Positions 1 to 64,000 of a stretch of DNA of 64,000 nt are shown here, piece after piece. The translations under genes were made by a program, and so were the position numbers. The notes below the pieces were generated by a model. The model saw only the letters and a program-made list of their open reading frames with translations, did no database searches and was not told the origin of the DNA. Positions within the stretch are counted from its first letter, which is position 1; every line of letters begins with the position of its first letter. The DNA lies in assembly GCA_009746045.1 (NCBI GenBank), contig RPFO01001016.1, positions 1 to 64,000 of the forward strand, written 5' to 3'. This stretch comes from Mesostigma viride. Taxonomy: Eukaryota; Streptophyta; Mesostigmatophyceae; Mesostigmatales; Mesostigmataceae.

Positions 1-915
1 TTACGTATTCGAACAAAGAATCCCCGACCGATTCTGTTAATAAAAAACACCTGTCTGTTCTGTATATTACATATCTGTAATTTCCGGGCCTCAACTTACT
101 AATCTGTAATATTTCTCTTTTTTTTTTTTACCCGCACCGTAACCGTTTAGTCAGTAAGACAGTTTATCAAATGGATCGCCAATGACCGCCAGTGACGCCA
201 CAATGTGGACATGCCAATTTGCCAAGTGGCGAGAGTCTTCGAAAAGGACATAGTCGGCAGGGAATCCTTTCATGTTTGCCCCTTTGGCACATGTCAGCTA
301 CAATTGTCTCTCGTGCAAATCCGATTCGTGCGGGTGTCAGATTGGGTCCACCTTGTTTTAGTGCACGTCACCAAGTATCGTGGCATACCTGCCCTTCAAC
401 GTCGGTAAATAATTTCTTGGCTAGCTGCGCCGCGAACCAAATGCGCGCCCCGGCGTTCGCATCGGAACGTCTGCGTGATCGTATTGGCTGATCACGGCCC
501 ACCAGTAACTGGACAGGAAAGCCTGAAACCGAACGGTGTCATCAGTCGTCCCTCTATTGGCTACTACGTTGTTAGTGTCTTTCGCAGTCGCCGCTCCGAA
601 AAGCAGATTTTCCGCTCAGCTGTGACTTGTGTGATCCCTTGTGTGGTCAGAATCTCCGTTGCAAATCTTTGTGCGACGGCCGAAGGATGATTGCCCGCAA
701 ACAGCAACGCGCCACGGGCGTCGTCAGGTCACGGCCCTTCCGGTTACCGCCAAGCATTCATGTGCACATCCCGCTAAAAATCGCGGCAGGGCTGCAGCTG
801 GGAGTGCCATTGCGGCAAATAAAACTGATTTTATTTCAGCAGTCAGCACCAAGCAGTACCAGCGCAACAGAGAATGCTGTGTTATATACGCAACATGATA
901 GCATGATAAAAATTA
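1..915. other. Upstream region, no gene recognised
   Basis: Only short overlapping ORFs with no recognisable domain are seen, in several frames and on both strands. A T-rich run lies near 117-130. Part of this stretch presumably holds the promoter of the bHLH-PAS gene that starts at 1074, but I see no TATA box or other motif I would call with confidence. Confidence 0.4.
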
Positions 916-1011
916 GACAACCAGCGCAGGCCAGAAATCTGGAGAATCCGGACCATGGTAGCTCGAGACTGCCGTTATCTTATCTGCGTTTTCGAGTCGT
1001 TCAGACAACAT
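916..1011 (+). repeat. Duplicated block upstream of the bHLH-PAS gene
   Basis: About 95 bp here recur at 14426-14517 with roughly 93% identity by eye (shared start GACAACCAGCGCAGGCCAG, shared end TTTTCGAGTCGTTCAG). The block ends about 60 bp before the predicted start codon, so it is probably 5' UTR or proximal promoter. The other copy lies inside a LINE-A 3' end. Either this gene recruited a dispersed repeat as its leader, or its leader was copied elsewhere. Confidence 0.7.
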
Positions 1012-1073
1012 GATATAGCAGTGGTCGAGTACATATAAGAGGGTCAAATTGTGGAGTTTCGAGTCGTAAGCCG

Positions 1074-1372
1074 ATGGAAATGCCATCGCCTGTGCATCAT
1101 CTACCGTCACTGGAAGTGCTAGATGAAGTGGGGGACTTTTTTGGCATCCCCCGGGAGTATTCAATAGCCCACGAACCAGTCGAACCAGCTGAGCAATTCA
1201 AGCGTTCTAGTGGCAGTGCAGATGCAACAGCAGCCACTGGGTATGATGCCCTCGACTCCGCGGGCGTGCCTGACAACAGCCATGCTAGTGTGTCCATGAA
1301 AAGGTCTGATAGCGACCTTACTGAGTCGGACTCAAATAATGATCTCAAGGAGGAGGACCCTAAGCGGAAACG
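1074..1372 (+). CDS. bHLH-PAS gene, exon 1
   Basis: Starts at ATG 1074 (MEMPSPVHH) and ends in phase 2 inside a CG|G codon before GTAAAT at 1373. It encodes a Ser/Asp/Glu-rich 99-residue N-terminus ending in a basic KRK stretch that leads into the DNA-binding region. Reading through the donor meets TAA at once, which supports splicing here. An earlier upstream exon is possible but not needed. Confidence 0.75.
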
Positions 1373-4300
1373 GTAAATGTTGCTGGCTTGTGGGGGGGCT
1401 GCCGGTTCGTATATTGAAGCCCCTGCATTTCGTGGTTACCTACTTTTTATGGCTATGCGGCTTATAGGCGATGGCCCCTGGCCCTGGCAACGTGGTGCAC
1501 TGCTGACAGGCAACGCGTCCATCAACTCTGCGAACAAAGACGACGGAATCGGATGAAGGAGATCGTACATGATTTCAAGCAATTTTTGCCAAAGGAATAC
1601 GCGACGAAGTCGGACAATCTCTCCCTGATCTGCGCCGGTCTCAGGTGCGTCATTGCGGAGCCTTTATAATGTTCGCAGGCATCTCCACAAGTGTGTCATT
1701 CATGCACCTCGTCAAGCAATCTGCAGACTGTGGGGGGGGTCGCGAACATGACTTTGGGGCGCATCTTAGCGTTATCGTGGACTTGTGCACAAATGAAACC
1801 ATGCAACTTGGTGATGGCTATGTCACAGCCACTGCCCTTCCCCTCATATCTCCTCATTACAGTTCTTCTCGTCCTATCTCCTCATTACAGTTTACGGTTC
1901 CGGTACCCCATGTCGATTTTCTGCTTGGCACTTGCAACATGGTGGCAAAGTGGTGGTGAAATGGTGGGAATATTGTGGCAATTCGAGGTTGTACCTAGCC
2001 GCCACTGGCTCGGCCTAGGTTGCCACGCTTTTCCAAGGGGTCAGGGTGCCACCTGCATGCAACAACCGTGCATGATGGAGGGTATTCCCAGAACAGATGC
2101 ATTCAGGTTGTATTCTATTGTTATTTGCATCATGTCTAAATAGTTAAATACATACATAAAAAGGTTGTCATACCCTTTCCCATCATGTCATCCTTTGCAT
2201 GGCAGTTATGGTAGTAGTACATCAGCAATGGTATTACTACCATTAAAAAAACGCAAGAGTGCGGACATGCCAGGGGAGGAGTTGTACAGGTAGGTGTCCG
2301 TTGAGATGTCAGAGCTGTCAGACCGGCAAACTTGTAGCTTTCGCGAGAATGTCTAATAATTACTGATGTGTTTAGGGGTAATAAATGATCCCGAGGAAAG
2401 TACATCACCGGGGCACGGTTAGCAGAGTGCACGTTCGATCCACATGCGAAGTAAGTTAAGTGACAAGGAGTGATCACGAGTAAACAGAGTGCATGTTCGA
2501 TCCACGTTCCATGTCAGTGTAGTGACAATAAGTGATTATTAGTAAGTAGAGTGCACGTACGACCCACATTCGATGTCAGTATGTATGGCGGTAAGTGGCC
2601 ATGAGTAGGCTGAGTGCACCTTTGATCCACATCTGATGTCAGTATAGTGACAATATGTGGTCATGAGTAACTAGAGTGCACCTTTGATCCACATCCGATG
2701 TCAGTATAGTGACAATATGTGGTCATCAGTAACTAGAGTGCAGGTCTGACCCACATTCGATGTCAGTATAGTGACAATATGTGGTCATCAGTAACTAGAG
2801 TGCACCTTTGATCCACATTCGATGTCAGTATAGTGACAATATGTGGTCATGAGTAACTAGAGTGCAGGTCTGACCCACATTCGATGTCAGTATAGTGACA
2901 ATATGTGGTCATGAGTAACTAGAGTGCAGGTCTGACCCATATCCGATGTCAGGGTAGTGACAATATGTGGTCATGAGTAACTAGAGTGCAGGTCTGACCC
3001 ACATTCGATGTCAGTATAGTGACAATATGTGGTCATGAGTAACTAGAGTGCAGGTCTGACCCACATTCGATGTCAGTATAGTGACAATATGTGGTCATGA
3101 GTAACTAGAGTGCAGGTCTGACCCATATCCGATGTCAGGGTAGTGACAATATGTGGTCATGAGTAACTAGAGTGCAGGTCTGACCCACATTCGATGTCAG
3201 TATAGTGACAATATGTGGTCATGAGTAACTAGAGTGCAGGTCTGACCCACATTCGATGTCAGGGTAGTGACAATATGTGGTCATGAGTAACTAGAGTGCA
3301 GGTCTGACCCACATTCGTTGTCGCTTTCGTGATAGTAAGGGTTCATGAGTAAACAGAGTGCACTTTCGATGTCAAGCGGCCGCATTCGCTTACAGCGGCA
3401 CGTCTCGTTCCGGTAATGTGGGCCAATGTATTTGGCACGTAGCTGCCAACGTTACAGTACCGGGCCCCGTTACAGCACTGGGCCCGGACCCCCTTACAGC
3501 ACTGGGCCCTGTTACAGTACTGGGGCCCAATATCTCATTAAGTTTCGCAAAACTGAGATCATGGGTCATGTGCTTCATCTGAAGGTTGAGCACCTGTTAC
3601 GTCCGCATGGCATGATGTTGTTGCCCCCACATCAATGTTGTCGTGGCAGGTAGTTTCGACGTATGACGTCGACGGGGTGGAAATAGAAAGTGTCGGCCCT
3701 TACTGAGACAGTGGCGACGCTTACTGTGAATGTACCGTGGTGGCACCTACTGTGACTGTACCGTGGCGGTACTTACTGTGACTGTACCGCAGCGTCACTT
3801 ACTGTGACTGTACCGTGGCGCCACTTACTGTGACTGTACCATGGCGGCACTTTCTGTGACTGTACCGTGGTGGCACTTGCTGTGACTGTACCGTGGCGGC
3901 GCTTACTGCTGTCACTATACTGTGGTGACGCTTACAGTGACCCCCTGTGACCAGGTCTTAGGGTGCAATGTCGTACTGATACATCTTCATCAATGTTTTT
4001 GTATAAATCTATTCATGTTAGTTTCAGTCGACAGTTCAGTTATGGTTCACACGCACAATTAGCACTTTGCGGACTACCGAAAAGAAAAGGGAAGGAAAGG
4101 GTTGGGGGAGGGGAGCTTTAGTGCGCTATCAATGAGCCCCTCCTCACCCCAATCCACCCCAACCCAACCCAACCCAACTCAAACCAAACCAAACCAAACC
4201 AAACCAAACCAAACCAAACACCAACACAACACAACACAACACCACACCACACCACACCACACCACCCAACCCCAACCAACCCCAACCAACCCACCCACAC

Positions 4301-7300
4301 ACCCACCCACACACACATCCACCCACCCACTCTGCTTGCGCTCGCAGGTATTCACGCTACCTGCTGAGTCAGCACGACGACCTGGCTCGCAAGAATGCGA
4401 TGCTGGAGCGACAGCTGGTGTCTGTCTCCAAGCTGCTGTCCAAGGGCACAGTCGAGGGTGTGTGCCGCGCGTCTTGCTGTTTACCCCTTCCCATTTGGCT
4501 GGACCCAATTTTAAAATTGCTTAGCAATGTGGAATGCAAACCGGTCGCTATCTTTTCACTCGCTCTGTTTGCTCAACGCTGAGATATGTATGGCACACGT
4601 ATTTGGCTATTAGAACATGCATGAACGGCCCCTTTCCAGGCTGTGGGGATGGTGGCCCGTTTAATTTCATTTCATTTCATTATTATTTTTCTAGAACGGG
4701 CAGCCATGCTCAAGCAATCACAGTGCTCAATGTTGCTATTTCAGTGTGGGCATCATTCGGGTTTGCCCCGTGTTTGTCATGGATCCCAGAGCCCTGTGTA
4801 CGGGTGTGCCGCACAGTTTCTGGTGGCTTCCGTGGTCAACCAGAGTTGTCTGTCAATTGCTTGACGGGTGCCCTGGCAGCGAGTTGCGGGCCCTTGCGAC
4901 GTGTGGCAGAGGCGAGGCAGATGGGGGGCACGGGACTAGCATTTCAAAGACACGGATGGGGGGCATGGGACCTGCACATCAAACACAGATGGGGGACATG
5001 GGAATAGCACATCAAACGCAGATTGTGGGCGTGGGACTAGCACATCAAACACAGACTGGGGGGTGGGACTAGCACATCAAACACAGATGGGGGCGTGGGA
5101 ATAGCACATCAAACGCAGACTGGGGGGTGGGACTAGCACATCAAACACAGATTGGGGGGGTGGGACTAGCGCATCAAACACAGACTTGGGGCATGGGACT
5201 AGCACATCAAACACAGATGGGGGGCCCAGGACTAGCACATTTAACGCAGATTTGGGGCGTGCGACTAGCACATCAAACACAGATGGGGTGTGTGCGACTA
5301 GCACATCAAACACACATGGGGGACATGCGAATAGCACATCAAACACAGATTGTGGGCGTGGGACTTGCACACCAAATACAGATTGGGGGGGGGGACTAGC
5401 ACATCAAACACAGATGGGGGGCCCAGGACTAGCACATTTAACACAGATTGGGGGCGTGCGACTAGAACATCAAACACAGATGGGGTGTGTGCGACTAGCA
5501 CATCAAACACAGATGGGGGGCCCAGGACTAGCACATCAAACACAGATTGGGGGCGTGGGACTAGCACATCAAACACATGCTGGGGGCGTGGGACTAGCAC
5601 ATCAAACACAGATGGGGGGCGTGGGACTAGCACATCAAGCGCGTGTAACCCATGGGACTGTGGGGGGGCATGTGGGCCAAGTGGGTGGCAGGCGGCAGGG
5701 GGGGTTAGTATGGCTATGGAGTTATCGTCGAGGCAAGCAGCAAATAGAAACCATATGCTGCCGAGCGCCGGAACACACACACGCACACACACACACACAA
5801 AAAAAAAAACACCGTGAAAGTTGAAGTAGCTAGATGGAGTTATCCTAATTGGTAGGTAGGTGGAAGCCTGTCTCGCTGGGATTTTTACACAACTTGACGC
5901 CCAGAAAAGTAGGGGCGTCGCAACCTGCACAGACAACAACTGGGTGCATAGCGATCATGGTTAGCGAGTCGGGGAGTTGGTTGCACGGGGCCAGTCAGCT
6001 CGCCAAACCACCCGCGATTCCACACCTCGACAATTGCTTATACTGCGTTGCGCTGTGCCGGAGCACCCTTCCTACCCCCTACCCCCTTGTAGACCCCGCT
6101 GCCCGCCCCCCCTCCACTCCCGTTGCCACCTCGCACCTCCCCAAGGTGCCGCTTGCTGCCGTGTCCCGTGTGACTTCACGTCTCCCCCATGGTTGCCACC
6201 CCCTTGCTGATCGCCATGCCCGTACTTGCCCTCATGCGCCGCCCCCCCCCCCCCCCCCCCCCCCCCCGCTTGTCACCCTGCTTGTCCTCACCACCACCAC
6301 CCTCTTAATCCCCCCCCTTTTTGTTATTGCGCCCCCATGTGCCCTTACGTCCCCGCTCGCCCTCGCACCTGACTCGCCACCAACCATCCCCCTTGTCATC
6401 AACCCCCCCCAGGGCCCCTGGACTTCCGCCGTGTGTTTCAGCACACGGCAAGCGCGGCGGCCATCATTAGGCTGGCGGACTTTGCACTGCTGGAGGGCAA
6501 CCTCAATTTCCAGGCCATGTTCGGCCACGTGCCGCAGGAGATGGATGCGACGCTCAAGTTCCAGCACCTGCTCTCCGACACGGACATCTGGTGGCAGAAG
6601 GAGGTGGGTGGGTGGGTTGGTGTGGAAGGTTTGGGGGCATGTGGTTGCACGAGGTGGTGGTGGTGGGTGGGGTGGGTGGGTGGGTGGGTGTGGGTGGGTG
6701 GGGGCGGGGCGGGGGCGGGGCGGGGCCGGGGCGGGGGGGGGGGGGGGGGGGGGCAGGGGGGGGGGCGGGGGGGGGGGCGGGCGGGCGGGGGCGGGGCGGG
6801 GGCGGGGGGGGGGGGGGGGTTCGGTTTTAGGGCTATATGGTGGCAAAAGGTGTGTGTGTGTGTGTAAGGTTTAGGGTTTGGGGCCATATGGTGGAACCGA
6901 GCTGTGGTTCAAATGGGAGGGGTGGCGTGAAGAGGCCTGGGCAACCGGTGGCTTAAAGTTTGCATAAGTGGGGAGGCAAACAACATCAGAGGGTGCCATG
7001 ACGTGGTGCAGCCAGGCGAGCGAGTGGGGGGGCTGGTAAACCCATGGCCTATCTGGCCCAACCCAACGTATGACCCGGAGGAAGCGATGAGGGTTCGGTC
7101 CAACAGGTAGGGAACGCTGGCATGATGAGGTGGGAGGGGGGGAGGGCCTGTCGTCGTGTGTTCCGTGGGGGGAAGGGGCGGCCTAAAGAGCAAGGGTTCA
7201 GCGCCCAAGGCACCGGAGATGGCAAAGGATGTCAGCAGGTGGCCAGGTTATCCGTGGTAGAAGAGAGCCTAGGGGAGGATGATGCTGGACTTATTTTTTT

Positions 7301-10300
7301 ATGTATTATAGATATATCGATATATAGATTAGAAGAGAGCGTGGGCAAGGGTGATTCTGGATCCAGAGCTGTAATTGCAAGGTGTTTGGGTGCCATTGAA
7401 AATATAGTAGTACACAGATGGATACAAGTAAGAAATGACTTGATATTTTATTAGTGCTACAAATAGAATAGAAACTTTGGATGATGCCAACAGCGTCCTG
7501 GGCACGGGGGTGAAATTGTTACAAGGCAGCCGTACTGGAGGGCACGGGAAGAATGTGGCCATGATTATGGCGGCTGGGCGGATGGCCGCAGCTTGTTTAC
7601 TTGCCATTCCAGCGCCCTGATCGCACCATTACCTCGTACCTGTTCATGCATAACAGGTGACCCAAATCTCATCGCAGTTTTAGGTTTTAGTTGTTCTACA
7701 TTACCTACCTACCAACCACGCGCCACCCTTTTTCGTGTGCTGCCCTCCGCTCCTTGCCCACCTCCCCATGCTCTTCTTCGGAAACCAAGCCAAAAGCACG
7801 AAAGAACTCATTATTCTGCGCAATGCAGCCCAGCAATAGCCACCCATCTAAAACTGCCTGCCATCTTCACTGCCGCCTCGGCCACCACCACCAAACTGCC
7901 ACAAAATTGTTGCTACTTGCCACCCCTTGGCCGGCTCTTGCATGTGTGAGCAGAAGAGCTACTGGCGCAACTTCGTGATAGGCATCCTGCTTACATGCTC
8001 TGATACTTCTGTTTATATCTGCTGTGTGTGTGTGTGCGAGCAGAAGAGCTATTGGCGCGACTACGTGGTGGGCATCCTTCGCACGCACAGCAGCTTTGGC
8101 TGGGACACGACCCTAGTCGCGCGCAACGGGTGTTCCCACTCGGTCATCATATCCGCGCAAGGTGAGGGCAGGGCGATCCGTACTGCCATGGCATGATCAT
8201 GAGTAGCACTTTGCTAGTGACGCAGTCGTTATTTCCGCACAAGTGGGGCAGGGCCGTGACCAGCTGGGCTATCGTTGTAGCTGGTACTCCAAACACACGA
8301 CCGGGCCATATCTCCGGACAAGGAGCCAGGGACGGCGGCCGCACGCAAGGATTGTCACTAGTACAACTATTGCCACCTCTACTGTGCTACCGTCTTTAAT
8401 GACTGCTGTTGCTTTGCTGAAAGTTGAGCGGAGATGCCTTTTCTAGTCCAGGGTGAGGGGTTGAATGCGAGATTGATATCCTTATTGTCAAGCTATTTGC
8501 TTGTTTCGTCACTGTAACTATCACACTCCTTCGACATCCTCACAGTTGCCTTGTAGCCATGGAAAGTCCCCCTGTCCCGCAACGCCACCCCTGTCATAAA
8601 CCAAGACCGTGACCATTGAACCTGATGATGCTCGTACTACCTTGACATCGAATGTCTGGAAAATTAGCCGGACATTTGTTTTCTTGTCACCTTTTGTTTC
8701 TTTTGTTTGCTATGCATTCTTGCGTCTCCTTGAGCGACGTGCGTCCCCTGCTTGCCCTTCATTGCCCTTTCTGTCTCTTCTCCGCTATTCTCCTGTTGCG
8801 ACCTGTCATGGTGAAGTACCCTCGTTGTTTTGTGGCCCACCACTGTGGCTCGTGTCGTGAGTTCACTCACCGGCTGCCCCCTACCCCGTTTGCCCCGTGT
8901 GCCCAACCATGTAACCAAACAAAATAACCACAAACCACATTATAACCACACCCGTGAAAACCCCGCCACCTCGAACAACCTACAGGTCTCACGGAGAGCG
9001 ATGGCTCCCTCGCCTATGCGCTGCTCTCCATCACCTTTGGGTCGAACCCCGATCGCCTCTGCTACTTCTCCATCAGCGGCCGCCGGGCCAAGCCCATCCC
9101 GATCGAGGCCACCCCCTGCAACAACGCGCCCGATCTCGACCCCATCATGATCTCAGGGCCATCCTCGTACCTGATCGAGGGCAACTGCCCCGGCCGCGTG
9201 ATCCGGGGCGAGTGCTCCATCTGCCACCATTTCCACTGCGGCCGGCCGTGCCACACAGACCCCTCGCGCCTCTGTGGGAGCGCGCTTACCATCAAGCAGG
9301 CGCGCACGCTCTCGCAGCTGGCCGCCGCAGCCAACGCCAACGACAGCCAGCATGCGCACGCCGATGAGCACAGCCACCACCACGCCTCCAAGGGGGGGGC
9401 GCCGTGCGGGGACTATAACCACAATAACCACAATAACCATGATAACCATAATAACCATCATAGCCACGATAATAACGGGAATCATGCCATGAACCCGGGC
9501 GCGCAACGGATACCCTGCGGAGGGGGGCTCGGCGTGCTTCCCCCCCCTGCGCTGGACATGCCGGGCCTAACCCCCCTCGCGCCCCACCTGTCGGCCACCC
9601 AGAGCGGGATGTTCACGGGATCGGCGCTCGAGGATGAGAACAGCATCACAGGGGGCGGCGGCGGCGGCGGCGGCGGCCGCGTGGCAGGTGTCGATAAAAT
9701 GTCGGCGGCGCGCACGGGGCTGTGCTTCAGCCCCATATCCGACACCTCCTCCCCCTTGGTCTTCCCAAACCCAGGCTCCGGTGTCTTCCCTTCGTCGAGC
9801 TCCTGCCGCTCGACGCAGCACGCCACCCCCGCGAGCTCGTTGCAGCAGCAGCAGCAGCAGCACAGTGGTGGCTCCCAGCCGTCACTCACGCTGAGCCACC
9901 CAGGGTCTGCCATGCGGGGCCAGCCGCCCCTGGCGGCCCAGTCAATGTCCGGTGGCAAGGGCGTGCTGTCCTTGACCCGCATGATCTCGCCAGGGACCCT
10001 AGACAGCGCCTGCCACCTCCAGGGCGGCGCGGGGGCGCCCGGTGGCGGCGTGGGCTCGCAAGAGTTGGGGGACGGCCGTCCCTTGAGCGTGGGCAGCATG
10101 GCGGTGGGGTCGGGGGTTGGCAGCGGGGGTGGGGTGGGTATCACGGGCCCACTTGCGGGTCTCCCCCCGATGAATGGGTTCCCTGGCGGCGCAAGGTATC
10201 ATGCGGGGTTCAACGACGCCGGGCACCAGTTCCTGTCCAACGTCTCGCCCCCGCAATCTCACCAGGAGCGAACGGGGCGGCCACTCGCTCCGGTGCTCCC

Positions 10301-10450
10301 CTCGGCGCTGTTGCAGGCGTCGGGGAAGCCGGACCCTCAGGCGGCGTTACTGCACCCGCTGTTCGTGCTGCAACAGCAGCAACAGCAAGAAGCATTACAG
10401 CAGCAACAGCAAGAAGCATTACAGCAGCAACAGCAAGAAGCATTACAGCA

Positions 10451-10489
<39 letters not shown>

Positions 10490-11285
10490 AGCGCCCGGGC
10501 TTGATCATGGACCACTGGCCCCTTTGTCCGCTGGCATGGGGCTCCCCCAGCAATTTGGCGACATGCTGGCGTGGCAACGTAGTCTCACTACCAAGAACAC
10601 CAACAACAACAACAGCAGCAGCAACAGCAACAACACGGGCAATCTGTTAACCATCGCCTCGCACTCGCTCAAGATCACCGAGCTGCCCTCAGACCCCTCC
10701 ACCCTGGACGCCACCCAGGGGCGGCCGCAGCTGCCACCACCCAAGCCATCCTCACAGCCGCGGCAATCGCAGCAGAGCGTGTGGATGAGTCGGGGGCCCG
10801 GGGGCGGGAGCGGGCTTGAAGCCGTGCTCACGGGCCACTCAAATAGTAGCAGTCGGATAGGCTCGCTTGCGTATGAGCGGGGGGTTATGTCCTCCTCCTC
10901 TGGTGCACCTCAGGTAGCTGCGCCTTCCTTGTCCATGGCCACCCCTGGAGGAGTGCTCCATCTGTCCCAGCAGATGTCGTCCTCAATCCTGCCCTCATCG
11001 CAGTCATCCCTCATGGGGGGGTGCGGCCTCATATCGGACCTCTCCTCCCTGCTCGGGGACAACAAGTGCCGCATGGCCAACCAGTTGGGCCCCGCGTCGC
11101 TGGGTGTGTCGCACGGTGGGGAGTCCTCCGTGGCAGGGTACCTGCGGTCCTACCACGCGGGCAGCCTATCGACGATGGGGTCCGGGGGCATGCGAGCGAC
11201 GGCCATGCCGGCGTGGCTGGCGGGCGCGGGAATGGAGCCGGGCACGTCGCTGTGCTTTGATTCGCTCGACCGGCTCGGGCCGTGA
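1074..11285 (+). CDS. bHLH-PAS-like transcription factor, six exons
   Basis: Exons 1074-1372, 1510-1644, 4348-4457, 6413-6603, 8044-8161 and 8986-11285 join with consistent phase into about 1050 codons ending in TGA. All introns are GT-AG. Residues 1-99 are acidic and Ser-rich and end in DPKRKR. Residues 100-150 form a bHLH: H104, E108 and R112 are the E-box-contacting H-x3-E-x3-R set, followed by helix 1, a loop with KEYATKSDN, and helix 2. A zipper continues with L150, L157, L164 and V171. Residues about 184-330 look PAS-like (FRRVFQHTASAA, GWDTTLVARNG). Next come a Cys cluster (C361-x2-C364-x4-C369-x3-C373), an Asn/His run, poly-Gly and poly-Gln. A nuclear DNA-binding regulator with a sensory or dimerisation PAS domain is inferred. 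The PAS call rests on pattern only. Confidence 0.8.
1510..1644 (+). CDS. bHLH-PAS gene, exon 2: basic region, helix 1, loop
   Basis: A 135-bp exon between GCTGACAG and GTGCGT, phase 2 in and 2 out. It supplies the whole basic region (RVHQLCEQRRRNRMKEI) and the F-x2-F-L-P helix-1 end. Without it, exon 1 would still join exon 3 in frame but the DNA-binding motif would be lost, so skipping it would give an in-frame protein without the basic region. Confidence 0.78.
2415..3370 (+). repeat. 62-bp satellite, about 15 copies
   Basis: The unit holds TAGTGACAATATGTGGTCAT and GAGTAACTAGAGTGCA. The core recurs at 2645, 2707 and 2769, giving a 62-bp period. Outer copies at both ends are diverged and central copies nearly identical, as expected from unequal crossing-over. 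A variant carrying CCATATCCGATGTCAGGG appears 186 bp apart (about 2935 and 3121), an incipient three-unit higher-order repeat. Confidence 0.93.
3440..3530 (+). repeat. Short GGGCCC-rich tandem repeat
   Basis: Three to four imperfect copies of a unit of about 25 bp containing TTACAGCACTGGGCCC. It lies between the 62-bp and 27-bp arrays, within intron 2 of the bHLH-PAS gene. Confidence 0.6.
3698..3955 (+). repeat. 27-bp minisatellite
   Basis: About nine or ten copies of a unit containing TTACTGTGACTGTACCGTGG with single-base variants. It is intronic, in intron 2 of the bHLH-PAS gene. Confidence 0.88.
4141..4333 (+). repeat. CCAAA/CCAAC/CCACA simple repeat
   Basis: A pyrimidine-plus-A pentamer and tetramer tract that drifts from CCAAA through CAACA and CCACA to CCCA. 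It runs to within 15 bp of the exon 3 acceptor at 4347 and so forms an unusually long, purine-poor 3' intron end. Confidence 0.88.
4348..4457 (+). CDS. bHLH-PAS gene, exon 3: helix 2 and leucine zipper
   Basis: After CTCGCAG; ends GTCGAGG before GTGTGT. It encodes YSRYLLSQ of helix 2 followed by a heptad zipper (L150, L157, L164, V171). Phases 2 and 1 match the neighbours. Confidence 0.78.
4917..5640 (+). repeat. 31-bp minisatellite, about 23 copies
   Basis: The unit holds GGGACTAGCACATCAAACAC followed by AGAT and a G run. Unit length varies between about 28 and 33 bp, mostly through the G run. It is intronic (intron 3). The long open frames across it (GLAHQTQ and GTSTSNTD type) are repeat artefacts in all three frames. 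Confidence 0.92.
5773..5812 (+). repeat. CA microsatellite and A run
   Basis: ACACAC tract with interruptions followed by ten A residues, in intron 3 of the bHLH-PAS gene. Confidence 0.8.
6241..6267 (+). repeat. Poly-C run, 27 bp
   Basis: An uninterrupted C homopolymer inside a C-rich intron end, 145 bp before exon 4. Its length is likely to be unreliable in any assembly. Confidence 0.85.
6413..6603 (+). CDS. bHLH-PAS gene, exon 4: N-terminal half of PAS-like domain
   Basis: After CCCCCCAG, up to CAGAAGGAG before GTGGGT; 191 bp, phase 1 in and 0 out. It encodes PLDFRRVFQHTASAAAIIRL...NFQAMFGHVPQEM, a pattern of an amphipathic helix then beta strands as at the start of PAS domains. Homology needs a profile search. 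Confidence 0.72.
6604..6830 (+). repeat. G-rich tract at the 5' end of intron 4
   Basis: GGTGGGTG and GGGGCGGG runs begin right at the donor site of exon 4. On the RNA strand this could form G-quadruplexes over or beside the 5' splice site. The glycine-rich and proline-rich ORFs here are composition artefacts. Confidence 0.8.
7935..7990 (+). pseudogene. Partial duplicate of exon 5
   Basis: GAGCAGAAGAGCTACTGGCG...GGCATCCT nearly repeats the acceptor and first ~45 bp of exon 5 (8041-8090), with the preceding TGTGTGAGCAG. The copy encodes KSYWRNFVIGIL where exon 5 has KSYWRDYVVGIL. It then diverges without an in-frame donor I can see. It is a truncated exon duplication or a decoy 3' splice site. 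Confidence 0.75.
8044..8161 (+). CDS. bHLH-PAS gene, exon 5: C-terminal half of PAS-like domain
   Basis: After GTGCGAGCAG, up to GCGCAAG before GTGAGG; phase 0 in, 1 out. It encodes KSYWRDYVVGIL...GWDTTLVARNGCSHSVIISAQ, with the late beta-strand look of a PAS core. Confidence 0.75.
8986..11285 (+). CDS. bHLH-PAS gene, exon 6: PAS end, Cys cluster, low-complexity tail
   Basis: After CCTACAG. It begins LTESDGSLAYALLSITFG, then CNNAPDLDPIMISGP, a Cys cluster around 9208-9275 (ECSICHHFHCGRPC), Asn/His repeats from (ATAACC/A)n near 9415-9480, poly-Gly at 9654-9680, short Gln runs, and a large interrupted poly-Gln at 10371-10488. The stop is TGA at 11283-11285. Gln-rich tails of this sort are common in activation domains; the role here is inferred. 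Confidence 0.82.
10368..10490 (+). repeat. CAG repeat encoding poly-Gln with E-A-L interruptions
   Basis: CAGCAGCAACAGCAAGAAGCATTA units of 24 bp occur about three times, then a pure CAG run. All units are multiples of three and keep the frame of the bHLH-PAS gene. Confidence 0.92.
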
Positions 11286-13212
11286 GGGGAGATATATATA
11301 TTCAAAAGTACACAGCATTTTATGATGTGCAAATTAGGGGGTGGCCGCTTCGCAGGTGTCGGCCTTGGCCTCGCCTGCCTGCCTCCCTCCCAGCGCGCTT
11401 GGTTTCTTGTCGGTGCGGGTGCCTCACGACGCGGCTCGATAGGGGTCGATGGGGCTGGCGTCGACGACGTTGGTGGCGTGCGGCGACCACTGCGGGGATG
11501 GCGCCGGCCACGAGGGCAAGGCGCCGGTGGGGGAAAGGCGTTGGGGGGAGGATGAACAATTGGAAACAATGTGGGAGGGCTGAGGATGCGTGCCTGGGCC
11601 GGGCTCTCTCCCCCCCAGGTTGGGCTGGGTTTGTTTATAGGAACTCAATTAGGCGGCGTCGATCCCTGCCCCACAATCCTCGCTCGCCTGGTCAGCTTGT
11701 AGGAAATGAGACGGCGACTCTTGGACGCATGGCATTTCCGGTGTCGCGGAAGGACTGGAATAGATGCCTGAGAGGGAAAGGTGCAAAGACCGCCTGGAAT
11801 TTTTGCTGAGGGCATAGTTGTAGCTTCTCTGGGCGAGCCGTCGCGGCGCTCCCATGGGTTTACCACTTTCTGTACATTACGCGTTGGTTTGACATGCGGT
11901 CAAGGCCCACAGTGACATGATGTCAAAGCCCATGCACGCTACCTGACACGTTGACAAGCACCCGTGCCCTCTTGGCTGTGATGGGATCGGTGTCATGCTA
12001 GCATCGTTTTTTCGTGATCTGCCTTGGTGTTGTACTCTGCAACCTTACAGACACGCAATTGAGTTGACTTATCGTGAGGTGTCATGCCAAGATGATGGCT
12101 GCAGGGGGACGTTGGGTTGATAAGTCTACAAGCTGGAAAGTTTGGGATGGCCCTGGTATCATTTGTCTTACAGTCATTACCGCGTTAAGTTGAGATCAAC
12201 GCCTGAAATTCGGCGTCGCAACTTCACGCGGTAACCAGGAAGTCTGGGCGCCCGTGGAGCTTGCATATATTTTGCTGCCTCAATGTCAGATAGCGGGTCC
12301 AGAGTCCAGACTTGGCCAAAAAAGGCCTCCTGCGCAGCCAAAAATGGCCTGACACCTATAAAGAGTATTTATCACGTTTAGTTGCGATGGCTCCCACGTT
12401 GCCCGGTCGCGGCCCAAATTTCGGCTCCGCAACTTGCGTGGTAATGTATTTAGGGGGGATAGGAAGGTTGATACGTAGCCATCTATTTTGTATGCCATCT
12501 CACGTAGAGTGTGGTCGTTGTTGTTTTATTGGCACAGCTGTTGGCATTCCCGCGAGTCTTTGGTGGAATTTTACGCCGTGCATCTTCGATTTTGAGAATA
12601 TAATTTTAATAATTCATTCACTCATTCATGTGCCTCGGCCGTTGGGAGAGTCACGGGGTATGTACAGACTTTTTGAGTACGAAGGTACCTTTCATCCCTG
12701 TTTGATGCACGGTTAGAAGGGGCCGCATGCCCCCATGTTACTCACAGGTGAGCTGCCACATGGAGCGGCGCTGTGCCCGTCGTGCGCGGATCGAAACTAG
12801 TGAAGCTTTCTGGCGCGCGATCTCGCACCGTCGCGGCTTTTTTTTCACATTTGGGAGCACGGCGGGGCCAACAATGGCGATCTGGTTCGATGTGGCAGTG
12901 TAGAAAATGCCGTGGATGGATTGGAGTGACGCTTGGGTAAGTGAGTTAGAGTGACCCGGGCAGCCCCCGGTGGTTTGTCTGTAATATGGCTCCAGGCAGA
13001 TGGTACGCAAGGATAGATGGCAAGTAGTGATGAAGGAGACCACCCCCAAGTCTGTGGGGGCTCCGCGTGTGACCGCGTATGGCATTCATAGCGATTCGGG
13101 CCGCGGTGCCCACACCCCTGTAACTAGGACCTAGATAGCTTACACTATCCATTCCATCGGACCATGTTCCCCTCAAACTGAGGACTTCTGCTCACGTGAC
13201 GCAGTCACATGT
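11286..13212. other. Downstream intergenic region
   Basis: AT-rich sequence just after the bHLH-PAS stop (ATATATATATTC) is probably its 3' UTR. I see no convincing gene in the rest. A fold-back motif lies at 12175-12240: CATTACCGCGTTAAGTTG is opposed by an imperfect inverse copy, with another inverse copy at 12427-12447. A 27-bp piece near 12731 resembles half-B coding sequence at 21492. Confidence 0.5.
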
Positions 13213-13437
13213 CTATTAATTAATTAATTAATTGGGTAAGTTATTCTGATCAGACACTCCGCAAAGGTGAAAACCTTTGCGTTCAGTGCCGGGCCGCGGA
13301 AAACGCGGAAAACGCGATCTACAAATGAATCCGACCTGAATCGAACTGGGGACCTCTCGCACCAAATTTTGCTGACAATAGGACGGACGTCTCCGGTTAC
13401 CATGGCATCGCCAACTTACACCTACAGTCATCCGCAA
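13213..13437 (-). mobile_element. tRNA-derived SINE candidate
   Basis: On the minus strand an A-box-like TGGTAACCGG (13393-13402) is followed about 50 bp on by a B-box-like GTTCGATTC (13338-13346). Next come a perfect 8-bp hairpin (CGCAAAGG/CCTTTGCG, 13260-13281) and a terminal (ATTA)n tail at 13214-13233. The layout is that of a Pol III SINE with a LINE-style tail. The T-arm does not pair well, so it is not a working tRNA. I could not find a clear target-site duplication. Confidence 0.55.
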
Positions 13438-13510
13438 AATTTCTCCTGTCCGGGGAGTGATGCAAGCCTTTCGGATTTGGTACTAGATAAGGGTAAGTTA
13501 TTCCTCACAT

Positions 13511-13921
13511 GGCCGGCACCTCCTGACGTGGGCTGGGCCCAGTGATGTTAGACGCCGCAAGGCCCGCACCTTCAAAGAACAGCTAGTAGAGGACATGGGG
13601 GGCCTAGGCCTCTCCGTGATTTGGAAGAAGATGATGGACAAGGCCAAGTGGGCCCAGGTCATAGAGGACAACGAGCCCCCCCCAGTGGGGAAGCGCCCGC
13701 GTGTGCAATCCCGCGGGAGGCACGCCAGATAGCTCCCCCTAGGGCAGCGTGCGGCTGCCTAGATAGATGTTGTAGTTAGAATGCTGTTAGATAGATGTAG
13801 TATGCAGCCAATGTAGATAGATTAGACCGGTAGGAATGTTTGCACCCATCCATCCATCCATCGGGGTTAATGCTCCGTGACTCCCCAACGGGAGCACGAG
13901 TCTAATTAATTAATTAATGAA
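13511..13921 (+). mobile_element. 5'-truncated LINE-A copy with target-site duplication
   Basis: Flanked by TTATTCCTCACAT at 13498-13510 and 13922-13934. It holds the last ~60 codons of ORF2 (RKARTFKEQLVEDMG...[31 protein letters not shown]), a 3' UTR with a CATC microsatellite, a stem-loop at 13877-13897 and an (ATTA)n tail. 5' truncation plus a direct repeat is the signature of target-primed reverse transcription. Confidence 0.9.
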
Positions 13922-14114
13922 TTATTCCTCACATCTTGTTTGACATATCCCATGAAGTTTTGGTCGTGCTGTTCAGTGGGCTTGATTTGCCATGAGATCG
14001 AATTAGTAAAAAGATTTTCAGGGTTTGCGCGGCCCAATGCAGATTTCTGACTTGCGAATGCAATATTTCGTCACAAGGGAAACTCTGTAGGATGCATAAG
14101 TTGTCGCCACGAGG

Positions 14115-14252
14115 TAGCCATGGCTGACGGCGGAGCTCATAACTTTCATGTTTGAGCACCGAACTTAGCCGTGAATATCACTATCGCTTCGTCTTTCTAA
14201 GACGCACATGCTGATATAATTTTCCGAACCTAAAACGCAATATATGACGAGC
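14115..14252 (+). mobile_element. Half-element 5' end, left part
   Basis: Begins near ATGGCTGACGGCGG and aligns with 46530-46680 and, inverted, with 20580-20430. It continues at 14855 after the LINE-A insertion. It looks like the 5' leader and start codon of an ORF1-only element. Confidence 0.75.
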
Positions 14253-14854
14253 CAAGTGGGCCCAGGTCATAGCGGACAACGAGCCCCCCCCAGTGGGGAA
14301 GCGCCCGCGTGTGCAATCCCGCGGGAGGCACGCCAGATAGCTCCCCCTAGGGCAGCGTGCGGCTGCCTAGATAGATGTTGTAGTTAGAATGCTGTTAGAT
14401 AGATGTAGTATGTAGCCAATGTCAAAGAGACAACCAGCGCAGGCCAGAAATCGGGAGAATCCGGACCATGGTAGCTCGAGCCTGCCGTTATCTTTTCCGC
14501 GTTTTCGAGTCGTTCAGGATGATGAAGATGAATGGTGATGGAAATGTGTATCCTTGTGCATTGAAATTATGGCTGGCTTACGTGTGGAGCGACTAGATGA
14601 CCTAGACGGTGGGGCCAGAAACAGCATGCTTGATCAGGGCGTGTGTTTCTAGCCTAGCTGGCCGGGAGTGTCTAGTGGTGAGCACCAGTTGCTGCGATCG
14701 CTCTCCCACCATTTACGAGGAAATACGAGGAGAAAATAATGTAGATAGATTACGGACCGGTAGGAATGTTTGCACCCATCCATCCATCCATCCATCGGGG
14801 TTAATGCTCCGTGACTCCCCAACGGGAGCCCGAGTCTAATTACTTAATTAATTA
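14253..14854 (+). mobile_element. LINE-A 3' end inserted at a start codon
   Basis: Target duplication ATATGACGAGC at 14242-14252 and 14855-14865, which includes the host element's ATG. It has the same ORF2 end, 3' UTR, CATC repeat, stem-loop (14811-14831) and (ATTA)n tail as the copy at 13511. It is itself interrupted by a further segment at 14423-14738. Confidence 0.88.
14423..14738 (+). mobile_element. Segment inserted in LINE-A, sharing the bHLH-PAS leader
   Basis: Splits the LINE-A 3' UTR between AGCCAATGT and GTAGATAGATTA, with AATGT possibly duplicated at both sides. Its first 92 bp match 916-1011. Beyond that a weak match to the start of bHLH-PAS exon 1 (GATGGAAATG) may continue. No known element type is recognised. 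Confidence 0.6.
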
Positions 14855-15010
14855 ATATGACGAGCAAACGCCTGTCGACGCAACGCAGTTTGGCGGATGC
14901 GCTCGCCCATGAAAATGCGGCAGCTGCGGCTGCAGCTTTGCCAGCTCCGGCAGGCAGCGGTGACACTAGTTGTGCACTGGTGGTCGCCCGGCAACCTCCC
15001 GGGCTCCATT
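14855..15010 (+). mobile_element. Half-element 5' end, right part
   Basis: Encodes MTSKRLSTQRSLADALAHENAAAAAALPAP, parallel to MASNRSSTQRRLAAALSPEA at 46664. It is followed by a stop (near CCATTAATTAACTCG). Confidence 0.6.
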
Positions 15011-15030
15011 AATTAACTCGTCGTCTGTCC

Positions 15031-15060
15031 CAACTCAGTCCTCAAAAGAGGACTGAGTTG
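15031..15060. repeat. Perfect hairpin, 13-bp arms
   Basis: CAACTCAGTCCTC, AAAA loop, GAGGACTGAGTTG, followed by ACC and five T. It resembles a transcription terminator, but in this eukaryotic context it is more likely a fold-back remnant. ACTCAGTCC-type words recur at the ends of the TTAA element at 25.6-27.3 kb. Confidence 0.6.
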
Positions 15061-15173
15061 ACCTTTTTCAACCGGGTGTAGCGACTAGGTGGGGGGTCCA
15101 TCCCAAATGTTTTGATGTGGATCGAGGGTGTATTTGATGTCAATTTGCTGGAAAAAATGCTGAGTTAGTGAAA

Positions 15174-16360
15174 TTAATTAATTAATTATCAACATCACTC
15201 CGTTGGGAGTAGATGTAGCACATAGCCCTGAGAAGGGGCATATGGCTTTTAATACATTCTAGGCTACTTCATGCAAGGGTGGGAATGTAAGCTACCCCTG
15301 CTCTAGGTGCACCAGGGCACCCGCACCCTCATGGTCTATCACGCTATGCCCGGGTAAGGGGGGAGCATGCCTGTGAGGGGGAAGATCATCATGGCTATAC
15401 AAAAACTAGAGCGTGGCATCTCAGCAGAGAGCAGCTCTCTGCATGGGCACAGCATTACTAAATAAAACTAGGCATCGTCTGGAGTGTGGCTCAGCATAGG
15501 CACACATGTACATGACTAAAAAGGCTAGGCCTAAGCTGGTATAGTGCCTGTAGTAGGCGGGCATGTACAAGGCCACTGTCTAACTATTCTACACTACTGC
15601 TGTATTCCCCTAGGCTGGGGCTGGAGTTGCTGGGGCCGCGGTGGTCGAGGGGGTCGCTTGCCAGGGCTTGTGGCCGACGTAGATGGCCGCCCCCTTCCAG
15701 TACACCGGCTGGCCCGCCTTGGTCTGCCGGAGCTGGGTGTAGGTCGGCCATAGCTCCCGTCGCCGTTGTTGCTGGGCCAGGGTCAAGTCGTCGTCCACGG
15801 TGAAGGGAGTATTCGCGAGCCGCTTGCGGCGTCTGAGAAACGAAAGCTTGTCCGCTGGGCTATCAAAGATGAGAAGAAGCGGAGGCGCCCCTGCCTTACC
15901 CCGCGCGCGGGGGAGGCGGTGGGCGGTCAGCTTGATCTCACCAAGAAGGCCCATGCGTGCAAGGATTTTGCTCTCAAACGCGCGTGCAAGCTTCTCGGAA
16001 TTCTCACCTTCTTCCATGTCCAAGTTCTTGAGGATGGCGTTGAGGCTGCGCTTGGCGAGCTCGGCCTCCTCGCGGAGGTCAAGCGTCTGCCGCTGGAGCT
16101 GGGCTGCGACGGCGGAGGTGGTGGAGGTGGTATGTTGCTTAAGCATGTCCGCCCAGGTCGTGATGGGAGGAGCATCGCCGGCCGGGCCAGCCGAGGCTGG
16201 CTTGGCGGCAATGTCTTTCACCGCCTGGGCGGTGAGGCCTGCCGTGTTCTGCAAGACCTCGATAGCGATTGCATTATCCTTGAGGCGCTGGTCGATGTCG
16301 CGGAGCTGGGCGGTGATGGAGTCGGTGGAGGCGAGGAGGGTGACGGTGGCGGTGGGGATG
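15174..16360 (-). mobile_element. Half-B copy (ORF1-only non-LTR element), 5' truncated
   Basis: Flanked by GTTAGTGAAA at 15164-15173 and 16361-16370. On the minus strand: the ORF1 C-terminal part, a ~400-bp 3' UTR, a stem-loop (15197-15210) and a (TTAA)n tail. No ORF2 lies between ORF1 and the 3' UTR. Confidence 0.88.
15610..16254 (-). CDS. Half-B ORF1-like protein, partial
   Basis: A 214-residue ORF. Residues ~1-75 are Ala/Thr-rich with a coiled-coil stretch (TLDLREEAELAKRSLNAILKNL). Then an RRM-like region (LARAFESKILARMGLLGEIKLTAHRLPR, PPLLLIFDSPADKLSFLRRRKRL) and a C-terminal part (FTVDDDLTLAQQQRRRELWP...KPW). This is the order found in L1-type ORF1 proteins, which are nucleic-acid-binding trimers. 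A small remainder upstream of the ATG is lost by 5' truncation. Family identity is inferred from layout. Confidence 0.72.
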   Translation of the reverse strand: MQNTAGLTAQAVKDIAAKPASAGPAGDAPPITTWADMLKQHTTSTTSAVAAQLQRQTLDLREEAELAKRSLNAILKNLDMEEGENSEKLARAFESKILARMGLLGEIKLTAHRLPRARGKAGAPPLLLIFDSPADKLSFLRRRKRLANTPFTVDDDLTLAQQQRRRELWPTYTQLRQTKAGQPVYWKGAAIYVGHKPWQATPSTTAAPATPAPA

Positions 16361-16370
16361 GTTAGTGAAA

Positions 16371-17282
16371 ACTTGACCCAAACACCTGGAAATTACTCGG
16401 ACATATGACACCCTCGGCGAATTTGCATTTTTCGGGATAAGAGCGAGTGGGGAAAATTTAATCAAATCATGGTGCACGTTAGAAATTATAGGCATGTAAA
16501 CAATATAGTTCTTGAAACGTGGCAAAAAACTGGGCTCAATTTGGCCACTGCCACTGCCTGAAACAATTAAAAAACTCTCAGTCCTCAGGAGAGGAATGGG
16601 GCTTTTGCTAACTTTGCTAGCATGTAAGTGCGGTCATACTACACACCACCGTGGCCACCAACCATGCCAATAAACTCATTTCCCTTCTAGCATAACAGGA
16701 AAACATACTTGCATCATCATGCTGCAGTTGTATCATACCTTATCATGTAGTGAGAGCCTATGCATGCACGTAGGGAATGGGCTTGGATACCTACCAACAA
16801 AGGGTTATGTTATAAGTGTCAACCACCAATATAATGGGTAGGTTAAGCATCTTTCCATTGTTTCTAACAACAATAGATATGATCAGAATAGATATGGCTA
16901 TAACTGTTTTGCCTTGCCATGATGTGACCAACATAGTTGCTGGCACATGATGGCAGTGGTTTGTCACCAAGACTTTTCACTCACCCGTATAAGCTTGAAA
17001 GCACCCTTGACGCAGGCTGTGGCCACACAATCATGCAGTATGAGCGTAGCAAAAGAATAACTAACATCTATGAAGGTGTTTAAACCTGCACAGCTCCTAA
17101 AACCCTGCACAACTACACTGGGTTAAGGCAAATGCCTGCTAACAACATCTGAAAAGGGGGTTTTAGAGAGGGGCAGGCAACGGTCAAGAAAGAGCATCAA
17201 GACTTGAACCTGACAACGCCTGGCAAGCTTAAGGGGACTCGTCACCAAAACACCAAAAAATCAATAAAAATTCAAAACTCAC
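16371..17282. other. No feature recognised
   Basis: About 900 bp of moderately AT-rich, non-coding-looking sequence. No ORF of note, no tandem repeat and no clear terminal repeat. Confidence 0.5.
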
Positions 17283-17835
17283 ATTAAACCTATGCGAACA
17301 ATGCCCAAATGGGTTTGGGGACCCAAAGTAGCATTTATGACGATTTGTCGTGCACTTACTTGGGGTATTACCCCCGGCATTTGGCTAAAAATAGCACAAG
17401 ACGCTAAACCGTTTTTGCCACGCCACGGTCAATAGGAGCATCTGATTGACCTGCCCATACATTCCAAACAAGTTCCCCCTCTGTTCGACCGTTTGAGTTA
17501 CTAACATGGTTCAGCGGGTCAGGTTTGTGAGAGTTATTAATTTTCCCGCGAAAAAAGACCGTATTTTGGCGGGAAAATTAATAACTCTCACAAACCTGCC
17601 CCGCCGACCCATGTTAGTAGCTCAAACGGTCGAGGAGAGGGGGAACTCGTTTGGAATGTATGGGCAGGTCAAACAGATGCTCCTATAGACCGTTGGGCGG
17701 CAAGAACGGTTTAGCGTCTTGTGCTATTTTTAGCCACATGCCAGGGGTAGTACCCCTAGTAAGTGCACGACAAATCGTCATAAATGCTACTTTGTGTCCC
17801 CAATCACTTTTGGGCACTGTTTGCATAGGTTTAAT
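17283..17835. mobile_element. 553-bp near-perfect palindrome (fold-back element)
   Basis: Two arms of 267 bp (17283-17549 and 17569-17835) are inverse complements with few mismatches, around a 19-bp spacer. The ends read ATTAAACCTATG and CATAGGTTTAAT. No ORF crosses it usefully. It is consistent with a fold-back MITE. It touches the (TTAA)n tail of the half-A copy next to it. Confidence 0.85.
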
Positions 17836-17862
17836 TAATTAAACTCGTGCTCCCGTTGGGGA

Positions 17863-18649
17863 TGATTACAATTCGTTCAAGTGGCCCGCCGGAGCGGCTG
17901 TACAATTTTTCCCAGTGAGCGCGCTGCCAAGTGTACTTGTGGGCAAATTTTTAGGTGCCCCGTCACTTCGAGGTACTAAAAATTAGGCTACGGTACGAAT
18001 TCAGCGAATTTCAGCGAATTTTCAGTCGAACCAAAGGAAGTGACGCCAACTACCAAAAAGTTTCCGTTACGAATTTTCAGCCCAACACTCGCGCAAAATG
18101 AAGTGACGGCAACTACCAAAAAGTTTCCGTTACGAATTTTCACTCCCACACGTTTGCACAAAAGGAAGTGACGGCAACTACCAAAAAGTTTCCGTTACGA
18201 ATTTTCAGTCCCACACTTCGCGCAAATTTTAGTAGGGCTGCACGCAAGCTACCTTTCAAAATTTTGCGCTAGTATGGAACGCATTTCATTCGTCTGGAGG
18301 AACGCTGCCCGCCAACTACCCCCGTTCAGAAAGTTCCGACGACATTTACCCGAGATTTGGAAATCTGAACGTCCGCGCAAATTTTAGTAGGGCTGCACGC
18401 AAGCTACCTTTCAAAATTTTGCGCAAGTATGGAACGCAATTCATTCGTCCGGAGGAATGCTGCTCGTCAACTGCCCCCGTTCAGAAAGTTGCGCCGAACT
18501 TTACTTGAGATTTGGAAATCTGAACGTGCGGTTGGAGTTTCGCGGGGAAACCCAAGTTCCCAAGTAATTCACCAATGACGCGCTTCGAACACTTGTCCGC
18601 TAAAACCTAAGCAGCCGCTCCGGCTGGCCACTTAAACGAAACTTGATCG
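17863..18649. mobile_element. 787-bp MITE with ~38-bp inverted ends
   Basis: Removing it restores GGGGA|GTCAC exactly as in the intact copy at 35975. Ends: TTCGTTCAAGTGGCC on the left against the inverse of GGCCACTTAAACGAA on the right, extending to GCCGGAGCGGCTG (17872-17900 and 18612-18640). No target duplication longer than a base is visible. No transposase ORF is present. Confidence 0.85.
18020..18527 (+). repeat. Tandem repeats inside the MITE
   Basis: Three copies of a ~63-bp unit (GTGACGGCAACTACCAAAAA, TTTCCGTTACGAATTTTCA) are followed by two copies of a ~152-bp unit (ATTTTAGTAGGGCTGCACGC) at 18222-18374 and 18374-18527. Subterminal or internal arrays like this are common in non-autonomous DNA elements. 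Confidence 0.85.
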
Positions 18650-19032
18650 GTCACGGAGCACCGAAGTGCTTTTAATCCCTGTGTGTGCACTACAGGAGAA
18701 AGGGCAGAGACCCCCAGTCTCCTTCATGCCAAAGGCATGCCACAGCCGCAATCGGGCGCGTTAGCTAAACGGACACGCTAACGATCCGGCAAACTGTGGG
18801 TGCAATAAGACCCATGTAAGCGTAGCATAACAAGTATAGCGTGGGCAAGTAATCTGAACATAGCCAGGGCGTAGCATGGCTGTACTAGGCCCTAGGCTAA
18901 GGCTATGGCTGGTTGTGTACCGTGCGTTGGCGGCACGTGACTAGGTGTGTTGGCACAGCTAGGCAAACATTCTAGGCATGGCTGCCTTAGGGGCAGTGAC
19001 TCCAATGGTTACAAGCTAGGGCTATTGCTATT

Positions 19033-20412
19033 CTAGCCCGCTGGGGGCGTCCACATCTTGTGGTTGATCATCAGGTCCCCGCCCCTCCAGTACACCTTGG
19101 GCTTCTGGGGGTCCTGCTTATGGCGGAGGTATTCCGGCCACAGGTCGCGTCGCTGCTGTTGCTGAGCGGGGGTTAGGTCGTCATCCAGCGTCCAGGTGAG
19201 GTCGTGCAACCGCTTGCGACGAGAGAGGAACCGCTGCTTATCCTCAGGGGAGAGGAAGGTGAGCAGGACTGGTGGGGTGGCCGCCTTGTCCCGTGAGTGG
19301 GGAAGGCGGTGGCACCCACGCAGTTCTACCTCACCAACCAGGCCCATGAGGGTAAATAGTTGGTTCTTGATCTCATCAGCAAGGGAGGTTGACGTCTCAC
19401 CTGGCTTCTGGGGGAAGCGACGTAGCACCACTCGGCACTCGCGGCGAGCGCGATCGGTGACCTCCCGTTGCTGGGCCTGGCGGTGGTCCTCCAGCTCCTG
19501 GAGCTTCGTGGCGATGGCGTCGGTGGTGGAGGCGGTCGCTGACCGCAGCAGGTCCGCATAGGAGAGCGGGAGGTCACCAGCATCCTGCCGGGGTGGCTGG
19601 GAGGCAATGGTGGCCGTCTGCTCCGCTAGCTTTGGGACCTGTGTGGCCAGGGCCTCGGTGTGGGCGGTGATGGCCTCAAGCTTCTTCATGAGCACGGCGC
19701 ACTTGCCTTCCACCTGGTTAAGGCAAGAGACAAGTGCAGCATGCGTTTCCGAAGCCTGCGCCGCGGTGTGTAGCGCCGTGAACTGTGGTTGTAGCTTGTG
19801 GACGACCTTGGTTTCCACGTTGGAGACCCGGGCCTCGACCGTGTTGAGCGTGGTGTACAGCGAGGTCATCTTCTCGGCCAGCGGCCAGGTCACGTGCTCC
19901 TCCAGCACTGCGGGGATGTCATCCTTGCAGAGGGAGGAAGCCAATGGGGCTGCCGGCTGTGCGGGGGCTGGGGCGTTGAGTGCGTTCCAAAGTGCTCTGT
20001 GGATGTCGCCGAAGCTGCGCTGGTAGTAGCTGGTCAAGATAACCGTGCGTTGGCGGGATTCGTCACAGGTGTAGAGCCAGGACGTGTTGCGGTAGTCGAT
20101 AGCCGTCCCCCCTCTCCAGGCCACAAAGAGCTTCCGCTCCTGTGTGAGGAACTGGAGAACTTTGACGACTTCCTGCGGCGACAGCTTCTGCCACTCGAGG
20201 AGGGTGAACAGTTGGTCCCCGGGCAAGAATTTGCTCCATTTGTGGCGATCGTGGCATGGTTTCTTGGGCTCAGGCGAGGCGCTTGGCGATGGGTCTGCCA
20301 GTGGCGGTGAGTTGGCGAGCCCAGGCGGCTGGGCAAGAACGATGGCGAGAGGGTTGGGCTGGGAGCCGGTAAGCTCCTTTTCCAAACCCCGTTTTGCTTT
20401 AGGGGTCGTCAT
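19033..20412 (-). CDS. Half-A ORF1 protein, intact, 459 aa
   Basis: Single ATG-to-stop ORF. Residues 1-55 are Pro/Ser-rich. Residues ~56-140 form a compact region (KWSKFLPGDQLFTLLEWQKLSP, LFVAWRGGTAIDYRNTSWLY). Residues ~165-315 are a long coiled coil (EKMTSLYTTLNTVEARVSNV, KLQELEDHRQAQQREV). Residues ~316-450 are RRM-like plus C-terminal domain (VVLRRFPQKPGE, PPVLLTFLSPEDKQRFLSRR, WTLDDDLTPAQQQQRRDLWP, VYWRGGDLMINHKMW). The order matches L1-type ORF1 proteins that bind the element RNA. No ORF2 follows; the 3' UTR begins at once. Alternative: a domesticated ORF1. Confidence 0.85.
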   Translation of the reverse strand: MTTPKAKRGLEKELTGSQPNPLAIVLAQPPGLANSPPLADPSPSASPEPKKPCHDRHKWSKFLPGDQLFTLLEWQKLSPQEVVKVLQFLTQERKLFVAWRGGTAIDYRNTSWLYTCDESRQRTVILTSYYQRSFGDIHRALWNALNAPAPAQPAAPLASSLCKDDIPAVLEEHVTWPLAEKMTSLYTTLNTVEARVSNVETKVVHKLQPQFTALHTAAQASETHAALVSCLNQVEGKCAVLMKKLEAITAHTEALATQVPKLAEQTATIASQPPRQDAGDLPLSYADLLRSATASTTDAIATKLQELEDHRQAQQREVTDRARRECRVVLRRFPQKPGETSTSLADEIKNQLFTLMGLVGEVELRGCHRLPHSRDKAATPPVLLTFLSPEDKQRFLSRRKRLHDLTWTLDDDLTPAQQQQRRDLWPEYLRHKQDPQKPKVYWRGGDLMINHKMWTPPAG

Positions 20413-20689
20413 AGCTGCTAATTGTCACGTGATAACTTTGGCAATACTGCGTTTCAGCCGTAACCGATTATACCGGCGGGTGCGTCTCAAAAAAGCGCAT
20501 CGAATGCAAGTGGTCTGACCGAATTTGGGGCTCAGATGCAAAAGATCTGAACTCCGCCGTCAGCCATACCGCCGTCAGCCATCCGCCGACCGCCCAAACC
20601 GACGCCCTAGCTAGCCGGGCTCCATGCCTCGCCATCGGCATCGCCCGACCCTAAACGCGCCCGCTCAGCCGATAAAACAGTAGGGTCTT

Positions 20690-22276
20690 CACGCCCCTCG
20701 GAACCGCGCTGCCGGCTCCAACCTTTCCAGGTCGATGATCACGACTGGACCAACATGTCTCTGGCCGATGCTCTGCACTGCATCTTCTTCGGGGACTACT
20801 ACGCCTCGCTTTACGACCTGTGCCTCCATCTCCATGCCAACAATCGCCTCCTCCCGGACGGCCGCCGCTGGAACAACATCAGCACGTACGCTGTTCGGGT
20901 GCGCCCGCCCCCAAGTCCAGCACACCATCCTCAACTCCCTTCTCGAGCGCTCTGACGGCGAGATCTGGGCTCCATCCATCTCCGCCCCCGGCGCCCTCCG
21001 TTCCATCCTCACGGAAGCCTTTCAGCAGCACGTGACCCCCCTTGCTGCTGACGTCGCAGCAATGGGTGGTCCGCTGGCTGCTGAACTTCCTCACCTCACC
21101 GCCACCTCCACTGCCATTTCCGCCTCCACTGCCGACATCAAAGCCCAGCTCCTCGACCTCGACCAACGCCTTCAAGCCACCGCCAACGCCCTTGAGAGCT
21201 TGCATGACACCGCCGGCCTCACCGCCCAGGCGGTGAAGGACATCGCCGCCCAGCCGGCGCCTGCTGGCCCGGCTGGCGATGCTCCCTCCACCTGGGCGGA
21301 CTTGCTTAAGCAGCACACCACCTCCACCACCTCCACCATCTCGGCACAACTCAAGCAACAAGCCCTCGACCTTCGCGAGGAAGCCGACATCGCCCGGCGC
21401 AGCCATGCACAATGTCATCGTCAAGCACTTCGACCAGCCGGCAGGTGAGACCTCCACGAGCCTTCTTGAGGCATTTAAGCGCGCCATTTTTGCCCCCATG
21501 TTACTCACTGGTGAGCTGGACATGTCGGCTGTCCGCCTCCCCCGCGGGCGGGGGAAGGCTGGTCCGGCACGTACCCGTGCTCCTCACCTTTAAGTACATG
21601 GCGGACAAGCTGGCGTTCCTTAAATGCCGCAAGAAGCTCTCGGAGACTCGCTTCACGCTGGACGACGACTTGACCCTGGCCCAGCAACAGCGGCGACGCG
21701 AGCTATGGCCGACCTACCTTCAGCTCCGGCAGAGCGCAAGGGGGAAGCCGGTATACTGGAGGGGGGCGGTCATCCACGTTGACCACAAGCCCTGGCAGCC
21801 CCCTCCTGCCACCTCAGACTAGGAATATATAAACCAGTAGTGTAGATTAGTAAGGCTTAGCCTAGCATGTGGCCCACGCGCATGTGCGCCCATAATGGCC
21901 CCCATGGATGTTGCCTTCAGAATTTAGCCAAGCCATGCCTATAATGGGACCCCCATGGATGTTGCATAAAAAATTTAGCTATGCTATGCCTAGGCAGAGA
22001 GATGCTCTCTGTCGAGAAGCCATGCCCTAGCACTTGTATAGCCATGATGATCTTCCTCCCCCGTGCCAGCTAGGATCCCCCCCTTAGGCGGGTTGAACCT
22101 GAGACAGCATGGTGGTGCCGGTGCCCTTGAGGCACCTAGAGCAAGTGCTGCTTACATTCCACTCTTGCAGGAAGTAGCCTAGAATGTATTAAAAGCCATA
22201 TGCCCCTTCTCAGGGATATGTGCTACATATTCTCCCAACGGAGTTATGTTACAATTCAATTCAATTCAATTCAATA
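20690..22276 (+). mobile_element. Half-B element with leader, ORF1 and 3' UTR
   Basis: Head-to-head with half-A at 20.58 kb. ORF1 runs from about 20755 to 21822 in three frames, then a 3' UTR with shared blocks (GTGTAGATTAGTAAGGCTTAG), the stem-loop CTCCCAACGGAG (22232-22243) and an (AATTC)n tail. It has no ORF2. Confidence 0.82.
20755..21822 (+). pseudogene. Half-B ORF1, frameshifted
   Basis: Starts MSLADALHCIFFGDYYASLY, shifts near 20890, continues as TILNSLLERSDGEIWAP...TWADLLKQHTTSTTS...LDLREEADIARRS, shifts near 21408 to NVIVKHFDQPAGETSTSLLE and near 21565 to VLLTFKYMADKLAFLKCRKK...FTLDDDLTLAQQQRRRELWP...KPW. It is clearly homologous to the 15610-16254 ORF and more distantly to half-A ORF1. 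Three shifts suggest an inactive copy. Confidence 0.82.
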
Positions 22277-22359
22277 AGTTGTCGCGCCCGCTAAACCATA
22301 GCTGGTATTAGTAGTTTTGAGGATAGCTACCGTCTACTTTTGCGAAATGTTGCGTAGAA

Positions 22360-22905
22360 ATGAATATCACCCTGAATATGTGCAAAGGGGTGCGAAATCT
22401 GTCTGGTTCTTGCGTCACGGCATGCATATGCTTGTCGGCAGATAAATGGCTAATTAGACTATGCCCGACCTTCCTATACTGCCCAGCCTGCGGAAATGAG
22501 CCAGCAGGACACATGGCGTGCCCAAGATTCCGCACAAAGGTCGCTAATGGTCTTTTGGATGTGCGGTATGCGTGGGAAGATGCAGCTCTAGTTTCTGGGG
22601 AAGATGCAGCTCCAGAACCGTGTTGCCATTGAACGAGCCATTCGGCTGCCAGGCCCTATGGGCCTGGTCGTCGTCACCATGGCATCCATGCACGATAAAC
22701 GCCTCGTGCTGGGAGCACGTCGTCTGCTCCGGCCAGCCTACCAACTTCAGCCTCGACGAGGACTACACGCCGGCTCAACTGAAGGCGAGGAGCGCGGTGT
22801 GGAACAGCACCATCGTCCAGGAGGCAAGAAGCACGAGACCGAGGGTAAGCGCATTAAAATGCGTCTGCTTCAGGATGGCTTCTAATTGCAGCATTCTTTA
22901 CTTAA
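22360..22905 (+). pseudogene. Third ORF1-like fragment with zinc-knuckle-like motif
   Basis: An ORF from 22360 encodes CPACGNEPAGHMAC (C-x2-C-x6-H-x2-C) and then DVRYAWEDAALV. In a shifted frame from about 22650 comes VVVTMASMHDKRLV and NFSLDEDYTPAQLKARSAVW, parallel to LDDDLTPAQQQQRRDLWP of half-A ORF1. I read this as a decayed ORF1 of a third family, with low confidence in the joining. Confidence 0.45.
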
Positions 22906-23384
22906 TGGTGTTCAGATTAACACCCCCGGAGCAGAGTCTCGTGAGGTGTCTAGCAAGAAGGGTGCTGCCTCTGGTGGTGCCAGTAGGTAGACAACCTTCC
23001 TCGTCGGCTCGCGGCTAACAGGCTTCGGGGACAGCCTCTAAATAGTCGGCCCCCGTTCCATGCACTACCATGCATGCATCGACCTAAAAGTCGACTGAGA
23101 CACATCGGGTGGTGCCGGTATCTCGGGCTAGAACGACAGCTCTCAGCAGCAAGATTAGCAACACCCAACGCATGCTAGATTTTCTACACCTCTGCATGCG
23201 TTGCGCAAGCATCCCCGAATACCCAGAGCAGGCGGCAGGCTCGTATCCTACGCCTGCATGACAAAATAAATTCGATGAAAAGCACTATTCCCTCCGTTTC
23301 CCTTCCCTCCGTTCCATCCCCACCCGGCCCACCCCCCGCTGCATCCACCCCCATCACTGGCCGGGCAGGTCATTAGAGTCTCTG

Positions 23385-23935
23385 TATCAGGGTATGCCTC
23401 GTATTTCGGACGCGAGATTAGGCAGTGTAGGATAGCATTTGTAGGACGTCTTGCTCGCACCAGCCAGGTCGACACCGCCCTTGGTCTGGCTGGCCGGCCC
23501 CAGCGGCTTGGCCAACCAGGGCGGCATATTTTGACCTGGCCTGGCCCCAGGGACATTCCCAGGAAGCTAGGTAAGCCTGCCATGAACTACACCCAGATGA
23601 TGCTGGCCGACCTAGTGGTCCCAGCCCAGTTTGAACAGCGCATCCACTCTCTCTCCCTTCTTTGGACTGCCATGCAGAACAAGACGCGGTGCCGGAAGAA
23701 GATTGTCAAGGCTCACACGCCAGCCCCTGCGGGCAAGCCAACCCCCCCTAAGAGGAAGGGGCGTTTTGCTGAGTAATGTAGTTAGGATTTTCTAGACAGT
23801 CTAGATAGCCTAGAGTTAGGTTAGTCCGATTACGCGGCTTGTCCCACTCCACCCATCCATCAAGGAATATGTGCTACATGATCTCCCAACGGCCGGAGGC
23901 ATGTTATAATTTGATTAATTTTTCTTATTAATCAA
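23385..23935 (+). mobile_element. LINE-B 3' end (ORF2 C-terminus and 3' UTR)
   Basis: An open frame from about 23400 (RIRQCRIAFVGRLARTSQVD...RPQRLGQPGRHILTWPGPRD... to KPTPPKRKGRFAE and TAA at 23774) encodes the C-terminal end of ORF2 with the conserved R-x5-GHLART-type segment also seen at 48.4 kb and 37.2 kb. The 3' UTR has GTTAGGTTAGTCCGATTACG, ATGTGCTACAT and a CTCCCAACGG stem-loop, then an AT-rich tail. Confidence 0.78.
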
Positions 23936-24268
23936 ATAATTAAATTCTTTTATGCGTGGGAAAAGCTGCGAAAAACTGCTTATAATGCCTGTATTCGGCT
24001 CTTTCCAGCAATATTCCCCGTGCGAGTCCAAGCAACAAAGGAAAAGGGAGGCATCGTTTTTAAGTTGTCGGCCAAACGGTTTGGAGTTGTGATGGGTTGG
24101 GCAGACGACCTCGCCCACGACACGATGGGCTCAAGCTTCGCATCTGCCGGCGCCAATGAAGAAGCGCAGATTAGGCGAGGTAAGCGAGCTAGAGGGCCCA
24201 GAATCGCTGCTAACACAAGGCAGCCAGTTCTCAAAGGGTAGAGAGCTTATTATTAAGACTTTCTCAAT
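23936..24268 (+). other. Short spacer with an unassigned ORF
   Basis: A 73-codon ORF at 24020-24241 (EKGGIVFKLSAKRFGVVMGW...) has no recognisable family, and the opposite strand is open too. I do not call it a gene. Confidence 0.3.
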
Positions 24269-25620
24269 TTAACCCATAGTCCGGAAATGGGGCGATATAT
24301 CGCCCCATTTGACCCCCGGTGGCGCGGCGCTTAATTCCCGGAGCGCCGCGCCGCCTGTGACGGATGTCAGTGGTCCGGTGGGTCTGGGAACACTTAAGGA
24401 CGAAGGTGATGCATAGGTTTGGGGGTAATATTCGCCATAGCCTGGTAAATACAACGTGTATTGAGACAGTATCACGTGACTTTGGCGGGAAATTTTCACT
24501 CGCGCGCGCGCGTAACGAGATATGGCTGCTAGCTTGCCGTTATCAAGGAAATTTTGCGTCTCGCGGCTTGTAATGGTTCAGAATGTTGCTCAGAATGATG
24601 ATGCGTGATTTTCGTAGGTCAGGGGTGGCCAGATGTATAGCATTGGTAAAATACAGGTAGGACATTACTGCTTTCTTCGTCGTCAGTACCAGATGAGTAA
24701 TGGCAAGCCATATTTCGATTTTCTTCTTATGGCCCGGCAGTCTGCGCCAGCCCGAGCACCCAGTTTTGGTACGGGACATCCGCAGCAGCGTCCCTGTGAA
24801 TTCGGATGCGTTTATAGGTCATCTTTGCACAGAACATCAACCTGGTAATCATGTCGGATGCATGCATTATGCGGCTATGGCGGCCTATGCCTGGAAAGCA
24901 TTAGCCAGTGTGAGATATGAGGGTCCCGGCCAGCAGAACCCGGCAAGGTCGTGATCAAGCCAGGTACGGCAACGTGTTTGCATGTCGTTTGCACGGGAAT
25001 CTGTCGTTTATACATCCATTTTACACGAGTGTATCAGTGCCTCTTGCAGCAGGTTTCCATGCCTGCTGTATGAGTGCTATTAGCCCCAAATCTGCTCAGT
25101 TTGTGGTGTTTCTTTGGAGGATGCCATTCCGTTAGTGCTGGTTTAGCACTTCTTTGTTTCCCAGCACTTTTTACAGTCCTATGTGGCTGTATACAATGCA
25201 TAAGTGTGTGGCATTTGATGGATGGCTGCTTACGCGCGCGTAACCCACACACGTAAGTGAGCGCATTATATAGGTCAGATGGGCTATCCGTGCGGTCTGA
25301 CCCAAGGAAAGCATGGTGGCACTATCTATTGACATTGTCCAACCCCAGAATAATTTTTTACAGCCCTCCCTGCAGGGGTAAACTACTAAGGGGATTTCCC
25401 TTGCCTGAAAATGATCGTCTTTTGTCCAACTTTGGCAGTAAATATCTTGCAAAGCACTGAATGGACTCGGGATATTATTGCATTTTCTGAAAGCCCTTGA
25501 AGTGTAGATACTCCTAGCACCTTGGTTGGGGGTATTTGGAGTTGTGGCCTATGAGTTATGATTTTTTCCATTTTCAGGGGTCTAAAAATGCCAAAAACCC
25601 ATTCCCGGACTATGGGTTAA
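24269..25620. mobile_element. TTAA-bounded element 1 (piggyBac-like ends)
   Basis: Starts TTAA-CCCATAGTCCGGAAATGGG and ends with the inverse, CCCATTCCCGGACTATGGG-TTAA (one-base gap in the repeat). TTAA target duplication with CCC...GGG ends is typical of the piggyBac superfamily. Inside is a palindrome (GGGGCGATATATCGCCCC, 24290-24307) but no transposase ORF, so it is non-autonomous. Confidence 0.78.
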
Positions 25621-27341
25621 CCCTTCAATTGTGTCAACTGGAACCACCAGAACGGACTGAGTATGGGCATCTTAGTAAGTATGAGAGTATCTAGCCAAAT
25701 AACATTTTCTGGCCCACCCTTGGAACCAAGGATGCTTTTATATCAAATAACTTTGGGGTCATGTCATTGGTCACATATCTATGCCCCACAGCTGCTATAA
25801 ATAGCACCCCCCCCAAGGGGGTACGGTGCAGATGGGGTTCAAGAGATATATAATGCAATATGGACCATTTCTCAAAATCTGCTGACCCTGGCCCTTTGAG
25901 GGGAGTTTAAGATAATCACAAGCATGCCATAGATGCATTCACAACATGACATGCCATAGAACTGCACAGGCTAGCTAGCATACAGCCCAAAATAGCTCAG
26001 ACCGTTATAACGGATGCAGTTATTTTGGGGTGTTTTGGTAGCACTACCGTATAGGCATTCAATTCCAACGTGGCACAAAACATCATAGATGGCCACACAT
26101 GGATTCCCATACACATTTCCAGCTTAAAAATCACAACAGCATGCTATACAACAAGTATAAAGCTTGTGCCAAGGCCCAAAACCAAGCGTATAACGGGTTC
26201 ACAAGGAGCTACATTATCAATGCATCCAACACACTATAAAGCAATTCCGATGATTGGCAATGATAGAGAAAACAAAAGAACTCACCTGGTTGTGCTTCCA
26301 TGCAAGCAGGCCCTGGCCATTCATGTTTCTTGCATGCACTATGGACGCACAAGCAGAAGGATAACTTGGGCCAGCAAACCAAGAAGCAATGCCTAGAGCT
26401 GGCCAGAAAACCAATTGTCTCGCTATGTCTGTGCAGGGAAAAGCATCCCGTTATCAAGCCCACCATGTTAAGAGACAATACCAAACGCTACTTCACTGGT
26501 TTCGTTGAAGCCTTAGCTAATAGCAATCAAATCTGGTCCAAAATCAGCGTGACATAGTGGTATTCCCCAACCATCACAAGCGAACGCGTACAAGCACTAA
26601 AGCAACAAAACGACAAGTAAAAACCATCGATTACATGTCTACAACTAGTTTATAAACGATAGGACGACTTGGTACTGTAATGTATACACGCTAACATGTT
26701 AATACGTACCAGGTCGAAACCGCAGATTACCTGCTGTGCGGGAGCCATCACTCCCACCTCACGGACATAGCCTCGAACCTTTCCTGGCCGTCATCGCTAA
26801 TAAAACATGTCAAGAATAACGTAACAAGTCTATCCACGCGCAAATATATGGACGTTTGCCGCCGAACAACAGGTAGCATACGCACTGTCACCGCCTGGCC
26901 GCTGACAGGATCTGCTGCACCGATTAGAACCTAGAGACATACTTGCGCACATCCAGACGCTTCACGGCCAGATATATAACCTTTATAACACTCAAGGATA
27001 ATTACTACAAAATTTGAGTTCAAAATTCCAAGCCATGCTCTCGTACCAGTCATTTGCCTGCACCGCCATAGCCGCGGACGTCAATTATTTTCATTCACGT
27101 CGGTCCCGTTTGACCATGGTACCCCCCCAACTTTGATTGAGTATATCTCCCTGGCCAGTTGTCCAAAGTACGGTCTGAATAGTGCCAGGCATAGCTTACG
27201 TCTAGATCTTTCGATCCCCCCAGGTTTGACCGTTGAATTATTTTTGGCGCGGCGCCTGGTTCTGCCACAAACTCAGTCCGTTAGAGTGGCGCGAGTTTAA
27301 CTGGCGCCACGAAAACGGACTCAGTACAAATTAAGGGTTAA
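25617..27341. mobile_element. TTAA-bounded element 2, sharing TTAA with element 1
   Basis: Starts TTAA-CCCTTCAATTGTG at 25617 and ends ACAAATTAAGGG-TTAA at 27338-27341. Subterminal blocks match in inverse order: AACGGACTGAGT near 25650 against ACTCAGTCCGTT near 27280 and again near 27316. No transposase ORF. A second internal TTAAGGGTTAA doublet lies at the right end. Confidence 0.72.
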
Positions 27342-27842
27342 TAGGGCATTGTGCTGTGATCATGTGACCTTGTCCAGATATTTACCTTTGCCTTTCTAGT
27401 TTAAAGACTGTATTATAGAGGGATAGGTGAACGTTGTTTGAACGTTGGCTCGAATGTTCATTTCTGCATGCGAAGAAAGAGCCTTTTCAGTTGTTCACAA
27501 CAACATGGAAACTGCCACATGCAAATTACCCCGGCCGGCAATGCAAGTGACGCAAGGTGAGGTTATTCATGGCTAAGATTGCCTTCATCATGCGCGAGTT
27601 TGGCAGCAAGGTGGCTGGCTGCATGGGCATGCACTGGCTGGCTAGGTCAGTGGAGCGTGTATGGGGGTTGCGTATATATGGTGCAGACGTGCAAGGCTGC
27701 AAGCGCGAAATGGCGGGCACATGCCTGGTTGGTTTGGGTGTTGCCGGTGGTTAGGTGGTTACAGTGTATAGGTGATCGGGTGGTTGGGTGCATGGTTGGA
27801 TGGCCGTGGGTGCAGTTTAGGTGGTTGTGTAGCTGGGTGGTT
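27342..27842. other. Spacer, no gene recognised
   Basis: Small ORFs near 27557-27754 overlap each other in different frames and carry no domain. The 3' part becomes GGTTGGTT-rich simple sequence. Confidence 0.4.
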
Positions 27843-27860
27843 GGTTAGTTGTTTAGTTGG

Positions 27861-27904
27861 TTAATTAATTAATTAATTAGACTCGTGCTCCCGTTGGGGA
27901 GCAT
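27861..27904 (-). mobile_element. LINE-A/half-A 3' terminus, solo
   Basis: (TTAA)n tail then ACTCGTGCTCCCGTTGGGGA, the inverse complement of the LINE-A stem-loop end. Only the last ~25 bp of the element plus tail remain, an extreme 5' truncation. Confidence 0.75.
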
Positions 27905-27918
27905 TGCATTACCGAAAG

Positions 27919-28100
27919 CCAAGCCTTGACCAGTGTTTTTTTTAAGGTTTCCGTTACTAGTGGCGCTAGGCCACTTGTGGCGTTTCGAACTATGAAAACT
28001 TAAGTTTACTCGGCCAATGTGTGGCTTTAAGCCAATAAAAATTGTGCTTGGCACGGCCACGTGTGGCGGGCTGGCTTTTTGGTGCAGCAAATGACCCTAC
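27919..28100. repeat. Left flank, imperfect inverse of 30720-30950
   Basis: CCTTGACCAGTGTTTTTTTT and several GTGGC/GCCAC words match, in inverse orientation, AAAAAAAACACTGGCCTTGAC and the GCCAC-rich stretch at 30720-30950. The pair brackets TTAA element 3. Confidence 0.5.
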
Positions 28101-28170
28101 CGGCAGCGGGGTCAGCGCGGCGCGGCGCCGTACTGGCATTCCAAGTTCAAAGTAGTTAAGAATAGTATGT

Positions 28171-30266
28171 TTAACCCTTAAATGGTGCTCGCGCCTATTT
28201 GTAGGCGCGAGTTGAACTCGCGCCTACAAATAGGCGCGAGATGGGAAGCGGCGCGGCGCGAATGCCAGTAGACATTTCCGTGATATTTTTAGGTCTGCTG
28301 CTAGAGCTAGATGTGCTCTACGCCCTGATACCGGACATCACTATGTTTAGACCAAGTCTACAGGGACTAATTAACGGTTACAGTACAGGGGGTACCCAGG
28401 TCCACCGGGACGAAAGTGAATGTAAAATAATTACGAACATGCATATTCGAGGCTATGGCGGTGCAGAAAACTGATTGGTGTAGGAGCATCGATGCATGGA
28501 TTCGTTCCAAATTTTGTAGGCATTATTTATGCGTTATAAAGATGCTGTAGCCGCAGTCGCGCAACATTTACTGAGGTGCGCAATCATCTCGGTCTGGGTT
28601 TTACTGCGTCAACGCGTGTTTATTGTGACGGGAGTGACAATGAAGCTAGCACTTGTTATCGGCGGCTTTATAACTGAATATTTCGCATCGAGTAAATATG
28701 TTACGATGTATTTCGAATATTTCATTAGTGTCGTGGGCCAGCAAAGTCTTGACGCATCGGCCCTGTCGTCAGCTTGCTAGCTGTCCTTGAGCCTTTTTTT
28801 TGCGGTTTCGACCTGGCGTAGTTTAGTGTCCCTGCGGTTACCGTCGACAAGATAAAGTCGTCGTATCACTCGGTAAGGAATCTCGGACTCATTGTTGAAG
28901 GTTTGGGATGTCAAAGTTGCTTCGTTACTACTTTTCTGTAATGGTTTGTGGTGGTGGTTGCGCACAGCCATTACGGTCAGATTTTCATCAGTTTTGTTCA
29001 TGATTGGCTGCGTCTGCACCAAATATACTAGAATAATGATTGGTGTTACATGTAAATAAGTTCTATATGGTATCATGATGGTTTCTATAGCCTAAATCCT
29101 TAAGAATAGATGGTATCCTGGCCTGTTTTTGGTTAGCCTTTTAGCTTTGTTAGTATTGCTGTTGTGCAGTCACCCCATCTGTCTTCATGTAACACCTGTG
29201 GAGGTCCCAGTGCCCTGCTTGCACTCAAAAGAAGGTCCATGAGTTGTCTCTGTGTCATTTCATCTCAGGTAAGCATATGGAGGTCATTTTTTATGTTGTG
29301 GATGCATGGGCTACGTAGCCCCTTGCACACGTGCATTTGGGCCTTGGCACAGTGGTATACCTGCTAGTAGAGCTTGGTAGCCACCACATGGTGACATTTT
29401 CTTTAGAACAACATGAAGCATAGTTTAAGCTGTGTGTTAGTGATCATTTTGAGCATTACCCGGCCATTCAAAAGCACCATTGTGCACGCCTCATACCATT
29501 GTAATGCCACTTAATGCCGCATGTCGCCCCGTAGCCAGTTAACAGCTGAAATGATGAAGCCCAGCATATAAGGAGCTCCAGTTAGCATTTCCAATGATCT
29601 AGGCTTACTTTTACTTATTTAGTCTAGCACTGACATGTGAGAAAAACTGTGCATGTGGTAGGCTTGTGTGGTGGGTAGTCATTGGCCTTACCATGCCATG
29701 ATACGCGCGAATGTGACTGTGCATTGGCATGGCTACCTATGTTTAATCGCTGTTATGGATGTTCTGTATGCTGGAATTGATGAAATAATGCATGTTTGAT
29801 CATTTATGATGTTTTATGATGCTACGGACTGAGGCGCCTGCCTTGTAATGCTAGCAAATGTCACCAGCCAAACTGGCTCCTATTTTTAGGCGCGAGTTAT
29901 TTTTAGATGATGCATCTGGGTCCCTGGGACAACCTGTCATGTCAGTGTTCAGAAGCCATGCCTGGCTACCCAAGCAACTGCCTTTAAAATGTTGGGAGCA
30001 ACGGAACTGTTTTCAGGTGTAATAATGCATTATACATGAGTGTTTTTCTCGCACTCGCGCACCCCCCTGAGGGTGGTGCTATATTTAGCACCCATAGGAC
30101 ATTGCAACATGACCAATGACATGACCCCCAAGTAAGTCCCTATATGTGTGTGCTTTGGTCCCAGTATGGACCCTAAATTGTTTTTAGGTTAGGTTGTGGA
30201 CATTACCATGCAAGGTGCAACTGGAGCCTATTTTTAGGCGCGAGTTGGACACCATTTAAGGGTTAA
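28171..30266. mobile_element. TTAA-bounded element 3 (piggyBac-like ends)
   Basis: Starts TTAA-CCCTTAAATGGTG and ends CACCATTTAAGGG-TTAA. Subterminal AACTCGCGCCTA(C/A)AAATAGGC motifs occur at both ends: a palindromic pair at 28188-28240, and copies at 29876-29898 and 30230-30247. No long transposase ORF; the longest small ORFs (28529-28780, 28777-29076 minus) show no DDE/D pattern I can recognise. Confidence 0.82.
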
Positions 30267-30303
30267 GTAATTTTAATTTCAAACTAGTAGAATTTAGTAG
30301 AAT

Positions 30304-30379
30304 CATTCACGCCTTAAGTTGGGTTCACGCCTGAAGTTGGGTTGACCAAAAACCTCGAACCCAACTTAAGGCGTGAATG
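30304..30379. repeat. Perfect 22-bp inverted repeat
   Basis: CATTCACGCCTTAAGTTGGGTT at 30304-30325 opposes AACCCAACTTAAGGCGTGAATG at 30358-30379, with a partial internal copy in the loop. It lies 40 bp beyond TTAA element 3. Confidence 0.85.
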
Positions 30380-30399
30380 CCTGTACGGGCGAGCGTCTC

Positions 30400-32260
30400 C
30401 GTCTCAGCCGGGCATCGGCGCCGGGCGTACTTGGTAAATTAACAACAACGATACTACTACATGGCTGGCGAGTGACTTAATAACTGAGGCGCCAGCCGCC
30501 AGGCCGCCAGCCAGCTGAAGCCTGAAAAGTGAAAATGCACACAAGCTGCAGTCTGCACAGTGCACTCTGGTCTCTGGGAGCGGGCCACTTGCCACTTGGC
30601 ACTTGGCGGGGCTCTACGTACATGCACTATGCAGTCAGTAAGTCAGTCAGTCATAGTAGTACTCATAGTAGTTCTAGTACTAGGGAGGCTTGTGGCGGAA
30701 CGCCGGCCGGAAGACCGGCTGACACCGCCAATTGTGGCGTAACCTGTACTAGAGTGAACTTCAGGCACGGCCACCCTGTGGCGAAACGAAACTACAAAGT
30801 AGAACAGCACGGCCAAATTGTGGCTTCTTGGGTGCCCTGTCAAAGTGGGTGGCACCGCCACATTTTGCCAAAAAAAGTGCCACACCGCCACATTTGGCGG
30901 CATATCGCCACTAAAAAAAACACTGGCCTTGACCCCCAAGACGTCCGGCTTTCAAGTTGGAGTGTACCCCCGCGGCATCTAGCAATGCCGACTAGTTTCA
31001 ATTGCGCACCAGTCAAAGTAGTTACCCTTCGCACAAACTCCAGCCACACATTTTCATAACCGCCCTTTTGGCACCGCAGGAACTATTCTGTCTGATTCGG
31101 CCAGATTTCATCCAAGGAATCGGAAAGGAAAAACGGTGGAATCAGAAAAGGAAAACGGTGGAATCATTTTCAGCCTGAACTAGTACAACACTATCGTCCG
31201 TTCAAGTCCGGCCTCACGGCCCATGCGACGCCATGTCGACCCGCCCATGCTTAGCCTTTTTTGCGCTAGACTAAAGAAAAATGGTCCCGTTCTTGCCTAA
31301 GCAAAAAAATGCACCTCAGCACCTGCTAGCCGTGGTAAATTTGCTAGCGATGGCAGTCTGGGAAACTAGTTACTAACCAAACGGCAAATCAATCCAATCT
31401 CACGTTCAAAATGCCGCTTCCGTAGACATGTGTCGACTACTTTGTTTATGCGTGTGATTCAAACAAGCCAATTGTGAATTCCAGATTAGGAGTTAAGGTT
31501 TATGGCTGGCAGGACTGATATATTGCATGACGACACACCCTTTTTTGGCTTGAGACAGAAAGCTGTATATAAATTTCTTTAACATGAGATGTTTGTCATG
31601 TTCATTTTGATTTTAACGCACAGCCCCCCATTCAGCATGTCGAATGGCATGCGCATGTGCTGGCCGGCACTAGCTGCCATGTCGCCGGATCAGACTGGCG
31701 TACAAACCACACAATCTTCTTGTTCACGCATGCTAACCACAACCATCGGTAATAAGCCGACGTTGTGCAGGAATTTTTTTTCATATGCCTTGGTGGACGC
31801 TGCATCCCTGATTCGGCCGTGAAGCTTGTTGTCAGCTAGACGTTAGCAGCTGAGTGCCGGGCCGCCCTATGTGGAATAACTTTCACATTGTCCATCGGCA
31901 TTAAAAGTTGAAAATTCCCTCCGATCGACCATGCCATAACAGGAAAATGCCATCATCTGTTGCAGTCCAGGCTTATATTTGCCACGATGTGGTGTGTGCC
32001 AGTTGTGCCACCTGTAATTTACATTACTAGGCTTGGTGTTCCTAGGGATTCCATTCATGGTGTTCCACGTAGTAGCCATACCAGCATGCCTTGCAGTGTT
32101 CACAATAGATAGCCTGCAGGCCATATCAAACCCAACTCCCAAGTTGTCCAGTAATGCATGTGGTACCAATGAACCTTACCTTGTACAGTAAAATAAGTCA
32201 TGATATTGCATGGTTGATGTTGTGCGCCCGTGCTTTCAATTTGTTAATTTCATAATCCAT
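30400..32260. other. No gene recognised
   Basis: A GCCAC/GTGGC-rich stretch at 30710-30925 makes many short inverted repeats. ORFs at 30529-31059 are compositional and lack domains. 31060-32260 holds no tandem repeat, TIR or convincing ORF. Confidence 0.4.
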
Positions 32261-32267
32261 GTGCCGT

Positions 32268-32405
32268 TCAGGCATGCACGTGTGAAACATCCAGGTATGC
32301 CTGTCATCTCCCCCCCCCCCGTATGATTCAATATCTCAGAGCCCAGATTGTTGTGGCACTGCGATAATGCATTATATAGCGTTGAAGAAAATGTGGGGCA
32401 GGTAT
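32268..32405 (+). repeat. Left copy of a duplicated block flanking the (GGGT)n array
   Basis: GCATGCACGTGTGAAACA...CAGATTGTTGTGGCACTGCGATAATGCA...GTTGAAGAAAATG is echoed at 33624-33770 (GCATGCACGTGTCAAACA...GATTGTTGTGGCACTGCCATCATGCA...GCTGAAGAAAACG) in the same orientation. Confidence 0.8.
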
Positions 32406-32583
32406 TTGTGCAATTAACGTGCCATACGAACATTCCGGACGGTACATTCCCCGGTGATGTCGGGCAGTTGGGGGGTTCGCTTGGTCCCTTGGTTGCTTCC
32501 TCGCTTGGCTGCCACTGCGGGGGTGTAATAAGGACAGGTGCTCAAATGGAGAGACACTAGACGTGCATGCATGTTTGATGGAT

Positions 32584-33402
32584 GGGTGGGTGGGGGTGGG
32601 TGCATGGGTGGGTGGGTGGGTGGGTGGGTGGGTGGGTGGGTGGGTGGGTGGGTGGGTGGGTGGGTGGGTGGGAGGGTGGGTGGGTGGGTGGGTGGGTGGG
32701 TGGGTGGGTGGGTGGGTGGGTGGGTGGGTGGGTGGGTGGGTGGGTGGGTGGGTGGGTGGGTGGGTGGGTGGGTGGGTGGGTGGGTGGGTGGGTGGGTGGG
32801 TGGGTGGGTGGTGGGTGGGTGGGTGGGTGGGTGGGTGGGTGGGTGGGTGGGTGGGTGGGTGGGTGGGTGGGTGGGTGGGTGGGTGGGTGGGTGGGTGGGT
32901 GGGTGCAGGTGGGTGGGTGGGTGCAGGTGGGTGGGTGGGTGCAGGTGGGTGGGTGGGTGCAGGTGGGTGGGTGGGTGCAGGTGGGTGGGTGGGTGGGTGG
33001 GTGGGTGGGTGGGTGGGTGGGTGGGTGGGTGCCAGGGTGGGTGGGTGGGTGGGTGGGTGGGTGGGTGGGTGGGTGGGTGGGTGGGTGGGTGGGTGGGCGG
33101 GCGGGCGGGCGGCGGGCGGGCGGGGGGCGGGCGGGCGGGCGGGCGGCGGGCGGGCGGGCGGGCGGGCGGGCGGGCGGGTGGGTGGGTGGGTGGGTGGGTG
33201 GGTGGGTGGGTGGGTGGGTGGGTGGGTGGGTGGGTGCAGGTGGGTGCCGGGTGGGTGGGTGGGTGGGTGGGTGGGTGGGTGGGTGGGTGGGTGGGTGGGT
33301 GGGTGGGTGGGTGGGTGGGTGGGTGGGTGGGTGGGTGGGTGGGTGGGTGGGTGGGTGGGTGGGTGGGTGGGTGGGTGGGTGGGTGGGTGGGTGGGTGGGT
33401 GG
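32584..33402 (+). repeat. (GGGT)n array, about 820 bp
   Basis: Near-pure GGGT with a GGGC block at 33093-33178 and five copies of a 20-bp unit with GGGTGCAGGTGG at 32903-32985. Every strand-specific GGG repeat makes G-quadruplexes likely. All long Thr/His/Pro and Val/Gly/Trp ORFs here are artefacts. Confidence 0.97.
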
Positions 33403-33405
33403 AGG

Positions 33406-33490
<85 letters not shown>
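33406..33490 (+). repeat. (GA)n microsatellite
   Basis: About 40 GA units directly following the (GGGT)n array, then GTGTGTGTCTGG and further GGGTG variants to 33600. Confidence 0.96.
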
Positions 33491-33497
<7 letters not shown>

Positions 33498-33623
33498 CAT
33501 GTGTGTGTGTCTGGCTGTCTGGGTGGGTGGGTGTGCGTGCTTGGGTGTGTGGGACAGTGTGGATGTGGGTGTGCTTGCTTGCGTGGGTGCGTGAGGGAGG
33601 GAGTGGCTGGGTGAGCGAGTCGA

Positions 33624-33770
33624 GCATGCACGTGTCAAACAGCCAGGACAGCAGGAGGTAGAATTGTCATCCTTTCCCCCCATCATGACAAATCATTGGC
33701 ATGGATTGTTGTGGCACTGCCATCATGCACTACAGCGCTGAAGAAAACGACGATGGGCAAATATATGTGA
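33624..33770 (+). repeat. Right copy of the duplicated block flanking the array
   Basis: Partner of 32268-32405, about 80% identical by eye. The array therefore sits between direct repeats. Confidence 0.8.
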
Positions 33771-33799
33771 AAGCGACACAACATAGCCCATGGCGGTGG

Positions 33800-34905
33800 C
33801 TGCTATCAACAAGCAGCTCTTGCCTCCATGCACAGTCAAACACCTGCATCTTCTTCAATGCAGATTATTGACATCTCTTTTGTATATTATGTACAGATTA
33901 TTTGCATTTGTAATATTATTTGTATACCAATGCAGTTTGCAACATGTAACCAGTGTTGCTAGTAATCTGGTAATGTGAGCCGTGTTGATATCAAAGTGCT
34001 GCGATGCAAGTCATACATCAGAACTAAAGCGGCAACACTGGCTACGGACACAAAGAGTCATACATACGCGCACACGCACACGCACACACACACACACACA
34101 CACCGTGCTTCGTGCATCGCGACCCAGGGCCTGACAAGCTGCGGCCGAGACCAATGCCGAACACACCCATGCTCAGAGCACATTGCGGATGCCAGGCACA
34201 CCGCGTTTGCCATGGAACACATGGGTAGACGCCTCGTTAACGTGACAACGAATGACCCGCTGAGATCCCCACACTTGCGCACGGGAAAGGCGGCACACTT
34301 ACGTTTCATAGATTAGCCGGGGCGAGATAGTAGCTCGTTTGCCTAGCCGTCATTAAGCCTATAGGCGTTCCAAGAAACGCATGAAATTTCTCTACCACTA
34401 CCGGTGGCGCACTATCGGTCTATGATCGCAGAAACTTCTCTTGGCATGACAATGAAAGAAAGTTTTCCTTAAGCCCGACCTCCCCTCCCGCATTCCACTG
34501 GTGATATTACAGCTGTTATAACTCCTGGAGCTAAAAACATGCGGAAAGCATGCTGGGCGAGTCCTGTCAAAATTAAAAACCAACAGACTTGATTGACAGC
34601 GCCGTTTAAACGACAGCAAGAGCTTCCATGCATGCCATCGAACACTGCCCGAGGTTGGTCTAATTTAAAGACTAAGCCTGCCGTCTCAGAAAAAAATGTT
34701 CTACGCTCGGAGTCCACGGAATCAGGAAGTCGACCCGCAGGTGCCGTACAGATCCGGTAGTGACTCGTGAAGTGAAAGATATGGGCAGATTTGGGCAGAT
34801 CGGGTTTGGTCGATCCGGTCCTGGATCAGTCCGTACGCTAAAATTTGCGCGCCGTCCGTTGTACTTGAATTTTCAAGGGAAACGAATGTTGCCTCTTTCG
34901 GTAAT
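33800..34905. other. No gene recognised, CA microsatellite inside
   Basis: A (CA)n tract lies at 34069-34103. Short overlapping ORFs on both strands (33975-34316, 34469-34717) have no domain. Confidence 0.45.
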
Positions 34906-34908
34906 GCA

Positions 34909-34946
34909 ATGTCACGGAGCATTAACCCCGATGGATGGATGGATGA
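34909..34946 (-). mobile_element. LINE-A 3' UTR scrap
   Basis: GTCACGGAGCATTAACCCCG followed by GGAT repeats is the inverse of the LINE-A sequence between the CATC repeat and the stem-loop (13856-13880). Confidence 0.75.
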
Positions 34947-35345
34947 GGCTCCTAGAGGCACTATCCCAGCTAAGCCCCGCGCTTTATTTAATCATGTACA
35001 TGTGTGCCTATGATGTGCCACACTCCAGACGATGCCTAGCCTTATTTAGTAATGTTGTGCCCATGCAGGGAGTCACTCTCTGCTGAGAAGCCATGCCATA
35101 GCTCTTGTATAGCCATGATGATCTTCCCCCTCACAGGCATGCTCCCCCCTACCCGGGCATAGCGTGATAGACCATGAGGGTGCGGGTGCCCGGCCTGGTG
35201 CACCTAGAGCAAGTGTTGTTTACATTCCCACCCTTGCAGGAAGTAGCTTAGAATGTATTATAGGCTCATATGCCCCTTCTCAGGGCTATGTGCTACATAT
35301 ACTCCCAACGGAGTTATGTTCCTAATTAATTAATTAATTAATTAA
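34947..35345 (+). mobile_element. Half-B 3' UTR, truncated copy
   Basis: Matches the inverse of 15190-15560: GAGAAGCCATGCCATAGC, GGGCATAGCGTGATAGACCATG, AGCAAGTGTTGTTTACATTC, stem-loop ACTCCCAACGGAGT at 35301-35314 and an (ATTA)n tail that runs straight into the (GGAT)n array. Confidence 0.88.
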
Positions 35346-35942
35346 TGGATGGATGGATGGATGGATGGATGGATGGATGGATGGATGGATGGATGGATGG
35401 ATGGATGGATGGATGGATGGATGGATGGATGGATGGATGGATGGATGGATGGATGGATGGATGGATGGATGGATGGATGGATGGATGGATGGATGGATGG
35501 ATGGATGGATGGATGGATGGATGGATGGATGGATGGATGGATGGATGGATGGATGGATGGATGGATGGATGGATGGATGGATGGATGGATGGATGGATGG
35601 ATGGATGGATGGATGGATGGATGGATGGATGGATGGATGGATGGGTGGCCGGATGGATGGATGGATGGATGGATGGATGGATGGATGGATGGATGGATGG
35701 ATGGATGGATGGATGGATGGATGGATGGATGGATGGATGGATGGATGGATGGATGGATGGATGGATGGATGGATGGATGGATGGATGGATGGATGGATGG
35801 ATGGATGGATGGATGGATGGATGGATGGATGGATGGATGGATGGATGGATGGATGGATGGATGGATGGATGGATGGATGGATGGATGGATGGATGGATGG
35901 ATGGATGGATGGATGGATGGATGGATGGATGGATGGATGGAT
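35346..35942 (+). repeat. (GGAT)n array, about 149 units
   Basis: Nearly perfect GGAT repeats with one interruption (GGGTGGCC at 35643-35650). (ATTA)n lies on both sides, and the 3' ends of two oppositely oriented retroelements face it. The Met-Asp-Gly-Trp ORFs are artefacts. Confidence 0.97.
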
Positions 35943-36366
35943 TAATTAATTAATTAAACTCGTGCTCCCGTTGGGGAGTCACGGAGCACCGAAGTGCTTT
36001 TAATCCCTGTGTGTGCACTACAGGAGAAAGGGCAGAGACCCCCAGTCTCCTTCATGCCAAAGGCATGCCACAGCTGCAATCGGGCGCGGCTAGCTAAAAG
36101 GACAGGCTAACGATCCGGCAAACTGTGGGTGCAATAAGACCCATGTGAGCATGTCATAGCAAGGAGCGTGGGCAAGTAATCTGAACATAGCCAGGGCGTA
36201 GCATGGCTGTACTAGAACTAGGCTAAGGCTATGGCTGGTTGTGTACCGTGCGTTGGCGGCACGTGACTAGGTTTGTTGGCACAGCTAGGCAAACATTCTA
36301 GGCATGGCTGCCTTAGCGACAGTGACTCCAATGGTTACAAGCTACGGCTATTGCTATTCTAGCCCG
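35943..36366 (-). mobile_element. Half-A 3' UTR, truncated copy
   Basis: (TTAA)n tail, the intact stem-loop GTG-CTCCCGTTGGGGAG-TCAC at 35962-35982, then the same 3' UTR as 18650-19035 (about 97% identical). It ends at GCTATTCTAGCCCGCT, at the half-A stop-codon region. Confidence 0.9.
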
Positions 36367-36373
36367 CTATTCT

Positions 36374-36794
36374 GGATGGATGGATGGATGGATGGATGGA
36401 TGGATGGATGGATGGATGGATGGATGGATGGATGGATGGATGGATGGATGGATGGATGGATGGATGGATGGATGGATGGATGGATGGATGGATGGATGGA
36501 TGGATGGATGGATGGATGGATGGATGGATGGATGGATGGATGGATGGATGGATGGATGGATGGATGGATGGATGGATGGATGGATGGATGGATGGATGGA
36601 TGGATGGATGGATGGATGGATGGATGGATGGATGGATGGATGGATGGATGGATGGATGGATGGATGGATGGATGGATGGATGGATGGATGGATGGATGGA
36701 TGGATGGATGGATGGATGGATGGATGGATGGATGGATGGATGGATGGATGGATGGATGGATGGATGGGTGGATGGATGGATGGATGGATGGGTG
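36374..36794 (+). repeat. (GGAT)n array, about 105 units
   Basis: Joins half-A 3' UTR sequence to LINE-A ORF2 3' UTR sequence exactly where intact LINE-A copies carry a short CATC repeat after TGTTTGCACC. Confidence 0.97.
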
Positions 36795-38290
36795 CAAACA
36801 GTCCTACCGTTCTAATCTATCTACATCAGCTACCTACAACATCTATCTAAACAGCATCACTAACTACAAACATCTATCTAGACAGCATCACGCTACCCTA
36901 GTAGGGGAGCTGTCTGGCGTGCCTCCCGCGGGATTGCACACGCGGGCGCTTCCCCACAGGGGGGGGCTCGTTGTCCTCTATGACCTGGGCCCACTTGGCC
37001 TTGTCCATCATCTTCTTCCAAATCACGGAGAGGCCTACTAGGCCCCCCATGTCCTCTACTAGCTGTTCTTTGAAGGTGCGGGCCTTGCGGCGTCTAACAT
37101 CACGGGGCCCGGCCCACGTCAGGAGGTGCCGGCCAGGCTGAGCTGGTCGCAGTCCCGCGGGGGGTCCACGTGAGGTGTCTACCTGGTTGGTGCGAGCTAG
37201 GTGCCCTACTAGCTGCAGGCGCCGCTGCTTAATGGTGCTGGTGATATATGGCATGCCCTGGTACAGGTCCTCATTGCGGACATGAGCAGCATATGTATCC
37301 TACTCTGAAAATGGATCGTAGCATGTTGGTGACCGCGCCGTCTAGCTTGCGGGCCAGGTCGGCGGTGAGGGTCCACGCCTCGGCCCCATACGTGAGAACA
37401 GGAAGGACGAGGACCTTCAGTGAACAGGTACGTCCTGTTTCTCGATCTTGTCCCAAGGGCTTGCGCCACAGGGCCCGGTACTGGCGTAAAGCGTGCCAGG
37501 CGAGGGAGATGCGATGGTCCACATCAACCTCGCAGCTGGGCAGCAGGCTGCCCAGCAGCTTGACGCGGTCCCGATACAGGACTCGAGAGCCGTCTAGGAG
37601 ATAGAGGGGTGGCGCCGTGAGAGGGTGAGCCCAACCGCCAGGGCCTCTGTCTTCTTGCTGACCTCAAGCCCTACTGCACGGGCCTCGATAGCCAGGCAGT
37701 CAAGCCATGTCTGCACGTGCCCAGTGTCCTTGAAGAGGGTGGTGTCGTCTGCGTAGATGATGTCTGCCAGCCGAATCTCCGTGTCCGCTCCGCCATGCCA
37801 GAATTTGTTGCGGACCTGCAATCCTGGTAACTTCCCTACCCACGATGCGGGCAAATCGCTTGCGCGCCTGAATCATTACGTGTTCGACCACAATAATGAA
37901 CAGGTAGGGCGCCCAGCACGCAGCCCTGCCACACACCCTTCTGTAAAGGGCATGGTGGCGTGGTCCCGTAAGAAGTGCGCACCGAAGTGGTGGACCCTTC
38001 ATACAGGTTGCGGATGACAGCAATAAGGGGGCGGGGGATCCGGAACAACTCGAGTCCTGATGTCCCAAAGCGCAGGCCAGAAAACCGAATCGAAGGCTTT
38101 GATGAAGTCCACCAGCACAAGGTGCAAAGGGGACTCACCAGGCTGAAGGCGTTGCAGTTCCTCCACCAGTCGGCGAGTAGCGAAGAGCGCCTGTACTGTG
38201 TTGCGACCTGAACGGAAGCCGTGCTGAGTCTCGCTGAGGTGACCGTCCAGGGCCGTGCGCAGGCGGATCAGGATGAGCCGCATAATAAGA
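36795..38290 (-). pseudogene. LINE-A ORF2, C-terminal half of reverse transcriptase
   Basis: On the minus strand from 38283: ETQHGFRSGRNTVQALFATR, LHLVLVDFIKAFDSVFW, YEGSTTSVRT, KGVWQGCVLG, then IRLADIIYADDTTLFKD (the YADD catalytic motif), GLEVSKKTEALAVG, AWTLTADLARKLDGAVTNML and the C-terminal GHLARTNQVDTS...[20 protein letters not shown]. It sits in several frames, so it is decayed. N-terminal RT and endonuclease are missing at a truncation near 38290. The 3' UTR runs to 36795. Confidence 0.88.
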
Positions 38291-38294
38291 AGTA

Positions 38295-39040
38295 GTTAGT
38301 TGGTTAATTGCCCAGGGAGTCCGGGGCGCCGGGGTGGCTCAAGCTAGATGCTGCAATGATGAATGCCTGGCTAGCTAGAGGTGTGTGGGTTGGGCACTGA
38401 GGTGGCTGGGTGAAAGGTGAATGCCTGGGTATAAGTGGCTGGCCAAGTAGCTAGGAGCTCAGGCAGTTGGAGAGGGTGGGTGGGTGCAGGGTGTTTCGGG
38501 GTGGCTGGTTATGGTGGGTGGATGAGTGCAAGGGTGGTTGGTTATAGGTGGATGGCCAGGTGGCTGGGTGATTGACAGGATTTGCGGACTTCTCTAAATG
38601 GTCTACTTGTTGATCTTCTAAGTGCGTGACTGAAACACTTGCATGGGTTTGCTCAAGGGTGGTTGGCTAGTTAGTGCTTAATATGATGGTTAGGGATGCG
38701 GGTGGGTGGGTTGGTGGTGGGCCATTGGTGGACTCGGTGGCGGTACGTGGAAGCGTAGGTGATTAGAAGTTTGTGTGTGGGCGAACAGGCCGGTGGGTAG
38801 ATGGGTGGGGAGGCGCATATATGGATGCGTTGATGGGTTTGTGGTTGGGAGGTTGGGATTGACTCACGTATCGCGAGTGAAGGGCTGTGCAGGTTGGGGG
38901 TGAGGTGTGTGTATGGCTGACTGAAAGAATGCATGTGTGCAGGTGGGTGAGTGGGCCGGTGGGTCAGTAGGTATAAGGGTGTGGGGGGAGGGAGTGGTAG
39001 AGTGGGTTAGTGTGAGTGGGTGGGTCAAGAGTGGGAGCGG
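38295..39040 (+). repeat. GGTGGGTG-rich degenerate simple sequence
   Basis: G- and T-rich low-complexity sequence with scattered GGTTGG, GGTGGGTG and TGGATGG words. No ORF with domain. Confidence 0.7.
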
Positions 39041-39041
39041 T

Positions 39042-39111
39042 GCACGTGACTAGGTATGTTGGCACAGCTAGGCAAACATTCTAAGCATGGCTGCCGTAGC
39101 GGCAGTGACTA
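39042..39111 (-). mobile_element. Half-A 3' UTR scrap
   Basis: CACGTGACTAGGTATGTTGG...GCAGTGACT matches 18937-19003 and 36260-36326. Confidence 0.8.
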
Positions 39112-39199
39112 CCTTTATGGATAAATAAAATAGTTAAGCGGCCAGCCGTCACCTACGGGCAGGGAATGCCGTGGGCACCACACATGCTGGTGAAGGTCC

Positions 39200-40045
39200 T
39201 TGATCTGGAAGGCGATCGCACGGAGCGTGACAGCATTGTCGCCTCTCCTTACTACGCACCGGTCGTCGTGGACGAGCCAGTTTTCTAGAGTGACATTAGG
39301 TGGCGGCAGCGCAGGGATGACGGTCCCCATTTCTGATGTACACCTGCAGCGCTGGACAGTGGGCGGTACGGCAGAGGTGCACCAGCCTGAGCTGATCAGT
39401 ACCGGCAAACTGTCAGCTGCCACGGTGGCGGCGTTGAAAGAGCACCCGCAGATTGACTTTGAGCATTACAAGACTGCTGCACCGCCACCAGGGCAGCAGC
39501 AAAGGATGACTGCAATGCCTACTTTGCCGAGCGTGGAGCACGTGCGCTTATCGGGATGCGCCTGTGTGCCCTGTTTCCGGGGACAGCGAGGAAGAGGGAG
39601 CGCTTCCATGGCTGGGTCACTAAGGTTCAGGAAAGGGGAGGTCACCTGCTCATCAAGGCGATGTGGGCTGATATGGGCAGTATGAGGACTATCATGCCCT
39701 GGCGGAGGTGACGCAGCTAGTTCGTGTGCGGCTGGCCACACCCAGTCGAGGCATTTGGCCGCGCTCGCTTCTTTCCACAGGAGCTAGGCTGGCACCGTGA
39801 ACGCAGGTGATGGCACCCACACAGACGATGCCGTCCCTGCTGTGCACAGTGACAGTGAAGGCGGGGAGGAGGAGGAAGAGGGAGAGGAAGATCGAGGGGG
39901 AGGAAGAGGGGGAGGAGGAGGGGGAGGAGGAGGGAGAGGGGGAGGGAGAGGGGGAGGGAGAATGGGAGGGGGAGGGGGAGGAGGAAGAGGGAGAGGGAGA
40001 GGGAGAGGAGGATGCGGAATGGGAGCCGGGGATGACTGGTAGATG
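39200..40045 (+). other. Possible decayed coding region, unassigned
   Basis: A 161-codon ORF at 39200-39685 and a following Glu/Gly-rich stretch (39797-40046, GGGGAG repeats) might be remnants of one gene ending in an acidic tail. No domain is recognised and the opposite strand is also open. Confidence 0.3.
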
Positions 40046-40059
40046 AGACGGTGCCATCT

Positions 40060-41080
40060 ACCGGCGCATGGAATGAAGTGGTAGACAAGTTTACTCATGG
40101 TTATCGGCAAGTAGAGCATGCACGCCTGGCCTAGTTGCATTTAAATCAATGAGTTGAGTTTGGAGAGGCTGCACTTTGGATGAAGAATGTGTTAGCATGG
40201 CCAAACTTTTATGGCTTGTAGCCAAATCCTCTTGGGGTATGTGCACAGTGTACTAGCGGTGTGCAATTGCGAGGATTCCTGTCTTGTAGCGATGTGGCCT
40301 CTCACCCTGTAGCCTGGTAGATGTGTTGGCATGCAGCCACCCATCATTGGTCATCCGATCTGGTGTGATTTGCATTTGCACACCTTGTATTAATATTGCC
40401 CGGCAAGCAATGTTATTCTACTAAGCTATACTTGGCTTGTAGAGATTCTACTTCCGGTTACTACTACAATCCAGAAACGGGTTCATTCTGATGAGTATTG
40501 TATTCGAGATATGAGCAAGATACTGTTCTGCTACATTCTACTTGGATTCCGTTATTCTACGGTGGTTCTTCAAGTGACGCGTGGCATACGACGTCTTGTC
40601 AACAGTGTACGATAGGACATTTAGTCTCCGACACTGCGGTCTATTCAATGCTATTGATTACATAGACGTAACAAATGAATAGTGACAGGACTTGTGCGAC
40701 AGACTGGACATTGATGTGACTATTTATGGATAACGAGCCGAGATCTGCTGGTCCAGAGTGAAGGACTGCAATATTGTGAGATGATCGATCTGTCCTTAGT
40801 TTCAGTCCGTCTGGATGTGACTGCGTCACAGTTAGTATGTAACGAGCAGGGCGCTGCCACTTGGTAGCACCACTTTCCCTGCACCTGTGTCCTCGCACCT
40901 TCGGCGACGGTTCTCACGTGCCTCATGCATTCTGTGCTGGTATTTATAACCAGCAACGTAAACCTATTGATTAATATATAACTACTTCCTCTGTAGATAC
41001 TAATCAGCGCAGGCTGAATTACCACAGTTCAGCCATGTGCAGTTTCTTTAACGACTGACATGGGACCATATCCAAAGTTG
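40060..41080. other. No feature recognised
   Basis: AT-rich sequence with only short overlapping ORFs and no tandem or terminal repeat I could identify. Confidence 0.4.
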
Positions 41081-41087
41081 GTGGACA

Positions 41088-41119
41088 TGAGGTGTTGCGC
41101 TGGATTAGGACAAATTGCG
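41088..41119 (+). repeat. 32-bp repeat, inverse copy at 45207-45238
   Basis: GAGGTGTTGCGCTGGATTAG plus GACAAATTGCG is present in exact inverse orientation at 45207-45238. The pair brackets the PHD-like gene. Neighbouring words (CATCAGAAGTGTCCTAAAT) also recur at the right side but not in mirror order. Confidence 0.75.
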
Positions 41120-42556
41120 GAAGGCATCAGAAGTGTCCTAAATGAAATGTTGAAAAACGTGTTTGGCCGAACCGGAGGCCTTGGGAAATATGGTTTGGAA
41201 TGGGTTTCACCAAACAATTCTATTGGCAGCGGGAATTTACAGTAAAAGTGCCATGTTTCAGTACCAAATGCTGTCAACGGCGTCACCACAAGAGCATTGT
41301 CGACGATGATGCGATATTACCAAGGTATTCGAAAACAAGAATGCATCTACAGTGTATCCTTGTGTCATCGAGCACTTACTCATGCGTGTGGTGTCGTCAA
41401 TTCCGTTGTAGCGACCCTTACCGGCATCAAATTGTGCAATATAATCTGCAGGGCCTGGAATCCATGCATCTCTGAATGATTCTCGACTAGATAATAAACA
41501 TCCACCTGCAAAAGCAATGTTCTAAAATCACGCAGAGCATGCAGCGGCCCCTCAACGCGGCCTGCACCATGCATAGGGCTGCGGATTCCTCGAAAGAAAC
41601 AAGCAGCACAGAAGCGCCACAACCGGAACCTTCGTAAAATTGCCAGCTAGCCTTAGCCTTACATACCCACGTGTTTCTTCGTCCAGTACCCACCGCCAGC
41701 GTTGAACTAAGTGTAAAGCATGCGATGTTCACCGCCAAATGCTTGCCTAGCTGCACCATGAATCGGCCATTCACAGATGTATACGTATGGAACCTGCCAT
41801 GGCAACGTGCTCATTTCATGCACAACCCGGCCAGATCTGGTACATATTTTCCATAGCTCTTTGTATCAAATTAACTTCTCGAAATATCACCTCTGGATAT
41901 ATCTGTAACATATTAATCCCCCGACAATAAGCTGGCCAGCCATAGCTCGTAGCTTGGCTTTTCTGAGCGTATCCCTAGGTAATTAACTTCGGGCGTGGCT
42001 GGCATGGCACCTCGGGCAGTGACGTGCACCAAGATACGCTGCTTACAGGGCGATTCCGCCGACCGCCAGGCGATTCCTAGCATTCAGCACTAATTTTCTT
42101 CCGGTGCCAAGATACGATGCTGAAATAAGATATGATGATGGGCTGAGATGTACCCACTAGTAGTTTACTTTGTTATCAATGGATTTACTACAAACTGTAA
42201 CCGTAGAAGAATTTGTCTAGTATCGGCGAACGAAAATCTGGTGCCAGATACTCAGGCCATACCTTGTTTGGAATCGTCTAGCATCGCCTGGAATCGTCTA
42301 GCATCGCCTTCGGATGCCAAGATACGATGCCTAATCAGTCGAGCCAGTCCGTCAAACCTGGCCGGATGCCAGAAGCGAAGACTTTGCATTGACTTCGGAA
42401 TTTTGTTTATGCCAAGCGAAGCAACATTCCCGCCAGTACCCGCTTGAATTTAATTTGCAAGATGCCAGCGGATGTTGGCACCGCAATGCCGGCTCTGCGC
42501 GAGAGCTGACGATGGCGGATGGCAATGCCGGATTCTAGCGGCTGGATGCATGAGAA

Positions 42557-44623
42557 ATGTCGGAAGTATCAACATTGTGTTATGCAGGAGATTCCTGTCG
42601 AAAGTGGGCGTTGGAAAAAGTTAAGGATGATGCCAAGAGAAACGACCTTTTGGGCAGTGCTAACCACCCATGCCTCAAAAATTGCGGCAAGCAGGTGCAT
42701 GGTCTCTGCACCGGAATGTTTCAAGAGCCGGATGCGGAAGAGGGAACGGTATGGACCTGCCCGGATTGTGGTGGGCCAGGGCGCCATTCAGGACCAAACG
42801 ATGAGGCCATGGCGGTAGACAACGAGCCCAACGGCCCCGACCCCGTAACCAACAAATTTTCACCGCTTCCTCCCGACTTCTGGAAATACAAGCCGGTGAC
42901 CGAGGCCGATTTGAACGGCTTGGCAGATCTTCATGACCTCAATGCCACCAAGCACGATGACGATGACGACGATGACGAGGAGCTACCAAGCCCCGAATCC
43001 GCCGAGGACAAAGATCCAGATCCGCCAGCTGCAGAAGACGGCGGTGGTTCATCGGATCCAAAAGGCAGCATCCCACAAGAGGAAAGCCCGCCTCCACCCA
43101 TCACGGATGGCCCTGCATCGCAAAAAACTTCATCCGAGGTCGACGATTGTTCACGGCAATTGTTCACGTCACCGGACAGCTCCAGCAAGGGCCCACACAC
43201 GCCCTCGGCGGCACCATCGGCCAAACCCTCAATCCTCCCATCGCCAGAAGCATCGCCGCCAGCAAACCTGTCAGCATCAGCAGGTAAACGGGGGGATTTT
43301 GATGTCACTGGGCCGCTGCAGGGCGCAGTGTTCAAGGTGCCCGGCTGGAATGCCTTTGGGGTGGCAGTTGGTGAGGTCAAGACCCAGGAGGCGAAAGTGA
43401 TGCTGGTGCTGCAAAGCGAGTACAGCTATGTAAAGACTCTCCAAAGTGCCTGCAGGAAGGGAGCACAGGCTGTACATTTCCGGAATAGCGTCATCCTTGT
43501 GGTGACCGAGAACGGAGGGCCTGCACCATGGCCGATAGCGGGCATCGAGATGCAGCGGGGATCTGTGCGCGGCATGTTGGACATGGCCTGCAACTCCAGC
43601 ACAAAGCGGGCAGCCACATGGTTTGCACAATTCCAAGCAGAATTGCAGGACTTTATTCTTGGCAATTGTGCAGCAAAGCCTTGCATCCTTTCGGCAAATG
43701 ATTTCCCACACAGCGGCTCAGTTGAAATCATCCACTCTGCAACGCCTGTGATGGCTGAGCGCTCGCGGGAGCTCCGGCCTCGGGCTGCATCGGCCTCAGA
43801 TGGAGTCGCCTTGATGGAGGTGACAAACACCCACCAAGAACGGGGAGCAAAGCCAACCAAGAAAGCAGATCCCCCGCCTGTGAAGCGGCCACGCAAGCAA
43901 GAGTGCGACCGCACACCGTCGCGACCACCGCTGCCACAACCACCACTGCCACAGCAGCAAGATGTATCCTCAAAGCTACTGCAGCAAGTTGTGGACATGA
44001 TGCAAAAACAGGCAGCGGACCATCAACAGCAACTGCAGCAGATGCAACGGCAGATGCATCAGCTTGCATCAGCAAGAACAACGCAGATGGAACCAACACA
44101 AGCGCTGCCTGCATCAGCACCATCAGCACCAATGCCACCAGCATCCGTACCACTGGCACCGACCGCACCGACCGCAGCGGCGCCACCGGGTTGGCAGGTG
44201 ACATCAACAGGGTGGCAGCAGGCACCAGCACCGCCGGCACCGACCGCACCGCCCGCAGCGGCGCCACCGGGTTGGCAGCTGACATCAACAGGGTGGCAGC
44301 AGGCACCAGCACCGCCGGCACCGACCGCACTGCCCGCAGCGGCGCCACCGGGTTGGCAGGTGACATCAACAGGCTGGCAGCAGGCACCAGCACCGCCGGC
44401 ACCGACCGCACTGCCCGCAGCGGCGCCACCGGGTTGGCAGCTGACATCAACAGGGTGGCAGCAGGCAGTAGCCCCACCGGCACCAATTTGGCCACCTGGT
44501 TGGCAGTGGACAGCTAGTGCGGGATGGCAGCAGGTTCCAACGCCGCCGGCACCGACCGCGCCACCGGGTTGGCAGCTGACATCCGCTGGGTGGCAATGGA
44601 TGTCAGGAAGGGCGGCGTGGTAG
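42557..44623 (+). CDS. PHD-like zinc-finger protein with GWQ repeats, 688 aa
   Basis: Uninterrupted ORF. Residues 8-71 give C8-x5-C14, C39-x3-C43-x4-H48-x2-C51 and W66-x-C68-x2-C71, a PHD-like C4HC3 spacing (the second half, H-x2-C...W-x-C-x2-C, is the convincing part). Residues ~130-245 are acidic then Pro/Ser-rich. Residues ~250-400 form an unrecognised folded-looking domain (VFKVPGWNAFGVAVGEV, HFRNSVILVVTENGG, AATWFAQFQAELQDFI). A basic KRPRKQE stretch may be a nuclear signal. Residues ~480-515 are a Gln-rich coiled coil. The C-terminus has 27-residue repeats ending in PGWQ-TSTGWQQ. A nuclear, chromatin-related role is possible but unproven. It lacks introns, unlike the other two host genes, so a mobile or retro origin is an alternative. 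Confidence 0.72.
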   Translation: MSEVSTLCYAGDSCRKWALEKVKDDAKRNDLLGSANHPCLKNCGKQVHGLCTGMFQEPDAEEGTVWTCPDCGGPGRHSGPNDEAMAVDNEPNGPDPVTNKFSPLPPDFWKYKPVTEADLNGLADLHDLNATKHDDDDDDDEELPSPESAEDKDPDPPAAEDGGGSSDPKGSIPQEESPPPPITDGPASQKTSSEVDDCSRQLFTSPDSSSKGPHTPSAAPSAKPSILPSPEASPPANLSASAGKRGDFDVTGPLQGAVFKVPGWNAFGVAVGEVKTQEAKVMLVLQSEYSYVKTLQSACRKGAQAVHFRNSVILVVTENGGPAPWPIAGIEMQRGSVRGMLDMACNSSTKRAATWFAQFQAELQDFILGNCAAKPCILSANDFPHSGSVEIIHSATPVMAERSRELRPRAASASDGVALMEVTNTHQERGAKPTKKADPPPVKRPRKQECDRTPSRPPLPQPPLPQQQDVSSKLLQQVVDMMQKQAADHQQQLQQMQRQMHQLASARTTQMEPTQALPASAPSAPMPPASVPLAPTAPTAAAPPGWQVTSTGWQQAPAPPAPTAPPAAAPPGWQLTSTGWQQAPAPPAPTALPAAAPPGWQVTSTGWQQAPAPPAPTALPAAAPPGWQLTSTGWQQAVAPPAPIWPPGWQWTASAGWQQVPTPPAPTAPPGWQLTSAGWQWMSGRAAW
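44170..44600 (+). repeat. 81-bp coding tandem repeat (GWQ repeats)
   Basis: CGCCACCGGGTTGGCAG recurs at 44181, 44262, 44343 and 44424, an exact 81-bp period, followed by two shorter diverged units. The 27-codon unit keeps the reading frame. Confidence 0.93.
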
Positions 44624-44639
44624 TATGAACCCCTATATT

Positions 44640-45718
44640 GGCACTGGCACCATCAATTCAGTGTGAATTAGGCAGCACATCAGCCCAGCATGCCGCAATT
44701 CCGTATCTCCACCCATCGCTGATGGCCTACGCCATTCAAGGAACCAGGCATCAGTCAAGTTTATAACTACCCTTGGCGTGCACTATGCAAGCTAGCGATG
44801 ATTGCCTTTGTGATGACAATGTGATGCCTTGTAACGACTTGGAGTAACATGTAGATCATGATAATTGTGTTAATGAATTGAAAATGGCAGAATCAGTTGC
44901 GAGACATTATGAGTATAATTGCCAATATAAAATCTGCATTTGATTATGGTCACTGTGTGCAGTCATGATGAGTCAGTGACATGACGTATTGCCCATGGTG
45001 ACTTAGAACTGTGGAAGAACCTCTCATGCAATATATGCACCATGCCACAAAGAGCTGGAATCACGTACGTCCATGTTCGTTTTCCAGTTAGACAAGTGTG
45101 AGATCAAGAAAAATAGCAAGAATCAATGTCAGCCACATATAATCCCATAAAAGGGACCCAGATCAACTTATTTTCTTGAGTTGGCATCAAAAGTGTCCTA
45201 AATTTCGCAATTTGTCCTAATCCAGCGCAACACCTCCATGCTGAACATGATGTATTTGGGTGGCATGCGTGTTTGCAGCCCCATTGCGCACTGTAATCTG
45301 AAGTACATGGCATGATAATCTAAAGAAAAACATCATTTCACCTTTTTCTGCTTGCAAACGTCACTGTTTATGGCTGAATGACATGGCGTCATATCCAAAC
45401 TTGGTGGACATGCTAAACATGACGTATTTGCATGGGTGCATGGCATGCATGTTTGCAGCCCCACCACACTTCATTTGGAGATGATATTGGAGTCATACTG
45501 CCGATAGGTAGTTTAAAATGCTATTTTTAGCAACTTTGGCACCCTGGCAGGGGGGTCCACCGTCAATATTTTTGCAAAGTCAGGTTATGGGCATGAAGCT
45601 GGGTCTACTGCCTACCTTCAGTCCAAGTTTCAGTTTGAAATTAATGATGTTTGGCGCTCAAGATACTGAGTTTATGCAACAAAAACAGCGTTTTCCATCC
45701 ATGACAGTGGCGGATGTC
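44640..45718. other. Spacer with a diffuse ~170-bp direct repeat
   Basis: GAACATGATGTATTTG...GCATGCGTGTTTGCAGCCCCA at 45243-45283 is echoed at 45413-45463 (AAACATGACGTATTTG...GCATGCATGTTTGCAGCCCCA). No gene is recognised. Confidence 0.5.
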
Positions 45719-46508
45719 GGCTGTCCGCCTCCCCCGCGCGCGGGGTAACTAGGCTGGCCCGGCACCCGTGCTCCTCACCTTTAAGTACATGGCGGACAAG
45801 CTGTCGTTCCTTAATGCCGCAAGAAGCTCTCGCGGACTCGCTTCACGCTGGACGACGACTTGACCCTGGCCCATGCAGCAATTAACAGCGGCGATGTCAG
45901 CAATGGCCGACCTACCTTCAGCTCCGGCAGAGCGCAGGAGGGAAGCCGGTATACTGGAGGGGGGCGGTCCGATCCATGTTGACCATAAGCCCTAGCTGGC
46001 AGGCACCTCCTGCGACCCCAGCAACCTCAGTCTAGGGAATATATACCAGTAGTGTAGATTAGTCAGGCTTAGCCTAGCATGTTGCCTACGCGCATGCATG
46101 TGCGCCCATAATGGCCCCCATGGATGATCGATGCCTTCAGCATTCAGGCGAGCCATGCCTATAATGGGCCCCCCATGGATGATGCATTAAGAATTAGCTC
46201 AGCCCTTACTATACAGAAAGTCACTCTCTGCTGAGAAGCCATGCCCTAGCTCTTGCATATATAGCCATGGTGATCTTCGATCCCCCCCCATGACAGGGGC
46301 TCCGCTTAGCTGGTTTGAGCTTGATAGATCGTGGTGGTTCAGGTGCCCTTCCAGCACGTACTGTTAGAGCAAGTGTTGTTTACATTCCCACCCTTGCAGG
46401 AAGTATAGCTTAGAATGTATTAAAAGCCATACGCCCTTTCTCTGGGATATGTGCTACATACACTCCCAACGGAGTTATGTTCCTACTAGGGTTAATTAAT
46501 TAATTAAG
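45719..46508 (+). mobile_element. Half-B copy, decayed ORF1 end and 3' UTR
   Basis: Starts in ORF1 at the codons for SAVRLPRGRGK, with several indels against 21530-21822. Then 3' UTR, stem-loop ACTCCCAACGGAGT (46462-46475) and a (TTAA)n tail ending at 46507. Confidence 0.85.
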
Positions 46509-46527
46509 GGGCCGCATTTCCTCCTGC

Positions 46528-47660
46528 GATAGCCATGGCTGACGGCGGCGCCCATACCTTTCACGTTTGGGCACCAAATTTTGCCTTGACTATCACAATC
46601 GCTTCGTCTTTCTCAGACGCACACGCTGATCGATATATTTTCCCGGAGCTATTACGCAATATTATGGCGAGCAATCGCAGCTCGACGCAGCGCAGACTGG
46701 CAGCTGCGCTGAGCCCTGAAGCTACGTCTGTGGCTACACCTCCCGGCCCAGAAGGCAGCGGTGCCACTAACCAAGCTTTAGTAGTTTACTCCTCCTGCGG
46801 CCTCGCCATCTGCCTCGCCTGAGCCCGGCCAAACGCAGTCGCCCTTATACTTGGGCAGCCATGCTGATGAACCACACCACCACCACCACCTCCACCATTG
46901 CCGCCCAGCCAGCTCAAGCAACAGACGCTTGACCTCGATCCGCGAGGAGGCCGAGCTCGACAAAATTAAATTAAATTAAATTAAATTGGAACATATCTCC
47001 GTTGGGAGTACATGTAGCACATATCCCTGAGAAGGGGCATACATGGCTTGTGATACATTCTGGGCTACTTCCTGCAAGGGTAGGGTGTAAACTACACCTG
47101 CTCTGGGTGCACAAATTAGTGCACCTGCACTATACTATATATTCCAGCACCTAAGGTGCGGACATAGGGTGGAAGATCATCATCATTGGCTAAACAATGG
47201 CTTGGGCATGGCTTCTCAGCAGAGAGTAGCTCTCAGACTGCATAGGCAGAGCTTGGCTAAATTCTTAATGCATCATCCATGGTGGGGAGTCCCATTATAG
47301 GCGCACATGCGCGTAGGCGTGAGCCACGTGCTAGGCTAAGCCTGACTAATCATACACTACTGCTATATATACACTAGTTACTACAGCTCGACAAGCGCGC
47401 AGCCGTAACGTCATCGTCAATTAAGCACTTCGACCTGCTGGAATGTAAGAACTCCGAGTCCCTTGCCAAGCCGTTTGAGAACAAAATCTTTGCCCCCGGC
47501 CACGCGGCCCTCATACGGTGAGCTCAAGCTGGAGGCCGTGGTCAATGCCCCGCTCGCGGGGTAAGGCTGGACCGCTCCCGCTACTGCTCACCTTTGAAAA
47601 CATTGCGGACAGGTTGCTGTTTCTCAAGCGCCGCAAGCGGCTGAGTCGTGGGGACATATT
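46528..47660 (+). mobile_element. Half-element 5' part, interrupted by a nested insertion
   Basis: Begins ATGGCTGACGGCGG with the same leader as 14120. It carries MASNRSSTQRRLAAALSPEA at 46664, then THTTTTTSTIAAQ- and LDLxREEAEL-like codons up to 46963. ORF1 resumes at 47385 (VIVKHFDLLE...LPLLLTFENIADRLLFLKRRKRL) and is cut off at 47650. Frameshifts are present. Confidence 0.78.
46964..47384 (-). mobile_element. Half-B 3' UTR-only insertion with target duplication
   Basis: Flanked by AGCTCGACAA at 46954-46963 and 47385-47394. Minus-strand (AATTT)n tail, stem-loop CTCCGTTGGGAG (46997-47008) and the half-B 3' UTR. It contains no coding sequence at all. Confidence 0.9.
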
Positions 47661-47664
47661 TCAC

Positions 47665-48085
47665 TGCAATCGGGGCAATACACGGAATGTGGTTGGAATC
47701 ATTGGAGCTTTGTTAACCCTAGGTTCATATAAAGGTTTACATCGTAGTAACTCGTGCACGTGTCATCTGGAGTTCCGCATGCAATGGAGAGAAGGCGCAA
47801 TTTCGGCCAAGTCAAGACACCACGTGTGAGGCTGGTCTCGCAAGATGACCAGTATGCACCGGCCAGCCTATTCTTAATTATATACTTGTGAACTGTGTTT
47901 TGCCTGAGGCCTACGCGGTATCTGCTGAACTGCTCAGGACCTACATCCCGGTATAGTACTACTAACCTGTACAATGGCAAGGTCCGGTACAGTAGTAGTA
48001 GGCCTGCTACACAGGTTACTACAGTGACAGAGCACTGACAGAGCACATGCAGTCCCCACAGCGATTACGGTATCTGTATCCAATC
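47665..48085. other. No feature recognised
   Basis: Short sequence without ORF or repeat between a half-element and the LINE-B remnant. Confidence 0.4.
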
Positions 48086-48089
48086 AGTC

Positions 48090-49060
48090 TACCATACTTC
48101 AGGCCGCTTCAAGCAGTGCTCGGCAGTTGGCTTCCTGACTGCGAGGACGACCTGACGACACGGATCGGCATGGCGTGGGCGCAACTCCATGACCACCGCC
48201 GCTGGTGGAGCAAGTTACCCCGCCCTATACCCCGGATCGTCAAGCGTGACCTCTTCAAGGTCGTCATTCTGACGATCCTGACCTACGGCGCGCCGACACC
48301 TGGACACTGACGCAGGAGCTGGAGCAACGACTCGACGGCAACGTCACCAAGATGCTGCGCAAGGCCCTTAACATCCCCTCTGCTTTGCACATTAGTAATA
48401 AGGATTTGTACGCTGATTTGCCCTATGTTTCCCACATTATTAGGCACAGGCGCCCGTGGGCCTAGCCGGGCACCTGGCCCGCACAGATCAGGTAGACACA
48501 TCAGATAGACTACTCGGGTGGCACCAAGCCCGCCCAGCCTGGGCGATATGTCCTCACCTGGCGTGCCCCAGGCTGCGCGCGGCAGGGCCGCCACCCGTGG
48601 ACTTTTCGTGATAGATTGGGCATGGACATGTGCTACCCTAGACGTGCCGGGCTCACACCCGGGCAGCGCCTCCTGGTTTGTCTGTAATATGGAGGCAGAT
48701 CCCTTGGTCTGGCCGGCCCCCAGCTGCTTGGCCAACCAGGGCGGCATATTTTGACCTGGCCTGCCAGTCCAAGGCCATTCCCAGGAAGCTAGGTAAACCT
48801 GCCATGAACTACACCCAGATGTTGCTGGCTGACCTAGTGGTCCCGGCTCAGTTTGAACAGTGCCGCATCGATCCACTCCCTCTCCCTTCTTCGGACTGGT
48901 ATGCAGAACAAGAAGTGGTGGCAGAAGATTATCCAGGCGCTCACACGCCACTGCCCCTGTGGGCAAGCCACCCCCCCCAAGAGGAAGGGGCGTTTTGCTG
49001 AGTAGTGTAGTTAGGCTTTTATCGACTAGATAGCTTAGAGTTATCCCCAACCCCCTGCCG
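48090..49060 (+). pseudogene. LINE-B ORF2 C-terminal part, decayed
   Basis: LQAVLGSWLPDCEDDLTTRIGMAWAQL...VVILTILTYGA, then WTLTQELEQRLDGNVTKMLR in another frame, HIIRHRR, GHLARTDQVDTSD, and the C-terminal end (AMNYTQMLLADLVVPAQFEQ; ending GRFAE-like and TAG near 49003). It matches 51600-51840 and 23400-23775. At least four frameshifts. The 3' UTR is cut short at about 49040, where the next LINE copy begins. Confidence 0.83.
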
Positions 49061-49089
49061 ACACCGCGGGTCCCCGGCGCCCCCTGCGC

Positions 49090-51890
49090 ATGGGCCAACG
49101 CCGGCACCACTCGCTGCGCATCGCAACCTACAATGTCCGCACCCTGCCCGGGGGAGATGCCCCCCCGCGGGCCAACGAGCTTGTCCACTACTGCCGCCTA
49201 TATGGCATTGATGTGCTTGGGGTCCAAGAGCACCGACGCTCCTTTGAGGGCCCCGTTCAGCGTACGTGTCACCCTCGCACTACAATGGCAACTGCTGTGC
49301 GGCCCGGCGCATGCACCGGGTCAGGGAGGAGTGGGCCTGCTGTGCTCCCCCACCGCTGCCGCCCAGCTCGTGGACCACAAACTTTGCTCGAATAGGATCC
49401 TTCAGTGCACTTTCCGCTCCCTTGAAGGACGGACCCCCATTATGCTCTCGGTAATTGTCGGATATGCCCCACATGCTGGGCACCCGGCCGAGGACCGCGC
49501 AGCGTTCTTCAACGTCCAGTTGCTCGACATAGAGAAACAGATCCCACGTCAATACATCGTCGCCATCTTGGTGGATGCCAACGCGACCCTGCCCGTGGGC
49601 CGCGGGGGCTGCATGTATGCGCCGCGCCTAACCGATAGCAATGCCAACACCCCCCTACTTGAGCAACTGCTCACTGAGGGGGACTTGACTGCTGCCAATA
49701 CGCTTTTTGCTAAACCGCCTGATGCACTAGTGACCTTTGTGGGCCCCATGCGCAGGGCGGCTGGCTCAATGCTCCCTCGGCGGCGATGTGTATGCTTGGA
49801 CTACATACTTGTGCGCAAGTGCTGGCGCTCTTCCGTCATCGATGCCCGTACGCTGACCACCCCCAGTGTCGCATCGGATCATCGCATGGTCACCGCAACC
49901 TTGCGCCTACGTCTTCAGGCCCCTGCGCGCCGCCGCCCCCGGCCCCGCCCTGACTGGACCTGCTTACGCCCCGTCCGTGGGCGCAGGGAAAAGTGGTCAG
50001 CGGATGAGATACGCCGCGATGCACTCAGGTCTGCCTTTGTGGACGCGCAACCTTTGATGTACCTGGACGCAGATCGCGGTGTAGATCTCACGCCACCCTA
50101 CGAACTGTTCATGCGATCGGTGGAGCTTGGCTCTAAGCTTCTCCCCGAGCAACCCCGCGCCCGACCAGCCCCGCTCTACCTGCGCGACGCCCGGGTGGTT
50201 GCCGCCCGGCTGGCGCTAGCGCAGGCCCGCCGCCGCGGGGAGGACCTGTATAGGCCCGTACCAGGAACGGCTTACTCAAGCATATACTGCCGCACATGCG
50301 GAGGAGGTGGAGACACTTGCCGCCGAAATCAATCGCCACACGGCCGCCAACCAGCACAAGGCGGCCTGGCGCTCTCTCGACCGTCTCACCGGACGCCGGG
50401 AAACGCAACGGGCTGACATCCCAGGCACCCCCAGTGAACGCCTTGAGATTTGGTTCAGCTCCCAGGCCAAACTATCAGGGGCCCCTGGCCCGCCCCCCCC
50501 ACTTGACCCCGCTGCAGCTGCACGCCCTGCGGCCAGCCGAGGCGGCCCCATCGAGCCCCCGCAGGCGCCCACCAGCGAGACGGACTACCTGGTCCCACCG
50601 CTCTCCGGCCCCCTGGTGGACGGCCCCCACGACGAGTGGACTCCCCAGGAATGGGCTGCTGCCATCTCCACCCTCCGCAATGATGCTGCCATGGGAGTGG
50701 ACAATATTTCACCGGAGGTGGTTAAGATGCCTGAGCTTGAGCCCTTCCTCCGGGGTGTTTGCAACCGGATTCTACGAGATGGCCTCCCCCCGCCGACGTA
50801 TTGGAAGACCGCTGTACGGGTCATGCTCTACAAGGGCAAGGGGTCCGCCGCGGATACCGGCAACTACCGCGGCGTATGCCTCCAAAGCTGCGTGCTGAAA
50901 GTCTTCATGCGTCTCCTGCTGAACCGCATGCGCGCCAGCCTCGATCCCCACCTAGGTGAGTCCCAGATGGGCTTCCGTGTTGGTCGCAATTGTGTTATGG
51001 TCACTATTACCGCGCGCCGCCTGATCGAGGAAGTGGGTCGCCTGGCCCCCGGCCTCTTGCCATTGCTATTGATCTTCGTGGATTACACCAAGGCATTCGA
51101 TACGGTTACCTGGGACGCCCTGTGGGTGGTCCTTCACCTGTTCCGTGTCCCATCGTACATCGTTGAGATCATCCGCCAGTTCTATGAAGGGTCCCAAGCC
51201 CAGGTCCGTACCGCCGACGGCGTCACTCCGGCGTTCCCCCTGCACACCGGGGTGTGGCAGGGCTGTGTGCTCTCCCCATATCTATTCATCATTATGGTGG
51301 ACTATATTATGCGGCGTGCACAAGCCCGCTTCGCCCGGGTGGAGGGGCGCCCGCCGGGGATCGAGATCACGGAGTACGCCAGCTACGGCGGGGTTGACCC
51401 ACCCTACCGCCTGAGCGATCTGATCTACGCTGATGACACGACACTCGTGGAAACCCCAGAGTCAGCCCAACTGTGGCTAGACAGCTTATCACTGGAAGCG
51501 CGGGCGGTGGGGCTTATGATCAGCAAGAAAACGGAGGTCATGGCCATCGGCTTCCCTGCTGGGATAGCCCCACCCACCCTCCTTTTGCTGGACGGCAGCC
51601 CCGTCCCCCCGGCGACTCGCTTCAAGCTCCTTGGCAGCTGGCTTCCCTCCACGGCCGACGACATCAACACCCGCATTGGCCAGGCCTGGGCGGCCCTCCG
51701 CCGCCTCGACAGGTTCTGGACCTGTCGCTACCTGAGTGAGCGACGCAAGCGCATTCTGTTCAAGGCCCTTGTCCTCAGCATCCTCCTTTATGGCTGCGAG
51801 GCGTGGACCCTGGACCAGGCGCTGAGCCAGCAGCTTGACGGCACCGTCACTCGAGAGGACAGCTCGGATGAGGATTACATCCCCATCTAG
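49090..51890 (+). pseudogene. LINE-B ORF2: AP endonuclease and reverse transcriptase, two frameshifts
   Basis: Frame 1 from 49090: SLRIATYNVRTLPG and GIDVLGVQEHRR. A shift near 49260 gives GGVGLLCSP, SVIVGYAPHAG, AILVDANATLP, CVCLDYILV and SVASDHRMVTATL, the EEP endonuclease set. A second shift near 50260 leads to the RT: GVDNISPEVVK, NYRGVCLQS, QMGFRVGRN, LLIFVDYTKAFDTVTW, GVWQGCVLSPYLFIIMVDYI, LIYADDTTLVE (catalytic YADD), GLMISKKTEVM, FKLLGSWLP. It ends at TAG 51888 as DGTVTREDSSDEDYIPI, where related copies read on for about 190 more codons. No RNase H is seen. It is the best-preserved reverse transcriptase in the window. Confidence 0.9.
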
Positions 51891-52016
51891 TGCTTAACGG
51901 TTGGGGGATGATGCAGACGATATTTGTTTAAACTTTTGTGTAATTATTAATGAGATTAGCATAGTACTCCGTGGCATGCCTTTGCGCATGACACGCAAGT
52001 ACTTACTTACTTACTT

Positions 52017-52105
52017 ACTTAGAGTTAGGTTAGTTCGATTACGCGGCTTCCTCCACCTCCACCCCCAGGGCGTCCCCAACATCTACTGCTCCAACCTAGG
52101 GCCAT
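52017..52105 (+). mobile_element. LINE-B 3' UTR after an internal deletion or replacement
   Basis: After a (CTTA)n tract at 52001-52020, AGAGTTAGGTTAGTTCGATTACGCGGCTT matches 23811-23840. The ORF2 C-terminus is missing, replaced by ~170 unrelated bp (51850-52017). Confidence 0.75.
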
Positions 52106-52109
52106 TGCT

Positions 52110-52625
52110 GGTACTTTTGACGTCATGAAAGCAGCGTTTTGGACTAGTGGAATATGATTTTACAGCATAAAAAGTCCATTTTATCATGAATGAACATGGC
52201 CAACAACCCCAAGTGCCCCTAAATTTCTCAATATTTGTAGATAAATGCTACTTCTCATAAGCTAAACCTGCACAAATGCACAATTTGGGGCATGCATGTG
52301 AAAGTTTGAAGTACAAATTCGCAATAAGGTTTTACATTTTTCAATTAATAATGGTATCTCATTCTTCAATCAATCAATTTGCAATCGTCCAAACAATTTA
52401 TTCATTTCATACATGTCCGAATATGTTTAAAGAACACATGCAAGTGCTCAATCAGCGTGGATCCCCTTCGACGCGCCGCACCATATATACATTCGACACG
52501 TCAACCCTTCTACTAAACTGCCACTTCCAGAAGTCGCGGTCACTGATCGAACTACTATGTACATCTGCATTTCTGAATGTTGCGGTGGGCAAACGTGCAA
52601 AACGCGACTTCGTGCAAAGTCCTTG
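52110..52625. other. No feature recognised
   Basis: AT-rich region, probably the 3' flank of the minus-strand gene. No polyadenylation motif is called. Confidence 0.4.
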
Positions 52626-52629
52626 CCCA

Positions 52630-53357
52630 TCATCGCTTGCCAGGTCGATGTGAAGGAATGTTGTCCCAGCTGGCGCCTTCCTTCAGGAGAGTAACATGTT
52701 CGCTGGCGAACTTCAGGGGGAAACGAAACCTTCTCTCGCTCTCATCACTCCGACCGAGTTCGTACCCTTCATCAAACCATCTGATCACCACCTTCTCCTT
52801 CTCGCGGCCCAGGAGGGTGCCAAAGAGCAGAAAATCTTCCTTTTTGGGGTACTTGTGCTGCCAGTTTAGCCACATGTCCTCTACCCATTTCGAAGTCCAA
52901 CCTCCGCGACCCAGTTTCGCGCCATCCATAAAGCGCATCCGGACGTCTGGCTCAACGTCCCTGATTGGGTCGACCGCTGTGCAAACCGCCCCCTTTTCCG
53001 CAACTCGCAGCCCCCCACCATCTCTGCCCTGACCACCACCCTTCTGCGGCTGTGAAGGTTCGTCGGCACCCTCCGTCTCCTGCCCCGCCCCTCGCCTGCC
53101 CCCTCCCCGACGTTTTGCCTTCTGCCCCTGCGCAGCCGCCGCCTCTGCCATCAACTCTTCGTACGTTTTTTCTGGCTGACCGCACGGTAAGGGTGGTGCG
53201 TGGGGTGCGTTGGGTGGGAGGGAGGCCCCTCCCGCCCCCGGTTGTGCAACTGGTGCGCCGACCGCGGCCTGGCCAACAACACGGCCGGCCTCTCCGGACA
53301 CAGTCCCAAACGCGGATCCACGGGGAAACCGAACTGGAGTTTCTTCTTCGCCTTTCC
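52630..53357 (-). CDS. Unknown multi-exon gene: last exon
   Basis: Acceptor TTACGTGCAG; phase matches the previous donor. It encodes KGEEETPVRFPRGSAFGTVS, a Pro/Ala-rich part, KTYEELMAEAAAAQGQKAKR, and a conserved-looking end (GWTSKWVEDMWLNWQHKYPK, KEKVVIRWFDEGYELGR). Stop at 52630. Confidence 0.75.
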
Positions 53358-56300
53358 CTGCACGTAAGCACATGCCAATTAACATGAATACGGAAGGGTC
53401 GTGTGAGAAATCAATGAAGCCATGGACTGATGCAAAAAAACTTATGTAGAAATATATTAAGGTACTTATTAAACTCGTTTATTGAAAATGAAATTTACCG
53501 GCCGAATGTACCGTTGGAGCGTGGAAGGGCATCCTTGTTCGATCGAAGATATCCGTCAATGCGGTCAACGGTGCGTTCGATGTCCCTGGCGGCGCCTCAA
53601 CATCGACCACCTCAGTCGGGCGCATCAATCCGGCAAACGCCGGCCCTCCATCTGAGACTGTCGGCGGACCCTCCACGTTACGAGCCTCAAATACCCTCTT
53701 CTGCAGTGGGGTGCTCGCAACAAAATCCGTGTCAGCCGACGGGACCGGATCGTCATCCTCATTCAGCAGTATCGTGTCCGGGCATTGCTCCATCCCCGTC
53801 GGGCGGGGGGGCAAAGTCATCACAACCGTCCTTCCTGACGACGGTACGGGATCGTCATCCATACCCAAAGAAACCGAGGCGAGGGCGGGGGTCCCCTCAA
53901 CCGGGGGTCCCCATGAATCCTGACGAGGCCTCATTCCCATCTGTCGGACACGACCGCCTCCCGTAAATCGGGAACGCCCGCCGGCGCTACCAGTAACAGG
54001 CCGCGAGCCTGCTTCCTGCTGGCGATCCCCATCCACATCACAGATACGCCCGCCGGCGTTACCAGTAACAGGCTGCGAGCCTCCTTCCTGCTGGCGATCC
54101 CCCTCATCACAGATACGCCCGCCGGCGTTTCCAGTAACAGGCCGCGAGCCTCCTTCCTGCTGGCGATCCCCCTCCTCATCACAGATACGCCCGCCGGCGT
54201 TTCCAGTAACAGGCCGCGAGCCTCCTTCCTGCTGGCGATCCCCCTCCTCATCACAGATACGCCCGCCGGCGTTTCCAACGACAGGCCTCGAGTCTCCTTC
54301 ACCAGCACGCTGGCGCTTACCTCCCCCCTTTTGTCTTCATCCCCCCCCATTGTCTCCTCCCGCGAGCCTCCAGCATCCCGACTGCGCTTTTTCCCTCCCC
54401 TTCCATCTCCTCCCCCGTCCCTCTCCTCCTGGCCATCCCCTTTCTCCTCCTCGCCATCCCCTTTCTCCCCCTCCGCCTCGTCCCCCTCCTCCCCGGGCGG
54501 GTGCCCATCAGCATATCCTCCTCCTCGTCCTCCTCGTCCTCCTCGTCCTCCTCGTCCTCCTCGTCCTCCTCGTCCTCCTCATCCTCCTCCTTCTCATCCT
54601 CATCCTCATCCACCTCCCCCACTTCCTCCTCCCCCTCTTCCCCCTTCTCCGAATCATCACCCTCATCAGACGAAGATCGTCGTCGTCGGCAAAGTAGGCG
54701 AGGTCTGTCCACCCAGTTTTACGAAGCCGATATTTGATAAGGCGGACCAGGCGCTTCCACCGGCGGATATGGGCGGTCTCCCCGAACACCAGCAGAACTC
54801 TGCAGGGTCCCCTAAAAAGGGCGTTGGTCATGTTGTCAACCACATCCCACACGACCGGGCTGAAATGCGAGGAGGGTTTGGGCATGTGGCTGTCCTCCGG
54901 AATGCAGTCTGGGTCCCACTTGCGCAGGTTCCTCCACTTCTCGTTCCTGTCAGCTGCCAGGTCCAGCAGAGCAAACGCACGGTCCTTCAGCGACCGAGGA
55001 ATTTTGTCAGACCCCGTGTACAACTCGTCCACCACCTTCGTCACCACCAGATCCTTTCTTTTTTCGTCTTCCTTCCATATCATTGTCCTGTATGCGATCC
55101 ATTCGGATCCCATCCTCACCCCCTTCCAATCGCTGTAGCCTTCCAACCTGTCCCGCCACCCCTTCTTGGCCTTGGTAGTCCCCTCCTCCGCCGCCTCCTC
55201 GACCTCCTTCTCGACCTCCGCCGCCGCCTCCTTTGGCACACCCAGCAGATGTTTGGTCTTCACCCCCAAATCGTCATACAAATGACGGGGGTGGGAAGCG
55301 AGCAGCCCTCTCGGGAACTTCCAGTCCTTCTGGTCGACCACTTTCCTTTTAGCCGGCGGAAGGTCCCTCAGCGTGAGAATGATCGCCCTCGTGGCCGTGA
55401 CGACCACCCGCCAAAAGTCTCTGGTCAGGCGGCAGTCGGCGATGAACTTGTCGAGGTCCGTGGCGAAGGTGCCCTTCAGCTTCACGCCAAACACGTGCTC
55501 CCTCACCAATACGGGGTTGAAGGTCCCGTCTAGTTGTTTGCAAGCGGCCATCAGGGGGGGTTCTCCAGGAACTTGATGTGGGCGAATTGCACGGCCGCCT
55601 CTTTCAAATTCTTGGCGACTTCCATTATTTTTATCAGGTTGCTGGGAGGGGCCTCACAGGACATGATCGGCGCTTGGATCAGGCTGTCGAAGTACTGGAA
55701 ACTCGCAAGTTCCCGATGCGCGGTGAAAATGGACAGTTCGTGCGCCTTGTCTTTAGGGCGCGCGTCAAGGAAGTCTTGCCGAGCCGCGATATCCTGTGCG
55801 ATCGCCGGCTTGCCGTCGACAACGGGCTTCAAAGGGTCCTCACACCAGAACAGCCAGCGCTGCATGAAGTTCTTCTGGTCCGGCCCCCACTTGTCGGTCT
55901 CTTCAGCCCCCCTGCCTTGTCGCCGGCGCCGTCCCCTTCGGCCTTGGCTTGCTCTCCTTTCTGCCAAAAGGGCTTCACAATCGCCCAGATCTTGCCGTAC
56001 AGAGGAGTTGGGAGAGACACGCCCTTCCCTCTCTTGACGGGTCCATATGCCTGGTAGGCCCGGTGCACATCCCCCAGCGCTGAGCCCCACGTTGCCTTGG
56101 CTTGGGCTGTGTCCTCCGCGTTCATGGCGTTCCCGAGCTGCCTGACAATGCCGATCATCTCGCCGACTCGTTCGGAAACCTGCATCGCCGTATGGCAAAA
56201 ACGCGCAGAGACACATCGACAGTCCTCCCAAATAAGCACAACTCAACTGAGAACAATAAAGCGACTCACAGAAACGCCGGCGGTCGCATCTTGACCAAAA

Positions 56301-59300
56301 TATGGTGGAACATGAAAACCCCTTATAGAAACGCCGGCGGTCGCATCTTGACCGAACTAATGGCATACTGAAATTAACACAAGAAAACCACTTATAGAAA
56401 CGCCGGCGGTCGCAACCTGGCTTACCTTCTGTTCACGGATCTGCCACCAGGTCGGCAGGATGGTCTCACCCTTGAGCATCTGCACGTCCACCCCCCCGAA
56501 ATTCGTCCAATCAGTTGCCCACTCCTCCAGCTTCGCCGCGGCCACGGTCTTCGTGACCTCCTGCTCCTTCCCTCCCCGCGCAACGACCCTGAGCTTTTCC
56601 GCCTTCATGAAACCATTCAGCATTGCCTTGTACCACACAGATCTTTGGTCCACGGTCATATTTGGGGTGACCAGTTCGAATTTCACCGATTTGATGAGTG
56701 TGGTAAAGTGGTTCCCGTCCAGCACGAGAAAGCCGCAAATGGCTGGCGGCAACGGTGGCTTTCTCTCGAGTGGAGCCATCTCCCAGGCGGACTTGCACAA
56801 ACTGTCCAAAAGCGCGGCCTTTCTCACGTCCACGGGCTTAAGATCGTCCAGAATATCGGCCGGTCCTGTCAGAACCGCGGTGGAAGCAGCTTCGGCCATC
56901 TCCTTGGCCGAGCTCGTTCGCAGGTAGATATCAATCTCTTTGTCAGTCATTGCGCGAGCGTAGCCAGCCTTCATTGTCCGTGCCCCCCCCATCTCCCCGA
57001 AGAGTTGCGCGAGCTGACGCTGGGTACCTTCCTTTTTCGTCCATTCATGAAAACTGTTGGGGCACCGGTCAGCCAAAAACTGGAACGAGTACCGCCACAC
57101 AGGAATCACCAGCTTGTCGTGGCCGTAGTCGGACTCCGAGTTTGCAAAAATGGTGGCGTTCTGCTCGGCTCTAGACAGATGCAAGTCTCGTGCGAGGAGC
57201 TTCTGAGGCCCAACGAACAGGTTCCTTGTCCACACCCGATTTCGATGCACCAAGGCCTTGGACATGTCATCGAGGTCCCGAGGCTGAACGGCAAGCTGCT
57301 TCCGCAACCGTTTGCCCTTCGCGATCTCATCGTTCACATCCAGGATGTCATCATCATCCTGCGACACCGGGGACTTCTCCCATTTCTCAAGCAGAGACAC
57401 GGGAGCATCCGCAACCTCCACCTCCTTTCCTTTCCCCTTTCCCTTCAGCGCCTTCCCCTTGTGGGTCGCAAGTGCTTCGGAGAGTCCCTTCTGGAATTCG
57501 TCGACGGCAGCAGTCCACGTACTCGCTACTTCCACATCCGAGCTGCGCGCGTGCTGGTCGAGGCTGATTGAGTACAGGATGGCCGCGTGGGTCGCCCTCT
57601 CGGCCTGCACGTACTGCAGTGATGCGAAACAATCAGGAAAGCATAACCAAAAGGAAAAAGTAAATGTCACACTTGAGAAACGCCGGCCGTCGCAACCTAC
57701 ATGAAACCTGAACCTCAACATCAAAGCCCCCCTCACAACAGAGGTACACTTGGCTCATTTCCCTCAACCGTGATGCGAAAAAATCAGGAAAACATAGTCA
57801 AAAGGAAGTGTCACACTTAAGAAACGCCGGCCGTCGCAACCTACATGAAACCTGGATCTCAAGAAGCCCCCTCACAACAGAGGTACACTTACCTCATTCC
57901 CCTTAACAATGATAGGAAAAAATCAGGAAAGCATAACCAAAAGGAATAAAGTAAATGTCACACTTGAGAAACGCCGGCCGTCGCAACCTACATGAAACGT
58001 GGACCTCAAGAACAAAGACCCCCTCACAACAGAGGTAGACTTACCTCATTCCCCTCAACCGCTGCTGCTTCAGCCGCTTTCTTCGACCCCTTCGCGGTCT
58101 TCGGAGACTTGTCCCGGCGGGCATCGTGTTCCTTCAACATCTTGATCAGAGTCTTGGCGTCCGCCATCGTCACCGTCAACAGTTTACACTTCCTCTCCTT
58201 CGCTTTGCCCTCGAACAGGTTCTCCTGCATCCACTTTATCAAGGCCTTGGCGCTCGGGATCTCCTCAGGCTGTGTGGCGCCATCGGGCGCGCACGCATTC
58301 TTCACGATCAACTCAGCGACTTGATGGAGAGTCATCATCTGGTTCCGTACCTCAGGTGGGGCTGTTTCCGTTCTCACCTCGGCCACAACCCGCTTTGCCA
58401 ACGTCCTCAGTTTATAAGCATCCGCTTGCTCCTTAAAGCGTGTCATTTTCGCAGTATCGCCGTCGCTTCCACCCACGCCCTCTGACACAGGCTCACCGAC
58501 AGCGATAGCCCCCTCTCCCTGGAGATTTGCCCCACCCTGACGACCGGCTTCCTGCAAGAACATTATCAACGGAAGATCAAATAATGTAAGAAAAGTGTAA
58601 AGAAACGCCGGCCGTCGTAACTCTGTCCATTGAGGACGAACCTAAACTTTCGATTACTAAGTCAACGGTAACTTACCCTTCCCCCCTCTGCAGTGGAACC
58701 ACCGTAAGATCCACTTCCCCTCCTCTCACCGCCCTCCTGCTGCTCGAACGGACTTCCCTGTAAAAATAGCAAACGCGATTGTCCATTCACAAGAAAAAAA
58801 TTACTACAAAAATAAACAAGGATATACGCACGCAAACCATTTCATTACAAGTAAACTGCGGAGAGGAATCTGACGCACTCATGTACCTGGGTGCTTCCCG
58901 CCATTGAGCGGGCTTCTCTTGCACCCACATCCTCTTGCCGGCCCTGCGAACATTTCAACGGAAAGTAAAAATCCGCTTAGTTGTCGGAAATGACATGTCT
59001 GGCGAATATTGCAAAAAAATGCGTATTGTATTTCACGACATCAATTAAATGGGCAGAGACTTACGAAGATCGGCCCGCCACCTTCCAAATTGCCCGCGTC
59101 ATTCGAAAACATCGAGGTCTTCCCCTCCATCGACCCCCTTCCCCCTTCCCCTTGGCCGCGGCGGGGGCATATCGCCCGTCGCGACCGGCTTGGAAGTCGC
59201 GGGGGGATCCCTTGCGGTTGAGGGCACTGCGGCCGACTCGTGCACACTCTCCCCCCTCTTTTGGGCTACTGCGGCAGGCGCGGCATGGGAGGGCGCGGCG

Positions 59301-60694
59301 GCTAGTGTCTCTGGCGCATTCTGAGCCAACCGACGCAACCTTAGCTCCTGCTGGAGCAGGGTTTCGAAACGAGGCATGAATGTGCGCTTGGAGGTATAAG
59401 GCACCTTGGCGACTTCAGGTTTGTCATTAAGGATGTCTTGGTACAGCGCGAATTGCTGTTCACGAGTGCCATTCGCGAGTCGCTCAAACCGCTCAATCTG
59501 AATCCGCTTAACCGGATCGTCCACCATCTCAAGACCACCGTGGTACTCATCCTTCCCAGTGACCGCGGCAAAGCTGACACCAGATTCCACCATTGGGGGC
59601 GGCGTCCCTCCCTTGCACGCTTGTGAGGAGGCTGTTGTGAGGAGGCGCCTTGGGCCTGAACTGCTTGCCCTTCAGACGCTTCCCCCCTAGGGGGAGAGTC
59701 GCCGACCACCTGCGATGTAGGGCCGCCCTTTTCCATCTGCAACAACAAAACACAAAAATTGGAAAAATCATACGAGTCAGCAGGAAGATGCGCCCCACGT
59801 CGCAACTCAATACAAAGAATGCATCATTATGTCAAGGTACAAACAACGTTATAATTCAGAAAGAACAGAGATTCATAACAAGAGAACGACGCACTAAAAG
59901 ATGCGACCGCCGTCGCAACTTTCGTCAATTCACTCACTATACAAACAACTCTATGTCCCTCATAAAGAATCATTTGGCAAGGAAATGCAAAAAATTTCGG
60001 TTACCAACTCCGTCGACCGATCGGTGGTTCGCGAATGGGAAATCGCTGCTGATTTTCGGTCGGGCCCTTCATGGTATTTTCGAAATCTCGAGGCAAGGTT
60101 GCGCGGAAGAGGGCCCTCCTTAATCATGCGTGCGATCGGACTGGCCATGGAAAGGGATACCTGGTTCCTGGACTGCCTTGCAAGGTCAACCATCTTGAAA
60201 CTTCCCCTAAGAAGGAAATCAGACGTCAGACGGTTGAATATGCGTACGTCAAGATTTGACCAACCCATCATCCATTCAACCACCTTCTCCGCGGCATCAT
60301 GGAAGACCTGGCTCTCATCCGCCATTCCTCCAGACCCAAACAAACAATCGGCCGTGTTGTCGTCGTGCCTCCTAAGGCGAATGTTCACGTCCTCTTTGTC
60401 ATCATCCATTTCCGACAGCCGAATTACAGCCCTTTTGGCTCCGTCCACTCCATCCTCAAGAAGGACGTCCATCTGCGCCCCTCCCACACAATTGTTGTCA
60501 ACGTATTGTTGCAGATGACGGGAAATCATGTCCTTTCCGAAAGCTACGATGTGTTCCCCACACAGACCCATGTCGGTAATTGACAGCTTTTTACATTTCC
60601 TATCCCGGCACTTCTTTTCGGGATCCTTCTCAAAAATCCGGAAAACAGCGTCCTGATATGGACGTCCCCTTATGTCGACCGTCAGACTGGACAT
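52630..60694 (-). CDS. Multi-exon gene of unknown function, eight supported exons
   Basis: Exons on the minus strand: 60694-60005, 59736-59065, 58943-58887, 58757-58677, 58551-58045, 57613-56426, 56179-53499 and 53357-52630, ending at a stop in HRPGKR. All junctions are GT-AG, and wherever the frame is readable the phases agree: 0 at all but the last junction, where G|GG joins HSAG to KGEEETPV. A CAG just before the first ATG suggests at least one further 5' exon. The product, about 2000 residues, has a Cys/His cluster (KKCRDRKCKKLS...LCGEH) and long hydrophilic, coiled and acidic stretches. I recognise no family. Apparent frameshifts in exons 2 and 7 mostly coincide with G/C runs. It could be a lineage-specific host gene or part of a large transposon. 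Confidence 0.72.
53499..56179 (-). CDS. Unknown multi-exon gene: long seventh exon, several frame changes
   Basis: Acceptor GGCGATGCAG, donor G|GTAAAT. Readable blocks in order: VSERVGEMIGIVRQLGNAMN...KPFWQKGEQAKAEGDG; after a C6 run at 55907-55912, DKWGPDQKNFMQRWLFWCED...FAHIKFLENPP; after a 7-G run at 55554-55560, MAACKQLDGTFNPVLVREHV...KTGWTDLAYFADDDD; near 54690 an acidic run; near 54500 HPPGEEGDEAEGEKGDGEEE; after a C6 run at 54323-54328, 24-residue repeats (GDRQQEGGSRPVTGNAGGR) and DDDPVPS-containing sequence to HSAG. Net length is off by one base from the expected phase. Confidence 0.65.
53979..54273 (-). repeat. 72/69-bp coding tandem repeat
   Basis: CGCCGGCG(T/C)T recurs at 53979, 54051, 54120, 54192 and 54264: periods 72, 69, 72 and 72 bp, all multiples of three. 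In the host frame it encodes GDRQQEGGSRPVTGNAGGRI with CDEE. Two frames are open across it. Confidence 0.9.
54500..54615 (-). repeat. GAG/GAC repeat encoding an acidic run
   Basis: (TCCTCG)n on the plus strand gives DEEDEED-type acid residues in one minus frame and Arg/Thr in another. It marks one of the frame changes in the seventh exon. Confidence 0.85.
56260..56420 (+). repeat. Intron repeat with GAAACGCCGGCGGTCGCA core, three copies
   Basis: Cores start at 56271, 56328 and 56397. The last copy abuts the 5' splice site of the sixth exon (GTAAGCCAGGTTGCGACC on the minus strand). Confidence 0.9.
56426..57613 (-). CDS. Unknown multi-exon gene: sixth exon
   Basis: Acceptor CACTGCAG, donor AAG|GTAAGC; 396 codons with no shift, phase 0. 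It begins YVQAERATHAAILYSISLDQ and carries KGKALKGKGKGK, an acidic SQDDDDILDVNDE, and a well-structured-looking region from KLVIPVWRYSFQFLADRCPN to LPTWWQIREQK. This is the cleanest exon of the gene and the best query for a search. Confidence 0.78.
57640..58045 (+). repeat. Intron tandem repeat of ~145 bp that carries a 5' splice site
   Basis: Three units with cores GAAACGCCGGCCGTCGCAAC at 57677, 57821 and 57968 (144 and 147 bp apart). Each unit also holds a version of the fifth exon's end plus donor. The true donor is at 58039-58044; an intact copy of GAG|GTAAGT is at 57887-57892; a third copy near 57750 has lost its GT. Confidence 0.88.
58045..58551 (-). CDS. Unknown multi-exon gene: fifth exon
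   Basis: Acceptor GTTCTTGCAG, donor GAG|GTAAGT; 169 codons, phase 0. It begins EAGRQGGANLQGEGAIAVGE, has a helical middle (MTLHQVAELIVKNACAPD) and a Lys-rich end (KSPKTAKGSKKAAEAAAV). Confidence 0.75.
58677..58757 (-). CDS. Unknown multi-exon gene: 81-bp microexon
   Basis: Between TTTTTACAG and GTAAGT; 27 codons, phase 0, beginning GSPFEQQEGGERRGSGSYGG. Like the 57-bp exon it is symmetric, so either can be skipped without changing frame. Confidence 0.6.
58887..58943 (-). CDS. Unknown multi-exon gene: 57-bp microexon
   Basis: GRQEDVGAREARSMAGSTQ, between TTCGCAG and GTACAT; 19 codons, phase 0. Confidence 0.6.
59065..59736 (-). CDS. Unknown multi-exon gene: second exon
   Basis: Acceptor TTGTTGCAG, donor GTAAGT. 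Starts MEKGGPTSQVVGDSPPRGEA, moves frame at a C5 run (59595-59599) to MVESGVSFAAVTGKDEYHGG...KRTFMPRFETLLQQELRLRR, and returns to the first frame near 59130-59150 as KTSMFSNDAGNLEGGGPIF. Total length 672 bp is a multiple of three, so the two shifts cancel. Confidence 0.65.
60005..60694 (-). CDS. Unknown multi-exon gene: first supported exon
   Basis: 690 bp, 230 codons, phase 0 both ends (acceptor TTTCGCAG before ATG, donor GTAACC). It begins MSSLTVDIRGRPYQDAVFRI and holds C-x4-C-x10-C-x2-H (CRDRKCKKLSITDMGLCGEH), probably a metal site. It ends SRTTDRSTEL. Confidence 0.72.
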
Positions 60695-60808
60695 CTGCGA
60701 AACCAGAACATACCGGCCGCGAGTAGTTTATATTATTAAAAAAAACTGGCATTTATTAAGTCATTTCATCTATTTATGCGAGCTAAAATTTGAAGAAAAT
60801 GCAACAAA

Positions 60809-60972
60809 GAAACGCCCTGGGGCGCAACTTCCTCAACAACCACTTTCTACGTACAAACGAATGGCAATCACATCGACTACGATTGTCACTACATACGAAT
60901 GTCCAGACAATATAATGTGTATGTAGAGGGGGGGCATTCAACACCAGAGAAACGCCGGCGGGCGCAACTCAT
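60809..60972 (+). repeat. Further copies of the GCCGGC intron motif
   Basis: GAAACGCCCTGGGGCGCAAC at 60809 (diverged) and GAAACGCCGGCGGGCGCAAC at 60949. Others lie at 58602 and, weaker, at 59772 and 59898. Confidence 0.8.
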
Positions 60973-60973
60973 A

Positions 60974-61290
60974 TCAATATAGACTGTCCCGCGACTCGTT
61001 CCACTCTCTGCAGGTTTTGCAACAACCGATCGAGCGAACTCTCGGAACCTCTTTCGCCGCCATTTCATCGACACGAGCGAACATCTCTTCTTTGGCGGCC
61101 ACCAACTTTGCCTCCTTGTTGCCGGTGTCAGGATAGATTTCGGACCTCCTAGTCTTCATCGGGGCCACTCTCTCCAAATACTCTGCACACAGAGAATCCT
61201 GCTCCTCCTCCACAATCCCTAAGCTCGTCTGGATTTGTACTAGAACACGCAATTTGTAGTTCATTTTGAAAAGTTGTATTTTATTGAATT
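60974..61290 (-). CDS. Possible upstream exon or small gene, unassigned
   Basis: Open frame with YKLRVLVQIQTSLGIVEEEQ, EYLERVAPMKTRRSEIY, AKLVAAKEEMFARVDEM and CCKTCREWNESRDSLY before a stop. An acceptor-like TGTTCTAG lies at 61240. It reads like a helical protein segment and could be the 5' part of the minus-strand gene, but I see no good donor, so the link is unproven. Confidence 0.4.
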
Positions 61291-61338
61291 TAAAGTTTCC
61301 ACTTAAGTCTCTGAGGAAGGGGAAGTTCATAGGACCCG

Positions 61339-61530
61339 TGACACCGTGACATCGTGACACCGTGACACCGTGACACCTCAAAATGCATATAAACACACAT
61401 CTTTGCAGGTATGCAGTGATTATTAATGGGGATGATGTATTCAATGGGTCATTGCAAGTTTTACCTATGCTTCTGACACCGTGACACGTGACACCGTGAC
61501 ACCGTGACACCGTGACACCGTGACACCGCA
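61339..61530 (+). repeat. GTGACACC octamer clusters
   Basis: Two clusters (61339-61379 and 61476-61528) of tandem GTGACACC. Further clusters occur at 62418-62430, 62505-62520 and 62623-62640. The Arg-Cys-His-Gly-Val-Thr ORF on the minus strand is an artefact. Confidence 0.9.
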
Positions 61531-61809
61531 AATACCACGTATACACCTTCATAATAATCCTAGTAGAGACATTCATTTCTCCATACATCTCGGTCATCTC
61601 ACCATATATCGTCTCATGTTGATGTATTCTTGTTGTGCGTGTAGGTACCTTGCCGGGTCATGACAAGTTCAGCCATTCCTCGTTTATGCGGTCCAACGTC
61701 GCTTCAATAGGGCATGTGATTAATATCTGGTAACAACTTATATATGTTGGCACGCCATGCGTCCAGGAATAGCTGTCTCACTTAATATGCATGCAAGCAA
61801 CCATCAAAA

Positions 61810-62130
61810 TCACTTTGTCATGAAATCACTTGCCGGGATTTCAGTTTCTCGCTGGCCGGCCTGAAAAAGCTGGTTCTTTATAAACTCTTTCCGATCCGCA
61901 GGCTTCTTAGACCACATGTCGGTCCTCATCGTCCTGAGCTCCTCGAAATGCACGCTTCTCAAACAATGGCGGCCACAACCACAGTCCCAGTCCCTGCAAA
62001 GTGCCGCAGCCAAGGACGAATCCTGGGTGCATTTCGCCAACACGGCGGCTGCAGATAACCGGACCCCGCGCCTCGCCATCATATTGAACACGACGACGCC
62101 CAGGAGTAATAGCAAGAAGAACATTCCCAA
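61810..62130 (-). CDS. Short ORF with Cys-rich motif, family uncertain
   Basis: 106 codons. A hydrophobic start (MFFLLLLLGVVVFNMM) is followed by CRDWDCGCGRHCLRSVHFEE and LRTMRTDMWSKKPADRKEFI. The C-x4-C-x-C-x3-C spacing followed by a helix with R...W...R..F resembles N-terminal Cys modules seen in front of some DDE transposases, though I cannot confirm this. A second frame is open as well. It may be an exon of the minus-strand gene or a transposon remnant. Confidence 0.4.
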   Translation of the reverse strand: MGMFFLLLLLGVVVFNMMARRGVRLSAAAVLAKCTQDSSLAAALCRDWDCGCGRHCLRSVHFEELRTMRTDMWSKKPADRKEFIKNQLFQAGQRETEIPASDFMTK

Positions 62131-62428
62131 AACCTGCCAACCCAGCGCCCCCGCACTGGCTCCATGAAAACGCCGGGTCTCGCCATGGCTATGTCAACTG
62201 GGCAATGTTGCAAACATCATTTGTCCCCCCCCCCTCCCATCTATTTCTACGTTGGCAGATGGCAAACGTAGATCCCCACGCCATGTGTGGGGGGAATAAA
62301 ACATGGCAGACCGGGATGTCACGCCAGCCCGGTCTGCCCGAGTTGTTTAGCCCATGTTACCTCATTTGGCAGCGATCACCATCGCTGCTGCTCTCGTGAA
62401 TTCGGGGTGAAAGCGCACGGTGTCACGG

Positions 62429-62712
62429 TGTCTCAACATGTTTGTAGTTGGTTTGTAGTTGGTGTCTCGGTGTCTCAGAAACTCGTGGTCCGCATTGAGT
62501 GGGTGTCACGGTGTCACGACATCTGATTGGCCCGGTTCAGATTCGTTTTTTTTTAAATTTTTTTTTAATTCGTTTTTTTTTTTTTTTTATTTGGGGCGAA
62601 TCTGAACCGGGCCAATCAGATGTCGTGACACCGTGACACCCACCAATGCGGACCACGAGTTTCTGAGACACCGAGACACCAACTACAAACCAACTACAAA
62701 CATGTTGAGACA
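62429..62712. mobile_element. 284-bp inverted repeat (fold-back element)
   Basis: Arms 62429-62545 and 62597-62712 are inverse complements with about one gap. The outer ends read TGTCTCAACATG and CATGTTGAGACA, and the 51-bp loop is T-rich. It contains GTGTCACGG/CCGTGACAC units related to the clusters at 61.3-61.5 kb. Confidence 0.88.
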
Positions 62713-63058
62713 TGGGTGTCACAACCGATGTCACAAGGTGTGCAGCAGGGTATTTCCTTTCAATCCCGAGGAATTTCAACCATTCATCGGCCATTCTGGT
62801 CAGGATAGCTAAGAATGGCTAGCGAATAAAAAGGCAGTATCGAGGCTGGAAATTTTAGTGTATGCTCCTAGGGTCATATATTACTTGCCGTTATTTTTTT
62901 TCGCCACAAATTCTGCGGAGTCCTTCCATTTTGGCGTCATTCACAGGTGGGTGCTGTTTTGTCGCCGATTTTCTCTCGACCCACCTACCTGCAGCAAAAA
63001 ATTTTCCCAGATGAAAGTCGCCCTAACATCTGGTTTTTGACACTAACCGACGCATTTT

Positions 63059-63388
63059 TTAGTTTTTAAGGCCTTGACCGAAGCACTTTTTCATTACCGG
63101 CTCAGTTTGCTTTAACCGAGCTGGCGCGATTTTTAATCCAATTTCTAGGCTGGGCCAGGCGTCGCAGACCCGTAATCCGTTTTTAAGTGCTTTTGTGCCC
63201 GATATCGTGTCTTTTGCAGGCGTTCTTGGCATCAAAGACGCCGTGGCGTCAGGGGCTAAAACGGACCTCCGCACGTTCGTTAACTGCGGCGAGCATGTCA
63301 ATGCCGCCAGCAATTTTTGGGCTGCCGCGTCTGTGAAACGATTGCGATGCAAGACCGTTGTCGACGTGACGGAGTGGTATGTGCACAT
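63059..63388 (-). pseudogene. Possible leucine-rich repeat remnant
   Basis: The minus frame encodes LHRNRFTDAAAQKLLAALTC followed by SPQLTNV, close to the RI-type LRR pattern (L-x2-N-x-hydrophobic-x-D-x-A...L...L). Only one unit is recognisable; the rest is degenerate and the plus strand is open too. Confidence 0.28.
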
Positions 63389-63666
63389 TCAGGTGCGAAT
63401 TTCTTCGCTGTTGAAACCCCGGCCGGTAGCAGACAAGTATTTCAACGTATCCCCTTTCCCCGAGTCTCTCTTTTCCGTCATGTTTTCATCTTACGGAAAG
63501 CGCCGTATAAAGCATCAGTGAGCGAACAGTATGATGGCGAGCCGTTTGCTCGCATCAGGGCTGTGCGGCTTTTCTAGAGAGAAGCGATCAAGCAGATTTT
63601 GCAGCCGGATGTGAGGGAGGGGCCCTGCTGGGGTGGGAATAACTGCTGTGAGTGACCGATCCAACT

Positions 63667-64000
63667 TCCCTCCTCCCTCCTCCTCCCTCCCTCCCTCCTC
63701 CCTCCCTCCTCCCTCCCTCCCTCCCTCCCCCCTCCTCCCTCCCTCTCCTCCCTCCCTCTCCCTCCCTCCCTCCCTCCCTCCTCCCTCCCTCCCTCCTCCC
63801 TCCTCCTCCCTCCCTCCCTCCTCCCTCCTCCCTCCCTCCCTCCCTCCTCCCTCCCTCCCTCCCTCCCTCCCTCCTCCTCCCTCCCTCCCTCCTCCCTCCC
63901 TCCCTCCCTCCCTCCTCCTCCCTCCCTCCCTCCCTCCCTCCCTCCCTCCCTCCCTCCCTCCTCCCTCCCTCCCTCCCTCCCTCCCTCCTCCCTCCCTCCC
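63667..64000 (+). repeat. CCTCC/CCTCCCTCC polypyrimidine array, open-ended
   Basis: A tract of CCTCC and CCCT units with irregular phase running to the end of the window. Its full length is unknown. Confidence 0.96.

Follow-up and report, generated by a model that had tools for sequence, protein, structure and literature searches.

A bHLH gene with a likely short zipper and a probable PAS domain in the streptophyte green alga Mesostigma viride

Introduction

Does an early-branching streptophyte alga encode a regulator in which a basic helix-loop-helix (bHLH) head is joined to a PAS domain? The question was raised by an initial annotation of a 64,000-nucleotide stretch of Mesostigma viride DNA (contig RPFO01001016.1, positions 1 to 64,000; hereafter the window), in which six exons were read as a bHLH-PAS transcription factor. 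A green bHLH-PAS protein, if real, would bear on the age of this architecture in eukaryotes, that is, on whether it is ancient or had several origins, and would offer a testable sensor-regulator near the streptophyte base. If the second domain is not PAS, the gene encodes an ordinary divergent bHLH-zipper factor.

According to the available portions of the sources cited here, animal clocks and hypoxia responses are run by bHLH-PAS proteins, a single-PAS member (RITMO1) acts in the diatom clock, and bHLH-PAS proteins occur in all diatoms and other stramenopiles with sequence and in other phyla; the clock of the green alga Ostreococcus uses the plant-like pair CCA1 and TOC1 (PMC12018780). Vertebrate bHLH-PAS proteins have two PAS domains, and a bHLH with one PAS was common to the two stramenopiles studied, perhaps by convergence with vertebrates (Thiriet-Rupert et al. 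2016, PMC4827209). Citing other work, PMC10739334 places homologues in alveolates, cryptophytes and rhodophytes and attributes bHLH proteins with a single PAS to dinoflagellates, ciliates and Guillardia. A bHLH phylogeny is mentioned in PMC7027972, the main text of which, so far as available, does not contain "PAS domain"; that of PMC6947507 contains neither "bHLH" nor "PAS domain", and the available parts of PMC12704426, PMC3634410, PMC8874327 and PMC9498864 do not name a green bHLH-PAS protein. Among the papers listed by a search whose coverage mostly excludes subscription journals, no title or abstract opening pointed to a report from the green lineage. The initial annotation mentioned reports from algae and from early land plants; the sources above place bHLH-PAS proteins, partly by citation, in stramenopiles, ciliates, cryptophytes, dinoflagellates and red algae, and none from early land plants was found in the literature searched.

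Results

Gene model and alternative exon joins

Five introns, all GT..AG, joined six blocks of the window in phase into one 1,050-aa frame whose sole stop is the terminal one, as the initial annotation had proposed. The exons, and a sequence related to one of them, are as follows.

1074..1372, plus strand: exon 1; start codon, acidic N-terminus and the KRKR bordering the basic region (open reading frame, GT donor, same sequence on scaffold C1)
1510..1644, plus strand: exon 2; the basic region (QRVHQLCEQRRRNRMKE), then helix 1, the loop and the start of helix 2 (tblastn to C1, 100%)
4348..4457, plus strand: exon 3; remainder of helix 2 and about three leucine-zipper heptads (the match to Max extends through it; heptads by reading)
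6413..6603, plus strand: exon 4; N-terminal half of the PAS-like block (NLNFQAMFGHVPQEM) (PAS_8 at E 0.058, below cut-off; GC3 0.88)
7951..7998, plus strand: truncated tandem copy of the exon 5 start (QKSYWRNFVIGIL), by reading
8044..8161, plus strand: exon 5; middle of the PAS-like block (acceptor 8041 or 8044 possible, GAGCAG)
8986..11285, plus strand: exon 6; last strand of the PAS-like block, Cys/His cluster, long low-complexity tail and stop

Exons 1 to 6 measured 299, 135, 110, 191, 118 and 2,300 bases, and the introns 137, 2,703, 1,955, 1,440 and 824 bases; the published mean for introns of this species is 1,142 (PMC6947507, available text). GC content at third codon positions was 0.51, 0.62, 0.78, 0.88, 0.82 and 0.80, which is coding-like for exons 3 to 6 and weaker for exons 1 and 2. 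Introns 2 and 3 contained long arrays of minisatellites, with a 62-bp unit at 2424-3362 and a 33-bp unit at 4918-5638. The copy at 7951-7998 lay just upstream of the real exon 5, differed from it in mostly conservative ways, showed no obvious donor on reading, and is probably a non-functional remnant.

For exons 4 to 6, 13 donors, 9 acceptors, 7 donors and 3 acceptors yielded 295 stop-free in-frame combinations. The junctions of the initial annotation ranked second (5.5 bits on our own PAS profile), and the top combination (7.1 bits) differed solely in taking the other AG of the GAGCAG tandem acceptor (8041 instead of 8044). Because the combinations were scored with that profile, this ranking is not independent of the PAS reading.

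The assembly searched comprised 439.9 Mb in 2,243 contigs, the window lying on its 64,027-bp contig C1921. Window positions 727-5807 had a second copy on scaffold C1 (5,086-column alignment, 99.8% identical), in which the protein of exons 1 to 3 was 100% identical; positions 1-726 did not align to C1. After the copy, C1 continued with a 120-base inverted copy of window positions 5807-5926 and then, over the other 9,044 bases fetched, with nothing but N. Contig C1921 may belong in the C1 gap, and published gene models may split this gene.

The same break figures in the idea that two adjacent genes were wrongly joined: a short bHLH-zipper gene in exons 1 to 3, which would end at 4582 or at 4524 (approximate stop positions for the alternative frames), and another in exons 4 to 6. 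This would suit the 1,955-bp intron between exons 3 and 4, the frame of exon 3 that stays open beyond its donor, and a C1 copy with only exons 1 to 3 before the Ns; the C1 break is uninformative on gene structure, however, because it adjoins Ns. Exon 4, by contrast, has no in-frame ATG between the upstream stop (6370-6372) and its acceptor, so that an upstream exon is required; the acceptor has a pyrimidine tract followed by CAG, and exons 3 and 4 join in phase. We regard two genes as very unlikely and retain the six-exon gene.

Inverted duplications were seen at C1:6523837-6523956, beside the gap, and in two plastid contigs (C602 and C900, rbcL in both orientations); these may have arisen as hairpin artefacts of the assembly, a true inverted repeat being the other possibility in the plastid. 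Elsewhere in the window, overlapping frames at 49034-51890 matched reverse transcriptase (E 7.8e-25) and endonuclease/exonuclease/phosphatase (E 8e-4, below cut-off), an order suggestive of a non-LTR-type retroelement. Long tetranucleotide arrays (TGGG, ATGG, TCCC) occupied 32579-33402, 35345-36791 and 63667-64000, the first two coinciding with long, probably spurious frames on both strands.

The green origin given to the gene at the outset was supported by the plastid sequences of the assembly. Its rbcL was of green type and closest, among PDB sequences, to 1gk8, which we take to be the Chlamydomonas rbcL product. The plastid pieces, of which five of six were read, showed atpB, rbcL in the opposite direction, and then rpl23-rpl2-rps19-rpl22-rps3-rpl16-rpl14 (gene names by reading), presumably a streptophyte-like order.

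The bHLH-zipper head

Residues of about 97-182, scanned alone, matched the HLH family PF00010 at E 0.0013 (19.0 bits, just under the cut-off of 20.7); within a 427-aa N-terminal piece the match weakened to E 0.02. PDB matches at E up to 10 comprised nine distinct sequences, eight of Max and one of Pho4, with best values of E 0.001 and 0.097, respectively. The basic motif, HQLCEQRRR, has the form H-x3-E-x3-R that had been noted in the initial annotation; this H5-E9-R13 pattern is that of group-B bHLH proteins, which bind CACGTG. By sequence, exons 1 to 3 encode a real bHLH, and the profile match predicted for it was obtained.

Helix 2 was followed by L-x6-L-x6-V, with a positions that include Asn and Leu, about three heptads by reading, and the alignments reached query residue 71-77 in seven of the eight Max sequences. 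On this reading the protein would have a short zipper after helix 2, in line with the heptads first described. The same Pfam scan gave CowN a lower E-value than HLH (E 0.00079; 20.4 bits, cut-off 27; in NCBIfam 16 bits, cut-off 48); being below cut-off, it was read as a chance likeness between charged helices.

The PAS-like block

A PAS-like block had been noted after the zipper, and hallmarks of PAS domains were visible in it by eye: N-L-N-F-Q-A-M-F-G-H-V-P-Q-E-M, W-D-T-T-L-V-A-R-N-G and S-D-G-S-L-A-Y-A-L-L-S-I-T. When exon 4 was scanned alone, the sole family listed was PAS_8 (PF13188), with E 0.058 and 13.8 bits (cut-off 21.8); in a 120-aa region it was one of two families (E 0.2), the other being Peripla_BP_1 (E 0.15). 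Divided by the 24,736 models searched, the PAS_8 values are about 2e-6 and 8e-6. None of nine shuffles of the region matched any PAS family, and two matched unrelated families (E 0.035 and 0.064). An E-value near 0.05 is thus at chance level for "any family", and the PAS_8 match carries weight only because PAS was the question posed beforehand.

Profile comparisons placed the block in PAS register at low scores. Starting from a FixL PAS sequence, a profile was iterated over 85 frames taken from 30 bacterial PAS loci; it scored the block at 5.5 bits, with the second half in register. Of 2,000 shuffles, 5 scored higher, and five PAS sequences, one of them from this genome, reached 17.6-43.0. With hhalign in local mode, residues 24-113 of 120 aligned collinearly with a PAS alignment, starting at the NxxF...FG...E block and extending to RNG and DG. 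The probability was 3.8% in local mode (6/400 shuffles higher) and 1.5% in global mode (2/400); three positive controls reached 93-97% locally and 40-96% globally.

Other results count against PAS, and some of them would suit a bHLH-zipper followed by a non-PAS domain, unrelated or specific to the lineage, such as a dimerisation domain in an ACT-like role (ACT-like domains are the dimerisation part of some plant bHLH proteins). Three other cuts containing all or most of exon 4 lost PAS_8 and matched Peripla_BP_1 only; pieces of the C-terminal half gave Peripla_BP_1 (64 aa, E 0.061) or nothing (39 aa). No PAS family appeared in the Pfam scan of the 427-aa piece or in the NCBIfam scan, the query scored 0.0 bits with a PAS model built from nine sequences, less than at least 12 of 999 shuffles, and a PDB search with the region returned one irrelevant match (E 1.6). 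AlphaFold2, run on exon 4 as a single sequence, built helices rather than strands (pLDDT 66.9, pTM 0.35) and on the start of exon 6 was uninformative (pLDDT 38.2); half-domains without an alignment are poor tests of this kind. A non-PAS domain would fit PAS matches that fall below threshold and change with the cut chosen, shuffles that reach similar E-values with other families, the failed nine-sequence model and the helical fold; it fits poorly with exon 4 alone listing PAS only, with both halves aligning in PAS order, and with Pfam scans that contain no ACT family. We consider it unlikely.

What stands of the proposed block is a PAS_8 match in the expected register; it was below the curated cut-off and lost in other cuts, and neither the nine-sequence model nor the PDB search bore it out. 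Given sub-threshold matches with the expected register in both halves, a PAS domain after the zipper is unproven and quite probable. There was one PAS-like block only: exon 6 had no Pfam family at E 0.01, and a second PAS was not found there. The LOV flavin motif G-x-N-C-[RK]-[FIL]-L was absent from the translated model.

Cys/His cluster and tail

Two further features lay in exon 6 (translated model).

9186..9275, plus strand: Cys/His cluster, residues 352-381 (C352, CSICHHFHCGRPCH, C381)
10371..10487, plus strand: poly-Gln tracts of the tail, residues 747-785

The cluster (C352, C361, C364, H365, H366, H368, C369, C373, H374 and C381) matched no Pfam family and could, from its residues, be a putative zinc site. 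The tail, described at first as Gln-rich, is so in patches, with poly-Gln runs of up to 14; from residue 386 onward, Gly (14.1%) and Ser (13.5%) exceed Gln (9.9%).

Relatives

A search of the genome with the core, exon by exon and thus of limited sensitivity, returned the gene itself, the C1 copy and one match on C1613 taken as chance (E 1.62, 30% identity, one TGA), and no close paralogue. A collection of bacterial and archaeal genomes gave 64 pattern matches and no relatives. A viral contig (L022, 38% identity over 49 aa) was taken as chance because its neighbouring frames read as phage structural genes and the aligned stretch includes the search seed, DFRRVFQH. A separate partial bHLH was seen in L001 (E 6.4e-4).

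Two PAS_3 exons were found at C557:2896094-2898660, and the sequence around them, on reading, showed more PAS-like stretches as well as an ankyrin-like frame; among solved structures, one of these PAS sequences was most similar to BMAL1, AHR and HIF (E 5.8e-9). Plus-strand frames of at least 70 aa in the 20 kb fetched (4,260 bases of it N) contained no bHLH, and the locus was set aside as one reading as an ankyrin and multi-PAS protein.

Discussion

The locus has an open exon model, a bHLH and, within it, E-box-type basic residues. With moderate confidence, we explain it as one green-algal nuclear gene for a bHLH-zipper transcription factor of group-B type that carries one divergent PAS domain immediately behind the zipper, then a possible zinc cluster and a tail rich in Gly, Ser and Gln. 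On well-founded analogy with its family, the protein would dimerise through the HLH and zipper and bind an E-box or G-box (CANNTG, probably CACGTG). The predicted PAS might tune the choice of dimer or sense a small molecule, redox state or partner; the cluster would be a putative zinc binder, and the tail, probably disordered, a putative transcription activator. Somewhat short of an even chance, in our judgement, is the fuller proposal of a true bHLH-zipper-PAS sensor factor in an early-branching streptophyte alga, either ancient and lost in land plants or an independent fusion, in which PAS sensing would be coupled to regulation at E-boxes, perhaps for the timing of a clock or of stress responses.

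Among known systems, the pairing of a DNA-binding head with a probable sensor is best known from animals and diatoms; support here is good for the DNA-binding part and weak for the sensor. Max and Pho4, the closest solved sequence relatives of this bHLH-zipper, have to our knowledge no PAS domain. The animal proteins (ARNT, BMAL1, CLOCK, HIF, AHR) have bHLH then PAS, the probable order here, and the basic residues of ARNT are H-E-R, like those found here; they differ in having two PAS domains in vertebrates, a PDB search with the PAS-like region returned none of them, and we know of no animal member with a zipper. With one PAS-like block, a zipper and Max as closest solved relative, a protein of ARNT, CLOCK or SIM type is not supported, in keeping with the non-animal regulator first proposed. 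The aureochromes (bZIP-LOV) are alike in outline, a DNA-binding head with a PAS-superfamily sensor in an alga, but have bZIP rather than bHLH and LOV rather than plain PAS; the present protein lacks the LOV cysteine motif and so does not belong with the flavin-based blue-light receptors of that type. RITMO1 and the single-PAS stramenopile bHLH proteins, compared by domain order, have one bHLH then one PAS, the arrangement probable here, likewise in an alga; the Mesostigma protein differs from them in its green lineage, zipper, Cys/His cluster and long tail.
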